DNA of 64,000 bases from Pseudanabaena sp. PCC 7367 (lineage in GTDB: Bacteria > Cyanobacteriota > Cyanobacteriia > Pseudanabaenales > Pseudanabaenaceae): positions 4,226,001-4,290,000 of the forward strand of contig NC_019701.1 of the NCBI RefSeq assembly GCF_000317065.1. The letters run 5' to 3'. Positions within the stretch are counted from its first letter, which is position 1; every line of letters begins with the position of its first letter. Positions 1 to 64,000 of this stretch are shown one piece after another. The notes under the pieces were generated by a model. It had not been told where the DNA came from, searched no databases, and saw only the letters and a program-made list of their open reading frames with translations. Position numbers and translations under genes: made by a program.

Positions 1-303
1 CGATCGGAATGACTTTAGCTAAAACAAACTAAACCAAAGCTGGCTCTTGCTTTGTCATAACTCTAGTTCTGTTTAAGGAGCCTGATCAGAAATGGGATCA
101 GGTTAATAAAAGGTTATGCATGAGACTTGGGGGATTCCACTTTTGTTTACTTTGTCTGCACTATTACTACCCGACTTCTCCACCTTTCAAGACCAAGCTT
201 TTCCACTTTTGTTGTTTAGACTGCTATTAGTCAGAATATAGGGGCAAATAAATGATTTTTCCCTGATGTTCTTGCTTGGGTAGCCCTAGATGATTTGCCA
301 ACC
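1..303. other. Upstream spacer with one hairpin
   Basis: No gene is visible in this stretch. It holds an inverted repeat (CCTGATC at 81-87, GATCAGG at 96-102, 8-base loop) that could end a transcript entering from the left, although no T-run follows it. The rest is AT-rich leader for the first glycosyltransferase gene. Confidence 0.5.
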
Positions 304-1620
304 ATGACTATTACACCAATTAACACAAAAGATGCTGGGTTTATCGATCGCCCTGTCAGTAGTATAGCTACTGTCGCGCCATTGATTGTTAATCCCGATC
401 GGCCTGAAGCTATTCCCACTAAGCGAATTCTGCGTAATCCGGTCACTGCCATGGAGTTTGAGCAGCAAGTTACAACTATTATGCAATGGGCCGAATCACG
501 CCAGAGCAAGGCGGTCTGTGTTGCCAATGTGCATATGCTGATGGAAGCATATTGGCGGCCGGAGTTTGCAGCGGTGTTGCGCAAGGCTGAGTTGGTTACC
601 CCGGATGGAATGCCATTGGTGTGGATGTTGCGGCAACTGGGGATGAAAACGCAGGATCGGGTGGCGGGAATGGATATATTTCATGCCCTCTGTGAGCGAT
701 CGCGCCAACAAAACCTGAATATTTTCTTCGTTGGTTCGACTCCTCAAATCCTAGACTCAATGGGAGCCAAGTTAGCTCAGCAATACCCTGGGTTGAATGT
801 AGTAGGGATGGAGTCACTGCCCTTTAGGCCACTAACGGAGCAAGAAGATCAAGAACTAATTGCCAAGATTGAATCGAGTCAGGCTAATTTAGTCATGGTG
901 GCATTGGGTTGCCCTAAGCAAGAATATTGGATTGCCCAGCATAAAGATAAGATCAATGCGGTCATGATTGGTCTGGGTGCGGTCTTTGCAGTCTATGCCG
1001 GAGTCCATAAACATGCCCCTAAATGGGTGCAAAAGTCTGGACTAGAGTGGTCATATCGATTGATGCAAGAGCCCCGTCGCCTGTTTGGTCGCTACAGCAG
1101 CACGATCCCACCATTTGTCTGGCTGGCGGTGAAACAGTTACTAACTGAGTCAATCGGCGATCGTCGTCGGGATGCATATTTTGAATCTTCGACTGTCAAG
1201 CATTCCGCGCCAGTCATGCCTGCGATCGAGGCTTTGGGTGAACAGATCGAGCAGGCAGCAATGATTGGTGAAATTCTGGTTAAGCATAGGATAATCACCA
1301 AAACTCACCTGGCTCAGGCATTACAGCAACAACAACAAACCGGCCAGAAGCTGGGTGAAATCCTGATTCAGAATCAATTGGTTTCTGCGCTAGAACTTGA
1401 AAAAAGCTTAAAAAATCAATCGATCAAACTTGGGCAATTGCTGGTTCGCAATCAGATTATTTCGCAAGAATTATTAGAGCAAACCTTGCAAAAACAAAAG
1501 CGCAGCCATGCCAAATTGGGTGAATGTTTGCTTCAGCAGGGGGTTGTTGCCCCTGAGCAGCTTGAGAATATTCTGCTTGAGCAATGCTGGCGACGCAAAG
1601 GAGTCTGGATGGTTGCTTAG
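304..1620 (+). CDS. WecG/TagA/CpsF glycosyltransferase with C-terminal MshEN-like repeats
   Basis: Residues about 40-250 match the WecG/TagA/CpsF family (GT26), which transfers a sugar (N-acetylmannosamine or a relative) onto a lipid-linked precursor at the inner face of the plasma membrane. The conserved asparagine-histidine stretch and the T-P-D-G motif (D101) are present. Residues 320-427 form four 24-residue repeats with Gly at position 3, Leu at 6, 17 and 21 and Gln at 24, spaced 5, 2 and 5 residues. This is the pattern of the MshEN/GspE-N cyclic-di-GMP domain. Family members normally end after the transferase domain, so the tail is an addition. The start is ATG 304; a TTG at 295 is in frame but less likely. 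It is the first gene of a + strand polysaccharide cluster, 140 bp before the priming-transferase fusion. The transferase call is secure; nucleotide binding by the tail is inference. Confidence 0.85.
   Translation: MTITPINTKDAGFIDRPVSSIATVAPLIVNPDRPEAIPTKRILRNPVTAMEFEQQVTTIMQWAESRQSKAVCVANVHMLMEAYWRPEFAAVLRKAELVTPDGMPLVWMLRQLGMKTQDRVAGMDIFHALCERSRQQNLNIFFVGSTPQILDSMGAKLAQQYPGLNVVGMESLPFRPLTEQEDQELIAKIESSQANLVMVALGCPKQEYWIAQHKDKINAVMIGLGAVFAVYAGVHKHAPKWVQKSGLEWSYRLMQEPRRLFGRYSSTIPPFVWLAVKQLLTESIGDRRRDAYFESSTVKHSAPVMPAIEALGEQIEQAAMIGEILVKHRIITKTHLAQALQQQQQTGQKLGEILIQNQLVSALELEKSLKNQSIKLGQLLVRNQIISQELLEQTLQKQKRSHAKLGECLLQQGVVAPEQLENILLEQCWRRKGVWMVA
1261..1584 (+). repeat. Four MshEN-like 24-residue repeats (coding)
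   Basis: The copies are at 1261-1332, 1348-1419, 1426-1497 and 1513-1584. Spacers of 5, 2 and 5 codons suggest two complete two-motif domains. Gly3, Leu6, Leu17, Leu21 and Gln24 are kept in all four. Position 1 is Met, Lys, Lys, Lys instead of Arg, and the Gly at position 10 survives only in the last copy, so the fold is better supported than ligand binding. Confidence 0.75.
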
Positions 1621-1760
1621 CTTGATCCTTTGCAGCTACTTTGATCAATCTCAAATCAATCTGAAATCAATCTCGAATCAATCTCAAATCGGGTTTAATC
1701 AACCCCAGCCATCGTTCAAAGCACAATTCTGAAGACCTAAAAAATGAGGGCAACACAGCG

Positions 1761-3992
1761 ATGATTTTGGTCACCTTAGGTTCTAGTCAATATCCATGTA
1801 AGTCCTTGCTGAGCTGGTTGGAGCTGCTGATTCGCTATGAGTTGATCGATGAGAAAATCTTGGTTAATACCCCTGGCAACATATTGCCAAACCCCACAAT
1901 CAAGTCTCAGCATTTACAGGCTATCTCCCTGACGACTCAGAAGCTACAGGAAAAAATTGCACAAGCTAGGGTGGTAATTGGTGATTGTAGTGAATATTGC
2001 ATCGATCTACTAGAGAACTCCGGTCGCCCATTTGCGCTAGTGCCACTCAACCCAAGCTGTGGTGAAGTGGATGACGATCGACAATTTGAAATAGCTGAAA
2101 CCCTTGAACAACAAGGATTTACGATCGCCCGATCGCCATTGGAGTTGGTTAAGTTTCTAGCGGCAGCCGATTTTGCCAAATTCCTGGATTTGCTGGGTAA
2201 GCCTGAGCCCGATCAAGTTGATCCAAAGGTGGTTAAGTTCTTGCTTGCCTCTGGTTTTAGTAAGTTTCTTTATGCGCGCGGCATGTCGCGGTTGAGTGAT
2301 CTGGCAGATCTTAAAAATACTGAGCCGCCAGAGCCACCGTCCCGATTGGCTAATTTAGTTAATTATCTAGGCGATCGGGTTGTGGCCAAAAAAGTAATGC
2401 TGGTGTGCTCCGCTGGTAATAGCTTTAAAACCATGCAAAGTCTGAATGCAGTTTGGCAAGATTGCGCCAAAACCAGTTGGGTCACCCCCGCCACCTCGAT
2501 CGCTAAAGTGGTCACTCGCCATCAGGATACCTATTGGGGACACACACCCAATCGCCGCCAACCGATCAACTGGTGCCGCAATACCTGGCTGGCGATCAAG
2601 GCTTTACATCAACAAAAGCCCGATTTGGTTTTTTCCACTGGGGGCGGTTTAGCCATTCCTTTTCTGCTTGTGGCCAAGTTTATTTATGGTTGCCAAACGG
2701 TATTTCTAGAAGCCAGCACCAGAGCTAAGGTGCTCAGTTTTCCGGCGCGATTGCTCAATCGTCTCAATGCCCTCGATCGCCTGTTTGTCCAAGATCATGC
2801 GCTGGCAATGCGCTATCTCGAACAACCAAGCCCAAATATTGACTATGCGGCCAATGGGGCTGAAGTTGCTGAACCCGCTCAATCAGACAGTAAGAATTCC
2901 TCATCGCAAACCAGCCCACTTACGGTTTTTTGTTTCCGCGACACCGTATTTATCAGCACACCTACGCACCTGACCTCGGCGGAAGCGGCTCAGTTCCGTA
3001 ATCACATTGGCGAAATCTGCCAGACCAGCTTTAGCAAAATTGTCGTGGATATGAGCCAAACCGAGTCGATCGATGGTTCTGGAGTTGGTGCCCTGATTGG
3101 CGTACTCAAAATTGCCAATGCAACTGGTAGCGAAATGGTGTTATGGAGTGTGAATAAAGCGGTGATGTCGGCTTTGGCGATCGCTAAGCTGGTGCGACTG
3201 TTTACGATCCGTGCGGCCACGCAGATATTTAGGATTGAACCAATCACCCAGATTGTGCACCATTGCCCAATCGCCCTCCAGGAGCATCCCCAACCGACGC
3301 TCCATCCATCAGTGCTCAGTCCTACCAAACGGGCGATCGATGTGGCCGGAGCCCTGGTGGGATTAGCTATTACCGCAATGATATTTATCCCCGTGAGTAT
3401 CGCAATCTGGCTGGATGATCCTGGCCCAATTTTGTTTAGTCAGGTGCGCTGTGGTTTGATGGGGCGACCATTTCGGATTTGGAAATTCCGGACAATGGTC
3501 ACCAATGCGGAGGCGCTCAAAAGTCAGGTCAAAAATCAATATGCCAATGATGCCTTTTTTAAGAGTGACCATGATCCGCGTATTACCAGGATCGGTCGTT
3601 TTTTGCGAAAAACCAGCCTGGATGAATTGCCCCAATTCTGGAATGTGTTGAGCGGGGATATGAGCCTGGTAGGAACAAGGCCGCCCACCAAAGATGAGGT
3701 GGAAAAGTATAAATTAGAGCTATTAAAATGCGATCTTCCTGCGCCTGTAGGCAAGGTGAATTTGGCCACGATGACATTCCCAGCAACGATCGCTACCGAG
3801 TGGAGTCGGCTAGACGTTACCCCTGGTCTGACTGGAGAATGGCAGGTAAATGGGCGATCGAGCGTGCGTAAGTTTGAAGATGTGGTTAAGCTCGATTTGA
3901 ACTATCAGCAAAAATGGAGCTTGCATTACGACCTATGGCTGATCCTCAAAACTATATTTGTACTCTTTAATAAAAAGAATCAGGCAGTCTAA
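1761..3992 (+). CDS. Fused PssE/Alg13 - PssD/Alg14 - STAS - priming sugar transferase
   Basis: This one polypeptide of 743 residues appears to hold four modules. Residues 1-165 resemble PssE/Alg13 (GT28 C-terminal type, starting M-I-L-V-T-L-G). Residues 210-365 resemble PssD/Alg14 (nucleotide-sugar half with V-C-S-A-G-N and S-T-G-G-G). Residues 386-484 are a STAS domain with D438-G439-S440-G441. Residues 523-743 are a polyprenyl-phosphate sugar phosphotransferase (PF02397 type) with K-F-R-T-M and D-E-L-P-Q-F-W-N. The last domain primes the repeat unit on undecaprenyl phosphate; a PssD/PssE pair usually adds the second sugar. In most bacteria these are separate proteins, with PssD before PssE. 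A GAGGG ribosome site at 1746-1750 supports ATG 1761. The STAS insertion hints at control by a partner protein. The fusion is seen directly; sugar specificity is unknown. Confidence 0.85.
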   Translation: MILVTLGSSQYPCKSLLSWLELLIRYELIDEKILVNTPGNILPNPTIKSQHLQAISLTTQKLQEKIAQARVVIGDCSEYCIDLLENSGRPFALVPLNPSCGEVDDDRQFEIAETLEQQGFTIARSPLELVKFLAAADFAKFLDLLGKPEPDQVDPKVVKFLLASGFSKFLYARGMSRLSDLADLKNTEPPEPPSRLANLVNYLGDRVVAKKVMLVCSAGNSFKTMQSLNAVWQDCAKTSWVTPATSIAKVVTRHQDTYWGHTPNRRQPINWCRNTWLAIKALHQQKPDLVFSTGGGLAIPFLLVAKFIYGCQTVFLEASTRAKVLSFPARLLNRLNALDRLFVQDHALAMRYLEQPSPNIDYAANGAEVAEPAQSDSKNSSSQTSPLTVFCFRDTVFISTPTHLTSAEAAQFRNHIGEICQTSFSKIVVDMSQTESIDGSGVGALIGVLKIANATGSEMVLWSVNKAVMSALAIAKLVRLFTIRAATQIFRIEPITQIVHHCPIALQEHPQPTLHPSVLSPTKRAIDVAGALVGLAITAMIFIPVSIAIWLDDPGPILFSQVRCGLMGRPFRIWKFRTMVTNAEALKSQVKNQYANDAFFKSDHDPRITRIGRFLRKTSLDELPQFWNVLSGDMSLVGTRPPTKDEVEKYKLELLKCDLPAPVGKVNLATMTFPATIATEWSRLDVTPGLTGEWQVNGRSSVRKFEDVVKLDLNYQQKWSLHYDLWLILKTIFVLFNKKNQAV

Positions 3993-4446
3993 AACAAAAC
4001 CCGCAAATACAGGTAAAAATAAATATATTTGAGAGACAAATTAATGATAGACAGTCTATTAATATATAATTAATTTAAATTAATCCTGATTCGCTTCCTC
4101 TAGATGATGAAATAGATTATTAGGTTGCTATTGCTCACCCACCAGGAAACTAAATATTGGTCAAATATATTAGGCGATAATCGCTATAACCATTGTGATT
4201 CTGTTGTTTTAGCGATTGACGATCGACAGGATTTGACTTAAGCTCTGATTCGTAAATCTGAATTTATGTTCTGCCTAACCCGGCCTCTTTGTTATCGATA
4301 ATTACGCGCAGCAAAGTTTAGGCTTCCTAACTACCTAAACTCCCAAAATTCAAGCCAGACCTATCACTGATTGATCCTGATTTGGTTAAGTAACTTCCGC
4401 AACAATCCCCCCTGGCAATAACTGAAATTAAACGAACGGCAATTAA
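3993..4446. other. AT-rich spacer with 13-bp palindrome
   Basis: No gene is visible. A perfect palindrome with a one-base centre, ATAGACAGTCTAT, lies at 4047-4059 in a very AT-rich stretch and could be an operator for the downstream co-polymerase gene. The gap suggests that gene may have its own promoter. Confidence 0.4.
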
Positions 4447-6654
4447 ATGAACGGCAAACCTGATTACCCGATCAAAGTTGAAGAAGGGGGGCTAGATCTA
4501 AATCGGAGTTTCCAGGCTCTCAAGCGTCGCGCTGTTTTAATAATTTGTCTTAGCGGCTTTTTTGCGGGTGCAGCGGTTTTTAAAGCTCTGAGTAAGGATA
4601 CTAGCTATAGGGCTGAGTTTGAAGTTCTGGTGCAATCGGCTACCCCGGAATCTAATATTGTCTCAACGATTACCGACGAGACTAATCCCAACGCATCTGC
4701 AGCCGAAGAAATTGACTTTACTACAATCAGAGTGCTGACCAGCCCCAGTGTGATGACACCGATCGTCGAGGAAATCCGCCAAACCTATGCTGGTCTGAGC
4801 TATTCTTCGCTCGCAAATCGCCTGAATGTCGATCACATTTCTGGTAGTAAAGATATTTTGCGCGTTTCCTACCGCTCCCGTAATCCAGAAGAAGTTGTTT
4901 TTGTGTTAGAAACGATCGCCCAGTCCTATCTTGATTACAGCCTGCAGGTAAACAAGCGGGACGTGGATCAAGGTAGTGCATTCATTGAAGCACAACTGCC
5001 AGTGCTGCGACAAAGAACCGAGTTGCTCCAGGAACAGTTGCAGGAATTACGGCAGGAGTTTAACTTCATTGACCCTACTGAAGAAGGACAGCTTCTGAGC
5101 GACCAGACTGGGGATTTTCGGAAGCAGCAGCTTGAGGCGGAGCTGGAATTAAATGTGGCGCGATCGCTGCTGGCGGATTTAAATTTTCAACTGGCCAATG
5201 CTGCCGCAGATTCGATTGTAATTGCCGATCTAAGTGATAACGATCGTTATGACAAGATCCTCGATGAATTATTAGCGGTCAAACTACAAACGGCTCAGGA
5301 GACAGTGCGGTTTGTCCCTGGCAGCCCAAACATAGACACCCTGGACGTGGAGCGTAATAATCTTCAGCCCATTTTGCGCCAGGAAGCGGAACTAGTTCGA
5401 GATGAGATCGCCAATAAAATCTTGGCGCTTGAAAGCCGCAATGCCTATCTAGATCAAGCCATAGAAACCTTGAATCAAAAGATCCGCCAACTTTCCCAGG
5501 TCGATCGTCAATATACCAACATTACCAATGAACTAGAGATCGCTACCAATAATCTAAATCAGTTTTTGACTGCCCGTGAAGCGCTCAAAATCGATTCGGC
5601 ACAACGGCAGATCCCCTGGCAAATCCTAACCCCGCCTACCGATCCAGAACCAGTGGGCAAAGGGATAGCTAGAAATTTGGTGGTGGGTTTGATGTTTGGC
5701 ATGTTGTTGGGGACTGGTATTGCCCTGCTGCTCGATCGCCTCACTGATGTTTTATATACTGCCGAAGAGGTCAAAAGTATTACTGGTTTTCCCTTGTTGG
5801 GCATGATTCCAGCCGAAGCAACCCTGGAGCAGCAGCCTAAATCTTTAAACGGTTCACGCCTGGCCAATCAGTTTCATCAGTTGGCCGGTCGGCGATCGGG
5901 TGAACTGGATCAAAATCAACATTATGTCTCGTCTTCATTTTTTGAAGCCTTTCGATCGCTCTATGCCAGTTTGTTGCTGCTGAATCCCGACGAACCAATT
6001 CAATCGATCGTGATTACTTCTACAGCGATCGGCGATGGGAAATCAATGTTTTCGGCCTATTTGGGGCAGGCTGCCGCGGCTATGGGTCGGCGCGTGGTGA
6101 TCGTTGATACGGATATGCGTCAGGCGTATTTATATACAGATGGGAATGGCTTCGTAAATAGCAATATGGATTCTGGCATGGCGATCACGCCGAGCAAGCA
6201 AAAAGGATTGACTGATATTATTTCTGCCAATCTTAAGGTGGCACCATTATTACAGCGATCGTCCCTCGAAGAGAATTTATACGTCTTGGCAGCGGGCACG
6301 GCCAATTCCCCCGATCCCACGCGATTGTTGGCCTCGCAAAAGATGGAAGCACTGATGGCCTATCTGGAATCAAAATTTGATCTGGTGATCTATGATGCAC
6401 CACCCCTTTCCTTTGCCGATGCCTATCTGTTGGCTCCCCGCACCGAGGGGATTTTGATGGTAACTAGCCTGGGTAAGCAAAAGCGTTCCGGCCTAGAAGA
6501 AGCACTCGAAAAACTGCGCATATCTGGTGTGCCAGTGCTGGGGATCGTGGCAAACCGCAGTAGTAAACTAACCGCAGACTCACTTGGGGCTGAGACAGAT
6601 CATCGGCTGTTGGCTGATCACAACGCTGATCAAAACAGCAATATGGAGTTCTAA
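4447..6654 (+). CDS. Wzz/BY-kinase polysaccharide co-polymerase
   Basis: A 735-residue Wzc-like protein that sets chain length and drives polymerisation and export of exopolysaccharide at the plasma membrane. An N-terminal transmembrane segment (about 30-48) begins the Wzz domain. It is followed by a long periplasmic coiled-coil region (about 170-380), a second membrane segment (about 415-435) and a cytoplasmic tyrosine-kinase ATPase. Walker A runs S525 to S533 with K532 and has Asp in place of the usual Glu before G-K. The A' motif is V-I-V-D-T-D-M-R and Walker B is L-V-I-Y-D650. The last 60 residues contain no tyrosine, so the autophosphorylated C-terminal cluster of Wzc and CapB is absent. 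Neighbours on both sides are glycosyltransferases on the same strand. No strong ribosome site supports ATG 4447, but the frame and family start fit. Confidence 0.88.
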   Translation: MNGKPDYPIKVEEGGLDLNRSFQALKRRAVLIICLSGFFAGAAVFKALSKDTSYRAEFEVLVQSATPESNIVSTITDETNPNASAAEEIDFTTIRVLTSPSVMTPIVEEIRQTYAGLSYSSLANRLNVDHISGSKDILRVSYRSRNPEEVVFVLETIAQSYLDYSLQVNKRDVDQGSAFIEAQLPVLRQRTELLQEQLQELRQEFNFIDPTEEGQLLSDQTGDFRKQQLEAELELNVARSLLADLNFQLANAAADSIVIADLSDNDRYDKILDELLAVKLQTAQETVRFVPGSPNIDTLDVERNNLQPILRQEAELVRDEIANKILALESRNAYLDQAIETLNQKIRQLSQVDRQYTNITNELEIATNNLNQFLTAREALKIDSAQRQIPWQILTPPTDPEPVGKGIARNLVVGLMFGMLLGTGIALLLDRLTDVLYTAEEVKSITGFPLLGMIPAEATLEQQPKSLNGSRLANQFHQLAGRRSGELDQNQHYVSSSFFEAFRSLYASLLLLNPDEPIQSIVITSTAIGDGKSMFSAYLGQAAAAMGRRVVIVDTDMRQAYLYTDGNGFVNSNMDSGMAITPSKQKGLTDIISANLKVAPLLQRSSLEENLYVLAAGTANSPDPTRLLASQKMEALMAYLESKFDLVIYDAPPLSFADAYLLAPRTEGILMVTSLGKQKRSGLEEALEKLRISGVPVLGIVANRSSKLTADSLGAETDHRLLADHNADQNSNMEF

Positions 6655-6739
6655 ACCTGGGATTTTAAGCTGGGTGTTTTGAATTTGACGTTTTAAGCTT
6701 AACGTTTTAAATCGGCCAATAGAGGAATTTAGATTTGTA

Positions 6740-8005
6740 ATGAAGGTATTAATTTCCGCATATTCATGTGAGCCCGGTCGGGGTTCAGAGCCTGGAGTAG
6801 GTTGGAATGTGGCCGTCGAAGCTGCTAAGCATAACCAGGTTTGGGTCTTAACTCGCCCCGACGAAAGTGGAGACAAGATTGCCGCTGCATTGGCCAAAGA
6901 ACCGATTCCTAATTTGCAATTTGTCTATTTCAACCTGCCCCTGATTGGCTCATTGTGGCGCTTTGGTTCAACGGGGGCGATGCAGGCACATTATTATCTA
7001 TGGCAGATCCAGGCCTATTTTGTGGCCAAACGTTTGCATCAGGAAATCAATTTCGATGTGATTCACCATGTCACGTTTGTGAAATACTCTAATCCCAGCT
7101 TTCTGGCACTACTAGATCTGCCCTTTGTCTGGGGACCAGTGGGGGGTGGTGAATCAGCCCCATCGACCTTTTGGCAAGACTTTGGCTGGCGATCGCGCCT
7201 GTATGAATTGGCCAGAGCCACGGTGCGATCGATCGGTGAACGCGACCCGTTTGTAAAGGTGACCGCGCAACGCAGCGCCGCTGTCCGTGCCACCACCGCC
7301 GACACCGCCGATCGGTTACATCGGATGGGCATTAACCAGGTCGATATCTTGCCGGAAGCCGGGCTAGCCAGCAGCGACATCGATCGCCTGGCAGAGTTTA
7401 CCTTACCTGTTGCTACCCTAGATCAGCCAATCCGGTTTATTAGCATGGGTAGGCTTTTACATTGGAAAGGTTTTTATCTGGCGGTCAGGGCTTTTGCCGC
7501 CGCTAATTTGACCAATGCCGAATATTGGTTATTTGGAGAAGGAACTGACCAACCACGCTTGGAAGCGATGGCAACGGAACTAGGTGTGGCCGATCGAATC
7601 AAGTTCTGGGGCAGGCAGCCGCGCGATCTTACCCTGGCACATCTGGGTCAATGCCATGTGCTGGTGCATCCCAGTTTGCACGATTCCGGCGGCTGGGTTT
7701 GCCTGGAGGCAATGGCAGCGGGGCGACCAGTAATTTGCCTGGATTTGGGTGGCCCTGCGGTTCAGGTCACCCCAGCAACGGGCTGCAAAATTCCTGCCCA
7801 CAATCCAGAACAGGTGGTTCAGGATATGGCGGCGGCAATGGTTAAGCTGGCTAATGATCCAGAGCTGCGATCGCAAATGGGCGAGGCTGGCAAGGCATTG
7901 ATTAAAAGCCACCATAGCTGGGAAATCAAGGGCAAGGAACTAGCGCAATTATATGCAGATGTGGCTAAACAATATCAGGCTAAATCTGGCCAAAACGCTA
8001 GCTAA
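6740..8005 (+). CDS. GT4-type glycosyltransferase
   Basis: A 421-residue retaining glycosyltransferase of GT-B fold, probably adding one sugar to the lipid-linked repeat unit on the cytoplasmic side. The N-terminus (K-V-L-I-S-A-Y-S-C-E-P-G-R-G-S-E-P-G) is typical of GT4 enzymes. The C-terminal nucleotide-sugar domain shows the S-M-G-R-L-L-H-W-K-G stretch and the D-S-G-G-W-V-C-L-E-A-M-A-A-G-R-P loop with the conserved Glu. AGAGGA at 6721-6726 is a plausible, somewhat distant, ribosome site. It follows the BY-kinase gene by 85 bp and precedes a second GT4 gene by 96 bp, which fits a shared transcript. Donor and acceptor cannot be told from sequence. Confidence 0.88.
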   Translation: MKVLISAYSCEPGRGSEPGVGWNVAVEAAKHNQVWVLTRPDESGDKIAAALAKEPIPNLQFVYFNLPLIGSLWRFGSTGAMQAHYYLWQIQAYFVAKRLHQEINFDVIHHVTFVKYSNPSFLALLDLPFVWGPVGGGESAPSTFWQDFGWRSRLYELARATVRSIGERDPFVKVTAQRSAAVRATTADTADRLHRMGINQVDILPEAGLASSDIDRLAEFTLPVATLDQPIRFISMGRLLHWKGFYLAVRAFAAANLTNAEYWLFGEGTDQPRLEAMATELGVADRIKFWGRQPRDLTLAHLGQCHVLVHPSLHDSGGWVCLEAMAAGRPVICLDLGGPAVQVTPATGCKIPAHNPEQVVQDMAAAMVKLANDPELRSQMGEAGKALIKSHHSWEIKGKELAQLYADVAKQYQAKSGQNAS

Positions 8006-8101
8006 ATAATTCGGCCAAGCAAATTAAATAGCTGCAAATTCTGTTAAACAATCTGCCCAAATCAACTAAAAAACGATCCCAACTTTGAGCAAACATCAGC
8101 C

Positions 8102-9298
8102 ATGCGTATTTTAGCTATTCACAATCGCTACAGAATCAGGGGTGGTGAGGAAGAATGTTTGGCGGCGGAAGTGGATTTACTGCGGCAGTATGGCCATGAG
8201 GTTACCCTCTACGAAGACAGCAACGATCGCCTGAACGAATTAAGTACCCTGACCAAGGTAACCAAGGCGATCTGGTCACAGCAAGCCTATCAGGCGGTGC
8301 GAGAAATCCTGCGATCGCAAACCTATCAGGTCGTGCATGTGCATAACTTCCTGTCGTTAATTTCGCCTTCGGTCTACTATGCCGCCAGGGATGAAGGAGT
8401 ACCGGTGGTGCAGACGTTGCATAATTATCGGCTTTTATGCCCCAATGCTTTATTCTTTCGTGATGGCAGAGTATGTGAAGATTGCTTGGGCAAGTTTTTA
8501 CCACTGCCGGGGGTAATTCATGCCTGCTATCGCCAGGATCGCGCAGTTACGGCCATGGTGAGCACAATGCTGGCCGTACATCGGGCGATCGGCACCTGGC
8601 AGCAAATGGTCGATCGCTACATTACCCTGACCGAGTTTACGCGCGCTAAATTCATTGCCGGGGGGCTCCCTGCCGATAAACTCATGGTTAAACCTAATTT
8701 TGTTAATCCCGATCCTGGGATTGGTGCTGGCGATGGTGGCTATATGCTCTATGTGGGGCGGTTGTCGGTTGAAAAAGGACTGGATGTATTGCTGTCGGCC
8801 TGGGAAAAACTGGGCGATCGCATCCCCTTGAAAATCGTTGGTGATGGCCCCCTGGCGACCGATGTGGTGGCGGTAACTCAAACCAACCCGCAGATTGAAT
8901 GGTTAGGGCGATTGCCCATGGCTCAGGTCTATGATCTGATGGGGGCAGCGACTGGCTTAATTATCTCTTCAAAATGGTATGAAACCTTTGGCCGGGTGGC
9001 AGTGGAAGCCTTTGCCAAAGGAACCCCGGTCATTGCCGCCAATCTGGGGGCGATCGCTGAGATCGTCGATGCTGGTCGCACTGGCTTACATTTTCGGGTT
9101 GGTGATTCTGATGATCTGGCGGCCAAAGTGGAGCTATTACTCAGTGATCAGCTCAAATTGCAACAAATGCGCGAGCAGGCCAGAACAGAGTATGTGCAGA
9201 AATACACCGCCGATCGTAATTACCAGGAGCTGATCGCAATTTATAACAGCCTGGCCACAGCGCCTAGTGACGTACAATCTGCTTCGCCATCAGCCTAA
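8102..9298 (+). CDS. GT4-type glycosyltransferase
   Basis: A 398-residue GT-B glycosyltransferase, likely adding a further residue to the exopolysaccharide unit. It begins with R-I-L-A-I-H-N-R-Y and the R-G-G-E-E stretch seen in many capsule GT4 enzymes. The C-terminal half carries Y-V-G-R-L-S-V-E-K-G-L and, near residue 300, the F-G-R-V-A-V-E-A-F-A-K-G-T-P loop that binds the nucleotide-sugar. A C-Y-R and C-E-D-C-L pair near residues 124-140 is typical of a Cys-rich insert in this subgroup. It is in the same direction as its neighbours, and a 540-bp gap follows, so the first transcript may end here. Substrates are unknown. Confidence 0.87.
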   Translation: MRILAIHNRYRIRGGEEECLAAEVDLLRQYGHEVTLYEDSNDRLNELSTLTKVTKAIWSQQAYQAVREILRSQTYQVVHVHNFLSLISPSVYYAARDEGVPVVQTLHNYRLLCPNALFFRDGRVCEDCLGKFLPLPGVIHACYRQDRAVTAMVSTMLAVHRAIGTWQQMVDRYITLTEFTRAKFIAGGLPADKLMVKPNFVNPDPGIGAGDGGYMLYVGRLSVEKGLDVLLSAWEKLGDRIPLKIVGDGPLATDVVAVTQTNPQIEWLGRLPMAQVYDLMGAATGLIISSKWYETFGRVAVEAFAKGTPVIAANLGAIAEIVDAGRTGLHFRVGDSDDLAAKVELLLSDQLKLQQMREQARTEYVQKYTADRNYQELIAIYNSLATAPSDVQSASPSA

Positions 9299-9334
9299 CT
9301 CAGTTAAATCATGGTAATTTTGTGCTTCCATAAA

Positions 9335-9363
9335 TTGCCCCTGTAATTATGCTGTATTATAAT
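9335..9363 (+). promoter_or_regulatory. Candidate sigma-70 type promoter
   Basis: A TTGCCC box (9335-9340) is followed after 17 bp by a perfect TATAAT (9358-9363). The nearest downstream gene starts 480 bp later, so this is a prediction only. Confidence 0.35.
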
Positions 9364-9700
9364 TACAATTCTTTGGTAAGAGAGCTAATTTCGGTGATCT
9401 TTTCCAGGCCATTAATAACCAATAGATATAGATAACTCAAGTTACCGCCTGCTAGTAGGGGATAGCGATCGAGAGCTTAATTAATATGCTCTACCAGCTA
9501 ATTAATTTTGATATTTGTATAAGTCATCGTAATAAGTCAGCGCATAGGAGTAAAAGCTGCTACTTGGCTGCTAAAAGCTACTACTTGGCCAATTTAAATA
9601 TGGCGAATCGTGATCCAGTCGCAGCAACTATTAGTTGTACTTAATTAGTTGTAAATAGAAACGAGCCAACCCCAAAAATATAACTTTTCAAAAGTCTGAT

Positions 9701-9790
9701 ATTGACACCGAAGAATATTGACACGGAAGAATAGCGATATTGACCATTGTGTGAGCATTTAGGCAAGAATTTGAGCATTCAGGTAAAGAG
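9701..9790. repeat. Two sets of short tandem repeats
   Basis: ATTGACACCGAAGAAT at 9701-9716 is repeated with one change at 9717-9732. A 20-bp unit beginning TGAGCATTTAGG at 9752-9771 is repeated imperfectly at 9772-9790. Both lie just upstream of the GT2 gene and could be regulatory or replication-slippage products. Confidence 0.6.
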
Positions 9791-9840
9791 TCTAATGCAT
9801 TGCCAAAATATTCAGAATCACTAAATCAACAACAACTTTA

Positions 9841-10620
9841 ATGGTGGGATGGAAAATGCTTGGCAAAGAACAGGGCGATCGGCAAGATGTGACTGCCATC
9901 ATCACGGCGATGACCGATGGTGAAAAGCCATTTTTACGGGATGCAACGGCTGCGGTACTTGCAGATCCTTGCATTGGCCAGGTAATTATTTGTGTAGCAG
10001 AACAGAATAATTGGCTAGACTCCAGTCTTGGTGACCTTGCCCATGATCCGCGCCTGGAAATATTAAAGATGCCATTGATGCCACCGGGGATGGTTCGCAA
10101 TCGGGCGATCGATCAGGTAAAACATGCCTGGATCGCATTTTGTGATGGGGATGATATCTGGTGTGAGGGTAAAACTGCCATTCAACTAGACTATGCGATC
10201 GAAACAGGCAGCGATTTAGTCGGGGCAGATCATTATCTAACTGATGAACATGGCAAAATCCTGGCATTTGCCCTGGGCAGATTTATTTCCATGCCATCAT
10301 CCTGGCTTGTCCGCACTGAAGTAATGCAAGAGCACCGCTTTAATGGCTCCCTGAAAACTGGTTCAGATGGTGAATGGTGGTGTCGGACTGATGGTGCTAT
10401 TCGTAAATCAAGATGCCCGCAAATGCTCCTGAAATATCGAGTGCGACTAGGAAGCGTTAGTTCGGTTACTCCGTCTAAGCGCAGAAAGGCTCAGATTGTT
10501 TATTGGGCAAGTATGCCAGTTTTTAACCTGGCGGTGCTTTCGATTAGCTGGGGGTTGTGGCAATTAACTCGCCAGAAAAAATATCTGTGGCATAAAAGCT
10601 GGGGTAGCCAATCGTCATAA
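9841..10620 (+). CDS. GT2-type glycosyltransferase
   Basis: A 259-residue inverting glycosyltransferase with a GT-A fold. The opening D-V-T-A-I-I-T-A-M-T and the metal-binding D-G-D-D-I-W motif near residue 101 identify family 2. Residues about 225-242 form a hydrophobic segment near the C-terminus that may attach it to the membrane. It probably adds a sugar to the exopolysaccharide precursor, in keeping with the GT4 genes upstream and the polymerase gene 142 bp downstream. ATG 9841 has no clear ribosome site; an in-frame ATG at 9856 is an alternative. Donor sugar is unknown. Confidence 0.8.
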   Translation: MVGWKMLGKEQGDRQDVTAIITAMTDGEKPFLRDATAAVLADPCIGQVIICVAEQNNWLDSSLGDLAHDPRLEILKMPLMPPGMVRNRAIDQVKHAWIAFCDGDDIWCEGKTAIQLDYAIETGSDLVGADHYLTDEHGKILAFALGRFISMPSSWLVRTEVMQEHRFNGSLKTGSDGEWWCRTDGAIRKSRCPQMLLKYRVRLGSVSSVTPSKRRKAQIVYWASMPVFNLAVLSISWGLWQLTRQKKYLWHKSWGSQSS

Positions 10621-10762
10621 TTAGCAATCTAATCGGTAGCTATACTTGTGAAATATTTAAGTGAAATGTTTAAGTGAAATGGTTGCGTAGAGTCAACCAG
10701 CATTATTTCTTGCCACAAAGTTGACTAATTGACCGATCGCTACTAGTTACACAGCGCTGCTC

Positions 10763-12142
10763 ATGCATAACTACCAGCCAGAGATTCGCAAAAAATCATC
10801 AACTTTCATCAAGATTTCTACCCTGATCTTGATTGCGATCGCCTCTGTGCTGTTTCCACGCATGTTAGAAATATTAGGCGCACCCTCACCGATTAACTTT
10901 GTCCACTTTGCGATCGTGCCTGGTGTTTGTGGTTTGGCTATATTCACCACCCGCACCAGGAACCGCCACCAATTGTCGATCGCCACTGAATTAATATTTG
11001 GCCTTTGGTTATTATTAACAGTCAGCTTTGCTAGTGCCTGGTGGAATGGGGCAGGGGCAATCAATGCAATTCTGGGCTTCTTGCTCCTGGCCGAGCCAAT
11101 CATTTTATTGCTGGCGATCGTTGCTGCCCTGCTGCCGGTCAAGAGTTTGGCACGTTTAAATAACTGGCTAAATGGGTTTGTTTTCTTTCATCTGGGGCTG
11201 GTTTATATCCAAAAATTTGTCCTTAACTATTGTGATAAGAAAGGCCTGTGCGATAACGTACAAGGCATCCTTTATCACTCTGGTTCTGGCCATGTGGTAG
11301 GAGCCTCGATTTCGGCAACCTTTGCCGTCTGCTACTTTTTTAGTGCGAAGCAACAACCGCTCTGGTGGCGATCGCTGGCTCTGATCGCTGGGTTGGGGCA
11401 TATCATTGCCGCTGATGCCAAACAGGTGGCTTTGGTCTTCCTCTTCTCGCTGGTGATCCTGGCGGTGGTCAATTTAGAAGATCTAACCAAAGCAGTTTTT
11501 TATATGCTTGGCTCAGTTGTGGTGATCGCATTGTTCTATTGGGCAGTGAATAACTTAGATGCATTCTCTGCCTTCAATGCCTGGAATCGCCCGGAGCTGT
11601 ATGGCGCTGATGGTGAGGCCACCAAGCTTAAATTTTCGGGAATCAGGATTGCCTTGACCTATTTTGAATCCCCCGTTAACTGGCTGTTGGGGCTTGGTCC
11701 TGGCCATACGATCGGTCGTCTGGGGGGGTGGATGATTCGGGATTATCGATCGTTGCTGGCTCCGTTTGGCGTGACCAATGCACCACCCGGTGAACCGATC
11801 GCCATTAGCTATCATGTCTGGGTCTTTGTTTCAAATAGCTGGCTGGCCGAAGGTAGTAGTGCTTTTTCGCCTTTCTTTGGCTGGGCTGGCATTTGGGGCG
11901 ATTTTGGCTTCCTTGGCCTCTTTGCCTATCTTTATCTGGGCTCGATCGTATGGCGACGGCTATGCACAAGTAATCTAGATAAGTTCTTCTTGATTAATAT
12001 TTTTCTGTTTGGGTTTATTTTCACACAGCTAGAGGAACCGGCCTATATGCTCTATGTGGCAAGTTTAATTGGGATTCGCTGGCAAGACTCCAATCGCCAA
12101 CCCCAGCAAACAGATCCAACTAACTCATTAAAACCGATCTAA
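10763..12142 (+). CDS. Wzy/O-antigen ligase-like membrane protein
   Basis: A 459-residue polytopic membrane protein with roughly ten to twelve hydrophobic segments and a larger soluble loop around residues 265-365, the layout of Wzy polymerases and O-antigen ligases. The loop includes L-G-L-G-P-G-H, similar in style to the substrate-handling loops of this group. Its place at the end of a run of glycosyltransferases, with a Wzz/BY-kinase protein nearby, makes polymerisation of the lipid-linked repeat unit on the periplasmic side the likely job. Sequence similarity in this family is low, so polymerase and ligase cannot be separated. It is the last gene of the polysaccharide run. Confidence 0.75.
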   Translation: MHNYQPEIRKKSSTFIKISTLILIAIASVLFPRMLEILGAPSPINFVHFAIVPGVCGLAIFTTRTRNRHQLSIATELIFGLWLLLTVSFASAWWNGAGAINAILGFLLLAEPIILLLAIVAALLPVKSLARLNNWLNGFVFFHLGLVYIQKFVLNYCDKKGLCDNVQGILYHSGSGHVVGASISATFAVCYFFSAKQQPLWWRSLALIAGLGHIIAADAKQVALVFLFSLVILAVVNLEDLTKAVFYMLGSVVVIALFYWAVNNLDAFSAFNAWNRPELYGADGEATKLKFSGIRIALTYFESPVNWLLGLGPGHTIGRLGGWMIRDYRSLLAPFGVTNAPPGEPIAISYHVWVFVSNSWLAEGSSAFSPFFGWAGIWGDFGFLGLFAYLYLGSIVWRRLCTSNLDKFFLINIFLFGFIFTQLEEPAYMLYVASLIGIRWQDSNRQPQQTDPTNSLKPI

Positions 12143-13508
12143 TCTAATTTGATCGCTGGTGCTTAATCATCTCTATTATTACTCTTTCGTGCTGTTTCAA
12201 TTGAGATGTTGTGCAAGTTATGACTTAAACACCTCGATCCTGTGGGTATCTATGCCAAAGAAGTTCCTTGAAAATGTACTAGCAATCAGCCTCACTCAGT
12301 ATGGTTGCAAGCGTTGATCTTGTTCCTATTACTTTGCTATTAAGGCGATCTAGTAGAACTCATTTAAGCATACTGAAGATATTGATAGATGAGATAATTG
12401 ATTTTTAAATGAAAAAGTATTAAAATCTAAGAGTAAATAAATCTAGATATTGTTTATGATTAATAGTTTAAATTATTAACCTAATTGTATTTAAGTGAGT
12501 TATTTTAATCGTTTTCGTGGATTTACCAGCCAATTATGATTAAATCTACCCGATCGCTGTTATTAGTTACGCTTTGCTAGCCAAGATTTCGAGGATTTTG
12601 ATTGCGTATGTTCGACTGAACTTGATATGACATGCCCCTGGTAATAACTAATTGATCCGTTAATACTTGCTAGGACTGCGATCTAACGCAATCGAAGTAG
12701 TGACCTACATCAATATTTGCCTGGCGATCGGATGGTAACTTGATAGTACAAACTGGCAAATGGTTATGAACTAGGCTCGTGGGTATTTCCCTTGGGATCG
12801 GGCGGCACAATGCTTTTTCTAGATTATACCAACGCGTTTATGGCAACACTCTGACTAAGGTTGGTAGCTAAATTTATCAGCCAAGTGATTGCAATCATTA
12901 AGTTGAATCATTAGGTTAATGGATACAGCCATGGCGTAAATGCGTAATCATTACATTTCACAATATTGCTTGCCTTTTGCTCCTGGACTGGCAAAATATG
13001 AGATTCGTTTGGCTAATTTAGCTGAGGAAACAAGCTGATTATTTTTATCTCTCACAAGGCTAGAGTTCTTTTCCGATTAGAAATCACTAAATTGAAATCG
13101 CTAAATTAGGGATACCTGCGTTTCTATTTAGTATTAAGTTTAAGCAGAACTTAAGCCTGGATTGATTAATCTAGAAACATTGCCGAGAGTTTAGGGTAAG
13201 CTGAACTACCACCAGTGCCAACTAAATTGGGGACAAAACTGGCGATCGAACTTATGAAGTCAGTCAAATTAGTAGCGATCGCCTCGATTGGCAGGACTGG
13301 CTAAACACATACAAATAACTGCAATTAAACATAATTAAAGACAGAATGGCTAAGGTTTGGTCACTGTCAAACCCTTGCAATACAAACAATATTCAAATGA
13401 TATACAAATAATCCCAAAACCTCAAGAAACGTCAGCTTAACGATCATCATATGTGTAGCCGCTCAGGCTAGATCGACAAGTTATAAATAAGAGAAGACGA
13501 TTCGCACT
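12143..13508. other. 1.4-kb spacer without visible gene
   Basis: No reading frame with coding character, tRNA-like structure or transposon end was seen on either strand. The segment is AT-rich with several HIP1-type sites, so it is native DNA. It separates the polysaccharide run from the response regulator and may hold the regulator's promoter or a small RNA that cannot be recognised by eye. Confidence 0.5.
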
Positions 13509-15098
13509 ATGAGAATCCTACTAGTAGAGGACGATGAGACAGTCTCTGCATTCCTGAATGGGGTGCTAACCCAGGAGAATTATGCTGTAGATATTGCCAC
13601 AAATGCTAATTCCGGGTGGAGATTCGTAGAAAGCCATGATTACAAACTAGTTTTAATCGATTTGACCCTGTCCGATTTTAATGGCATCGATTTTTGCAGC
13701 AACCTACGCCGCAGAGGTCTTTCGATTCCGATTATCCTGCTGGCAAATCCAGATAATTTCGATCGCACCGTAGCGGCTGGATTAGACGCAGGAGCCGACG
13801 ATTGCATCAATAAATCATTTAATTTAAAATCACTGCTGGCCAGGATTCGAGCCTTACTGCGTCGAGCCGAACAGCCATTACCACCAGTATTAGAACTAAG
13901 CGGCATCGGGCTTAACCCCAGTAGCCGAGAAGTTAGTTATGATGGTCAACTGCTCAACCTGACCCAAAAAGAATATGGCTTGTTGAAGCTTTTTATGTCC
14001 GATAGCAAGAGGGTCTTTAGCCGCAGTACTATTTTGGATCAGCTCTGGAATTTAGAAGATCCACCGGACGAAAGCACGATTAAGTCTCATGTGAAGAGCT
14101 TGCGCCAAAAGCTGAAGGCAGCCGGAGCCCCCAAGGATTTAATTAAAACTGTATATGGTGTGGGCTATCGGTTTAAGCCTATTTCCATTGGCAGCGGACA
14201 GGCCAGCAAGTCGCCGCCCCTGCGTAGTTTTGAAGAGAATCAAGCCAAGGTGATGGCGGTGGATGATGATAGCTATCAGCTAGAGCTAATCCAAAAGACA
14301 CTCAAGCCATTGGGGATCGAGCTTACAACCTTAAAAAACCCTTCCCTATTCCTAGAGCGCTTGGAAGAATTCCAACCCGATCTATTGCTCTTAGATATGG
14401 AGAGCCCTAAACAAAGCGGCGTGGAGTTATATCAGGCGGTTCGATCGGAGCCGCGCTGGCAATCGCTCAAAGTGATTTACCTGCTTGACACCAATGATGC
14501 GGTTACCTTGCAAAAGGTCTTTGAAACCGGAGCCCATGACTTTGTGCATAAGCCGATCGAAGAACGCAAGCTGGCTAACTGTGTGATTAATCACCTGGAA
14601 CGATCGCGCACTCTGTCTAACCTGCCTAGTCTCAATCAACCAGCTAGGCCGACTGAAGCAAAGGAATCGATCAAGCTACTCCAAAAGCTCTTTTTGCTAG
14701 CTCAGCGGCAAAAACAACCCCTATGTATTTCGATCGTAGAAATAACAAATTTCCAGCAAATTCGGAGTGAATATGGCTTTGATGCCGAAGATATGGTGAT
14801 TCAGAAAATAGGTAAACAGCTCAAGGGTATGTTTCGAGGCTCTGATGTGGTGGACTACGCTGGCAATGGTGAGTTTTGGGTAGGCATGTATGACATGCAG
14901 CAAGATGGTGGTAACAAGCGGATGCAACATGTAGCAGCTCGGTTATTGCGGACTAGATATACTACTGAAGCAGGAGCAGAAATCAAAGTGAATTTAAACA
15001 CGCGATCGGCTGCTTATCCTGAAGATGGCAACGATCTGCAAACCTTGCTTGACTCGATTCGAGCTGGATTTAAAGTATCTATGGCTGTTATTAACTAA
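13509..15098 (+). CDS. Hybrid response regulator: REC - winged helix - REC - degenerate GGDEF
   Basis: A 529-residue regulator. Residues 1-120 are a receiver domain with D8, D9 and phospho-acceptor D51, but the usual Ser/Thr after strand 4 is Ala and K-P is K-S. Residues 128-222 are an OmpR-type DNA-binding winged helix ending T-V-Y-G-V-G-Y-R-F. Residues 243-365 are a second receiver with the acidic cluster, an L-L-L-L-D acceptor and an intact K-P. Residues 380-529 follow the GGDEF fold, but the signature reads G-N-G-E-F and the upstream metal and substrate residues are changed, so diguanylate cyclase activity is unlikely. No histidine kinase is adjacent. It follows the polysaccharide locus on the same strand after 1.4 kb, so control of that locus is possible but unproven. 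A weak GAGAAG ribosome site precedes ATG 13509. Confidence 0.88.
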   Translation: MRILLVEDDETVSAFLNGVLTQENYAVDIATNANSGWRFVESHDYKLVLIDLTLSDFNGIDFCSNLRRRGLSIPIILLANPDNFDRTVAAGLDAGADDCINKSFNLKSLLARIRALLRRAEQPLPPVLELSGIGLNPSSREVSYDGQLLNLTQKEYGLLKLFMSDSKRVFSRSTILDQLWNLEDPPDESTIKSHVKSLRQKLKAAGAPKDLIKTVYGVGYRFKPISIGSGQASKSPPLRSFEENQAKVMAVDDDSYQLELIQKTLKPLGIELTTLKNPSLFLERLEEFQPDLLLLDMESPKQSGVELYQAVRSEPRWQSLKVIYLLDTNDAVTLQKVFETGAHDFVHKPIEERKLANCVINHLERSRTLSNLPSLNQPARPTEAKESIKLLQKLFLLAQRQKQPLCISIVEITNFQQIRSEYGFDAEDMVIQKIGKQLKGMFRGSDVVDYAGNGEFWVGMYDMQQDGGNKRMQHVAARLLRTRYTTEAGAEIKVNLNTRSAAYPEDGNDLQTLLDSIRAGFKVSMAVIN

Positions 15099-15110
15099 AT
15101 CTTGCTTCTA

Positions 15111-15147
15111 ATTATTTAAGCATTATTATTTAAGCATTATTTAAAGG
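15111..15147. repeat. 14-bp tandem repeat
   Basis: ATTATTTAAGCATT occurs at 15111-15124 and 15125-15138, followed by a partial copy. It lies between the convergent regulator and TPR genes. Confidence 0.6.
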
Positions 15148-15181
15148 TGCTTTAAATCGATCGCCCTCGTGTTAGCTGACT

Positions 15182-15793
15182 CTAGCTAAGTAAAGCCTGG
15201 AATCTTTGATCTTGCCGAATGGATTCAAAACTAGGGTGATTTTGAGCTAGATAAGTATATCTTCTGGGTTCAAGGGCGATCGCCTTTTTGAGGTTGGTGA
15301 TCACAGAATCTAGCTCCGCGAGCGCCGCATAGATGCAGGCTTTGCTAAAGTGGGGGCTGGCATATTTTGGATTCAGTTCAATCGCCTTGTCCCAACTAGC
15401 GATCGCGCCATTGTAGTGACCTAAATTACCCATCGCACTACCGCGATTGTAGTAGGCTTCAGCAAAATCTGGCACAATCTCGATCGCTTTGTCCCAACTT
15501 TTGATCGCTTCTTCATACCGACCCAAATTACCCAGGGCAATCCCCCGGTTATACCAGGCGGGGTAAAGTTCTGGATCAATGGCGATCGCTTTGTCGTAGC
15601 TGATGATCGCTTCTTCATATTGCCCTAGATCATTGAGCGCCATACCTCGATCGCTCCAGGCTGCGGCAAAATCGGACTTTAGCTTAATTGCTTTCTCAAA
15701 TGAGGCGATCGCCATCTCATATTGGCCAATTTTACTTGCACCGATCCCCTGCTGGAAATAGGCCTCCGCCGAAAAATCTGGTTGTTGCGCCAT
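15182..15793 (-). CDS. TPR-repeat protein
   Basis: A 203-residue protein made of about five 34-residue tetratricopeptide repeats with the usual Trp/Leu/Gly/Tyr/Ala/Phe/Ala/Pro spacing. Repeats read like A-W-Y-N-R-G-I-A-L-G-N-L-G-R-Y-E-E-A and A-Y-Y-N-R-G-S-A-M-G-N-L-G. TPR arrays are protein-binding scaffolds, and the partner here is unknown. There is no signal peptide or membrane segment, so it is probably cytoplasmic. ATG 15793 leaves a short N-terminal stretch before the first repeat. It is convergent with the response regulator and not clearly in an operon with the kinase/Dabb pair, which starts 195 bp further upstream. Confidence 0.88.
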   Translation of the reverse strand: MAQQPDFSAEAYFQQGIGASKIGQYEMAIASFEKAIKLKSDFAAAWSDRGMALNDLGQYEEAIISYDKAIAIDPELYPAWYNRGIALGNLGRYEEAIKSWDKAIEIVPDFAEAYYNRGSAMGNLGHYNGAIASWDKAIELNPKYASPHFSKACIYAALAELDSVITNLKKAIALEPRRYTYLAQNHPSFESIRQDQRFQALLS

Positions 15794-15988
15794 CCTAGCT
15801 ACCCTATTGTTTAGATAATTTACTTACATATTAATTGCTTTTGGACTTTATAAGTAAATATGATTAGCGATAGTATTCTAAAACAATCTAATTATGTTTG
15901 GTTCGTCTGTCTATTGAACTAACTTAGCAAAGCAGCTCAAGGCCAGCATTCATGGACATAAGTGTATGGCTCAATGCTACCTCGATCG

Positions 15989-16492
15989 CTACAGGCCAAA
16001 GAAATCCAATACCTCGATCTTTTGCCACTTTGGTGCGCTGCGATTTCTAAATTCGATGTGCTGCGGATGGGGGCCAAATACATCAATATCTGATTCCTGG
16101 CTCATCCTCAGGTATAACGCCATATCATAGTCACCAATGTGAATTGGTAGATTATCCCTAGCCTTCAACCCCACTTCCACATTAACTACCCCAGGAATCT
16201 GGCCTAACAATGCATAGGCATCGGTGGTGATTTGCTCAATGTCCGCCTCAGTTGCGGTGGGCTTCAACTCAATTAGCACAATATGGTGAACCGAAAGTTC
16301 GGCTTTGGGCTCGGTTTTGAGTTCGGTTGCTGGTTTAGTCTGGTGGGCATCGGCAATCTGCTGGTTATTAGCTAATCCTAATGGCACATAATTATTAGCA
16401 ATATTAGTAACATTAGTCGCCTGCCCCCTCAAACCAGGTAGCATCAACCCCAGGGCACAGGCCATCCCGATCCCGATCGCATTTTTTGGCAT
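15989..16492 (-). CDS. Exported protein with Dabb (stress-responsive barrel) domain
   Basis: A 167-residue protein. The first 25 or so residues (K-N-A-I-G-I-G-M-A-C-A-L-G-L-M-L-P-G) look like a signal peptide. Residues about 65-165 match the Dabb ferredoxin-like dimeric barrel (V-H-H-I-V-L-I-E-L-K-P and P-G-V-V-N-V-E-V-G near the centre). Biochemical roles in this family vary and none is evident here. ATG 16492 is chosen because GAGGTG at 16496-16501 lies just before it and overlaps the stop of the upstream kinase gene, leaving 7 bp between the genes. Longer in-frame starts would run into that gene. The two are very likely co-transcribed. Confidence 0.75.
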   Translation of the reverse strand: MPKNAIGIGMACALGLMLPGLRGQATNVTNIANNYVPLGLANNQQIADAHQTKPATELKTEPKAELSVHHIVLIELKPTATEADIEQITTDAYALLGQIPGVVNVEVGLKARDNLPIHIGDYDMALYLRMSQESDIDVFGPHPQHIEFRNRSAPKWQKIEVLDFFGL

Positions 16493-16499
16493 TTTCACC

Positions 16500-17024
16500 T
16501 CATTCAATCCAGTCCTGATTCTCACTCTCTTCGACCACCTCATGCACTTCATAGCGACACATCAGGCGGCTAAACCCCTCTTCTAGCTTGGGTGGATTTT
16601 TTTGTAAGCAATTATGCATATGCTTAATTACATCCTCTTGTACCTGGCGATCGCGTTTACGATTGCGAGCTAGACATGCCCATAGTGGTACTTGCAACCA
16701 TAGCCCCGTCACGGGTGAAAAATTAAACTCCTGTGCCAACTCAATTACATCATGGCGGTATTTACGTCGATAATTTGTGGCATCATATATTAAGAATTGT
16801 TGCGATGTGGCCGCCTGGGCAAACTCACAACGTACTTGTGACCAGATTTTACTCCAGTCACCTTGGGCATTGGCAGAACCATAAAACTTCTTTCTAATTC
16901 GATCTGGCGAAACCAGGGCTGGAGCGCTCAATCTGTCAAGTCCTTGCGGTGATTGCAGCAGTGCTTTTGCCAAGGTTGATTTTCCACTTCCAGGTATGCC
17001 AATTAGCACAATTACGGTAGACAT
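16500..17024 (-). CDS. P-loop kinase of the polynucleotide-kinase/zeta-toxin type
   Basis: A 174-residue nucleoside-triphosphate-binding protein. The Walker A motif runs G9 to T17 (G-I-P-G-S-G-K-S-T). It is followed by S-P-D-R-I-R near residue 40, Y-D-A-T-N near residue 80 and a lid-like arginine-rich L-A-R-N-R-K-R-D-R near residue 120. This arrangement is that of small kinases related to the Pnkp kinase domain, some of which phosphorylate RNA or DNA 5' ends, and to zeta toxins. Substrate is not evident. It is followed after 7 bp by the exported Dabb gene on the same strand. A toxin role would require an antitoxin partner, and none is adjacent. Confidence 0.8.
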   Translation of the reverse strand: MSTVIVLIGIPGSGKSTLAKALLQSPQGLDRLSAPALVSPDRIRKKFYGSANAQGDWSKIWSQVRCEFAQAATSQQFLIYDATNYRRKYRHDVIELAQEFNFSPVTGLWLQVPLWACLARNRKRDRQVQEDVIKHMHNCLQKNPPKLEEGFSRLMCRYEVHEVVEESENQDWIE

Positions 17025-17099
17025 TTAGATGCTTAACTAACAGGGCTAGAACTACAATAATTTATTTTCGTCAGTAAACCTTAATAAAACATACAAGTA

Positions 17100-17570
17100 A
17101 TGCCAACCTTACATACTTTCAAAGCTACCAACATTAACGGTCAAGAAGTTGACTTGTCTCAATATTCTGGCAAAGTCTGCCTGGTTGTGAATGTTGCTTC
17201 TCGCTGTGGTTATACCCCCCAATACAAGGGATTAGAAGCGCTCTATCAAAAATATAAAGATCGTGGCTTGATGATCTTGGGTTTCCCTAGCAATGACTTT
17301 GGTGCCCAGGAGCCAGGTAGCGAAGTGGATATTCACAGTTTTTGCAGTAAAAATTATGGCATAACTTTTGACATGTTCAGCAAAGTCAAAGTGAAGGGAG
17401 CTGACAAGGTGGATGTTTATCAATATCTAACTGATGCCACTGGCAATCAGGTGCAGTGGAACTTTAACAAGTTTTTGATCGATCAGGATGGCAATGTCGC
17501 CAAATACTATCCTTCTAGCACCGCTCCCGATAGTGCTGAGTTGATCAAAGACATCGAAAGCTTGCTATAG
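17100..17570 (+). CDS. Thiol-dependent glutathione peroxidase-like protein
   Basis: A 156-residue thioredoxin-fold peroxidase that reduces hydroperoxides, probably lipid peroxides. The peroxidatic residue is Cys36 in S-R-C-G-Y-T. Cys82 (H-S-F-C-S) occupies the resolving position known in yeast Gpx3. Gln70 and the W-N-F-N-K-F-L stretch complete the active site. Cys rather than selenocysteine, plus the resolving Cys, points to a thioredoxin- or NADPH-linked enzyme like those of Synechocystis. The usual F-P-C-N-Q-F reads F-P-S-N-D-F here. It is divergent from the kinase gene, with a 75-bp spacer. No strong ribosome site precedes ATG 17100. Confidence 0.92.
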   Translation: MPTLHTFKATNINGQEVDLSQYSGKVCLVVNVASRCGYTPQYKGLEALYQKYKDRGLMILGFPSNDFGAQEPGSEVDIHSFCSKNYGITFDMFSKVKVKGADKVDVYQYLTDATGNQVQWNFNKFLIDQDGNVAKYYPSSTAPDSAELIKDIESLL

Positions 17571-17614
17571 AAATAATAGCGATCGCGTCGGGGTTGAACT
17601 TAATAACGTTTAAT

Positions 17615-18295
17615 TTAATAGCACCGATCGCGGAGCCAGGTTCTTACCGCATCAGCGATCGCACCATCACTGACATCATGGGGCGGGGCATTACCAATTC
17701 GGGTATAGGCCATGGCCAAGCGCCAGCCCTTGCTAGTTTCGGTCATAAATAACCAGTAGGCTTGCTCAGTGGTGTCAGTTTTGCCAGCTTGCCGCGTAGT
17801 CAGGGTAATAAATATTTGCTCTACGCCTGTTTCGACCGCAATTTGTTCAGGCGATCGCGTTAGTTCAATCTGATTTACGCCATCGCGTGATCCCGCCGCC
17901 AGGGGTAAGGGGGTTAGCTCCGGATTGCCCACCAATTGCACCTGAGTTTTGAACCCCAAGCGGGTATAGGTGCGGGTTAAGTAACCATAGAGATCTTGCG
18001 TTAACTGATCAGACAATGCCTGGGTGTTGGGGGGGCAACTGTGGCGAGTGCGGTAGGCGATCGCCCCTGGATAGCGAATTGGCGGGATGGAATTAGCTGA
18101 ATTGATCGTAATTGCTGGATCAATTGAAGGGGTAGCAACTTTTGCATTAGCTGGCGATCGCTCTAGTAGCAGGATCGTAGCCAACAGCCAGATGCTAAGC
18201 TTAAGAGCCTTCCCAGCCAGATCAAGGCAGGGCATATGTGTTGATTGAAGAATTTGTCTAGTTTCTCCCCACCACGATGGAGCAATTTTGATCAT
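17615..18295 (-). CDS. Conserved exported protein of unknown function
   Basis: The protein is about 226 residues from ATG 18295. A hydrophobic segment (L-S-I-W-L-L-A-T-I-L-L-L) ending in A-N-A-K looks like a signal peptide. A shorter start at 18235 would place that segment closer to the N-terminus and is equally plausible, while a TTG at 18310 is less so. The mature part includes C-P-P-N and ends in a Cys-containing R-D-R-C-Y; two cysteines could form a disulfide. I do not recognise a family. It is convergent with the peroxidase gene (44-bp gap) and divergent from the helicase gene. Confidence 0.65.
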   Translation of the reverse strand: MIKIAPSWWGETRQILQSTHMPCLDLAGKALKLSIWLLATILLLERSPANAKVATPSIDPAITINSANSIPPIRYPGAIAYRTRHSCPPNTQALSDQLTQDLYGYLTRTYTRLGFKTQVQLVGNPELTPLPLAAGSRDGVNQIELTRSPEQIAVETGVEQIFITLTTRQAGKTDTTEQAYWLFMTETSKGWRLAMAYTRIGNAPPHDVSDGAIADAVRTWLRDRCY

Positions 18296-18561
18296 AAGTA
18301 CGATCGGCAATTAGCTGGCTTACACTAGATTGACAGTATCATAGAAGCTTAGGCATTTTTATGCTGTGTGGATCGATCGCCTTAGTTAGTTTTTATTTCT
18401 TGTTTATCAAGGTATTTAAGAATTTAAGTATTGGCCGAGATTAATCAATCTAGTTTTTGCTCAATCCATTATTCAGGATTAACCGACTCTAGATTAATTG
18501 AATTAATTAGCACATCAGCAATCGTCCCCGCCCAAGAGCCCAAATCAAGTAACTAAACTTT

Positions 18562-21282
18562 GTGATTTCCCTAGACCTGAACCAGTTATTTCCGTTTGAG
18601 TTAGATCAATTCCAACTAGAGGCGATCGCTGCCCTGGAGGCAGGTAAGTCAGTGGTAGTGGCTGCCCCAACTGGTTCTGGTAAAACCTTGATCGGCGAAT
18701 ATGTAATCTATCAGGCATTGGCAACCAAGCGCCAGGTATTTTATACCACCCCGCTGAAGGCTCTTTCTAATCAAAAGTTGCGCGATTTCCGCGAGCAATT
18801 TGGTGCTGATAATGTGGGGCTCCTGACTGGCGATGTTTCGATCAATCGCCACGCGCCTGTGTTGGTGATGACGACCGAGATTTTTCGGAATATGCTCTAT
18901 GGCATCAATGTCAGCGATCCGGTGGCAATGGCTGTAAATGATGCGATCGAGGCTGAAGGCGCTGAAAGCATAAGCCCACCAGAACCAGCGGTTAATCTCA
19001 AAGATGCTTTGGCCAATTTGGCAGCGGTGGTGTTGGATGAATGCCACTACATGAACGATCGCCAGCGGGGCACAGTCTGGGAAGAATCGATTATCTATTG
19101 TCCGCCCTCGATCCAACTGGTTGCCCTTTCGGCCACGATCGCCAACAGTGCCCAGCTCACCGATTGGATCAATCAGGTACATGGCCCCACTGCCCTGATT
19201 TCATCGGACTATCGCCCGGTGCCGCTGCAATTCCATTTTTGTAATAACAAAGGCTTAGCGCCGCTGCTAGATCAAAAACGGCAAAAGCTGAATCCCAAGT
19301 TAAAGGGCGATCGGAATCGGCGCAGCCAGCAATTTCGCGGTCGCGGCAGACGCAACGAACCAAGCCTGGGTTTTGTGGTCTCGCAATTGGCGCAACGGCA
19401 GATGTTGCCAGCAATCTATTTTATTTTTAGTCGGCGCGGTTGCGATCTAGCCGTAACCGAAATGGACAAGGTGCCACTGGTCAATGCCGATGAAGCAGCC
19501 CGATTAAAAGAGCAGATTGATGCTTTTTTGAGTGCTAATCCAGATGCCGGTCGCGCTGGTCAGGTGCAGGCTTTATACAAGGGGATCGCTGCCCACCACG
19601 CCGGAATTTTGCCCGCCTGGAAGGGATTGGTCGAAGAATTATTCCAGCAAGGCTTGATCAAGGTGGTATTTGCCACTGAAACGCTGGCGGCGGGAATTAA
19701 TATGCCAGCTAGAACTACAGTAATTTCTAGCCTATCGAAGCGAACTGATAACGGACATCGCCTGCTCAATGCCTCTGAGTTCTTGCAAATGGCGGGGCGA
19801 GCGGGGCGGCGCGGCATGGATCGGGTTGGCTATGTGGTGACGGTGCAGACCCGGTTTGAAGGTGCTAAGGATGCGGCTTTCCTGGCGACCGCTGATGCTG
19901 ATCCACTGATGAGCCACTTTACGCCCAGCTATGGCATGGTGCTGAACCTGCTGCAAACCCACACCCTGGAGAAAGCGCAGGAGTTAATCGAACGCAGTTT
20001 TAGTAGATACCTATCTGATATTGTGCTAGCGCCTCAGGAGCAAGTATTAGCAGACAAAGAAACCCGGATTGCCAAGCTAGAGCAGGAATTGGCCGGGGTA
20101 GATATCAGCTTGCTAAAGGATTATGAAAAGTTGCGCGATCGCCTGCGGGAAGCCAAGCGCCTTCGCAAAATCCTGATCCAGCAAGCAGAAGAACAAAGAT
20201 TGAGTGAACTGGCTACCTATTTGCCCTATGTGTTGTCGGGGACGATCGCCAGGGTGAAAATCAGCAAAAAAGTGACTATGGCAGCGGTGATCGTGGCTAA
20301 GGTGCCAGGCGCGGGACAGTTCCCCTGGTACATTTGCCTAACCGAGGACAATCGCTTTTTAGTTGCCAGCTATAAAGATATTGTGCTGGTGGGCGAGCCG
20401 ATCGCTGAAACCGATGCCACTCTAGCTGCGATTGAAATTCCACCGGAATTAATTGTTAAGCCTGGTCAAACCCTGAAGGGAGATGAAAAGAGCCTGGCGA
20501 TCGCCCATTTAATTCCCAATCTAGAAATGCCCGAATATCCACCAGAGGTGCTGCAGCAACAGGCAGCAGTATTGGCGATCGAAGCCAGGTTAAATGAGCA
20601 CCCTGCCAATCAATATGGCGATGTGGGTAGCATTAGCAAAAAATTGCGCAAATCCGATGAACTCAACCGCGAGCTGGAGTTTCAACGCAATGTGCTCAAT
20701 CAGCGTAGACGGAAACAGTGGGATGAGTTTATGGCGCTGGTGGAAATTTTACGCAGTTTTGATTATCTCGAAAACCTGAAACCAACTGCCGCAGGACAGG
20801 CAGCAGCAGCATTACGCGGTGATAACGAGCTTTGGCTGGCATTGGCGATGCGATCGGGGGAACTAGATGAACTCGACCCCCATCATTTGGCCACTGTTTG
20901 CGCCGCATTGGTGACGGAGAATAGTCGATCGGATACTTGGGTAAACTTAGGCATATCCCCCACCGTTGAGGAGGCACTAACTGAGTTACATGATATTCGT
21001 AGACAATTATTCCGGATGCAGCGCAAGCAGATGGTGGCGATCCCAATTTGGCTGGACTATGACCTGGTGGGGTTAATTGAACAATGGGCATTGGGAATGG
21101 AATGGACAGAATTATGTAGCCATACCAGCCTGGATGAGGGCGATGTGGTCAGGATTGCCAGACGCACCCTGGATCTGCTGTCCCAAATCCCCCATGTGCC
21201 GTTTTTGCCCAATTCGCTTAAACAAAGTGCCAAACAAGCTGCCCAACTTATCGATCGCTTTCCCATAAGTGAAGTAATCTAG
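18562..21282 (+). CDS. Ski2-like DEAD/DECH-box RNA helicase
   Basis: A 906-residue superfamily 2 helicase. Motif I is A-P-T-G-S-G-K-T (A35-T42), motif II is D-E-C-H (159-162), motif III is S-A-T, and motif VI is Q-M-A-G-R-A-G-R-R-G. A long insertion and a C-terminal DSHCT-like helical domain (about 740-895) are the layout of Ski2/Mtr4 helicases, which unwind RNA for decay or processing. Cyanobacterial and plastid relatives of this size are known (ISE2-like), but the RNA target here cannot be told. The start is GTG 18562, because no ATG precedes the conserved F-E-L-D-Q-F-Q stretch. It is divergent from the exported protein gene across about 265 bp. Confidence 0.9.
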   Translation: MISLDLNQLFPFELDQFQLEAIAALEAGKSVVVAAPTGSGKTLIGEYVIYQALATKRQVFYTTPLKALSNQKLRDFREQFGADNVGLLTGDVSINRHAPVLVMTTEIFRNMLYGINVSDPVAMAVNDAIEAEGAESISPPEPAVNLKDALANLAAVVLDECHYMNDRQRGTVWEESIIYCPPSIQLVALSATIANSAQLTDWINQVHGPTALISSDYRPVPLQFHFCNNKGLAPLLDQKRQKLNPKLKGDRNRRSQQFRGRGRRNEPSLGFVVSQLAQRQMLPAIYFIFSRRGCDLAVTEMDKVPLVNADEAARLKEQIDAFLSANPDAGRAGQVQALYKGIAAHHAGILPAWKGLVEELFQQGLIKVVFATETLAAGINMPARTTVISSLSKRTDNGHRLLNASEFLQMAGRAGRRGMDRVGYVVTVQTRFEGAKDAAFLATADADPLMSHFTPSYGMVLNLLQTHTLEKAQELIERSFSRYLSDIVLAPQEQVLADKETRIAKLEQELAGVDISLLKDYEKLRDRLREAKRLRKILIQQAEEQRLSELATYLPYVLSGTIARVKISKKVTMAAVIVAKVPGAGQFPWYICLTEDNRFLVASYKDIVLVGEPIAETDATLAAIEIPPELIVKPGQTLKGDEKSLAIAHLIPNLEMPEYPPEVLQQQAAVLAIEARLNEHPANQYGDVGSISKKLRKSDELNRELEFQRNVLNQRRRKQWDEFMALVEILRSFDYLENLKPTAAGQAAAALRGDNELWLALAMRSGELDELDPHHLATVCAALVTENSRSDTWVNLGISPTVEEALTELHDIRRQLFRMQRKQMVAIPIWLDYDLVGLIEQWALGMEWTELCSHTSLDEGDVVRIARRTLDLLSQIPHVPFLPNSLKQSAKQAAQLIDRFPISEVI

Positions 21283-21952
21283 TAAAGGGCAATTTAATGA
21301 CAGCCGACCATAATTTATCCTGTAATTCATCCCGTAATTCATAAATAGGGGGATTTTGAGTAAGTTAAGCTGGCAAGTTGAGATTGTAGCGCTTAAGGAT
21401 TTAAGAATCTCAGCGATCGAACAGTTAGGCTCAGTGAACTCAGCAACAACTTAGCAAACTAAGAGGCAAATTTCGATCGGGTGGTAATTGAGCATTATGC
21501 TGGCTAGCAAGGTTAAGTAAAAAATTTGTAACTATTCGGTTGTTTGGCTCTTTCCTGGATTTGCACACTGGTGTTTAGTGGATAATTAGGAGAATTAAGA
21601 TTGAGATTTAATTTGGGGTGGAACGAGATCGTTTTACTTGGCAGCCTAGTATCGGCAATTGCTAGGAAATTGGGCAAATTGGGCAGCTAAAGTGCAATAG
21701 CCAAGCTATGTATGGGAACTATGTAATTAATCTAAGTAATTAATCTAAGTAATTAATCTAACTAGGGACTGATTAACCTAGAACACGATCGCCTTGAGTA
21801 TTCATTAGTATTTAGAATATTTAACATTTAGAATATTTAGGCGCATCAAGATGATGGGGATGTCTGTGTGGGTGGCGATGAAAAGCTATGAAAGAAATAG
21901 AGTTACTAACTTCTAAAAATTAATCGCACAGAAATATAAGGGGTTGTTTTGT
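21283..21952. other. Spacer with tandem repeat
   Basis: No gene is visible in this 670-bp AT-rich stretch. It contains a perfect 13-bp triplication, listed separately, and the motif TTTAGAATATTTA twice near 21813-21840. The 3' end is the leader of the exported GHL10 protein with the ribosome site AAGGGG at 21938-21943. Confidence 0.5.
21723..21761. repeat. 13-bp perfect tandem triplication
   Basis: GTAATTAATCTAA occurs three times head to tail (21723-21735, 21736-21748, 21749-21761) in a non-coding spacer. Confidence 0.85.
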
Positions 21953-24900
21953 ATGTCACGCAGGTATGAGGCTCAGAGTAGTAAGAATAGTAATATGGCA
22001 AAACTGGTGTTAGCGGTATTAATTGCCTGTACACCTGCATTAATAGTTAACGAAGCGGCGATCGGCCAGACAAATAAAACAACCAGCCCAGCTAAGACAA
22101 CAGATTCAACAGATTCAGTTTTAAAACCCAACTCAGGGCAGTTTTTTCAGCAGCAACCCGATGTTCAAGTACCTGCCAAACCAGTAATCACCCAGCCCAG
22201 TAGCCGCTTGGCCGTCGTGCGCAATGGTCAATCCAGTTGGGGTGAAATTGTCGAAACCCTGGATGGGGTCAAATACACCACGATCGCCCTGGACAACCTC
22301 AGTGCAGCCAGTTTGGAAAATGTGGATGTGCTGTTTTTGCCCAACCTGAATGCCATGACCACAGCACAAGTCAAAGTGCTCAATGATTGGATTAATGCTG
22401 GTGGTTATGTAATTGCGACAGGCACGATCGGTAGTGCGGCGCAGCCCGAAGCCAGAATGAATTTGCGATCGCTGATTGGTGGCTATTGGAGTAGTGATCT
22501 AAGTAAGTCCAGCCATGTTTTGCCCCGCACCAGCCCTGAATATTACTGGGCGCAACAGGTGCCAGAAATTAGTAGCCAAAAAATCAACACCGGCGGTGTG
22601 CTCAGCCCCACCCTCACCACAACTAGAACGGTGGCATTCTGGCCAGACAATCGCATTGCGGCACTGCAAACTAACCATAGTTTGTACTTAGGTTGGCAAT
22701 GGGGGAATGCTCAAGATCGCCAGGAATACGATCGGATGTGGTTGCTGTCGGCCCTAAGCAATCAGCATAATCAATATAATCAGCAAAATCAGGTGGCAAG
22801 TAGCGATCGCCCTGAATCTGCTCTCACCTCGGCAAATCCACTTAGTCCAACCCCTGAAACCGAAACTAGGACAGAAAATACTCCCACCAGGAAGCAGGCG
22901 ATCAGCAATCCCACTAACGTTCCAGTTAATCCGACAGACAGTACATCAACCCGATCGACTAGCTCAAGTTCTACTGCTGCAAATCCAGTTACGAATAACC
23001 CCACTGCCAGCACCCGGACTAGCAGCGATCGGTCTAGATCTAGTCAGGCGCAAATCAATAACCGCGCTAGCAGAGCAGCAAATCCTACGACCCGAAAATC
23101 AGCCACCAGCCCAGCCACTCCCCCCAGCCGCAGCCCTAATGAACCCGTTAATCGGCCAAGTCCTACACCGACCGTAACTACTGCTAAGCCTACCGATCGG
23201 AGCCGCACCAGACATCCCCTATCTACACGACCTAGCCCCAATCTGAGCAATCGCAATCGCCCAGCCCAACCCACTGCACCAGTTGCCAGAGTAATCGAAC
23301 CACCAGCGCCATCAGTGCCCGTATTGCCAGTGAATACGCTGGAAGCGATCTCAATGCGCCGCGAACTCAAAGAGATCATGGGCAGGGTTGAAAATGCGAT
23401 CATCAGTGCGGAAATTGCCAAGGGCAGCAAGGGTGATATAGACACCAGCAAAATCCGTGAAATTGCTGCCGCCGATGAGTTGCTCAAGGAAATGTCCAGT
23501 TTGGTGCAGTCTGGGAAGCATACCGAGGTGCGATCGCGCTATCGTCAGGTGCGTCAGGATTTGTTGTCTGGCTATCCCGATGGCTTCTTTACGCCACTTT
23601 CGGAAGTACGGGCAATCTGGCTCGATCGCGGTACGATCGTAGCGGCTGGCTCGGAACAGGGACTAGCTCAAGTATTCGATCGGATGGCCGAAGCAGGCGT
23701 AAATACTGTCTTTGTGGAAACGATCAATGCTGGCTATCCCATCTATCCCAGTGGCATTGCGCCGCAGCAAAACCCCCTCACCAGAGGTTGGGACCCGCTA
23801 GCAGCATCAGTTAAGCTCGCCCATGAGCGAAATATGGAACTCCATGCCTGGGTGTGGGTGTTTGGGGTGGGGAATAAGCGCCATAATCCCCTGGTGGGTA
23901 AGCCCGTTAGCTATCCGGGACCAGTGCTGGAAGTCTATCCCCAATGGGCAAACAAGAACAGTCGCGGTGGCATTTTTGCACCGGAGGGTAAAACTTTCCT
24001 CGATCCAGCTAATCCCCAGGTGCAGAACTATCTAGTGAGCCTATACCGTGAGATCGCTACCCGCTACGACGTAGACGGTTTGCATCTGGATTATATTCGT
24101 CAACCCCGCCAAGACCCTGGCCATAACTTTGGCTATGGCACCGTGGCAAGGCAAAAATTCCAGGCGCTCACTGGCGTTGATCCAGTCAGCATTAATCAAA
24201 ACAATCGCTCTTTGTGGTGGATGTGGACTGAGTTCCGTACCCAGCAGGTGAGCCAGTTTGTGAATCTGGTATCGACGGAAATGGATCAGGTCAGGCCAGA
24301 AATTGTGATCTCGGCGGCGGTTTTCCCCTTCGAGCGAGTGCAGCGAATTAGTAGGTTGCAGCAAAACTGGGAAGACTGGGTAGCCAGGGGTGATATTGAT
24401 TTGCTGGTGCCCATGACCTATGAGCAGGACACGACCCGCTTTTTGCAACAACGGGTGCAACCGGCGCTGTCTGGTGTGGCGCGATCGCCAGTGCTGTTTT
24501 TGCCTGGGGTCATGATTAAGGGACTGGATGATATTGAATTGCTCGATCAATTACAAGCAGTGCGAGATTTGCCTTCCGGTGGCTATTCGCTATTTGCGGC
24601 AGAATATCTAAGCCCTAGTTTTCGTACCATCCTGGCCCGCTCCAAGGCCACTGCTGAAAATCAAATTGTGCCCTATCGTAAGCCCTTTGCGGCGGCTGAA
24701 TCCCGTTATGCCGCCCTGGAACAAGAGTGGCAATCGCTTTTGGCTAGCGATCGGCTATGGGTGCGGGGTGAAAGCCTGACCAATTGGCAGGAGCAATCCG
24801 AGCAGCTATCCCAGGCTCTGGCTGAGCTATCGGCGCAACCCAGCGCAGAACGTCTGGATGTGGCAATGGAGGCGTTGGATGTAATGATTGTGAATATGCC

Positions 24901-25105
24901 CGATTGGATGCGCTTAGAAAACCTGCGTAAGCCTTATTTGGTAAATACCTGGGCTAATCGGCTGGCATCGATCGATACGATTTTGCGCTATGGCGATCGC
25001 ACCTATTTTAATAAAATGCAGGTGACTGATCATCAAGCTGAACCTACCAATCGAGGGGTTGATCTATCCAAGGCTGAACCAGCAATTGTTGAAGCGGAGC
25101 TATAG
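21953..25105 (+). CDS. Large exported GHL10-type glycosyl-hydrolase-like protein
   Basis: A 1050-residue protein with a signal peptide (hydrophobic K-L-V-L-A-V-L-I-A-C). Residues 85-255 form an alpha/beta region reminiscent of a ThuA or amidotransferase-like fold (V-D-V-L-F-L-P-N-L-N). A Ser/Thr/Pro-rich linker covers about 283-455. Residues about 550-870 match the glycosyl-hydrolase-like 10 family (PF02638): A-I-W-L-D-R-G, H-A-W-V-W-V, D-G-L-H-L-D-Y-I-R and V-P-M-T-Y-E-Q are present. A helical tail follows. Family members act on cell-wall or envelope glycans, though the substrate is mostly undefined. ATG 21953 is chosen because AAGGGG lies 9 bp upstream; a TTG at 21944 is too close to it. 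The gene ends 6 bp from convergent crtD. Confidence 0.85.
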   Translation: MSRRYEAQSSKNSNMAKLVLAVLIACTPALIVNEAAIGQTNKTTSPAKTTDSTDSVLKPNSGQFFQQQPDVQVPAKPVITQPSSRLAVVRNGQSSWGEIVETLDGVKYTTIALDNLSAASLENVDVLFLPNLNAMTTAQVKVLNDWINAGGYVIATGTIGSAAQPEARMNLRSLIGGYWSSDLSKSSHVLPRTSPEYYWAQQVPEISSQKINTGGVLSPTLTTTRTVAFWPDNRIAALQTNHSLYLGWQWGNAQDRQEYDRMWLLSALSNQHNQYNQQNQVASSDRPESALTSANPLSPTPETETRTENTPTRKQAISNPTNVPVNPTDSTSTRSTSSSSTAANPVTNNPTASTRTSSDRSRSSQAQINNRASRAANPTTRKSATSPATPPSRSPNEPVNRPSPTPTVTTAKPTDRSRTRHPLSTRPSPNLSNRNRPAQPTAPVARVIEPPAPSVPVLPVNTLEAISMRRELKEIMGRVENAIISAEIAKGSKGDIDTSKIREIAAADELLKEMSSLVQSGKHTEVRSRYRQVRQDLLSGYPDGFFTPLSEVRAIWLDRGTIVAAGSEQGLAQVFDRMAEAGVNTVFVETINAGYPIYPSGIAPQQNPLTRGWDPLAASVKLAHERNMELHAWVWVFGVGNKRHNPLVGKPVSYPGPVLEVYPQWANKNSRGGIFAPEGKTFLDPANPQVQNYLVSLYREIATRYDVDGLHLDYIRQPRQDPGHNFGYGTVARQKFQALTGVDPVSINQNNRSLWWMWTEFRTQQVSQFVNLVSTEMDQVRPEIVISAAVFPFERVQRISRLQQNWEDWVARGDIDLLVPMTYEQDTTRFLQQRVQPALSGVARSPVLFLPGVMIKGLDDIELLDQLQAVRDLPSGGYSLFAAEYLSPSFRTILARSKATAENQIVPYRKPFAAAESRYAALEQEWQSLLASDRLWVRGESLTNWQEQSEQLSQALAELSAQPSAERLDVAMEALDVMIVNMPDWMRLENLRKPYLVNTWANRLASIDTILRYGDRTYFNKMQVTDHQAEPTNRGVDLSKAEPAIVEAEL

Positions 25106-25111
25106 CTAGTT

Positions 25112-26611
25112 TCATTCATGATGCTGAATTTGCCTTACTGCCGTCAAAGCCGAATAACTCACCCCCGCCGTGCCTTCGCCAGGATGGGTGCAATCGCCCA
25201 CTAGCCAGATATTTTTGACTGGGGTGCGATTGGCAAATCCAAATGGCCCAAAGGTGGATACGCGCATGCCAATGCCACCGACCATGCCGCGATCGCGGGC
25301 GGTGAAGTCAGCAAAGGTGCGTGGTGTGGCTGCTTCAGTGTGAATGATGGTGTCTTCCAGGTTGAAAAACTGACCTAGCTGGGCGATCGCCCGATTGGTA
25401 TATTTTTGCTTTTGGGCTTGATATTGGGCTTCGTCTTTTACACCTTCCCCCCACCAGTGATCCGCTGGTACAAATTCAGAGGCAATGATTGTGGCTTTCC
25501 CATCGGGGGCGCGACCATCACCGGGCTGGCTGACAGATACAAACAGCGATCGCTGACTCTCATAATCAGCCAAGAACTGGAGATGGGGCGGACAGTTAGG
25601 TGGAATCGCACTGCGATCGACCCCTAGATAAACCACAAACGCCATTGAGGCCGTGGGTAGGTTCTCAACTCGCTTTGCATAGCCGCCTGGGGCACGAGTA
25701 CCCAGCAGCTTCACTAAATTATGCACGGTCACATTGGCCACCACATGATCGGCCGGTTGCCACCAGGTTTCGCCAGTACGCTGATTCTGGATTTGCACCT
25801 GGGGTGGATCTTTGGGTTCGATCGCCGTAACCATATGCTGCATGTGTAACTTGCCGCGATCGCGTTCCAGGGATGCCACCAAGCGATCGGCCAACACCTG
25901 CATACTGCCCTTGAGATGAAACAATCCCAGTGGTTCCTGGGTAATGCTTAAGGTGGTGGCAGCATATAGTAAAGCAGTTTCCTCGGCGCTGACCTGGGAA
26001 TAAAGCTTGAGTTGCAAGTCCAAAAAAGTACGCAAACGGCGATCGTCGGCTAGACCAAAACCACGCAAAGCATCGCCAACGGTTGCAAAGGTAAAAGGAG
26101 CCGTGCCGATCGTATCTAATCGCACTGCCCTGAGCAGTTGCCACAGATCCCAAATGCTACGGGGGGGCAGAATTGGACGGCGAGATTGGAAAGCCCAACT
26201 CCGCTCATATAAATCCTCTAAAAACCGCCAGAATGGTTCACTACCAGGAAATTGCTGTTGCCGTTCTCGTTGCCATTTTTGGCGATCGCGCCACATATTA
26301 ATAGGTTGCTTTTCCCCCGGCAAGAATACCGCACAACCGGGATCGCAATAAGTAGCGGCCGGAATCTCGATCCCCAATTCAGTGAAAATCTGGTGATGGA
26401 TGCCACCGGGTTCCAGCCCCGCCACCTGGGTTGCACCCACATCAAATGTAAATCCGCGCCGTTTAAACGTAGATGCACAACCACCGGGTACTAGCGCCTG
26501 ATCGAATACTTCGACCGCATAGCCCCGTTTGGCCAGCAGCGCAGCGGCCGTTAGTCCACCAATGCCGCCACCAATTACTATTACTCGCTTGCAATTACTT
26601 TTACTAGTCAA
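25112..26611 (-). CDS. crtD: Carotenoid C-3',4' desaturase CrtD
   Basis: A 499-residue FAD-dependent oxidoreductase of the phytoene-desaturase family. The N-terminus has the dinucleotide-binding V-I-V-I-G-G-G-I-G-G-L, then E-V-F-D-Q-A-L-V-P-G-G-C-A-S-T-F. The C-terminus has W-L-V-G-D-C-T-H-P-G-E-G. The A-T-Q-V-A-G-L-E-P-G-G and Q-L-K-L-Y-S-Q-V-S-A-E-E stretches fit cyanobacterial CrtD, which makes the 3',4' double bond in myxoxanthophyll synthesis, better than CrtH or CrtO. The start is TTG 26611, only 4 bp after the sds stop, and no ATG is available before the first beta strand. Co-transcription with sds is likely. A related desaturase role is possible but less likely. Confidence 0.8.
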   Translation of the reverse strand: MTSKSNCKRVIVIGGGIGGLTAAALLAKRGYAVEVFDQALVPGGCASTFKRRGFTFDVGATQVAGLEPGGIHHQIFTELGIEIPAATYCDPGCAVFLPGEKQPINMWRDRQKWQRERQQQFPGSEPFWRFLEDLYERSWAFQSRRPILPPRSIWDLWQLLRAVRLDTIGTAPFTFATVGDALRGFGLADDRRLRTFLDLQLKLYSQVSAEETALLYAATTLSITQEPLGLFHLKGSMQVLADRLVASLERDRGKLHMQHMVTAIEPKDPPQVQIQNQRTGETWWQPADHVVANVTVHNLVKLLGTRAPGGYAKRVENLPTASMAFVVYLGVDRSAIPPNCPPHLQFLADYESQRSLFVSVSQPGDGRAPDGKATIIASEFVPADHWWGEGVKDEAQYQAQKQKYTNRAIAQLGQFFNLEDTIIHTEAATPRTFADFTARDRGMVGGIGMRVSTFGPFGFANRTPVKNIWLVGDCTHPGEGTAGVSYSALTAVRQIQHHE

Positions 26612-26615
26612 AATT

Positions 26616-27599
26616 CTAATAGAGACGCTTGAGCTGGAAATCGGTTAAATCAAGCAAACATTGCTTATGCTCAGAAGCTGGCAACCAATCCAATACCTCG
26701 ATCGCCATCTTGGCATGGGCTTTGGCTAAATCCCTGGCTCGCTGAATGCCGTCGCTATTTTTAACCATAGCGATCGCCTGCTCAATGTCTCCATCTTCCT
26801 TAAATTCCCGCTCAATCAAGCACCCTAACTGGGGTTGTTCTTCCAGGGCAAATAACGCCGGCGCAGTCAGGTTACCCTGCTTAAGGTCAGAGCCAGCCGG
26901 TTTACCCAGGGTTTCGGATGAACTGGTGAAGTCTAAAATGTCATCGACGATCTGGAAGGCAATGCCAAAATGCTTACCAAAGCTATAGAGTTGCTCGGTT
27001 TGGAAGCTCGGCACCCCGCTTAATACCCCCGCTGCCTTGGAACTACCTGCCATCAGTGAAGCCGTCTTATAAAAACTTTTTTCTAAGTAATCTTCCAGAC
27101 TGAGGCTGGCATCAAATAAAGTCATGCTCTGGCGAATTTCACCTTCCGCAAAATCCTTAATTACCTTGGAGAGTAGCTTCACCACTTCCAGATTATCGAG
27201 ATTGGCCAGATACCAGGAAGCCTGAGCAAATAGAAAGTCTCCCGCCAGGATCGCCACCCGATTGCCAAACCGACTATTAACCGTGAGAATTCCTCTTCTT
27301 AGTTCGGCGGTGTCGATTACATCATCATGCACCAGACTGGCAGTGTGAATCATTTCGGTGATTTCGGCCAAGCGACGATGCCGATCGCTAAGATCATGTC
27401 CAGTCATGGTGGCACGGGCAACCAATAACACGATCGCTGGACGCAAGCCCTTACCCTTGCCTTCAAACAAATGCTCAGCAGCAGCGTAAAGAATCGGATG
27501 CCTGGCTCCAACTAAATTCTTTAGGTTTTGAGTCAGGATACCGAGATCTGCTTTAACAGGAGCAAAAAGATCGGCAACCGGGGGCGTGGGTAGGCTCAT
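26616..27599 (-). CDS. sds: Solanesyl-diphosphate synthase
   Basis: A 327-residue long-chain trans-prenyltransferase. The two aspartate-rich motifs are H-D-D-V-I-D (first) and V-D-D-I-L-D (second), with G-K-G-L-R-P for allylic binding. The residues before the first motif are small, as in enzymes making long chains. Length and sequence fit the cyanobacterial solanesyl-diphosphate synthase, which makes the C45 side chain of plastoquinone, rather than CrtE (about 300 residues). ATG 27599 is chosen over an in-frame TTG two codons upstream. It is the first gene of a two-gene unit with crtD. Confidence 0.88.
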   Translation of the reverse strand: MSLPTPPVADLFAPVKADLGILTQNLKNLVGARHPILYAAAEHLFEGKGKGLRPAIVLLVARATMTGHDLSDRHRRLAEITEMIHTASLVHDDVIDTAELRRGILTVNSRFGNRVAILAGDFLFAQASWYLANLDNLEVVKLLSKVIKDFAEGEIRQSMTLFDASLSLEDYLEKSFYKTASLMAGSSKAAGVLSGVPSFQTEQLYSFGKHFGIAFQIVDDILDFTSSSETLGKPAGSDLKQGNLTAPALFALEEQPQLGCLIEREFKEDGDIEQAIAMVKNSDGIQRARDLAKAHAKMAIEVLDWLPASEHKQCLLDLTDFQLKRLY

Positions 27600-28290
27600 G
27601 GGCAATAAACCAAATTATTTATATATCTTTATTTTACATATCTTCATACATTGTAAGAGAATCTTGAGTCGGATTAGTTGACCTAAGGTAGTAAATCAAT
27701 GGTAAATCATCGGTTAGACTAACTTTTAACGTGAGCAGCCACATCACGATCGCACTTAGTCAAGGCTATTTTCAGATTGAGGCGATCGATCAAATTACGC
27801 TCAGCTAGAAAAATTCCTGGTAGTGCTGAACAAGTAAGGATCTAAGAGATAGTTGAATATCCATAACCCAAATAAGCTAAGCTCCGAATTTTAAATCGAT
27901 TGCCAATTATCCTTACTACTGCATGACTACCAAATTCCTCTGGTCAAACTAAAACCAGCCTTCAGGTTGAAGCCTAAGAGTACGAACTTTTGTTAGAATC
28001 ACTTGCCTGAGGGAATAAAGGCATAGCAAACAGCTATGTAGCCATACTTAACTTAGGTCGATCGCACCAGCAGAAGGTTTAGTTTGCCCTGATTTGGATC
28101 CTATTGCCCTGAATTACCGCGCGATCGCCCGCATTAAGGCTTTTATGTTGCTGTAAAAATGGCTAGAGGACTGGCAACTTTACATTAAGTGTTATACATT
28201 AACAACATAGTAGATAAATTTATTAAAATTTAATCTTCTGTGCGATCGAAACTCACAGCATACCTTTGTAATATTAAAGAGTTCTGAATA
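27600..28290. other. Divergent spacer between sds and rpaA
   Basis: This 690-bp stretch contains one 113-bp miniature element (listed separately) and otherwise AT-rich DNA with some HIP1-type sites. No gene is visible. It carries the promoters of both sds and rpaA, which point away from each other. Confidence 0.6.
27819..27931. mobile_element. 113-bp MITE copy 1
   Basis: The element begins GGTAGTGCTGAACAAGT and has imperfect 23-bp terminal inverted repeats (27819-27841 and 27909-27931) matching at 18 of 23 positions, with identical outer GGTAGT and inner AGTAAGGAT. It is flanked by a perfect 8-bp duplication, AAATTCCT, at 27811-27818 and 27932-27939. No coding capacity is visible. It differs from copy 2 at about six positions. 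Confidence 0.9.
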
Positions 28291-29133
28291 ATGATGCCTC
28301 GGATCCTCATCATTGACGATGATCCCAAAATTTCTGAATTAGTTACCCTTAATCTTGAACTTGCTGGCTATCAAGTCATTCAAGCAAGTGATGGCATAAA
28401 AGGGCAGGCTTTGGCGATCCAAATTCAGCCTGATATGGTTATTCTTGATTTGATGCTACCGCGAGTAGATGGTTTTACCGTCTGTCAACGTTTGCGTCGG
28501 GATGAACGTACCGCTGATATCCCCGTTTTGATGCTGACTGCGATGGGGCAGACCCAGGACAAGGTAGAAGGGTTTAGTGCTGGTGCTGATGATTACCTAA
28601 CCAAACCATTTGAGCTAGAAGAGATGCTGGCCAGGGTGCGAGCACTGCTGCGGCGCACAAATAGGATTCCCCAAGCCGCTAAACATAGTGAAATTCTCAA
28701 TTATGGTGCACTTACGCTAGTGCCAGAGCGGTTTGAAGCGATCTGGTTCAACAACACGGTCAAGCTAACTCATCTGGAATTTGAGTTATTGCATTGCTTG
28801 TTGCAGCGACATGGCCAGACGGTTTCCCCTAGTGAAATCCTCAAGGAAGTGTGGGGCTACGAACCAGATGACGATATCGAGACGATCCGGGTGCATATTC
28901 GTCACCTGCGTACTAAGTTAGAACCAGACCCACGTCACCCCAAGTATATTAAGACCGTCTATGGAGCTGGCTATTGTTTGGAGTTGCCAAATGCAACGGA
29001 ATTAGAACCAGAAACCGACGATGCGGAGCCAGCAATCCCTGCTAATGGCAATGGTAAAGCTCATTCTAATGAGACGATCGCTCCTGCTCCTGTGGATCAA
29101 GAAAAACCAACTAATCCTCAAGCCTCAGCCTAG
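28291..29133 (+). CDS. rpaA: Response regulator RpaA
   Basis: A 280-residue OmpR-family regulator. The receiver (1-125) has D10/D11, phospho-acceptor D53 in V-I-L-D-L-M-L-P, the L-T-A switch threonine and K-P. The winged helix (about 140-240) ends T-V-Y-G-A-G-Y-C-L. The run [15 protein letters not shown] and the region after it ([10 protein letters not shown]) match cyanobacterial RpaA. RpaA is the output regulator of the circadian clock and controls phycobilisome-energy coupling. The C-terminal 40 residues are acidic and low-complexity. Two adjacent ATGs occur at 28291 and 28294; the first gives D53 as in known RpaA. Control of the nearby glycogen gene glgA would fit clock biology but is inference. 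Confidence 0.92.
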
Positions 29134-29290
29134 TAGCCTAAGTTGCTGCGATCGGCCAAGCTTTGGCTTTGCTTGATGGTGAGATGGAATAGATTAAGCG
29201 TAGGTAGTTAAGTATAGTTATAGTTTATAAAATTCTATTACTACCCCCTAACCATCCGTGCGATCGGGACAATCTATCGGTTTATGAGAC

Positions 29291-29319
29291 AACAATCCAA
29301 CTGTTGGGATTGTTTTTTT
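29291..29319 (+). terminator. Rho-independent terminator downstream of rpaA
   Basis: AACAATCC (29291-29298) pairs with GGATTGTT (29307-29314) across an 8-base loop, followed by a T-run (29313-29319). It lies 157 bp after the rpaA stop. Confidence 0.75.
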
Positions 29320-29543
29320 GTTGGCTAATTGGGATAAAAATCAAGCATTTTGAATCCCTAACTTATCGCTTCTGGGGATTTCATGTTGCGATATCGATAA
29401 ATAATCAATAAATAATCAATAAATGTGTTATGGGATATCTGGTGATGGCATAGAAGTAAGATTTTTAGCCATAGAGATCGCTATTTTTGTAAAGTTTGTA
29501 AAATTTGATGGTCTAGAACCTTTAATAGAGCGCTATTACCTTG

Positions 29544-29580
29544 GTGTCAGTGGTTTTTCTGTTCTTCAGCGAACTGACAC
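29544..29580. other. Inverted repeat in glgA leader
   Basis: GTGTCAG (29544-29550) and CTGACAC (29574-29580) can form a 7-bp stem with a 23-base loop upstream of the AGGAGG at 29592. Its function is unknown; it could be a transcript structure. Confidence 0.4.
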
Positions 29581-29839
29581 AACCAACAACCAGGAGGCAA
29601 AATAAGGGTTATGCGCTGCCCAATCCGATCGATACTTTAACTTAGCTTGATCCTCTAACTTAACTTGATGAGTTGTTGTTGTTAGATATCTGATTTGGCC
29701 AGGTCGATTGCCGCATCGAGGTTCTAACGCTTCTTTTGATCCAGTTGATTCAGATGCAGCAATTTGTAGCGCAGATGTACCCGTTTTGGATAAGAATAAC
29801 AAAAGTGGACTTAATAAAGATTTAGGATTCGATTGGTCT

Positions 29840-31219
29840 ATGAAAATATTGTTTGCCGCAGCCGAAGCATCACCGATCGCAAAAGTTGGTGGAATGGCTG
29901 ATGTGGTTGGTGCTTTGCCCAAGGTTCTCCGCGATCGCGGTCATGATGTCAGGATCATCATGCCTTACTACGGCACCTTGCCAGATAAGCTGGCCAATAA
30001 GCCGCAGTGGATCTGGAAAGGCAATTGTATGTTCCAGGATTTTGATATTTTCGAGACGACTCTGCCTGGTACTGATGTGCCTTTATATCTGCTTGGGCAT
30101 GGCTCCTTTATTCCATCTAGAATCTATTACGGCGAGGATGAAGATTGGCGGTTTACTTTGTTTGCCAATGGCGTAGCCGAATTTGCCTGGAACTATTGGA
30201 AACCAAATGTAATTCACTGTCATGATTGGCATACCGGCATGATTCCGGTTTGGATGGTGGAGAGCCCGGACATTAGCACTGTATTTACGATCCATAATTT
30301 GGCCTACCAAGGCCCCTGGCGCTGGAAGCTAGATCGGATCGCCTGGGTGCCCTGGTACACCCAAGGCCACAACACAATGGCGGCAGGCATTCACCACGCT
30401 AATATTGTGAATACGGTTTCGCCTACCTACGCCCAACAAATTTGTACAGCAGGCTATGGCGAGAGCTTAGATGGCTTGCTTTCCTATCGCCAACCACGTG
30501 GGATTTTGAATGGGATCGATTACCAAAAGTTAGATCCAGCCACAGATAAATATTTGGAAAAGAACTTTACGGCGGACACGCTAGAAAATCGCACGATCAA
30601 CAAACTGGTGTTGCAAGAGGAAATTGGCCTGAATGCCAGCCGATCGGCCTTCTTTGTGGGGATGGTATCGCGCCTGGTAGAGCAAAAGGGTATTGATCTA
30701 ATTATTCAGGTGATGGATCGCTTTTTGTCCTATACCGACGCGCAATTTGTGATCCTGGGGACAGGTGAGCGCTATTATGAAACCCAAATGTGGGAGCTGG
30801 CTTCGCGCTATCCTGGCCGGGTCTCAGCCCAGATTTTGTTTAATGTTTCCCTGGCGCAACGTATTTACGCCGGTACGGATGCATTTTTGATGCCAAGCCG
30901 ATTTGAGCCTTGTGGTATTAGTCAAATGATCGCGTTGCGCTATGGTTCGGTGCCGATCGTGCGACAGACTGGTGGGCTGGTAGATACCGTCTTCCACCAT
31001 GAGCCAGCCAAGAACAAGGGTACTGGCTATTGCTTCGATCGCTATGAACCCCTGGATATGTTCACTTGCTTGGTCAGGGCATGGGAAGGTTTCCGTTATC
31101 CTGATGCCTGGCGGCGATTGCAGCAACGGGCGATGGCTTCGCAATTTAGCTGGGAGCGGTCGGCTGATCAGTATGAAGACATGTATCGATCGGTTACCGG
31201 GATTGAAGCTGCGGCCTAA
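29840..31219 (+). CDS. glgA: Glycogen synthase
   Basis: A 459-residue GT5 glycogen/starch synthase that transfers glucose from ADP-glucose to growing alpha-1,4-glucan. The N-terminal K15-V-G-G18 motif binds ADP-glucose. The C-terminal nucleotide-binding domain has S-R-L-V-E-Q-K-G and the P-S-R-F-E-P-C-G-I-S-Q loop. ATG 29840 is chosen because the protein then begins K-I-L-F-A-A-A-E-A, the normal family start; the in-frame extension upstream has no homologous sequence. The partner enzyme gene glgC lies 16 kb away in this window. It is downstream of rpaA in the same direction but beyond a terminator, so it is probably a separate transcript. Confidence 0.93.
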   Translation: MKILFAAAEASPIAKVGGMADVVGALPKVLRDRGHDVRIIMPYYGTLPDKLANKPQWIWKGNCMFQDFDIFETTLPGTDVPLYLLGHGSFIPSRIYYGEDEDWRFTLFANGVAEFAWNYWKPNVIHCHDWHTGMIPVWMVESPDISTVFTIHNLAYQGPWRWKLDRIAWVPWYTQGHNTMAAGIHHANIVNTVSPTYAQQICTAGYGESLDGLLSYRQPRGILNGIDYQKLDPATDKYLEKNFTADTLENRTINKLVLQEEIGLNASRSAFFVGMVSRLVEQKGIDLIIQVMDRFLSYTDAQFVILGTGERYYETQMWELASRYPGRVSAQILFNVSLAQRIYAGTDAFLMPSRFEPCGISQMIALRYGSVPIVRQTGGLVDTVFHHEPAKNKGTGYCFDRYEPLDMFTCLVRAWEGFRYPDAWRRLQQRAMASQFSWERSADQYEDMYRSVTGIEAAA

Positions 31220-31602
31220 CATGTCGGGCTTGATTGCAAATTTGGAGCAATAACTAATAACTAATAACTGGGGCTACTTTGGTAAGTTGTAGTAAGTAGC
31301 TCTGTTTTCGATCGCTCCTAATAATACTCTGGTATTACCTGGTAATAAATACACCTGTTCGAGCGTTACCCTGTCGATCGCCCACAGATGTATCAATCTC
31401 CATCAACTAGCAGTAGATCCGTTTATCCTCTTCTGGAAGGACAAGGACTAACATGTAACATGCCAGATCCTTAGCAAACTAATTACATTAGTTCTATTGC
31501 TCTATTGATTTTATTGCTCTATTGAGGTGAGGTAATGAGGTAACAAAGTTAGAGTTAGTTATTAGTTAGTTAACCGCTTGACTTAAGTTGGCCTAAGGTG
31601 GC
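31220..31602. other. Convergent spacer after glgA
   Basis: No gene is visible. A terminator-like hairpin sits near its left end (listed separately), and repeated TAACTAATAACT motifs follow the glgA stop. The right end is the 3' side of the metallo-hydrolase gene. Confidence 0.5.
31273..31308 (+). terminator. Candidate glgA terminator
   Basis: GCTACTT (31273-31279) pairs with AAGTAGC (31294-31300), 14-base loop, followed by TCTGTTTT. It lies 54 bp after the glgA stop; the T-run is interrupted. Confidence 0.5.
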
Positions 31603-32502
31603 TTAAGCAGGATGTTCAGCTAAAACCAAGCGATCTTCTTTCTGTCCCCGCGAAGGGATATATAAACTCATGCCCTCTTTAGCAACCAATGCGCCAGGAA
31701 ATTTTGATTTGGCCTTATCTGCCACCACATCCAAAAATTCATCACTGTGGGAAGGATCATGGTGAAAAATTACCAGAGTTTTAACATTTGCTGCCTCTGC
31801 CACCTTGATCGCCTCTTGCCAGGTGGAATGCCCCCAACCCACTTTGGATGAAGTCTTAGACCAATATTCCTCATCGGTATAGGCCGCGTCAATAATTAAA
31901 ACATCAGCATCACGAGCCAAATGCACCAAATCTAGATCAAGGCGATCGGCAAAATGCTCAGTATCCGTCGCATAAACTGCCACTTCATCACCCCAGCTCA
32001 CCCGATAGCCAGTTGCCTCACCAGGATGATTCAGTATCCCCGGTTCAACCGTAACGCCATTGCCCAATTCGATATTTTTACCAATTTCTACAGCACTAAA
32101 ATTCAAGGCTGAAGCCATCACCCGCAATGGTACTGGGAAATTGGGATGGAGCATTTGATCTTCCAGCCGTTCCTGGATTGTGGCTCCATTGGGTGCATCT
32201 TTGCCGTGAATAGTAAAGCTATTGCCCTTAATGAAAGCAGGCGTAAAGAAGGGAAATCCTTGAATATGATCCCAATGGCTATGGGTAAAGAAAATATCCG
32301 CACTGGCTGGCATTTCTTTGACTATGTGTTGCCCCAACACCCGCAAACCAGTACCACCATCAAAAATAATCCGTTTTCCATGACAGCGCATTTCCACACA
32401 GGGAGTATTACCGCCGTAGCGCACGGTGTTAATCCCAGGAGTAGCAATGCTACCTCTTACACCCCAAAAATGAATTGAAAATTGACTATCGATAACGGGC
32501 AT
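31603..32502 (-). CDS. MBL-fold metallo-hydrolase
   Basis: A 299-residue metallo-beta-lactamase-fold hydrolase. The metal motif H74-x-H76-x-D78-H79 (T-H-S-H-W-D-H) is intact and further histidines (N-H-P-G-E and F-H-H-D-P) follow. The N-terminus, H-F-W-G-V-R-G-S-I-A-T-P-G then R-Y-G-G-N-T-P-C, marks a group annotated variously as phosphodiesterase or RNase Z-like. The substrate is probably a phosphodiester but cannot be fixed. The start ATG 32502 fits the conserved N-terminus. It is convergent with glgA and divergent from the copper ATPase across a 1.4-kb spacer holding one miniature element. Confidence 0.85.
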   Translation of the reverse strand: MPVIDSQFSIHFWGVRGSIATPGINTVRYGGNTPCVEMRCHGKRIIFDGGTGLRVLGQHIVKEMPASADIFFTHSHWDHIQGFPFFTPAFIKGNSFTIHGKDAPNGATIQERLEDQMLHPNFPVPLRVMASALNFSAVEIGKNIELGNGVTVEPGILNHPGEATGYRVSWGDEVAVYATDTEHFADRLDLDLVHLARDADVLIIDAAYTDEEYWSKTSSKVGWGHSTWQEAIKVAEAANVKTLVIFHHDPSHSDEFLDVVADKAKSKFPGALVAKEGMSLYIPSRGQKEDRLVLAEHPA

Positions 32503-32575
32503 GAGTCAAATAGTTAGAAGGAGTTGGCTTTTGGTTCAACGGCGATCGCAGGATGATCAATACAAAAAACAATTT

Positions 32576-32611
32576 ACACAATTAATTACACAATTAATTA
32601 CACAATTAAAA
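32576..32611. repeat. 12-bp tandem triplication
   Basis: ACACAATTAATT occurs at 32576-32587 and 32588-32599, followed by ACACAATTAAAA at 32600-32611, upstream of the metallo-hydrolase gene. Confidence 0.8.
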
Positions 32612-33190
32612 CGTGAATAGGCTTTGCTTAATACCACCTATCTGTTTATGTTTGACGACCTCTTGAATATTTAAGCTGGCGTTTTGCATCACAATTAGTC
32701 CAAAATCAATAGCATGGGCTAAAGCTATATTCGTGGGCACCAGCTAGAACAGAGAAATAACAGTAACCCCAAAACTTCTTTAGATAAATACTTATCTCTT
32801 CAGCTAAACAAATGATCCGTAAATAATCTATGAGCTATATTGCTTAATCTAGCTAGATGGATTAGCAACTTAGTTAATTGGCTAGCTGGATCGTGTCTGC
32901 ACCAAACCATGCCATGCCAGCTTCCAACAAGTTTAATGCACAATACAATCATTTTATCTTAGCTTCGAGTGATATTGATTAATATAAGCTTTTCGTACTA
33001 ATTGCCAGGCTGCTAGCTACCAGAACTAAACAAAAAAATGCAATTTGAGACTTTATTTATTAAATTTACTAAGACTGGAATTGCAACATAGATACATTGG
33101 CATATTTGTTTAGGTGTGGTGGCAGTTGGATCGTAGTTTTATTACTGGTTTTTATTGCTGAGGTTTGTTAATGGTTAAGTAAATCAAATT

Positions 33191-33303
33191 GGTAGTGCTG
33201 AACAAGTAAGGATTTGGGAGATAGTTGAATATCTATAACCCAAACAAGCTAAGCTCCGAATTTTAAATCGATTGCTAATTATCCTTACTACTGCATGACT
33301 ACC
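33191..33303. mobile_element. 113-bp MITE copy 2
   Basis: This copy has the same length, ends and inner sequence as the copy at 27819-27931, with about six differences. Terminal inverted repeats are 33191-33213 and 33281-33303. A perfect 8-bp duplication, ATCAAATT, flanks it at 33183-33190 and 33304-33311. Two copies with different flanks but the same duplication length show real transposition. Confidence 0.9.
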
Positions 33304-33577
33304 ATCAAATTAAATTAACGATCGCCTAGTCTTAATAGTTGCCAATGTAACTAACAGCCATAGTTAACGATTTAAATCTGCGCGACTATGGAAAGCATCA
33401 AAAATAATTAAATCTATTGAATCTAATTACTAATCACACGTAGAGTGATTTAAAAGCTGAGCAGCCACCTAGGCCACCTAGAGCAATAATGAATCTGCCC
33501 CTTAGTTTTTAGCGGCAAAAAAGCGATCGATTTACATAACTAAGATTAGTGAGGTTTATTAACTTCTTTCAGTGACT

Positions 33578-33607
33578 AAGATCACAAATAACAAGATCAC
33601 AAATAAC
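33578..33607. repeat. 15-bp tandem duplication
   Basis: AAGATCACAAATAAC occurs twice head to tail (33578-33592 and 33593-33607) in the spacer upstream of the copper ATPase gene. Confidence 0.85.
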
Positions 33608-33946
33608 AATAGATAGTAAGACCACTAGCATGGTTTCTGTGGAGACTATTTAGAGCCTTTCCAGCATTTTAATCTGGTGCCATTTAAAGACCTGTTTGGT
33701 CGGAATTACGATCGCTTGGGTGCAATTACGCCATACGGATGTTTCTCTAGGAGTAAATTCCATAGAATGACTACGATCGCAATGTTCTTATGGCAATGGT
33801 TGCAGCGATTTTTACTTAGCGTATCTAATTATGCTTATTATGCTTAATCAGATTTGAGCTAAGCTTTCCAGCGCTAGCAGTTTTCACAGCTTATAATCTT
33901 AGTTGGGCTTAATTAAGTTCAAACATTAGCGAAATTAGATACCGTA

Positions 33947-36379
33947 ATGACAGCAACAACCCCAAATACGCCGAATATTCCAAATACGCCAAGCACAGAA
34001 GTCGCTACGATCTCGCTCCAGGTTTCAGGCATGAAGTGTGCTGGATGTGTGGCCGCCGTGGAAAAGCGGCTATTGGCATGTGATGGGGTCAGGGCAGCTA
34101 CGGTTAATTTAGTGACCGAACGGGCAACGATCGCAGTTGAGCCAGAGTCCGATCGCCAGGAATTAATTAACAGTGCAATCGAGACTGTTAGCAAGGCTGG
34201 CTTTGAGGCAAAAGAATATCAACGATCGCCATTGCAAACTGATTCTGAATCCAGTCGTGAAAACCTCAAGGGCAAAGTTGAGTTGCTGGGGCTAAGCTGG
34301 CAAGCGCCACCGGGGGGGGATATTGCGATCGCTGTGGTTTTAATTTTTCTGGCGGTGCTGGGGCATTTGGGGCCAATGGGAGTGATTGAGCTGCCCTTGA
34401 TCAGTAATATGTATGCCCATTGGGTATTTGCGACTGCTGCCTTGTTAATTCCTGGGCGGGCAATTTTGCGTGATGGGTTCAAGGGGTTGTGGTATCGCAT
34501 TCCCAATATGAACTCTTTGATCTCGATCGGGGCGATTTCTGCCTATATTGCCAGCGTCGTAGCGCTATTTTGGCCCCAACTGGGGTGGCGCTGTTTTTTT
34601 GAAGAACCGGTGATGCTGTTGGGGTTTATTTTGCTAGGCCGATCGCTGGAAGCCAGAGCCAGGGGCAAAGCCAGCGCAGCACTGCAGCAGCTCATAAATC
34701 TTCAGCCCTATTCGGCACGGCTCTTGGTTGGTGCGGAGCAATTACAAGTGCCCGTTACTGAAGTCCAGATCGGCGATCGCTTATTGGTTTTACCAGGCGA
34801 GAAAATCCCCACCGATGCCAGGGTGGTGGCCGGCAGCTCTAGGGTGGATGAATCAATGCTGACCGGGGAATCTGTGCCCGTAGATAAACAAACAGCGGCC
34901 AGAGTGACCGGGGCAACGCTCAACCTGACTGGGGCATTGACGATCGAAGTAGAACAGGCGATCGAGCAGTCCACCTTTGCCCGAATTGTGGCCTTAGTAG
35001 AGCAAGCCCAGGCTCAAAAAGCGCCAATCCAAACCCTGGCCGATCGCATTTCCGGCTATTTTACCTATGGAATTATGGCGATCGCGGCGTTGACTTTGCT
35101 GGGTTGGCTGTTGCTGGGCGGGGTGGAATTGATTTTTGCGATCAAGCTAGCGATTACGGTGCTAGTAATTGCCTGTCCCTGTGCCTTGGGGTTGGCCACA
35201 CCAACGGCGATCCTGGTGGGTACTGGGATGGGCGCAGAACGGGGGATTTTGATCAAGGGTGGCGATCGGCTTCAGCAGGTACATAGCCTTGATGCGATCG
35301 TGTTTGATAAAACTGGCACACTAACGCTGGGGTCGGCACAGGTCAGCGATCTGGTGGCAGTGGATCATGCCTTTAAGCAAATTTTTAGTCTCAGTCAGTC
35401 TGATCAGTCGGCTGTTGTTGCATCTAGCTCTGAGCAGGCGGTAAATGCAAGTGATCGGCCAGAATCACTTATTGCGGCAAATGAGTTATTAAAATGGGCG
35501 GCCAGTGCCGAAAAACAAGCTAATCATAATCTGGGGGAGGCGATCGTCAGGGCAGCAGCCGATCGCAAGTTGGCACTTATAAGCACTAAAGAATGCATCA
35601 GCGAGACGGGCATGGGAGTGAGGGCGATCGTGGGTGATCTAAATAATCCCGATGCCGATCAAACGGTTCTGGTGGGTACTCAGGCATGGCTGGAGCAAAA
35701 TAATATTACGATCGATCCGGCGTACCTGTCTCAAGCAACCGAGTTGGCCAGCAGTGGTAAAACGGTGGTGTATGTGGCGATCGCGGCGCGATTTGTGGGG
35801 CTAATTACAATCACTGATCCTTTGCGCGGTAATGCAGCCGATGCGGTGGCGGCTTTGCAAAAAATGGGCTTGCAAGTGTGGATGCTAACGGGCGATCGCT
35901 ATGCTACGGCGCAGGTAATTGCCGATCGGGTGGGCATTCCGGCTCAGCAGATCATTGCAGACGTGAAGCCCGATGGTAAGGCAGCCACGATCGAAAAGCT
36001 GCAAGCGCAAGGTTTGCAAGTGGCAATGGTGGGCGATGGGGTGAATGATGCGCCAGCGTTGGCCAAGGCGGAAGTTGGCATTGCGCTTAGTTCTGGCACT
36101 GATGTGGCAATGGAAACCGCTGATATTGTGTTGATGCACAATGACATTGCTGATGTGGTCAAGGCGATCGGCCTGAGTAAGGCCACCTTCAACAAAATCC
36201 GCCAGAATTTGTTCTGGGCATTTGCCTATAATCTCTTGGGTATCCCGATCGCTGCTGGTTTGCTCTATCCCAGCCTGGGGGTTTTACTCAATCCCATGAT
36301 CGCTGGATTGGCAATGGCGTTTAGTTCGGTGACGGTGGTGGTTAATTCGTTGTCGTTGCGCTGGAGTTTTAGAAATTGA
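33947..36379 (+). CDS. P1B-type ATPase, probably copper transporter
   Basis: An 810-residue heavy-metal P-type ATPase. An N-terminal metal-binding HMA domain has M-K-C31-A-G-C34. Transmembrane segments surround C410-P411-C412 (the ion-binding C-P-C). The phosphorylated Asp is D454 in D-K-T-G-T-L-T, and the hinge is G-D-G-V-N-D-A-P-A. The C-P-C and C-x-x-C pattern points to Cu(I); cyanobacteria have CtaA at the plasma membrane and PacS in thylakoids, and this protein could be either. The nucleotide-domain H-P motif of the family reads H527-N528, an unusual change. Its stop TGA overlaps the TTG start of the next gene. It would act in copper delivery or efflux. Confidence 0.9.
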
Positions 36380-36702
36380 AAGAGCTAGAGTTTCAGGTAA
36401 GTAGCGGCAATATTTTTGCAGATATGGAGCTAGAAGAAGCTGACCAGCTATATGTTTGTGCCCAGCTTGGTTTTCAGATCCGCCAACTCCTAAGGGAAAG
36501 AGGATACACCCATCAACAAGTAACAGAGCTATTAAATATTACTCAGCAGGAAGCAGATAATCTTATTAAAGGTCAATACCATTTATTTACAGAAGGGAAA
36601 CTCATTAAGTTTCTGAATAAACTTGATTTTAAGGTAGTTATTCAGATTTCTCCTCATCAAGATAATGAACCCTTTCAATTAGTGGCTTTGGAAAGAAGCT
36701 GA
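36376..36702 (+). CDS. Helix-turn-helix protein, HTH_37/antitoxin type
   Basis: A 108-residue small DNA-binding protein. S-G-N-I-F-A-D near residue 9 and a helix-turn-helix ([25 protein letters not shown] region) match the XRE-like family that usually follows a RelE/HigB-like toxin. No toxin gene is adjacent. The TTG start at 36376 overlaps the ATPase stop (TTGA), implying translational coupling; a later ATG at 36424 would lose the conserved N-terminal motif. It could regulate itself or the ATPase, or be the relic of a toxin-antitoxin pair. No HIP1 site occurs in it. Confidence 0.75.
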
Positions 36703-36803
36703 TCTCGCATTGGCAGCTAAACCTTCGATGTGTTAACGCGAAAGGCAATTTGAATAATTAATAGCACCTAATTCTAGGCTGGTAAGAAGTATTAGGGGCA
36801 ATT

Positions 36804-37148
36804 TTAAGACTGCGATCGCTTCGGGCTAGATTTAGCTACTTTGGCCTCGATCGCCTCTTGGGTTTGGTTTAGCTTCTGTTCGATCGCTGCCATTGTTTGG
36901 GCAATTTCTTGCATCTTGTTGCCACTATCGGCAATGCGACGGCAATCCAGCTTGCGTTGGCGGTGGCGCTCGCGGATTTGCTCTAGTTTGGCAAAAATCT
37001 GCTGACTTGTTTCCTCGATGTCTTGCCGAGCGCGATTGGCATCAGCCTCGGTAATCACCATTTTGGTGCGGAGGTGATCCATATTCCCTGGTAGCTGCCG
37101 CAGGGAGGATTGCAGCTTTTTTTGTTGGCGTGGTTCTAAATAGTCCAA
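36804..37148 (-). CDS. Coiled-coil protein of unknown function
   Basis: A 114-residue charged protein rich in Gln, Arg, Lys and Glu with long predicted helices (E-Q-I-R-E-R-H-R-Q-R-K and A-I-E-Q-K-L-N-Q-T-Q-E-A-I-E). It has no membrane segment and I recognise no family. The start at 37148 is TTG and uncertain; no convincing ATG is near the N-terminus. HIP1-type sites occur near its 3' end, so it is native. It lies between the antitoxin-like gene (convergent) and the KAP NTPase. Confidence 0.5.
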   Translation of the reverse strand: MDYLEPRQQKKLQSSLRQLPGNMDHLRTKMVITEADANRARQDIEETSQQIFAKLEQIRERHRQRKLDCRRIADSGNKMQEIAQTMAAIEQKLNQTQEAIEAKVAKSSPKRSQS

Positions 37149-37272
37149 GGCTTCCCTCGCGTTAGTATTAATATCTATTCTTTACTCTCTCATTTCTATA
37201 TCTATAGTAAGACGACTACATAGGTATGTCGATCGCTAAATGTGTCGTTTGGTTTGGCAATTGCCACGAAAA

Positions 37273-39198
37273 TTAGTTTAGATTATTTGAGGCTTCTAAA
37301 CTAGATATAGCTTCTTCTAAATACTGCTTACAAAACTCACTTAGCCAGAAGCCACTTAATTTACCTTTTCTATTCTCTGATTCTTGTAACAACAAGTTTT
37401 TAACCGATCTAAGCCAAGGTAATTCACTTATTAAATCTTGGTTGTAAACTTCATATCGCTTTTTAAAAGCAAACAATGCTGAGCGCTGATCTTCAATAGA
37501 CATCCTTAAAAACAAGGAAACAAATTCTGTTGGAGCAACATACTTAGAAATAAATAACGGAGTCTTGTAATATTCCCTCTCATCGGGATCTTCACTTTGG
37601 TTATTGTTTAAGTAAATTAAGTGCCTAAACTCAGCAGGTTCTTTCTCCATCTTTGCAAGGAGTTGTTTTACCTTAAAAGGCATTCTTTCTTTTCGGACGA
37701 CCTCATTAATCTTGCTAATATAATCTTCAAATTCTTTGAATTCTTGGTACTCTTTACCGCTGAATGCAAATCCTAAATATCCTCCAACGTAATACTCTAT
37801 GTCCCTAGGTAAGACTTCAAATTTACCTGCAGTTCGCAAGTAGCCAATATAATCTTTAGCATCTTGCAGAATTTCCGATTTGTCTTTGCTATAAATACCT
37901 GACTCTGAAAACATTAAGAAAAGTCCAAATACATGTTTTATTGCACCGAGGTCTGTTAATTCTCTATTCTCATATTCAGACTTAACTTCCTCGAATAGGT
38001 CGTCAAAATCATTATCAGAGATACCTTTTCCCTTGAAACTATTAAGCAATCTAAGCCAAGCAGAACTATTCTCATCTGCAAAATATTTGCTGTTAGGTAA
38101 TAACTGCTCTAGTATTTGTACATCAATTTTACCCTTGTCGAAAAACTCATACCACCATTCAGAATTAGGGAATGGAGAATGTAAATTTAAAGCGTAATAT
38201 TTGCTTGCTATTTTCCCGAGCTTATTTTCCTTTGACTGATTCTCATTACTCTTTTCTTTGGATATTTGCTCTTGTGTGAGGTTATTACGCATACTTTTTA
38301 CAAGCTCATCTTCAAGTTTTAGGATATCTTTAGGGGTCATGGCTCCTCTATTGATTTCAATTGTGAAAGCCATCAATACACTGAAGAGATCTTTCAAGAA
38401 ATCAGGACTACTTTTAGCCTCTTTAGGCAGTACATTAAAAATAAATTCAAAGTCGGAGATGACTTGCTTTAAACACCTTAAGTTTTTGAAGTTTGCTTGA
38501 AGATATATATCTTCGATTAAAGAGATGTTCTCAGACAAAAATTTCTTTACATTGTCTTTTTTCTGTATAAAAGCATTTAGTGCAGCATTAATATCTATGT
38601 TCACCTCAAAAGTTTTGCCTATCAATTTTTCTTTGATTCGTGAAAAATCATTGCTTTTGTCGATTAAGAGTTCTTCTTCGTTTGCTACTAAAATCACTCT
38701 CAGCTCTTGCTGCTCGACGAAAGAGTTGATGTAGCCTAATCTATCTTTTAGAGGTATGCTGCAGCGCTCCAAGTCATCAAATATTAAGATAGGATTATTC
38801 AAATCCAAGAGATACTTCGGGATTTGGTTGAGCGTAGGTAGTTTGAGGGTTACAGGCCCAACTTTCCCAGAACCCCTTATAATATCTCCAAAAATTTGGC
38901 CAGCAAGTCTTGCTCCTTTCGAGTTAAAAAGTGGATTTAGCTGCAGAAAGAATTCGTACTCAATTTGCGCTACTGATGTAATTCCATTCAAACTAACGTA
39001 AAGGCATTTTTGCTTATTTCTTTTGTTGCGTTTGTCAAAGTGCTTCTTATACTTTTTTACAAACCAAGTTTTGCCGGAACCCCATTCGCCTTTCAATAAA
39101 ACAGCAAATCCTGGGGAATGCCCGAGCCCACAATAATAATCTAGATATTTCTCGAGGTGAATGTTGAACTCATTTATAAAATTATTGTTTTGAGTCAT
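37273..39198 (-). CDS. KAP-type P-loop NTPase, candidate defence gene
   Basis: A 641-residue P-loop NTPase. Walker A is G37-E-W-G-S-G-K43-T44 and Walker B is I-L-I-F-D141-D142-L-E-R-C. V-S-L-N-G near residue 70 and V-E-Q-Q-E-L-R-V-I-L-V-A-N-E-E-E after Walker B resemble KAP-family NTPases, which occur in or near phage-defence loci. No transmembrane segments are obvious, unlike typical KAP proteins. The rest is a charged, mostly helical region without a recognised catalytic domain. The roughly 2.1 kb from 37.24 to 39.35 kb contains no CGATCG site, whereas flanking genes have many, and base use is more AT-rich. That suggests transfer. It sits 23 bp downstream of the pcrA stop. Function in defence is inference. 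Confidence 0.75.
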   Translation of the reverse strand: MTQNNNFINEFNIHLEKYLDYYCGLGHSPGFAVLLKGEWGSGKTWFVKKYKKHFDKRNKRNKQKCLYVSLNGITSVAQIEYEFFLQLNPLFNSKGARLAGQIFGDIIRGSGKVGPVTLKLPTLNQIPKYLLDLNNPILIFDDLERCSIPLKDRLGYINSFVEQQELRVILVANEEELLIDKSNDFSRIKEKLIGKTFEVNIDINAALNAFIQKKDNVKKFLSENISLIEDIYLQANFKNLRCLKQVISDFEFIFNVLPKEAKSSPDFLKDLFSVLMAFTIEINRGAMTPKDILKLEDELVKSMRNNLTQEQISKEKSNENQSKENKLGKIASKYYALNLHSPFPNSEWWYEFFDKGKIDVQILEQLLPNSKYFADENSSAWLRLLNSFKGKGISDNDFDDLFEEVKSEYENRELTDLGAIKHVFGLFLMFSESGIYSKDKSEILQDAKDYIGYLRTAGKFEVLPRDIEYYVGGYLGFAFSGKEYQEFKEFEDYISKINEVVRKERMPFKVKQLLAKMEKEPAEFRHLIYLNNNQSEDPDEREYYKTPLFISKYVAPTEFVSLFLRMSIEDQRSALFAFKKRYEVYNQDLISELPWLRSVKNLLLQESENRKGKLSGFWLSEFCKQYLEEAISSLEASNNLN

Positions 39199-39221
39199 GA
39201 TTTTTAGCTTTGCCTGAATTT

Positions 39222-41621
39222 TTATAACTTCTGCATTGGTGCTAAGCGAGGATCGAGAATTTTTTTGCCCCTCCCCTCAAAACTAACCGCCACATACATT
39301 TTTTCGCCCGATCCCAGCAGATTCGTCACCTTGCCCTCGCCAAACTCATCATGCATCAACCGATCGCCCACCTGCCAATCCGCGATCGCCATGCGTGGCT
39401 TCACCACATCCTTAGTCCGAGATTTATTTCTAAGTTTGTCAGCGATCGTCAAGCGGCGACCCGCCCCCGCCGATTCACTACTACTACCAGAACTAGCATA
39501 GGCGCTGCTGCCATAGCGCTCCGCCGATTGACCACTGAGTAAATCCTTGGGTAATTCATCCAGGAACTGTGAGGCGATTGCATATTCCCGATTGCCATAG
39601 AGCCGCCTGGCCTGGGCATGGGTGAGGATCAATTTTTCCTGGGCGCGGGTAATACCCACATACATCAAGCGGCGTTCTTCTTCCAGTGCCATTGGGTCAT
39701 TCAGCGATCGATAGCTGGGAAATAGTCCCTGCTCCAGGCCAACTAAAAACACCACCGGAAATTCTAACCCCTTGGCGGAATGCAACGTCATCAGGGTGAC
39801 TTTTTCAGCATCCTCATCGGCATTGTCCAAACTAGAAGCAAGGGCGGCACTGGCCAGGAATGCATCCAAAGAGGGATCGCCACTTTCTTCCGCATATTGC
39901 AATGCTGCGTTATATAGCTCATTCAGGTTGGCCAATCGCTCTGTGGCCTCGTCGTTACCCTGGGCTTGTAGTTCCTGTTCATAGCCCGACTCAGATACAA
40001 TCCCTTGGATAATTTCTGCCGCTGACATGCCCTGAGCCTGACCGATCCATTTGTTGATTAGCTCCATAAAACCAATTACTTTCTTGGCTGCCCTACCCGT
40101 AATTGTTTTGACTGAGGTTTCATCGCCGAGAATTTCCCACAGTGGGATACCCAACTCCCGGGCGGCATCGGTGAGCTTTGCGATCGTGGATGCGCCGATC
40201 CCTCGCTTGGGCGTATTAATCACCCGCAGCAAACTAATCGTATCGGCGGGATTAGACAGCAAACGCAAATAGGCCAGGATGTCTTTGATCTCTTTGCGAT
40301 CGTAGAACCGAAACCCACCCACGATCTTGTAGGGGATATCCAGCATCTCCCCTTCCAATACCCGTGATTGGGCATTAGTACGATACAAAATCGCAAAATG
40401 TCCCCAATTGGCGTTGGGGATTTGGGCTTTAATCGCGCGAATCTGCTGTACCACATAGGCCGCTTCGTCGATCTCCGTATCCCCCCGATAGAGGTGGATC
40501 AGATCACCATCGTTGCGGGTAGGGCGCAAGACCTTATCGATCCGCTCGCTGTTGTTTTCAATCAATTGATTGGCGGCACTGAGAATATTCGCCACCGATC
40601 GATAGTTTTCCTCCAGCTTAATCATGGTCTTGGTCTTAGCATCAGCCAGGCGATCGCCAAAGGTTTCCTGGAATTCCATCAGGATTGTAAAATCAGCACC
40701 GCGAAATCGATAGATGCTCTGATCGGCATCACCCACCGTAAACACCGATCGCCCCTGCCAGTCAAAATCCTGGCCAGACCTGAGGTTGCCCGTTGCCAAC
40801 AGCCGAATTAGCTCATACTGAGTGCGGTTGGTATCTTGATATTCGTCCACCAGAATATGCTTAAAGCGATCGTGCCAATAGGCCAAAGTTTCTGGGCTCT
40901 GGCGGAATAGTTTTACTGGCAAGAAAATCAAATCATCAAAATCCAGGGCATTATTAGCCGCCAGTTGAGTTTGATAGGTTTCATAGACCAGGGCGATCTG
41001 ACGCGCTTTGAAGCCAGACTCGTTTTGTTGATATTGTTGCGGTGTCCAGCCTTGATTTTTAGCGTTGCTGATTGCAAACCGCACCGATCGCGGCTCAAAC
41101 CGTTTTTCATCCAGATTCAGCCGATTGGTCACAATGTCCTTAACCAAAGACTGGGCATCGGACTCATCAAAGATCGAAAAATTGGTCTGCCACTTGTGGC
41201 CATTCTCACTGGTGTATTTATCTATATCCAGCCGCAAGATCCGACAACACATACTGTGGAAAGTACCCACCCACAGCCCATCGGTGGCATAGCTATTAAT
41301 ACGCCGGATTTTGGAAGCTAGGCGCTTACGATCGACTTCCACCAGATTATCTAGCGGCTTGCCATACTCAACTAAGGCCAACTCTTGCATCAACAGATTA
41401 GAAATGCGATCGCCCATCTCCCTTGCGGCTTTGTTGGTGAAGGTAACCGCCAAAATGCTCTCTGGGGCAACATTGTGGTTAAGCAACAGGTTGGCAATTC
41501 GATAGGTGAGGGTGCGCGTTTTGCCCGATCCGGCTCCAGCCACTACCAGCAGAGGACCCTGGGTATGGCTAGCGGCTTTTTTCTGGGCAGGGTTGAGGTG
41601 ATTTAAAAACTGGGCGTTCAT
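39222..41621 (-). CDS. pcrA: UvrD/PcrA-type DNA helicase
   Basis: A 799-residue superfamily 1A 3'-5' DNA helicase. Motif I is A28-G-A-G-S-G-K-T35, motif II is V-D-E-Y-Q-D-T-N, motif III is V-G-D-A-D-Q-S-I-Y-R-F-R-G-A-D, and motif VI is V-G-I-T-R-A-Q-E-K. The C-terminal 50 residues (V-G-D-R-L-M-H-D-E-F-G-E-G-K-V) form the RNA-polymerase-binding Tudor-like domain of PcrA. It acts in nucleotide-excision repair, removing recombinase and displacing stalled RNA polymerase. It lies 233 bp downstream of the helicase-like gene on the same strand. Confidence 0.94.
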   Translation of the reverse strand: MNAQFLNHLNPAQKKAASHTQGPLLVVAGAGSGKTRTLTYRIANLLLNHNVAPESILAVTFTNKAAREMGDRISNLLMQELALVEYGKPLDNLVEVDRKRLASKIRRINSYATDGLWVGTFHSMCCRILRLDIDKYTSENGHKWQTNFSIFDESDAQSLVKDIVTNRLNLDEKRFEPRSVRFAISNAKNQGWTPQQYQQNESGFKARQIALVYETYQTQLAANNALDFDDLIFLPVKLFRQSPETLAYWHDRFKHILVDEYQDTNRTQYELIRLLATGNLRSGQDFDWQGRSVFTVGDADQSIYRFRGADFTILMEFQETFGDRLADAKTKTMIKLEENYRSVANILSAANQLIENNSERIDKVLRPTRNDGDLIHLYRGDTEIDEAAYVVQQIRAIKAQIPNANWGHFAILYRTNAQSRVLEGEMLDIPYKIVGGFRFYDRKEIKDILAYLRLLSNPADTISLLRVINTPKRGIGASTIAKLTDAARELGIPLWEILGDETSVKTITGRAAKKVIGFMELINKWIGQAQGMSAAEIIQGIVSESGYEQELQAQGNDEATERLANLNELYNAALQYAEESGDPSLDAFLASAALASSLDNADEDAEKVTLMTLHSAKGLEFPVVFLVGLEQGLFPSYRSLNDPMALEEERRLMYVGITRAQEKLILTHAQARRLYGNREYAIASQFLDELPKDLLSGQSAERYGSSAYASSGSSSESAGAGRRLTIADKLRNKSRTKDVVKPRMAIADWQVGDRLMHDEFGEGKVTNLLGSGEKMYVAVSFEGRGKKILDPRLAPMQKL

Positions 41622-41647
41622 GCTGAAACCTTAATTGCTCTACGCGG

Positions 41648-41680
41648 ATAGTTTTGGGCTGGCGATCGCTGCCAAACTAT
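41648..41680. other. Hairpin upstream of pcrA
   Basis: ATAGTTTTGG (41648-41657) and CCAAACTAT (41672-41680) form a near-perfect stem with a HIP1 site in the loop. It could be a leader structure of pcrA or an end of the upstream transcript; no T-run follows. Confidence 0.4.
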
Positions 41681-41854
41681 AACCTAAATTAGATTACAAA
41701 TGAATTTAAAGAGATGCCCATTACTTAGCTATTTATTTGCTATTGATAAATCTATGCATATAACTAATGATACTTGGCCGCAGGCTCCAGACTTCTCTTA
41801 AGACCATTTGCTGACAATCCTTCGATCTATATCACTATCTTGTGATTAGTTTTC

Positions 41855-44371
41855 TTATTGATCATTTTGAGCATTGGTCTCTAGTTCTGGTGGTGCATAA
41901 ACCGACTGGTCGATCGGTGTGGCCAGATCAATCAAGCCGCTCAGGGAGCCGACCTGTAATTGACCATTAGTACCCAACTCGCTATAGCAAAAAACAAGGC
42001 GATCGGTGGTGCGATGGAGTAAATCCTGCAAAGCATCGTGGAGTCTGCGTTGATCGATTTCCTGTTCTCGCTGAATTGTCCAGGGCTGCCCATCCCAATC
42101 ATGCCGGAACAGCGGCGCACCATACATAAATGCAGCACGACTGGTTTGCCACAGCGAAGAACCCAGATCGAGCCAGAATTGAATTTTATGGCTGCCCCTG
42201 GCCATCCGGTATTGGTAAATGCTAGCAAAAATTACGCTATCATCCGGCATGTTTGGCGTGTAGGGATTGGAAGTAATTGTGCCCTGGCGAATTAGATTAA
42301 TAAACCTGGTGATAATTTCCGCCTCTGGCCAGTTAAGCCGATAGCCAATCTGCCAATAATATTGCGCTGTTTCGATCAGCTCTTGCAGGGTGGAAAGTTG
42401 ATCGTAACTGGGATTAGTAGGAATAAAAAATTTCTGGATCGCCCGATCGAGCAGCAGCAATGGCGTAAGCTGGCTTGATTGTGCTTCGATCCAAGCTCTA
42501 ATCTGTTCATAGGCGTAGCTAACCTGATTGCCCAGGCGATTCCATTGGCTATAGTTCTTGCTTTCCAACAGCCTGGGTTGGTCAGGATGGGGCACAAAAC
42601 AATGATCGGCCAAAATCCCAGCCCGTACTGGATCGATCGTGGTCTGGGTTGACTGCAATCGAGTAATCGGCGATCTTGCGGTTGGCGCGGATTCAGGTTG
42701 TGTCTGTCGATCGGCTTGACCAGTAGAACCGATCGCCGCAAGTGCCACTGCTGGTGAGTTTTGACTAAATTGATCTTGAGCTAAATTCTCCTGCCCAAAA
42801 TTATCTAATTCAGTATTGTTATTCACACCGCCCCCAAAACTGCGATTAAATACCTGACTCAACACCACCAGCATTTCTGCCACCTGATCGCGGTTCACCA
42901 GTCGCCCCAGGTTGGGATATACCAGCGTGAGTAAAGTAAGCAACGATCGCACCTGGGGATTATTCACGATCGGCTTTTGGGGATTAAGCGGCATAAAGGG
43001 AATATTTTTTTTGCTTAAAATCTCCCGCAGCGCATATTCAGCAATGTTATCCAGTCCTGGTGCGATGATGGCGATCTCATTGGGTTTAACTCGCTCTGTT
43101 TCGATCGCGGTGTTGATCGCCTCAGCCACTATATCGGCGCATTGCCTTAGTAGTGCTGCCCGTGAAGTGGTTTCGATCGCAATAGTGCAGTCATTTAAAT
43201 TCCTAAAATCCCTGAAATCCGTGCCCAGGTTACTATAGTTACTAAAATCCCCACCCATGTCTGGGTAAACATTAGGATCGATTACCAAATCCAGAATCGG
43301 CGCAAGGGCAACCTCGGCAATCGAACTACTTTGTGAATGCTCCAGGGTTTCGATTGTTTCTGCTTCCTGCTCCAGCTCTAGCCAATAGGCCGGATCTGCA
43401 CCTAACCCCAACCTAGCCGAGCCATTGGGATTGAAGGTAAATACTCCCTTAGCACCATGATCAAGCAAGAATTTACATAAATCACAGGCGATCGCTGGAA
43501 ATTCATCCACATCATCGGCGATCACATAGCGAAACCGCTGAGCCAGCCTAGCTCTATATTCAGCATGGGGCAACAAATGATAGCGGTATAAGTCAGTGAT
43601 GATGCCATAGGTAAGCAGGCCGTTTTGCCAACAATGATGCCGCCATGCAGTAAGTGCTTTACTAATTTCTTGCCATACCATTGCCGGAGGTTGATCGCCT
43701 TCTAGGGATTCAATGCCGCGATCGCCCAATCCCGCAAAGCTATCCAGGCTTTTGCCACTATTGGCAGCCAACAAAAATAAATCCAACATTCGCCGCACCA
43801 ATCGCTCCCGCCCCACCCCTGGCATGGCGATCGTACCCTGATCTAGAACCTCTTCCCAAAATTCACTGGCTAGCTCCTGCTCATTTTCTACCCGCAGCAC
43901 GATTGGGAATTGGGCTTTAATTTTGCCGACATTTTTCACCTTGCCCAATAAGTTGATCAAAAGTGGCCAATATAACTCCACCTCCCTGCGAAAAAAGCTC
44001 AATGGTGTTTCGGCGGTGACTGGGTATTGGCCATTACCAATTTGAGTAAGGCGATCGTTTAGTTTTTGCCGCTGCTTTGCATTTACCGATAGGGTCAAAA
44101 CTGACTGGGAAGCAAGCTGGCGATCGTTAATGCGATTGTTTAGCCTAGATCTGGAAGATCGATTGCCCTGTTCATATGGAGCAGGATCGATCGCAGGATC
44201 GATCGATCGTTCAAAATCATCTGGCTGATCTGGATTATTAATCCCAACTGGTAAGTCATTGGCCTCAGGCAGTCCAAAATTACCCGCCCTGATCCAGCGG
44301 GCAAATTCCTGACAAGCGCGATTAGTTTTGCCACTGCGACTGTGACCCTGAATCCAGATACTAGATGCCAT
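41855..44371 (-). CDS. UvrD/AddB-like P-loop protein of unknown role
   Basis: An 838-residue protein with a Walker A G9-H-S-R-S-G-K15-T16. A motif II-like D-D-V-D-E-F-P (about residues 290-296) and a helicase-like segment (A-I-I-A-P-G-L-D-N-I near 430) follow. This layout resembles AddB or RecC-type helicase-like proteins. A Gln/Asn/Ser-rich low-complexity stretch lies at about 520-595. No nuclease motif or iron-sulfur cysteine set was seen, so it is unlikely to be AddB itself. It is upstream of pcrA in the same direction, consistent with DNA repair, but no experiment or named family supports a role. Confidence 0.6.
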   Translation of the reverse strand: MASSIWIQGHSRSGKTNRACQEFARWIRAGNFGLPEANDLPVGINNPDQPDDFERSIDPAIDPAPYEQGNRSSRSRLNNRINDRQLASQSVLTLSVNAKQRQKLNDRLTQIGNGQYPVTAETPLSFFRREVELYWPLLINLLGKVKNVGKIKAQFPIVLRVENEQELASEFWEEVLDQGTIAMPGVGRERLVRRMLDLFLLAANSGKSLDSFAGLGDRGIESLEGDQPPAMVWQEISKALTAWRHHCWQNGLLTYGIITDLYRYHLLPHAEYRARLAQRFRYVIADDVDEFPAIACDLCKFLLDHGAKGVFTFNPNGSARLGLGADPAYWLELEQEAETIETLEHSQSSSIAEVALAPILDLVIDPNVYPDMGGDFSNYSNLGTDFRDFRNLNDCTIAIETTSRAALLRQCADIVAEAINTAIETERVKPNEIAIIAPGLDNIAEYALREILSKKNIPFMPLNPQKPIVNNPQVRSLLTLLTLVYPNLGRLVNRDQVAEMLVVLSQVFNRSFGGGVNNNTELDNFGQENLAQDQFSQNSPAVALAAIGSTGQADRQTQPESAPTARSPITRLQSTQTTIDPVRAGILADHCFVPHPDQPRLLESKNYSQWNRLGNQVSYAYEQIRAWIEAQSSQLTPLLLLDRAIQKFFIPTNPSYDQLSTLQELIETAQYYWQIGYRLNWPEAEIITRFINLIRQGTITSNPYTPNMPDDSVIFASIYQYRMARGSHKIQFWLDLGSSLWQTSRAAFMYGAPLFRHDWDGQPWTIQREQEIDQRRLHDALQDLLHRTTDRLVFCYSELGTNGQLQVGSLSGLIDLATPIDQSVYAPPELETNAQNDQ

Positions 44372-45471
44372 AGCACAAATGAATCAACCAATAAATCAAT
44401 AAATCAAGTTGCCAACAAATGGATGTAAATGAATGTAAAAAAATGTTAATTCGGGAACTTTTGACCATCGCAACTATTCCCATTATTCAATATGCAAATA
44501 AGGCAAATAAGCTTGTTTAGCTCGATTGGCGTTTGCCTTAAATTCAAATTTGTCTAAATTGAGTCAGAATTGACTATGCCTCGGCTATCCCAAAATAAAC
44601 CCAAAAAGCCCCAAAGAACCTTTTTGAGCAGTATTTGCTATGGTTAAGAAAATTTCATTAATGTGCATATTCAGAACCATCGGCTAATCTTTGGCTGATT
44701 TTGGGTAAACTTGAGCCTGGTCAGGCAAATTTGGATTGTCTCTTTAAAACTAAGATGCCCCGTGGATCTTAAGTTAATTTGATATCACAGTTTGCCCAGG
44801 AGCCTTGCCAAAGTCCGGCTGAGCTAGATTGAGCTATTCATGAACAGATTGAGATCGCCGATCGCGCCGATCGCCATCATAGTTTTAGCATCCAGGTAAG
44901 TCGCCTCCTGAATCAAATAATTAGTAATTTAGGTGTTGTTAGTTCAATTAATTTGAGCAGTCTAAGCGGTTTGAGTCGAGCAAATTTAGTTAATTGAGAG
45001 TGAGTTGCAAATTATTAATTGTTGGCATTTCCGATCGGGCTGATTGCCTGAAAGTAGAATGGTCAACCTGATTTGTAAAGCCGCTAAGATATCTGAAATA
45101 GCTGATCTGAAAAAGCAAGATTGCTTATGCTATAGACGATCGGGCTATCCTCGATCGCTGTGATGGTAGGCTCAAACTCTCAATTTATCGATGTGTGTTA
45201 TCGATATGTGTTACTGATGTGTGTTTATGTAAGAAACGCTACTGGTAAGAGTCGATCGCCGCTCAGAATTACTCAAGTTTAATAGGTATGATATCCTAGC
45301 TCAGGCTAGAGATGGGTCTTACGGTAGCCGAAGCCCAAACCCAGATTGCCAATTACTTTAGAGAATTACAGAGTGCGATCATAGGCAATCGGTAAGTGCC
45401 TGATCCTGATGTAAGCCAGTGGTGATTGTGTTGTCAGCTTTAAACTACATACCAAAGATTGATTAAAAATT
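44372..45471. other. 1.1-kb spacer
   Basis: No convincing gene is visible. A three-copy 13-bp repeat lies at 45188-45226. A 27-codon open frame starts at ATG 45312 but lacks supporting evidence. The region is AT-rich with HIP1-type sites and includes promoters of the genes on both sides. Confidence 0.45.
45188..45226. repeat. 13-bp imperfect tandem triplication
   Basis: TCGATGTGTGTTA (45188-45200), TCGATATGTGTTA (45201-45213) and CTGATGTGTGTTT (45214-45226) lie in the spacer upstream of the DUF3352 gene. Confidence 0.7.
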
Positions 45472-47202
45472 ATGTCTGAAAAGAAGTCAAGTCTAGTTGT
45501 ACCGCTAGTTGGTGCTGCAGTTGTAGCCGCCGGTGGGGTTGGTGCTTATCTGTTTACCAAGTCTGGGCCTGGTATCATTACCTCTGGTGGTGGTGAAGTT
45601 GCTACAGCCGAAGTGGTTCCCAGCAACGCTTTTATGGCAATTTCGATCTCCACCGATGAAAGTGCCTGGGCGCAGTTGGATCAGTTCCAAACCCCGGAGA
45701 CTAAGCAGCTATACGATGAAGCGATCGCTGAACTGAAAACCGAAGTTTTTGAAGAAAGCGAATTCGACTTTGATGCCGACATCAAGCCCTGGGCTGGTGA
45801 GGTGATGATTGCGCTGCTGCCACCAACCGCACCACAGGCCAGTTTGCCTGGTGATCCAAATGATGCGATCAGCCAGGTGCGCTATGCCCCGGTAATTGAT
45901 GGCCAATTGGCACAGGTGGAAACTGAAGCTGCTGAAGCCGAGCCGAATATCATGATGGTGGTCGAGGTTAAAGATGAAGCCAGTGCATCTAGCTTTGCCA
46001 ATAAGGTCAAAGAAAAATCCGGTGAACCCACCAAACAGACCTACCAGGATTACGAGATCTCAACCTACCCCGATCCTGATGGCGGTGAGCCTACCAACAC
46101 GGTGCTACTGGGTGACTATCTGGTAATTTCGCCCCAGCCTGGGGTGCTAGAGCAGTCGATCGATACCTTTAAAGGTGGCAATTCGTTTGCCAGTTCGATC
46201 GATGCGGGAACGCTAGGCATTGATAATCCTGTCATTCAGGTCTATATCCCTAATTTTTCCGACTCGATCGCCCAAATTGTGGCACTCAGCCCCGATTCCG
46301 AAGATATTCCGCCCCAATCGCTCGAACAACTACAGCAGATCAAATCGATCAGCATGGGCGTAGGCATTGAATCAGAAGGCATTCGTCTGAAGGCAGTTAC
46401 CAAGCTCGATCCCAATGCTCTAGAAGCAAAGTATGAAACCGCACCGGGAGAAGTAATCAGTCAATTCCCGGCTGAAACCTTTGCGCTGATCACTGGTAAT
46501 AACCTCAAGGCTCGCTGGGAGTTGTTTACCAAGGAAGCGGCCAAGACCCCTGAAATTCAAGAGGGTTTGGATCAGATTAGAACCCAGATGCAATCTGCCC
46601 TGCAACTAGATCTAGACCAAGATATCTTTGGCTGGATGGATGGCGAGTTTGCGATCGGTTCAGTTGCCAATAGTGAAGGCATTCTGGCTACCTTTGGTGC
46701 TGGCATGGCCATGATCTTCAAGACCAGCGATCGCCCTACCGCCGAAGCTACCCTCGCTAAACTAGAAGAGCTAGCTACAACCAGTGGTGGGATCTCGGTG
46801 AGTAGCAGAGAAACTGATGGTGGTGTCACAATTACAGAATGGACTGCTCCTGGTGCGCCTGGTACGCTGTTTGGCTATAGCTGGTATGAGCAGGATTCGC
46901 TGGTGCTGGCGATCGGCCCGTTGGTGGAAACAATGGCAACCAAACCAGCCACCCCGTTGAGCGAAGATGCCAACTACAAAACAATCATTAGCTCCCTGGA
47001 GTCGAGTAATATTGGCTATTTCTATCTAGACATGGAGCAGGCCTGGTCATTGTTACAGGCGCAAATCCCACCGGAGGAAGTCACCCCCGAAGCTCAAGCA
47101 ATGGTTAATGCCATTCGTGGGGTGGGTGTTACGGCTTCTATGCCCGATAAGACCACTAGCAATTTTGAATTTTTGCTGGCGCTCAAAAAAGCCAACCAAT
47201 AG
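45472..47202 (+). CDS. DUF3352 membrane-anchored protein
   Basis: A 576-residue protein with an N-terminal hydrophobic segment (L-V-V-P-L-V-G-A-A-V-V-A-A-G-G-V-G) that probably anchors it in a membrane. The remainder, with P-S-N-A-F-M-A-I-S and repeated beta-rich halves, matches the cyanobacterial DUF3352 family. Function is unknown; the family is widespread in cyanobacteria and its proteins are thought to lie on the outside of the membrane. It is acidic and lacks enzymatic motifs. ATG 45472 has no strong ribosome site but starts at the natural N-terminus. Confidence 0.85.
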   Translation: MSEKKSSLVVPLVGAAVVAAGGVGAYLFTKSGPGIITSGGGEVATAEVVPSNAFMAISISTDESAWAQLDQFQTPETKQLYDEAIAELKTEVFEESEFDFDADIKPWAGEVMIALLPPTAPQASLPGDPNDAISQVRYAPVIDGQLAQVETEAAEAEPNIMMVVEVKDEASASSFANKVKEKSGEPTKQTYQDYEISTYPDPDGGEPTNTVLLGDYLVISPQPGVLEQSIDTFKGGNSFASSIDAGTLGIDNPVIQVYIPNFSDSIAQIVALSPDSEDIPPQSLEQLQQIKSISMGVGIESEGIRLKAVTKLDPNALEAKYETAPGEVISQFPAETFALITGNNLKARWELFTKEAAKTPEIQEGLDQIRTQMQSALQLDLDQDIFGWMDGEFAIGSVANSEGILATFGAGMAMIFKTSDRPTAEATLAKLEELATTSGGISVSSRETDGGVTITEWTAPGAPGTLFGYSWYEQDSLVLAIGPLVETMATKPATPLSEDANYKTIISSLESSNIGYFYLDMEQAWSLLQAQIPPEEVTPEAQAMVNAIRGVGVTASMPDKTTSNFEFLLALKKANQ

Positions 47203-47423
47203 CAACTCAAAAAGGTAACTGGACGCTTAGCTGATAACCATGGCTTAACCAAGTTATTAATTTGCTCTTAATCTGGTTATGGCTAGCTCCATTAAACATC
47301 AACCCATGAATGAAGGATCGATTTAAATGCGATCGACTTTCTATGCAATATAAACAGATTGCTCGATCGCACCGATGCTTAATTTATATTTGATATTTAG
47401 TTTTTGGCTAGCAGAGTAAAGTT

Positions 47424-47453
47424 GTTACCTAGTGTTACCTAGTGTTACCTAGA
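47424..47453. repeat. 10-bp tandem triplication
   Basis: GTTACCTAGT occurs at 47424-47433 and 47434-47443, with a third copy (last base changed) at 47444-47453. It overlaps the start of the doubtful small frame at 47442. Confidence 0.85.
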
Positions 47454-47657
47454 AATTATCTGTCCGAACTCCTCTGGGCTAATGCCTGGGGGAGCTTTTG
47501 GTTGATGACTCTGTTATTCTTTTTATTTCCTGAGGATGAAAATAACGATAGCAATCAGCCCAACCAACAAAAAATAGCAGTACGATCGCATCTCCTCAAT
47601 CAAGATTGTAAAGTTAACCAGCAAGTGAGTTATTCCCCCATCTGCGATCGGCCATAA
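47442..47657 (+). CDS. Doubtful small membrane protein
   Basis: A 71-residue frame starting at GTG 47442. Residues 9-30 include a hydrophobic stretch ([18 protein letters not shown]) that could span a membrane; the rest is hydrophilic. There is no clear ribosome site, the start lies within the triplication, and no family is recognised. It may not be a gene. Confidence 0.25.
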
Positions 47658-47794
47658 CCACGATTAATCAACGCAGCCAAGATTTAACTTGCCAAGCATC
47701 CCAAAGTCAACCGACAATTAAGGCTGTGGGTTGGAAAATGTCTACGATCCAAACAGATAAGATTTTTAAGAAGCAAGACTTTGTTTATTTTTCT

Positions 47795-49081
47795 ATGAAA
47801 AACGTACTATCTATTATTCTTGGTGGCGGGCAGGGTACCAGGTTATATCCGCTAACGAAACTACGCGCAAAACCCGCCGTTCCTCTAGCTGGTAAATACC
47901 GACTGATCGATATTCCAGTCAGCAATTGCCTCAATTCTGGTGTAGACAAAATCTATGTTCTAACTCAATTTAACTCTACATCCCTGAATCGACATATCAA
48001 TCAAACCTATCGCCCCTCTTCATTCTCGTCTGGCTTTGTGGATATTTTGGCGGCGCAACAAACCCCCGATAATCCTGGCTGGTTTCAGGGCACCGCTGAT
48101 GCAGTACGTCAATATATGTGGCTATTTGAGCCCTGGGATATTACCGAATATTTGATCCTCTCCGGCGATCATTTATATCGGATGGACTATAGCGACTTTA
48201 TCAATCGCCACCGTGATACCAATGCTGATATCACCCTTTCGGTGCTGCCGGTGGGCTATGACGTGGCCTCTAGTTTTGGCCTACTCAAGGTGGATGGCTC
48301 TGGTCGGGTGATTGACTTCCAGGAAAAACCCAAGGGCGATGCGCTCGAAAAAATGAAAGTGGATACTACATCGCTGGGGTTAGATGCCGAGGCAGCCAAA
48401 GAAAAGCCATTTATTGCTTCAATGGGCATTTATGTGTTCAAGAAAGAAGTGCTGGCCAAGATGCTCAAAAACAATAAAGAGTGTACTGACTTTGGGAAGG
48501 AGATTATCCCCTTTGCGATCGAGAATTACAACGTGCAGGCCTATTTGTTCGATGATTACTGGGAAGACATCGGTACGATCGAGTCTTTCTATGATGCCAA
48601 CTTGAATCTGGCTAAGCCGAATCCCGCCTTTAGTCTCTATAAGTCCGAATCGCCAATCTATACCAGGCCGCGCTACCTACCACCCAGCCGCATCTTCGAT
48701 TGCCAGATCAAAGATTCAATTTTGGGTGAAGGCTGCATCCTTGAAAAGGTAACCGTTAATCATTCCATGTTGGGGCTGCGCACCACGATCAACGAAGGCA
48801 GCGTGATCGAAGACGCTTTGCTAATGGGTTGCGACTTTTATCAAAAAGATAATGAGTATAAGGCCGATATTGCTGCTGGTCGGGTACCAATGGGAATTGG
48901 TGCCAATACTACGATCCGCCGCGCGATCGTTGATAAAAATGCCCATATTGGTAACAATGTGCAGATTGTGAATAAGGACAATGTGCAAGAGGGCAGCTTT
49001 GAAGACCAAGGTTTCTGCATCCGTAATGGGATTGTAATTGTGCTCAAGGATGCGATCATTCCCGATCACACAATTATTTAA
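47795..49081 (+). CDS. glgC: Glucose-1-phosphate adenylyltransferase
   Basis: A 428-residue ADP-glucose pyrophosphorylase, the regulated first step of glycogen synthesis (glucose-1-phosphate + ATP to ADP-glucose + pyrophosphate). The N-terminal nucleotide-binding [12 protein letters not shown] and [13 protein letters not shown] are present, and the C-terminal half forms the left-handed beta-helix allosteric domain. Cyanobacterial enzymes are activated by 3-phosphoglycerate and inhibited by phosphate. ATG 47795 is chosen because the protein then begins [11 protein letters not shown] as in the family; an upstream ATG would add an unsupported 19-residue extension. It is on its own transcript with a long leader. 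Confidence 0.94.
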
Positions 49082-49234
49082 ATAGGTGATTTACTGGTAG
49101 AACCTCAGATCTGCCGATTACTTTTGCTGGCCAGGTCTTGTCAACGGTTGATAAACATTTGGCAAACATCAATTGCAATTGTGATCAACAGGCTTACTTG
49201 GCTAGTTCTGCACCCATTTGGGCAAACAAAAAAC

Positions 49235-49264
49235 TTTGATAAAGTAAAGCGATCGTGTAATAAT
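49235..49264 (+). promoter_or_regulatory. Candidate rpmG promoter
   Basis: TTTGAT (49235-49240) and TAATAAT (49258-49264) are separated by 17 bp, about 80 bp upstream of the rpmG start. Boxes only loosely match consensus. Confidence 0.25.
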
Positions 49265-49344
49265 AGTAGGCCGTGCCCATAACCAGACTTGGCTCGAACT
49301 TGGCTGGTTTTCAACTGGTTTTTTCAACAGATTTAAAGAAGAAA

Positions 49345-49533
49345 ATGGCAAAAGGTGTCCGCATCATCATTACCCTCGAATGTACTGAATGTCGATCGAA
49401 TATCAATAAGCGATCGCCGGGGGTTTCGCGTTATACAACTACCAAAAATCGGCGCAATACTACTGCCCGATTAGAGCTAAAAAAATTCTGCACTCACTGC
49501 AATAGCCATACAGTGCATAAGGAAATCAAGTAG
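49345..49533 (+). CDS. rpmG: 50S ribosomal protein L33
   Basis: A 62-residue ribosomal protein. C-T-E-C and C-T-H-C are the zinc-ribbon cysteines of the zinc-binding form. It begins [12 protein letters not shown] as in cyanobacterial L33. ATG 49345 gives the normal family length; an upstream in-frame start would add 24 residues without homology. It lies upstream of rpsR, as in many cyanobacteria, with a 236-bp spacer, so the two could be co-transcribed. Confidence 0.94.
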
Positions 49534-49571
49534 TAATTAACTATTGATTTAGGAGCTAAGTAGCGATCGAA

Positions 49572-49600
49572 GAACCGAATGCTGCCGAATTTCTCGGTTC
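49572..49600. other. Hairpin between rpmG and rpsR
   Basis: GAACCGA (49572-49578) and TCGGTTC (49594-49600) form a 7-bp stem. No T-run follows, so it may be a processing or attenuation site rather than a terminator. Confidence 0.4.
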
Positions 49601-49769
49601 CTAGCCAATTCGCTATCAAGGTGTTGAGCCGTAATCGCCAGATTATGTATTGAAACCATAACCTATTTAACAAAAACTAATCATCAATTAGGATCGATTA
49701 GTTAAGTGTTATCTACCATCAGTCCCAAATCAGTCCAACTTAGATATAGCAACCAGAATTACAAGAAAT

Positions 49770-49985
49770 ATGGCTTTTTATCGCAAGCGCCTTTCCCCTC
49801 TCAAGCCCTCCGAGCCGATCGACTACAAGGATGTTGATCTGCTGCGCCGCTTCATTACCGAAAGAGGCAAAATTCTACCCCGCCGGATTACTGGCCTAAC
49901 CGCCAAACAGCAGCGTAGGCTTACTACAGCGGTTAAGCGGTCTCGGATCATGGCCTTGCTACCTTTTATTAATACCGAAGGCTAA
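49770..49985 (+). CDS. rpsR: 30S ribosomal protein S18
   Basis: A 71-residue ribosomal protein that binds the platform of the small subunit with S6. It begins A-F-Y-R-K-R-L-S-P and contains [17 protein letters not shown] and [12 protein letters not shown], the conserved core. Length and start fit the family. It follows rpmG on the same strand. Confidence 0.95.
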
Positions 49986-50200
49986 GTTGCGTAAGTTGCG
50001 CTGAGCTAGATTATTTATAAACAAAACGATTAAACAAAACGATTGCTAAAAACTATCGATTTGCTTTATAAACGCTAGAATATGCTCTATTAAAGGCTAC
50101 GTGCCATGCAGCAGTGTAGGTTGAGCGGTTTACCCCACCTGTCAGCTCAGGGGCAAAGTTGCTAAGATTGCGCTGTAACGAAACCTCATTGGAGGCCTGC

Positions 50201-50932
50201 ATGATTAAAGCATTGGTTAGCATATTGGTGTTCGTGATAAATGTTCTTTACCGCGATCGGCCAATCCCCCGTTTTTATGTGCTCGAGACCGTAGCCAGGG
50301 TGCCATATTTTGCCTATCTATCGGTATTGCACCTGTACGAAACTCTGGGGTTTTGGCGGCGGGCTGATTGGCTTAAGGTTCATTTTGCAGAGTCTTGGAA
50401 TGAGCTACATCACCTGTTGATTGCTGAAGAATTAGGCGGCAATAACAACCCCTTCGATCGCTTGCTGGCCAAGACTGCCGCGCTTGTCTACTACTGGATC
50501 GTGGTTGGTATTTATGTGGTCAATCCTAAGGCTGCTTATCACTTCATGGAAATGGTAGAAGAACACGCCTACCATACCTATGATGAATACCTCAAGGAAA
50601 ACGAAGCAGAGCTGAAAAGCAAGCCCGCCCCAGCGATCGCAGTTAAATATTACCGTGATGGTGATTTATATTTGTTTGATGAGTTCCAAACTGGCCAGGT
50701 TGCCAACAGCCGTCGCCCCAAGGTAGATAATCTCTATGATGTGTTTGTGGCGATCCGCGATGATGAAGCTGAGCACGTTAAGACCATGTCTGCTTGCAAA
50801 CTAGATAATGGTGAGAATACTCTGCGTAGTCCCCATGAAGTCGAATCGGAGGTTGTCTTAACTGGTACTGATAAGTCCGATCAGACTACTGAGGCAGATG
50901 CAAACCCAGAAATGGAAGCTACTACCAATTAG
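50201..50932 (+). CDS. ptox: Plastoquinol terminal oxidase (PTOX-like)
   Basis: A 243-residue di-iron alternative oxidase that oxidises plastoquinol and reduces oxygen to water at the thylakoid or plasma membrane, relieving electron pressure. Iron ligands are E29 (L-E-T), E68 and H71 (N-E-L-H-H), E in E-E-H-A-Y-H-T-Y, and E and H in D-D-E-A-E-H. The pattern is that of PTOX rather than mitochondrial AOX. ATG 50201 is chosen because GGAGG lies 50191-50195 just before it; an in-frame ATG at 50159 lacks a ribosome site. It is a single-gene unit ending in a strong terminator. Only some cyanobacteria carry PTOX. Confidence 0.92.
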   Translation: MIKALVSILVFVINVLYRDRPIPRFYVLETVARVPYFAYLSVLHLYETLGFWRRADWLKVHFAESWNELHHLLIAEELGGNNNPFDRLLAKTAALVYYWIVVGIYVVNPKAAYHFMEMVEEHAYHTYDEYLKENEAELKSKPAPAIAVKYYRDGDLYLFDEFQTGQVANSRRPKVDNLYDVFVAIRDDEAEHVKTMSACKLDNGENTLRSPHEVESEVVLTGTDKSDQTTEADANPEMEATTN

Positions 50933-51010
50933 TAAGTATTTGTAAGTATTAGCAATTAGTAAATAACATCTTGTCGCTTGAAAATTAAATAGATTTTCAA
51001 TTGATTTTCC

Positions 51011-51045
51011 AGAGTGGGCTTTTTGCCTGCTCTTTGTTTTTTTTT
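51011..51045 (+). terminator. Strong rho-independent terminator after PTOX gene
   Basis: AGAGTGGGC (51011-51019) pairs with GCCTGCTCT (51025-51033), with two G-U pairs and a T5 loop. A near-continuous T-run follows (51034-51045). It is 78 bp after the stop. Confidence 0.9.
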
Positions 51046-51228
51046 GGCTGCGATAGATTTGCTATAGATTATTTAATTCAGAATTATTCTATTTGCTAAC
51101 GTTGCCCACCAATTAAACTAATTGCGATCGACAATATAAATTAGCTGCATAGGCATAGACAAGATGTTTTATATGTTTTATGCAGTGGTTATGCAGAGAG
51201 ATAAACCAAATTCTGACAAAAATTAGAT

Positions 51229-52851
51229 ATGAAAAGAGTTTTTGCCTTGCTCATGCTGCCGATCCTGGGTTGGCAATCCGCTGCCCTGGCCACATTAGCG
51301 CCGAAAACAGACCCACAAACCCAACTTGCCCAATCGCAGCAGTATGAATACGAATATCGCTCCGAAACTGAATATGAGTATGAACAAGAAGAGCGATCGC
51401 GCACCAGTGTAATTGATGTGGGTCTGGTTCTGACTTTGATTTCCACCTTGCGTCAATCGAGTCGGGGTAACGCTAACGCTGGGGCGATCGACCTGAGCCC
51501 AGAGATCGCCGAAATTCGCGGTAATATTAGCCGTCTTTATCTGCTGCTGGCGCGGCAATATTTAATTCAAGACCAGATCTACGAAGCCTGCACTGCAATC
51601 GACAGTAGTCTGGTGGCTGAACATGAGTCATATTTACGCCGCAGCCTTGCGCCCATTAACCCAGCTAGTAATGATTGCTATGGCCAAGACCTCGATCGGA
51701 TTTCTCAACTAACTGGCAGCCCCACTGGCATTATCTATCCAGTGCTGAGTGAAGATGGTTTAGAACTATTATTCGTGCCGCCAAATCGATCGCCCCGCGA
51801 GACGGCTAAAGCCAAGTTGCTGAAATCGATCGGTCTGGATACTCTGGCTCAGGCGCAAACTGCTAATCAACCAACCAGCCGAGTGGTGCGGGGCACAAAT
51901 GAAAAAGTTTTAGAAAGCACGGTGCGGGATTTTGTGGTTAATCTTCAAGATCCAAGCTCGGTGGACTATATGCGCCAGGCTCCCCAGCTCTATGATTGGT
52001 TGGTCAGGCCGATCGAAAAGGAGATCGACGCAGCCGGGGTGGAAACGCTGGTATTTGTGATGGACGGGGCATTGCGGGTAGTGCCACCAGCAGCTTTTCA
52101 TGATGGCGATCGCTTCTTAGTCGAAAAATATGCCACCGTGAGTGTGCCAGCCATGTCGCTGACTAATCTGGAGCCACCAACTAGATCTTCAAATTTGCAA
52201 GTGCTCAGCATGGGGCTTTCTCAGTCAGTGGCTGGGTTTAGTGCACTTCCGGCAGCCAAAACAGAAGTCAATACGATCGCATCTGAGGTGCTGAGGGGCG
52301 ATGTGTTTCTCGATGACGACTTTACGATCGACAATCTGCGTAATTATGAGCAGGACAAATATAAAGATGGCATTGTGCACCTGGCTACCCATGCTGACTT
52401 TCTTAGCGAAAAGCCCGATGATTCGTTTATTCTGCTCTGGGATGAAAAGCTCAGTGTCAAACAGATCGCGGCGATGGATTTTTCTGGTCTGGCCATGCTT
52501 ACCCTCAGTGCTTGTAAAACTGCCGTTGGCCAGAATCTTGGCATCAGTGGTACGGCGGTGGGTTCCAAGGCCGGTAGCGTATTAGCTTCGTTATGGTCAG
52601 TTAGTGATGCGGGCACAGCGCCATTGATGATTAGTTTCTATAGTCGCTATGGTGAGGCTCGCTCCAAGGCGATCGCCTTGCAACAGGCACAATTAGCCCT
52701 GCTCAATCAGGAAGTTACTGTAGCATCCGGCAAAATTATGGGTGTGCCCAAGCTAGAAGCAGTGAACCTGGAAGATAGCGCCTCAGTATCGTTAGATCTA
52801 TCCCATCCTTTTTACTGGTCTTCGTTCTTGTTGGTGGGTAATTGGCTCTAA
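51229..52851 (+). CDS. Exported CHAT-domain peptidase-like protein
   Basis: A 540-residue protein with an N-terminal signal peptide (F-A-L-L-M-L-P-I-L-G-W). The mature N-terminus has an acidic tyrosine-glutamate-rich stretch (Y-E-Y-E-Y-R-S-E-T-E-Y-E-Y-E). A helical region follows, then a C-terminal CHAT caspase-like domain with His388 in H-L-A-T-H-A and Cys429 in L-S-A-C-K-T, ending in H-P-F-Y-W-S-S-F-L-L-V-G-N-W. The His/Cys dyad is intact, so peptidase activity is likely. No activator protein (such as a TPR repeat gene) is adjacent, and many cyanobacterial CHAT proteins have TPRs, which this lacks. Secretion or periplasmic location is inferred. Nothing links it to neighbours. Confidence 0.82.
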   Translation: MKRVFALLMLPILGWQSAALATLAPKTDPQTQLAQSQQYEYEYRSETEYEYEQEERSRTSVIDVGLVLTLISTLRQSSRGNANAGAIDLSPEIAEIRGNISRLYLLLARQYLIQDQIYEACTAIDSSLVAEHESYLRRSLAPINPASNDCYGQDLDRISQLTGSPTGIIYPVLSEDGLELLFVPPNRSPRETAKAKLLKSIGLDTLAQAQTANQPTSRVVRGTNEKVLESTVRDFVVNLQDPSSVDYMRQAPQLYDWLVRPIEKEIDAAGVETLVFVMDGALRVVPPAAFHDGDRFLVEKYATVSVPAMSLTNLEPPTRSSNLQVLSMGLSQSVAGFSALPAAKTEVNTIASEVLRGDVFLDDDFTIDNLRNYEQDKYKDGIVHLATHADFLSEKPDDSFILLWDEKLSVKQIAAMDFSGLAMLTLSACKTAVGQNLGISGTAVGSKAGSVLASLWSVSDAGTAPLMISFYSRYGEARSKAIALQQAQLALLNQEVTVASGKIMGVPKLEAVNLEDSASVSLDLSHPFYWSSFLLVGNWL

Positions 52852-53087
52852 ATGTCAGGGGATTTGGTTAATACCTGCTTTTTGACTAAACCATAACAAT
52901 CCGTGGCTAGTTATGATTTCACAACTTCAACGGATTTGTGACTATACCCTTGTCCTGAACCAAGAGCCTGATACCAAATTAGGAAATAGGTGATCCAAAT
53001 GCCGAGTCATAAGCCTTGCTCATATGGATTGCCGATTAAACATATGTTTCATCTAAAAACTAAAACGGTATGAATCACTAAAACTAA

Positions 53088-53876
53088 CTAAACCTTCTCA
53101 CCAGTATAATTTGGTTCCTTGGCCGGAATTTCCAAATCTACCAGTGGCCGAGCTTCTTGATCATGATCGCTAGGGGTAATAATTTCCAGATTAGGCGTAA
53201 CGATGCCAGCGGAAATTACCAACTTAAACGCTTCTTCGATCGAAAGCGAGAGGTTAATCACATCCGATTCTGGCACCAGCGCATACCAACCAGTAGTTGG
53301 ATTCGGCGTAGTGGGTACAAACACGCTCAGCATTTTGTTATTCATGCGTTTGTCAATTTCACCACCCATTGAGCCAGTCACAAAGCCGATCGCCCACAGG
53401 TCTTTGCGCGGGTATTCTAACAACACCACCCGGCTAAATTTTTCATTGTTAGAGTCAGTTAATACTGTCTCTAGAATTTGTTTCAGGGTTTTATAGATTG
53501 CTCCCGCCAGGGGGATTGATTGGAGGATTTTTTCGCCCACATTCAGCAACCATTGGCCAAAGATATTCCGCGCCATCAGCCCCACCAGCAAAAAGCCAGC
53601 CAGCGGCACGGTCAACCCGATCAATAAATTGATCAAGTTAATCAAAATGGGATGAAAACCAACAAATGGATTAAGTTGCTTGGGTATTCTGGTCAGCAGA
53701 TCGATCACCCAGGTGGCCAGGGTGTAAGTCATCCAAATTGTGGTAGCCAGCGGAATGATCACCAACAACCCAGCAATCAGGTCATTCTTGATGCTTTGCC
53801 CGAACCGTTGCTGCCAAGAGGATTCATTTTTCAAACTATTTTTTCTTGCACTCATACCTGAACTTTTTTCTGGCAT
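53088..53876 (-). CDS. DUF502 membrane protein
   Basis: A 262-residue protein with two membrane segments (about 34-60 and 80-105) and a soluble domain with G-F-V-T-G and F-V-P-T-T-P-N-P-T-T-G-W-Y, the mark of the DUF502 family. Function is unknown; plant relatives (COV-like proteins) affect vascular patterning and vesicle traffic. The acidic tail is variable. ATG 53876 is supported by the frame, with an in-frame ATG seven codons later as alternative. It is convergent with the CHAT gene. Confidence 0.85.
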   Translation of the reverse strand: MPEKSSGMSARKNSLKNESSWQQRFGQSIKNDLIAGLLVIIPLATTIWMTYTLATWVIDLLTRIPKQLNPFVGFHPILINLINLLIGLTVPLAGFLLVGLMARNIFGQWLLNVGEKILQSIPLAGAIYKTLKQILETVLTDSNNEKFSRVVLLEYPRKDLWAIGFVTGSMGGEIDKRMNNKMLSVFVPTTPNPTTGWYALVPESDVINLSLSIEEAFKLVISAGIVTPNLEIITPSDHDQEARPLVDLEIPAKEPNYTGEKV

Positions 53877-54337
53877 TGCCGCTTGTTAGATCTACCGACT
53901 CAGATGATGCTTGCCCAGTCCAAACTGTGATCCAAACTAATCACCCTTGATTAATCCTCATCAATACATATGGTCAAGTTATTAATACATATGGTCAAGC
54001 CGACTAATTACCGATCGCTAAATACTTTTAATCATTAAATAGCGATCGCTTATAACTATGATGATTGAAATTTCTGTCGCTTGCATACTTCTAAATACTG
54101 ATAAGTGCTTAGTTAAGGGTTGGGAGTAGATCAACGTCACCCCAGTCGATCGACCTTAACTTTCATGATGCCAGCTAACTATATAAATAGTCTTATCTAT
54201 ATTAGTGCGATGTGCTCCCTAAAACCTGGAAAACTGTGTTTATTGCTACTTAAATTAATAAATTAGTTAACTGTTAGCCAATTTAAGGCTTAGTTGCTGT
54301 ATTCAGCATTCAGGCTTGCCCCAAACAAAAACAAACA
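53877..54337. other. Spacer upstream of trmL
   Basis: No gene is visible in this 461-bp AT-rich divergent region. It contains a 16-bp direct repeat, listed separately, and one HIP1 site. Confidence 0.45.
53963..53999. repeat. 16-bp direct repeat
   Basis: AATACATATGGTCAAG occurs at 53963-53978 and 53984-53999, separated by 5 bp. Confidence 0.85.
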
Positions 54338-54802
54338 ATGCAAACTCAAAATAACCAGATGTTGAACGTAGTTCTTGTTTATCCCGAAATTCCACCAAAT
54401 ACTGGCAATATCGCGCGAACTTGCGCTGCATCGCAAACGCCGCTCCATCTAGTCGAGCCGATTAACTTTGATATTAGCGATCGGGCGGTGAAAAGAGCTG
54501 GCCTGGATTACTGGCCCTACGTGGATTTGCACACCCACAAGGATCTAGATGCACTGGCGGCTGTTTCCGGTCGCTGGATTTGTTTTTCTGCCCACGGCAC
54601 CCAGCATTTTAGCGAGTTTAACTACCAGCCCAACGATTGGTTGCTATTTGGCAGCGAAAGCAGTGGTTTGCCCAAATCAGTATTAGCAGCGCATGAATCA
54701 GTCTATATCCCGATCGCCCATCCTAAGGTGCGTAGCCTCAATCTCTCGGTATGTGTGGCTCTGGGTTTGTTTGAGGCCAAAAGACAACTAGGGTTGCTTT
54801 AA
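54338..54802 (+). CDS. trmL: tRNA (cytidine(34)-2'-O)-methyltransferase TrmL
   Basis: A 154-residue SPOUT methyltransferase that methylates the 2'-oxygen of the wobble base in leucine tRNAs. P-P-N-T-G-N-I-A-R-T near the N-terminus, G-S-E-S-S-G-L-P and N-L-S-V-C-V-A-L-G-L-F-E (trefoil knot) are the family motifs. The start ATG 54338 or the in-frame ATG 54359 (which gives a family-like N-terminus) cannot be decided; neither has a strong ribosome site. It is a single gene. Confidence 0.92.
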   Translation: MQTQNNQMLNVVLVYPEIPPNTGNIARTCAASQTPLHLVEPINFDISDRAVKRAGLDYWPYVDLHTHKDLDALAAVSGRWICFSAHGTQHFSEFNYQPNDWLLFGSESSGLPKSVLAAHESVYIPIAHPKVRSLNLSVCVALGLFEAKRQLGLL

Positions 54803-55711
54803 TGCTAGAAGAAACTGCTTGGGCAAGAACTAAGGATCGCCCAGGTGTGAGCGGTGAATAGTTCGAGCGATTTTGCACTATACATCGCTTGAAAAGCTCG
54901 AAAAAGTATGGGTTGGGAAATCTAACCTTTAGGCAGCACCGTAATTAACTAAACCCACGATCGACATTTGACTAAGTGATTAGAATCTAGCGATCGAGCA
55001 AGACCCCATAAATCAGGGTTTGGTAACACGAACAACAGGAATTAGCTAACCAATGAATAGATAGGCGTTTATTCTTACCACATGTCCATTGGGGGTATGA
55101 GTGATCCTGGTCACAGGATCGGGGGCAAAAGAGTCATTCTGGCCAAAAAAGTTCCCCAGCCAGGGCAAAAAAATATTAAATTTGCTAACAAATCAGAAAA
55201 AGGAGCATTTTAAAGAAAAAAGCAGTTATATTGAGCTAGATGAAGCTTAGTTGATTTTATTTTTGGATTGGTTATTCTGATACCCCAGTAAAAGTGATTA
55301 CATAGTATTAACACTTTAGAAACATTATTAAGTTTTCTGCTTCAAATCAAAGCGATCGCTGTTAATCTTTGATAATCAAATTCGGCAAACGGATGCCCAC
55401 TATGCTGAATTCGGAAACTTTTACTTCCCAGGTTTTGTTGGCTTATATCCGCAATCCACAGTTGACAAATCAAGATTTAATATGCATTTACATCTTTTTT
55501 GTGGCTCGATGCATGAAAAACAAAAATAAAATGTTCGCCGTGAACTTGTTTACTGGAAAGAACCAATGTAACTTAGCTTTCGATACTTGATCAATTAGGG
55601 CTCCTCCCGGTCACGTCGCTTACGCGGAGGCATAAGCCATACAACCTAGTAATTTTCGACTGCGTTAAATAAATTAATAATTGAAGCGCAGCTAGTTTAA
55701 GGAGGCCATAT
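54803..55711. other. 0.9-kb spacer upstream of LysM/M23 gene
   Basis: No supported gene is visible. The last 120 bp contain GGCTCCTCCCGGT followed by GCGGAGGCATAAGCC (about 55599-55638), which could form a hairpin. A perfect ribosome site lies at 55701-55706. A 73-codon frame at 55369-55590 has no coding character. Long leaders are common in genes of this class, but I could not assign a riboswitch. Confidence 0.4.
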
Positions 55712-58312
55712 TTGAAACGACTATCTTCGCCAGAAGAGGACTTGCTGTCCAAAGTTCCCCATAGCCGATTGAACCCACAGCGGTCTTCTTTGAAGGTGCG
55801 TAAATCGCTTGCGTTGTTGGGTCTAGCATTATCGGTTGGAACTACAAGTGCACTGATTAGTCAGCAAAGCTCAAAAGAATTGGAAGCAACACCAGTTGCC
55901 CAATCACCCAAAACATTAGTGAATGTACTGGGTCAAAATTCAGAACTGAAGTATGAGCTAGCACGTGCAGCGATCGCCTCTGGTAGCTGGGATCAACAAC
56001 AGCGGGGTGTGGTGACCCATGAGGTTAGTGAGGATGAAACGCTTTGGCAGCTTACTCAGATTTATCAGGTAGATGCTGCCGCGATCGCCGTGTCCAACGG
56101 AATTAGTGCTGCCACAGAACTGCAGCCTGGTACCAAGTTGGTGATACCGCCTGTGAATGGTCTTATTCACAAGGTTAAGCCCGGTGATACCCTCGAAGCG
56201 ATCGCTAAGTTTTACCAAGTTCCTGAAGGTGAAATTGTTAAGTTCACCTCCTTGGAAAGTCCAGAATTTCTTTCTGTCGATCAACCGCTAGTAATTCCCG
56301 GTAATGTCACGGCTTTGCTGGACATTCGTGAGGAAGATGCCAAGCAGCGTTTGATTGCCGAGCGTCAACGTTTGCAAAAACGCCTACAGGAACTCGAAGG
56401 TAGTGCTGTTTTGGTAAGCAATACGGTTGAACCGATCAAAAAGCTACCTAAATACACGGTTTATCGAGTCAAGAATGGTGACACCCTAGAGATGATTGCT
56501 CGTCGCTATGGCATCTCTCAAGAGTCGATCTTGAAGCTAAATGAACTGGAAAGTGCCCATTGGCTTGAGTTAGATCAGGAACTAAAGATTCCTAATGGTA
56601 AGCCCTTGCCACAGCTTAAGACCGTTGCTAATACCGAAGAAGCTGGAAAGGTTTTGCCAATTGCGCCAGCGGTTGCCCCATCGATTGTAGGTAATGCTGA
56701 TGGTGTGGATGTTGAGGCCAATGTTGATAAAGTTGCATCGATCGATAAGCAGATCGAGCCGGCCGCCGAAGTTGGCGTTAAGGTAGCCGCTGCAACCCCA
56801 ATTGTGCCTCCTGGCGATCGCAATCAAATCGATCCTTGGGGTGGCATGATGCAGTTAGCTGGGCCAGATTTAGCTAAGGATATTCCCACGGATTCTTTCC
56901 AAGAAGAACAGTTAGCCCTGTCTCAACCCTTGGTTTCTGCAACCAGTGGCAAGCTGCCGGTAGCGGCTGAGTCCAATGCGTTGACAAATAAGTTGACAGA
57001 TAAGTTGGCAAATAATAAGCCGGCTGAGCAAGTAGCGATCGCGGTCTTTCCATTCCTACAGAATGAAGATTCGGTTGATTTGCTAGAGCAAACTACGGCT
57101 GGATTAGGTCTTAATAATCCTGATGTGGCGGCATTGCCAGCACCAGAACCGAGTTTGGAAGTTGCCGCAGCCTCAATTACAGTTGCGCCCAACAGCCCAG
57201 CGGTGGCGATCGAGCAGGGTTTAGAGATTAATAATCAGCCAGTTGATACAGTATCTCAGCCCGCCGCCGAGCCAAGCGTAAAAGCACCTCAGCAAATTGC
57301 GGCTGCGCCCATTGCGCCTGGGATTGCTGCTAATGCGATCGAACAGGGTATTCAGAGCGTTAATCCTGGTAAGGCAGCGGTAAGCCCGAATCAGCCAGCA
57401 GCCGAACCAGCGGTAAAATTACCCCAACAAGTCGTAGCAGCGGTATTACCCGCGCCAGCAACTGAAGCAACTGAGCAGAATGTTGCCATTGCCAATCAGT
57501 TGAATGCACCGCAATCATTGCCTGCCAGTGAGCCGCCAGTTCAGGTAGCTGCTGCGCCAACTCTGACTGCTGTAGTGGCCAATCCGATCGCTGATGCCCT
57601 AGAACAAAGCATCCAGCAAAGTGCCCCCACTGATACGGTAGCGCTATTACCAGATTCGGAAGCCCGGATGACCTCTGTGGAAATCAAGCGGTTGGAATCG
57701 GAAGTGGATACCCTGCGTGACCAAGTACGTCAAGCAGAAGTAGAAGCTGAAGCCCAACGCCAAGAAGCTTACAAGATTGCAGCGGCTGGCCTTTCTCCCA
57801 ACAATGGGGCGGACAGCAGATATGATCCTAACCGTGAAGCGATCGCCGAAGTTGGTAATTCTGGTTTACCACCGGAGCTACCCCAATTAATGGCCTCGGC
57901 TTACTTGCCCGAAGTCAATGACTATGGCCTGTCCAGTGGTTACATCTGGCCTGCTGATGGCATCTTTACTTCTGGCTTTGGCTGGCGTTGGGGTCGGATG
58001 CACCAGGGGATCGATATTGCTGCACCCACAGGTACGCCAGTTTGGGCTGCTAGTAGCGGTGTGGTGATCTATGCGGCCTGGAATAGTGGTGGCTATGGCA
58101 ACCTAGTTGAAATCCGCCATGCTGACGGTACGATCACTCGCTATGCCCACCTGAATACAATCTATGTCCAGGAAGGTCAACAGGTTGGTCAGTCCCAGGT
58201 AGTTGGTACGATCGGTAGCACTGGTTTTAGTACCGGGCCCCACCTCCACTTTGAAATCAGACCTAGTGGTGGTAGTGCAGTTAATCCGATGGCATATCTA
58301 ACTTCTAGATAG
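55712..58312 (+). CDS. LysM/M23 cell-wall peptidase (NlpD/EnvC-like)
   Basis: An 866-residue protein. A membrane-proximal hydrophobic stretch (about 32-48) near the N-terminus is followed by three LysM peptidoglycan-binding repeats at about 103-147, 152-196 and 250-294. A long Ala/Pro/Val-rich linker (300-650) and a short coiled coil (653-690) come next. The C-terminal M23 (lysostaphin-like) domain at about 757-860 has H-Q-G-I-D-I-A and H-L-H-F-E-I-R, the zinc-binding residues. It would cleave peptidoglycan cross-bridges or activate amidases at the cell wall. The start is TTG 55712, supported by the AAGGAGG ribosome site just before it. A terminator lies about 130 bp after the stop. Confidence 0.9.
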   Translation: MKRLSSPEEDLLSKVPHSRLNPQRSSLKVRKSLALLGLALSVGTTSALISQQSSKELEATPVAQSPKTLVNVLGQNSELKYELARAAIASGSWDQQQRGVVTHEVSEDETLWQLTQIYQVDAAAIAVSNGISAATELQPGTKLVIPPVNGLIHKVKPGDTLEAIAKFYQVPEGEIVKFTSLESPEFLSVDQPLVIPGNVTALLDIREEDAKQRLIAERQRLQKRLQELEGSAVLVSNTVEPIKKLPKYTVYRVKNGDTLEMIARRYGISQESILKLNELESAHWLELDQELKIPNGKPLPQLKTVANTEEAGKVLPIAPAVAPSIVGNADGVDVEANVDKVASIDKQIEPAAEVGVKVAAATPIVPPGDRNQIDPWGGMMQLAGPDLAKDIPTDSFQEEQLALSQPLVSATSGKLPVAAESNALTNKLTDKLANNKPAEQVAIAVFPFLQNEDSVDLLEQTTAGLGLNNPDVAALPAPEPSLEVAAASITVAPNSPAVAIEQGLEINNQPVDTVSQPAAEPSVKAPQQIAAAPIAPGIAANAIEQGIQSVNPGKAAVSPNQPAAEPAVKLPQQVVAAVLPAPATEATEQNVAIANQLNAPQSLPASEPPVQVAAAPTLTAVVANPIADALEQSIQQSAPTDTVALLPDSEARMTSVEIKRLESEVDTLRDQVRQAEVEAEAQRQEAYKIAAAGLSPNNGADSRYDPNREAIAEVGNSGLPPELPQLMASAYLPEVNDYGLSSGYIWPADGIFTSGFGWRWGRMHQGIDIAAPTGTPVWAASSGVVIYAAWNSGGYGNLVEIRHADGTITRYAHLNTIYVQEGQQVGQSQVVGTIGSTGFSTGPHLHFEIRPSGGSAVNPMAYLTSR

Positions 58313-58626
58313 GTTGATTAGCTGATTTTGCTAAGTCAATAGCCAATTTAAATTATTTAAAACCTTAGATCATAAAGTGTCTGGGATTGTGGTTAATTCC
58401 GGTTCCCAGGCCAGATCTACAAAATTTGAGGAGTGATGCAAGGGAGCGATTCGATCCGATCGCTCTTTTTGCTTGTTTGGCTGTTAGCTGTTTGGCGATC
58501 GTTTAGTTTTGCCATAACTGGCTCTAACCTTAGTAAGCTATACTTGCAAAGGTAAAATATTTAATATTTAGCAAATTTAGCAATCTGGAACTATCTTCAA
58601 ACCAGAGCAAATTCAAATCAAACCCC
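58313..58626. other. Spacer before pheS
   Basis: About 314 bp with one clear terminator (listed separately) and an AT-rich pheS promoter region; no gene is visible. Confidence 0.6.
58444..58470 (+). terminator. Rho-independent terminator of LysM/M23 gene
   Basis: GAGCGAT (58444-58450) pairs perfectly with ATCGCTC (58459-58465), loop TCGATCCG, followed by TTTTT (58466-58470). It is 132 bp after the stop. Confidence 0.85.
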
Positions 58627-59634
58627 ATGAGCGATCTCGAAACCCTAACCTCTCAACTCCAAGAACTCTCCACTAAGGCAGTTGAATCTGTCCAAGCCGC
58701 CATTACCCCTGAGCAACTCGAACAGGTCAGGCTTGAGTTTTTGGGCAAGAAGGGGGCATTGTCTAAGGTGTTGGGTGGTATGGGTAAACTGCCAGGAGCC
58801 GATCGACCTAAAATAGGCGCGATTGCCAACGAGATTAAACAAACTCTGCAAACCCAACTGGAACAGCAAAAAAATGCCCTACGCCAGGCGGAAATTGCCA
58901 AACGCTTAGAATCAGAAACCCTGGATGTGACTATGCCTGGGGTGATGCGTTTTCCCCAGGGGCGGGCGCACCCATTGCACAGTGCGATCGATCGGGCGTT
59001 GGATGTGCTAGTTGGTTTGGGCTATACGATCGCCCAGGGGCCAGAAATTGAAACCGAATACTATAACTTTGAAGCCCTTAATACTCCTGCCGATCACCCG
59101 GCCAGGGATATGCAAGACACGCTTTATTTAACCGATGGCAAGCTGCTGCGGACCCAAACTTCGTCGGTGCAAATCCGTTATATGGAGGAAAATGATCCCC
59201 CCTTGCGGATCGCTTGCCCCGGTGGGCGGGTTTATCGCAAAGATGAAGTAGATGCTACCCACTTGCCCATTTTTCATCAAATCGAATTGTTGGCAGTTGA
59301 AGAAGGCTTAACCTTTGGCGATCTCAAGGGCACCGTTACAACTTTTGTTGAGCAGCTTTTGGGTGAACAGGTAGAAGTACGCTTTCGCGCCAGTTACTTT
59401 CCCTTTACTGAACCCTCCGCCGAGGTGGATGTTAAATGGAAGGGGCGCTGGCTTGAACTTGGCGGTTGTGGCATGGTTGACCCAAATGTATTTAAGGCGG
59501 TGGGCTATGACCCTGAAGCGGTTTCTGGGTTTGCCTTTGGCTTTGGTGCCGATCGCATTGCCCTGGTGTTGCATCAGATCGATGATATTCGGCTGATGGT
59601 GGGTAGTGACCTGCGTTTTTTGCGCCAGTTTTAA
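58627..59634 (+). CDS. pheS: Phenylalanine-tRNA ligase alpha subunit
   Basis: A 335-residue class II aminoacyl-tRNA synthetase subunit that charges tRNA-Phe with phenylalanine in an alpha2-beta2 enzyme. A coiled-coil N-terminus (1-85) precedes the catalytic domain: H-P-L-H-S-A-I-D, the T-S-S-V-Q-I-R-Y motif 2 region, and [12 protein letters not shown] motif 3 are present. Length and start fit the family. The pheT partner is not next to it, as is common in cyanobacteria. It is a single-gene unit. Confidence 0.96.
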
Positions 59635-60054
59635 GTTTTAACCCTATTTAGCTGATTGGCTAGTTAGAGATAGGGGGAACTATTTTAAGGCGCGATTGAT
59701 CATTAGATTAGTTAGTGGAATTAGCCCTATGCATATTTCTTTTAATTAATTTGATTAAAGAGTATTAAAGAGTAAGCAACCATAAGCTAGCTCCTGGAAT
59801 CAGATCAATCAGATCAATAGGTCTAAATTAAAACGATAAAATAATTTCTACCCGATCGCGGGAAGCATCGCCGACAATTGTTGTTTCATACTCATGCATA
59901 CTTAAGCAGCAAACTAAGGGAAAATCCAGGATTTGATTGACTGGTTGCCTGATTACCTGAGCCAGTAGAATTTGGGGCGATCGAACTTGTCTAGCCAATC
60001 AGCTCAATTGTGGCAAACTCCGGCAAAAAATTGAACCACTGCTCTATCCCAAAC
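59635..60054. other. Spacer before exbD
   Basis: About 420 bp. No gene is visible, and no exbB-like gene lies here. Short repeats (AGTATTAAAG, ATCAATCAG) occur near 59.76-59.82 kb. Confidence 0.45.
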
Positions 60055-60495
60055 ATGAAAATTCGATCGGCCTATGGCTCCAGCAGCACCGAAAATAGTT
60101 CACCGACCGAGATCAACATCATCCCCCTATTAGATGTGGTGTTTTCGATCCTGGCCTTTTTTCTGCTGATTTCGACTGGTTTGGTTGCCCCACAGCGTAT
60201 TGGTGTAGAACTGCCGCAAACAGATAATAATGGGGAGCAAACTAACGCCCCCACCCGACCGATGTTAGTGGTTACCCTGGATGCCAGGGGGCAGACCTTG
60301 ATCGATGGCAGTATCATCTCTGATATATATTTAAAAGCTGAGATCGAAGCCTATATCCAGGCCAATCCTACTGCTCTGGTGGTGCTCAATGCCGAAGATG
60401 AATCGGTTAGCTATGCAGAGGTGATTAATAAACTGGATGAATTACGGCAAATTGCTGGCGATCGGGTGGCGATCGCAACTTCGACCCAGCCCTGA
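60055..60495 (+). CDS. exbD: ExbD/TolR-type transport protein
   Basis: A 146-residue inner-membrane protein of the proton-driven ExbB/ExbD motor. The single membrane segment (about 22-42) holds the essential Asp27 in L-L-D-V-V-F-S-I-L. The periplasmic domain (about 50-146) has L-D-A-R-G-Q-T and related ExbD motifs. ATG 60055 is chosen over an in-frame GTG at 60010 because it gives the usual K-I-R start. A TonB-like gene follows 143 bp downstream on the same strand. The ExbB partner is not in the window, so it must lie elsewhere in the genome. Confidence 0.85.
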   Translation: MKIRSAYGSSSTENSSPTEINIIPLLDVVFSILAFFLLISTGLVAPQRIGVELPQTDNNGEQTNAPTRPMLVVTLDARGQTLIDGSIISDIYLKAEIEAYIQANPTALVVLNAEDESVSYAEVINKLDELRQIAGDRVAIATSTQP

Positions 60496-60637
60496 GATTA
60501 GATTTTATGGCTGTTGGATTTAATCTTTAAGCTTTAATTTACCGAGAGATGGCAAACTCAATCTGATCATATGGGTGTAGATATAGGGATTTTGAGCAAG
60601 TGACCTTGATGAACTAGAGATTAGTTGAGAGCAAGCA

Positions 60638-61840
60638 ATGGGCAAGCATTTAATTAAGGCAATATTCCGCCATAAAATTATTAGCTGGGGAAACACAAAC
60701 CCGAAGCGCAACGTTTTAGTAAATTTAAGCAAAGATCCCTTCTGGTTATTGCTGCTCCTTTCGGCGGTTGCCCATGCGGCCTTTTGGTTGTTGCTGCCCA
60801 ATCCCCTGGAAAAATCAAAGCAGGCCGATCGCTCTCAGCCGGAAGAGATCGAGGTGGTTTCGGTGGTGCCAGTGGTGAATTTGCCAGCCCAGACCGAACC
60901 CAGCCAACCCATTGATCAACCCTTGATTACGCCAACCCTCGATCGCCTGGCAGCAGATCAAGTGGAGCTTAATCCCGTTGATAGCGATCGCCAACCCTTT
61001 GCCAGCATCCCCGATGAATCTAAGGATGAATCTAAGTTTGACTCTGGCAAATTGATTGCCCTGAATAGCCAAGACACGATCACTGCAGATCAACAGGACG
61101 ATCCCACCCAAACCGAGCCTGAGAATCAAGCACAAGATCAGTCTGGAACCAGAGCAACTGATGAAACTAGCCCTGATCAGAAAACTGCCTCAACTAGTGA
61201 TGTTGATCCGCAATTTAATCAGAGTGCTGGTGATCTGAATATTGATGATTTAGAATCTTCAAATGAAGCAGAAGAAGTAGAAACTGCATCAGAGCCTGGG
61301 AATATATTTTTTAAGGGCGATCGCGCTAAAAATCCGATCGCGGCCAGGAATCAAACCAATCAATCAGGCAGTATAAATACTGATTCGTTGCCAGCTAGTA
61401 ATGTCTCAGAACAAATTATTAGCAGCGATGATCAGGCATTTTTGCAAGTTATTAATGATCACAAATACAAAGACAAACTATTAATTAGGGTGATCGCCCC
61501 TGCTAGTAAGCCAGTCAAATCAGATCACAGAGAACCCAAAGTTGAATGGATTCCTTTGGATGTTAATCAGCTAGCAGCGCTTAAGGCAGAAATTAATAAT
61601 CTCAATCCAGAAAGTAAAGAGATAAATATTGCCCTATTAGTTAGCCCAGCAGGCACTGTAGAGAAAAGCTTTATTGAAAGCAGTGAGATTGAGGCACTAG
61701 ATAAAATTATTAGTAATACGGCCAGGGGATATTACAACAAGTTTGAACCAATTTCACAACAGTCTGACTCGCAATCAGCTACGCAGAAATATCGCTATGT
61801 CACAATCAAGTACGAACTAGATCAATTTAAATTCGACTAG
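60638..61840 (+). CDS. TonB-like energy transducer (N-terminal anchor)
   Basis: A 400-residue protein with one N-terminal membrane segment (about 36-54) that contains S42-x-x-x-H46, the pair needed in TonB for coupling to ExbB/ExbD. A long Asp/Gln/Pro/Ser-rich region follows (about 55-260). The C-terminal domain (about 265-400) contains V-S-P-A-G-T-V and S-S-E-I-E-A-L-D, which loosely resembles the TonB C-terminus. It could pass energy to outer-membrane transporters. It is probably co-transcribed with exbD. The TonB assignment rests on the anchor and the context; the C-terminal match is weak. Confidence 0.6.
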   Translation: MGKHLIKAIFRHKIISWGNTNPKRNVLVNLSKDPFWLLLLLSAVAHAAFWLLLPNPLEKSKQADRSQPEEIEVVSVVPVVNLPAQTEPSQPIDQPLITPTLDRLAADQVELNPVDSDRQPFASIPDESKDESKFDSGKLIALNSQDTITADQQDDPTQTEPENQAQDQSGTRATDETSPDQKTASTSDVDPQFNQSAGDLNIDDLESSNEAEEVETASEPGNIFFKGDRAKNPIAARNQTNQSGSINTDSLPASNVSEQIISSDDQAFLQVINDHKYKDKLLIRVIAPASKPVKSDHREPKVEWIPLDVNQLAALKAEINNLNPESKEINIALLVSPAGTVEKSFIESSEIEALDKIISNTARGYYNKFEPISQQSDSQSATQKYRYVTIKYELDQFKFD

Positions 61841-62514
61841 TCAATAAATAGTCAAATCAATACATATAAATTTATTTATTTCACCGGCACTCAAATCTTA
61901 TATTATTTATATTAGGCTGGTGTCCGTGCATGAATACTTGCGTATAAATACTTGAACTTGAATATTATGGTTGGGGCAAGCCAATTGTAATTGCCGAGAA
62001 TTGTGTTGTGCCTGCGATCGATTTATCTGTTTGGCTCGACTCTTATTTCTTGGCCAAACATTAACTAAATGGAAATCATAATTAGGAATAATCAGTTTAA
62101 CTTAATCCTATAAATTAAGTATTAGTTTAAGCGATCGATTCCTAATGTTGGGTAACGAAAAATCAGTTAGTAAATCATTAATCTAGCTTGATCTAAATGA
62201 ATTTCAGCTATGTGATTGAGAAATTAAGCCGATCGCATTCTTTGTGATCCATACTTTGGCTCCGATCGAGTAAATTCATAGCCCCATTCAATCCGAATTA
62301 ATGAGAATTAATGATTAGCTATAGTTTGGTGCAGGTTGCAGGTTGAATTAATTAACTCTAACTGGTCTAACTTGGTTGAATAAAAGCCAAATTAGGCGCG
62401 ATCGACAATTCCTAACAATCCCAAACAATCCCTAACCCGTTACGATTTCTCCGCTCAATAGATGCAAACGCTATTAACTTTATTAATAAATAACCCCATA
62501 ACTTTGGTAAACCC
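61841..62514. other. 0.7-kb spacer before cyAbrB
   Basis: No gene is visible. The stretch is AT-rich with short repeats (AATCCC and similar near 62.41 kb) and includes the long leader of the cyAbrB gene. Confidence 0.45.
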
Positions 62515-62919
62515 ATGAGTGACATTGCTACTGCCCCCCTAACTGGTAAAGCCTTGCTCCAAAAGGTAAAAGAACTCAGCAACCTCCCGAAACGAGAGCA
62601 GGCTAAACGCTGCGGCTACTATACCCTTTCTAAAGATGATCAATATCGGGTGAATTTAACCGAGTTCTATGAGGCCGTGATCACAGCCAGTGGCTATCCG
62701 CTTGATCCTGAACAGCCCAAAGATGGCCGGGGGCGGGAGCCAACCTATCGGGTGAGTGTGCATAAAAATGGTCAGATTGTGATCGGCGCTACCTATACTC
62801 AATCGATGGGGCTAAAGCCCGGTGATGAATTTGAAATCAAACTGGGGTATAAGCATATTCACTTGATTCAACTATCAGAGGGCGAAGATAAGCCAAGTAA
62901 GAATGGCAAGTCTGCTTAG
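62515..62919 (+). CDS. cyAbrB transcription regulator
   Basis: A 134-residue DNA-binding regulator of the cyanobacterial AbrB family. It begins with A-P-L-T-G-K-A-L-L-Q-K-V-K-E-L-S, then R-C-G-Y-Y-T-L and D-G-R-G-R-E-P-T-Y-R-V-S-V-H-K-N-G-Q-I-V-I-G-A, then L-K-P-G-D-E-F-E-I. Members control nitrogen and carbon metabolism and are abundant in cyanobacteria. Whether this is cyAbrB1 or cyAbrB2 cannot be decided by eye. The short disordered tail is charged. ATG 62515 fits the family start. Confidence 0.92.
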   Translation: MSDIATAPLTGKALLQKVKELSNLPKREQAKRCGYYTLSKDDQYRVNLTEFYEAVITASGYPLDPEQPKDGRGREPTYRVSVHKNGQIVIGATYTQSMGLKPGDEFEIKLGYKHIHLIQLSEGEDKPSKNGKSA

Positions 62920-63049
62920 CTGAGTTTATTGGCTTTATGAAATTAAGGCGTGAGCAAAATTAATTTGTGTCGCTGGTAGGTTTAGATTAATCCAGCTAGA
63001 GCGAGCTAGAGTGTAAATAGAGTTTCAGGTAGAGTTTAGGTTGAGCGTT

Positions 63050-63568
63050 ATGAATTATTGGTTTGATAAGGTGCAAGCTACTACTGCTGGTTTCGATCGA
63101 AATCAGGATGGCATTGATTTCTTTGCTCCCAGGCGCATTGCTTTTGCTGTGGCGATCGCCCTGGTTGGCTTTAGTAGCATGGTTGGCGTTGCCAGGGCTG
63201 AAGACCCGCGCGATGTTAATAAGTTATTAGATTCACGCATTTGCCAGGATTGCGACCTGCGCGGCGCAAACCTACGCGGTGCTTTCCTCAAGAATGCGCG
63301 ATTGCGCGGTTCTGATTTAACTGGTGCTGATCTGCGTGATGCCACCTTGACCGGAGCATATTTCACTGGTGCAAATCTAACTGGCGCGGATTTAGCGGGA
63401 GCGGAAATGGAATGGGCCAACCTGCGCGATGCCAATCTTCAAGATGCTAATTTGCAGGATGCTAACCTAAGCCGCAGTGATTTAGATGGTGCAAATTTGG
63501 ATGGAGCCGATCTGAGGGGAGCTAATCTAAGCCGTGCTAAAATGCCCGACAATACGATCCACCCTTAG
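63050..63568 (+). CDS. Exported pentapeptide-repeat protein
   Basis: A 172-residue protein with a hydrophobic N-terminal stretch (about 25-45, A-F-A-V-A-I-A-L-V-G) ending in A-R-A, a probable signal peptide. From about residue 65 on it is made of A-(D/N)-L-x-x pentapeptide repeats that form a right-handed beta-helix. C-Q-D-C near residue 63 adds two cysteines. The family occurs in thylakoid lumen and periplasm; its function is mostly unknown. ATG 63050 is preferred over a TTG at 63041, with the TAGG at 63037 as weak ribosome site. Confidence 0.85.
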   Translation: MNYWFDKVQATTAGFDRNQDGIDFFAPRRIAFAVAIALVGFSSMVGVARAEDPRDVNKLLDSRICQDCDLRGANLRGAFLKNARLRGSDLTGADLRDATLTGAYFTGANLTGADLAGAEMEWANLRDANLQDANLQDANLSRSDLDGANLDGADLRGANLSRAKMPDNTIHP

Positions 63569-63576
63569 TAAAAGTT

Positions 63577-63593
63577 TGGGTAGTGCTGAACAA
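63577..63593. mobile_element. 17-bp match to MITE terminus
   Basis: GGTAGTGCTGAACAAGT is identical to the left end of both 113-bp elements. The following bases differ, so this is either an end of a larger element running out of the window or a remnant. No transposase is visible downstream. Confidence 0.5.
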
Positions 63594-63687
63594 GTCAAGT
63601 TAACGCCTCAAAAGTTGGTAGGAACGGTAAAACAACTCAACTCTTCAGCCTCTCTTGGATCAATTCTGGGAAGCTTTGTCTGATATA

Positions 63688-63701
63688 CCTCAGTGCTGAG
63701 G
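63688..63701. other. Palindrome downstream of partial gene
   Basis: CCTCAG (63688-63693) and CTGAGG (63696-63701) form a 6-bp stem with a 2-base loop. It lies after the stop of the partial - strand gene; no T-run follows. Confidence 0.35.
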
Positions 63702-63728
63702 ATCATTTCACTTCTTCCCATAAAACAT

Positions 63729-64000
63729 CTATCGGCTCAGCGACTTGTAGGAAGGGTGCTGGCAACAATCAAACCGATCGCTAATTGCCTCGATCGTATT
63801 GATCCCAGAAATAAACGGCAGATGGCCCTTGGGCGCTCTCAGGGAAAAAGTTAGCTCCTCTGGTCGTTTCCAATGATAATCACCGGTTAAAAAGTTGCCG
63901 GAACGCCAGCCCACCTTGCGGCCAAACAAAATCCAGGCATCAGCTTGATCCCATCGTGCCCGATCGCACTTTTGCCAAAGTTCCACTTGCACGCTAAGCC
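63729..64000 (-). CDS. Partial unrecognised protein, 3' end
   Basis: The last 90 codons of a frame that enters from the right edge of the window and stops at 63729. The visible part has W-D-Q-A-D-A-W-I-L-F-G-R-K and T-G-D-Y-H-W-K-R-P-E-E-L and a C-C-Q-H near the end. I recognise no family. HIP1-type sites are present, so it is native. It is convergent with the pentapeptide gene. The true start lies beyond the window. It does not look like a transposase. Confidence 0.45.
   Translation of the reverse strand, partial: LSVQVELWQKCDRARWDQADAWILFGRKVGWRSGNFLTGDYHWKRPEELTFSLRAPKGHLPFISGINTIEAISDRFDCCQHPSYKSLSR

Follow-up and report, generated by a model that had tools for sequence, protein, structure and literature searches.

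The window analysed here is a stretch of 64,000 nucleotides from the cyanobacterium Pseudanabaena sp. PCC 7367. A preliminary description of its sequence had proposed that the gene at 1761..3992 (+) joins in one chain the two halves of a second-sugar transferase (PssE/Alg13 and PssD/Alg14), a STAS domain, and the priming sugar transferase of polysaccharide synthesis. The first two steps of repeat-unit synthesis would then be coupled, and a kinase or phosphatase might act on the STAS domain. The locus raises the question of whether such a chain is real, which of its modules may still be active in this copy, and how the priming step might be controlled.

Architecture and surroundings of the gene

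The gene starts with ATG, and its frame is unbroken over 743 codons, with zero internal stops. Profile searches over residues 1-743, together with structural models, recovered all four modules in the order PssE, PssD, STAS, and phosphoglycosyl transferase (PGT), as had been proposed, with the PssE match being weak. The full-length AlphaFold2 model has a mean pLDDT of 71 and a pTM of 0.48, and is usable for single domains and not for their relative positions. The C-terminal module is a monotopic PGT (Bac_transf; residues 522-738, 3324..3974 (+)). It matches the Pfam profile PF02397 at 523-736 (1.4e-61, 207.6 bits for a cut-off of 27), and this part of the model matches PglC (8e37/8g1n). The large-PGT profile EPS_sugtrans (TIGR03025) was not reached (253.7 bits for a cut-off of 295.55), and only its C-terminal part is matched. 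The STAS domain (residues 384-487, 2910..3221 (+)) is matched by its Pfam profile at 398-485 (3.6e-12, 46.4 bits for a cut-off of 22.6), and residues 382-487 of the model resemble the STAS proteins TM1442 (Z 16.7) and RsbV (Z 16.1). The PssD/Alg14-like module, corresponding to a GT-B acceptor domain (residues 210-364, 2388..2852 (+)), matches Alg14 of Pfam at 272-353 (4.1e-6, 27.3 bits for a cut-off of 27) and PssD of NCBIfam at 213-352 (2.6e-14, 53.8 bits, under the cut-off of 110), and is similar in fold to the acceptor-side N-domain of MurG (Z 16.5 to 3s2u).

We found 28 chains with these four modules in a single frame. They come from one cyanobacterial family (the window, G004, the genus g4, and G007, where the chain is cut by the contig end) and from one outlier in another family (G054). 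Genomes of the genus g4 often have two four-domain paralogs, A and B (e.g., G014 and G023). A frameshift or an assembly error at the module joins is ruled out by this identical, open architecture. The fusion is thus a real, conserved, and narrowly distributed variant within the known STAS-PGT type.

The assignment of the first module (residues 1-135, 1761..2165 (+)) as a degenerate PssE/Alg13-like GT-B donor (nucleotide-sugar) domain rests on the orthologs, since its own match is weak (NCBIfam PssE at 2-125: 3.8e-4, 20.4 bits, under the cut-off of 120). In type-A orthologs and the outlier (L011, L019, L022) this region reaches 1e-20 to 1e-22, and in a type-B paralog 6e-14; the scores of the orthologs, at 52-80 bits, are likewise under the cut-off of 120. 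We modelled the first 312 residues of the type-A ortholog L019, and obtained confident domain folds (pLDDT 85.5). Its residues 1-135 resemble the domain that binds the nucleotide sugar at the C-terminus of GT-B enzymes (Z 10-12) and its residues 161-312 the N-domain of MurG (Z 15.3). Hence, a GT-B enzyme is present here with its two halves swapped, the donor half first. The pTM of this model (0.59) leaves the PssE and PssD folds usable and the mutual packing of the halves unsettled.

The gene has polysaccharide genes on both sides. Upstream, at 295..1620 (+), is a 441-aa glycosyltransferase of the WecG/TagA type whose C-terminal part bears c-di-GMP-binding repeats of the MshEN type (NF053729, 97.9 bits for a cut-off of 38). 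Downstream, at 4447..6654 (+), is a 735-aa polysaccharide co-polymerase resembling Wzz/BY-kinase proteins, with a CbiA match over its cut-off (7.2e-7) and a Wzz match just under its cut-off (4.3e-5); two GT4 transferases follow further downstream. The window protein itself is a small-type monotopic PGT, which would prime the repeat unit of an exopolysaccharide of the Wzx/Wzy type. Among the matches listed from 386 genomes, the combination of WecG/TagA with MshEN was found besides the window only in G115, where it occurs in two places, one of them with an internal stop. The window that holds this transferase also encodes, at 13491-15095 (+), a protein with two receiver domains, Trans_reg_C, and GGDEF.

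Relatives with fewer domains

A close characterised relative is XssP of Synechocystis PCC 6803 (L082, 11980-12933), which likewise has an N-terminal STAS domain and a C-terminal Bac_transf domain, and is 45% identical to the window protein over the matched region 398-742. It differs in having only these two domains, with the motif DSAA and without PssE and PssD in front. XssP is the priming enzyme of synechan, and its loss abolishes bloom formation and suppresses exopolysaccharide (PMC8205485). We detected the STAS domain of XssP in this analysis; the word STAS is absent from the synechan literature that we searched, including the eLife paper (PMC8205485). In the window protein, as in XssP, the STAS domain would replace the transmembrane bundle and the cytoplasmic domain of large PGTs. 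By description, a further likeness is All4160 of Anabaena PCC 7120, a glycosyltransferase with STAS as its N-terminal domain, involved in the heterocyst envelope polysaccharide (PMC8256260), for which no PssE or PssD is mentioned. A scan of the genome contigs gave a single relative, of the two-domain form.

According to the preliminary description, the first two modules usually occur as two partner proteins and in the reverse order, and the genomes agree. In other families pssD, pssE, and the two-domain STAS-PGT are separate genes, often adjacent; they follow each other in the order pssD, pssE, STAS-PGT at L046, L047, L083-L086, and L090, and pssD precedes pssE at L047, L083-L086, and L090. 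Since these three genes lie side by side there, joining the two halves to the priming enzyme is a reasonable step. Relative to PssD/PssE (Cps14F/Cps14G), both halves are matched in the window protein, but their order is swapped and they are fused to a STAS-PGT. The single-chain WelK has a profile that matches the orthologs in two stretches, with the order swapped (residues 1-130 of L011 match WelK 168-300). The swapped order is not unique, since Entamoeba and Dictyostelium have Alg13-Alg14 fusions in reverse order (PMC8993221), with no STAS or PGT mentioned.

These observations suggest that in one lineage the Alg13/Alg14-type halves, elsewhere encoded by separate neighbouring genes, were put in front of a STAS-PGT in swapped order. 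In a mixture-model tree, 11 four-domain chains form a single clade (support 100/99), whereas FastTree did not recover the four-domain rows as a clade; the long outgroup branches of the mixture-model tree (2.45 and 4.48) mean that it does not polarise fusion against separation. A three-domain form, PssE-STAS-PGT, occurs in G152 (L060/L089). The genus g7 has 470-aa chains with PssE, STAS, and a weakly matching PGT (L049 5053-6474 (-), L050 8424-9833 (+)), possibly a degenerate relative. At L091 5151-7780 (G217), the frames of pssD, pssE, STAS, PGT, and kinase overlap, and STAS and PGT are read in two frames, perhaps because of a frameshift.

A natural protein that unites a priming enzyme with both parts of a second-sugar transferase, as the four-domain chain does, is rare. 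Most orthologs could, in a single chain, both load the first sugar and attach the second. The coupling of the two steps, together with a phospho-switch, is plausible in type-A orthologs.

Motifs kept and lost in the window copy

For the protein of the window itself, both proposals are doubtful, given the glycine at position 439, the lost histidine of the GGH motif, and the substitutions at 14 of 35 conserved PssE positions. The PGT is the module that was spared. In an alignment of 34 relatives, from which XssP (a plasmid record) was left out, the pair D621-E622 (3621..3626 (+)) is invariant and intact in the window protein, as are all other invariant columns of this module. We take this pair to be the Asp-Glu pair of the active site, by analogy with PglC-type PGTs.

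The STAS domain was compared over 102 chains using as alignment marker the SpoIIAA sequence with its phosphorylated residue Ser58. The preliminary description had read D438-G-S440-G as close to the phosphorylated motif of anti-sigma antagonists. The letters of the motif (D438-G439-S440-G441, 3072..3083 (+)) are as it gave them, but the residue aligned with Ser58 is G439, and S440 lies one residue past it, so that S440 does not occupy the phosphorylation site. Serine occupies the Ser58 position in 98 of the 102 chains. The other 4 have glycine, namely three type-B chains (DGAG) and, with DGSG, the window protein.

Set against stand-alone cyanobacterial PssD and PssE, the second-sugar module has diverged in both halves. 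In the acceptor half, G219-N220-S221 (2415..2423 (+)) replaces the conserved G-G-H motif, whose histidine is kept in type-A orthologs. The matching histidine is required in Agl24 and MurG (PMC8993221). In the donor half, residues 75-80 read D-C-S-E-Y-C (1983..2000 (+)) where the donor loop of type A reads H-C-G-E-G-T/S. The window protein departs from the stand-alone PssE proteins at 14 of their 35 conserved positions, including H75 (replaced by Asp) and R96 (replaced by Leu), whereas each of four orthologs does so at 4-7. Type-B paralogs of the genus g4 also deviate, with tyrosine for the GGH histidine and DSAG or DGAG as STAS motif.

Could the window chain nevertheless carry out the first two sugar steps, with phosphorylation of the STAS domain as its switch? 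None of the four modules is missing or interrupted, the type-A orthologs retain GGH, HCGEGT/S, and DSSG, and S440 could serve as an alternative phospho-acceptor. We consider this improbable, given the changes from GGH to GNS and from HCGEGT/S to DCSEYC, the number of altered PssE positions, the glycine at the phosphorylation site, and the need for the matching histidine in Agl24 and MurG. Most likely, the second-sugar activity of the window copy was lost together with these motifs. The genus of the window is represented by one genome, and the losses could be specific to this strain.

The losses might also be read as the decay of a copy on its way to becoming a pseudogene. Conserved positions are lost in three of the four modules and the terminal branch of the window protein is long (0.69). 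However, L011 has intact motifs and a similar branch length (0.59), the frame of the window gene remains open throughout, every invariant PGT column is retained, and the gene lies within an intact polysaccharide cluster, which makes decay a very improbable explanation. We favour instead a copy whose phospho-serine and second-sugar motifs, donor and acceptor alike, have eroded around a retained PGT site, where the inactive second-sugar module would be kept as a scaffold and the STAS domain would be fixed in an unphosphorylatable state. This degenerate copy offers a natural test of which modules the enzyme can do without.

Kinase neighbours and the control of priming

The preliminary description had suggested a kinase/phosphatase partner for the STAS domain. 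This proposal fares differently at the level of the family and at that of the window copy, where Gly439 speaks against it. We searched 386 genomes with a ten-member alignment of RsbW-like kinases, in which E50, N54, D86, and G88 are invariant, and crossed the results with the places of STAS-PGT genes. Among the matches listed, a kinase lies within 4 kb of a STAS-PGT in 39 of 87 genomes, from 13 families, a count that describes these matches and not a phylum-wide rate. The arrangement of the 39 cases is regular, again among the matches listed: 37 are on the same strand, 38 have the kinase downstream, and 27 have the two domains within 150 nt of each other. Adjacency this frequent is far more than chance would give, since these genomes of several megabases have one to four kinases of this kind.

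The genome G092 gives an example. Directly 3' of its STAS-PGT is a 156-aa protein with a HATPase_c_2 match (1.2e-11) that matches RsbW better than any other solved structure, followed by a free STAS protein (DSSG) and then, on the opposite strand, by a receiver-SpoIIE phosphatase. STAS-PGT, RsbW-like kinase, free STAS, and receiver-SpoIIE phosphatase also occur together in the clusters L083-L086 and L088. The adjoining kinases, and the further components of a partner-switch in some STAS-PGT clusters, support the proposed partner as far as the family is concerned. In the wider family, an RsbW-like serine kinase probably docks on the STAS domain and regulates the enzyme. The switch would then act on the first enzyme of the pathway rather than on a sigma factor. 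The contact between kinase and STAS domain is proposed here from genomic context. In the literature searched, which covered few subscription journals, no STAS-PGT was connected with a kinase.

The STAS domain could instead be a purely structural or dimerisation module across the family, not phosphorylated, with the kinases serving other STAS proteins of the clusters. The cytoplasmic domain of large PGTs builds a dimer (PMC12802240), many STAS-PGTs have no adjoining kinase among the matches listed, and the free STAS of several clusters is a more obvious kinase substrate. The motifs bear on this choice in part. DSSG is present in 32 of 32 kinase-adjacent chains (31 two-domain and 1 three-domain), in a set of loci partly picked for an adjacent kinase, but the 102 chains showed no difference in STAS motif between kinase-adjacent and other STAS-PGTs, with serine in both. 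Roughly half of the listed genomes with a STAS-PGT lack an adjoining kinase and still keep the serine, so its conservation alone does not prove phosphorylation. Against a purely structural role stand the DSSG motif, conserved almost throughout, and a kinase lying downstream, mostly within 150 nt, in 13 families among the matches listed. Furthermore, at many kinase-adjacent loci a free STAS was not found within 3.5 kb, a search limited by short flanks. We regard a purely structural STAS domain as unlikely.

The four-domain genes stand apart from these arrangements. A kinase is absent beside them in the 20-kb stretches of G004, G014, G023, and G054 and in the genome search, and no kinase, free STAS, or phosphatase adjoins the four-domain gene in the window or in the relatives examined. 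In the genome of the window, the nearest and single close homolog of the kinase is encoded elsewhere on the chromosome (C2:2641581-2642027), and a free STAS (MDSSGLG) lies next to a receiver-SpoIIE phosphatase near C2:237-239 kb. The same genome has another free STAS (L110, 6141-6512 (+), DSAG), convergent with a 479-aa PGT (7337-8776 (-)).

Taken together, we lean slightly towards a joint reading in which the window copy is a priming enzyme with a locked STAS domain and a dead second-sugar module, within a family controlled by a kinase switch. It is possible, at somewhat less than even chances, that a cyanobacteria-wide switch made of an RsbW/HmpW-like kinase, a free STAS, and a receiver-SpoIIE phosphatase acts on the STAS domain of the primer, that the four-domain lineage added the second-sugar transferase, and that the window copy later lost both.

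Known systems offer partial precedents. In Nostoc punctiforme, the phosphatase HmpU, the STAS protein HmpV, and the kinase HmpW form a partner-switch acting on hormogonium development and motility, with an undefined effector (PMC6495340); by locus tags, hmpU and hmpW are adjacent and hmpV is elsewhere (PMC10581220). The literature searched links no STAS-PGT to the Hmp proteins, and STAS-PGTs are one possible type of target for such systems with STAS output. The start of polysaccharide synthesis has mostly been studied as gene regulation, and direct control of a PGT was reported recently for EpsW-EpsZ of Myxococcus xanthus, where the priming enzyme is the direct target of a signalling protein (PMC12802240). 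That system differs in using a phosphorylated receiver protein and a large PGT, with no STAS domain. The kinase neighbour found in 13 cyanobacterial families is a concrete and testable candidate for direct control of priming. If this holds, a module known for the control of sigma factors would govern the enzyme at the first committed step of polysaccharide synthesis.
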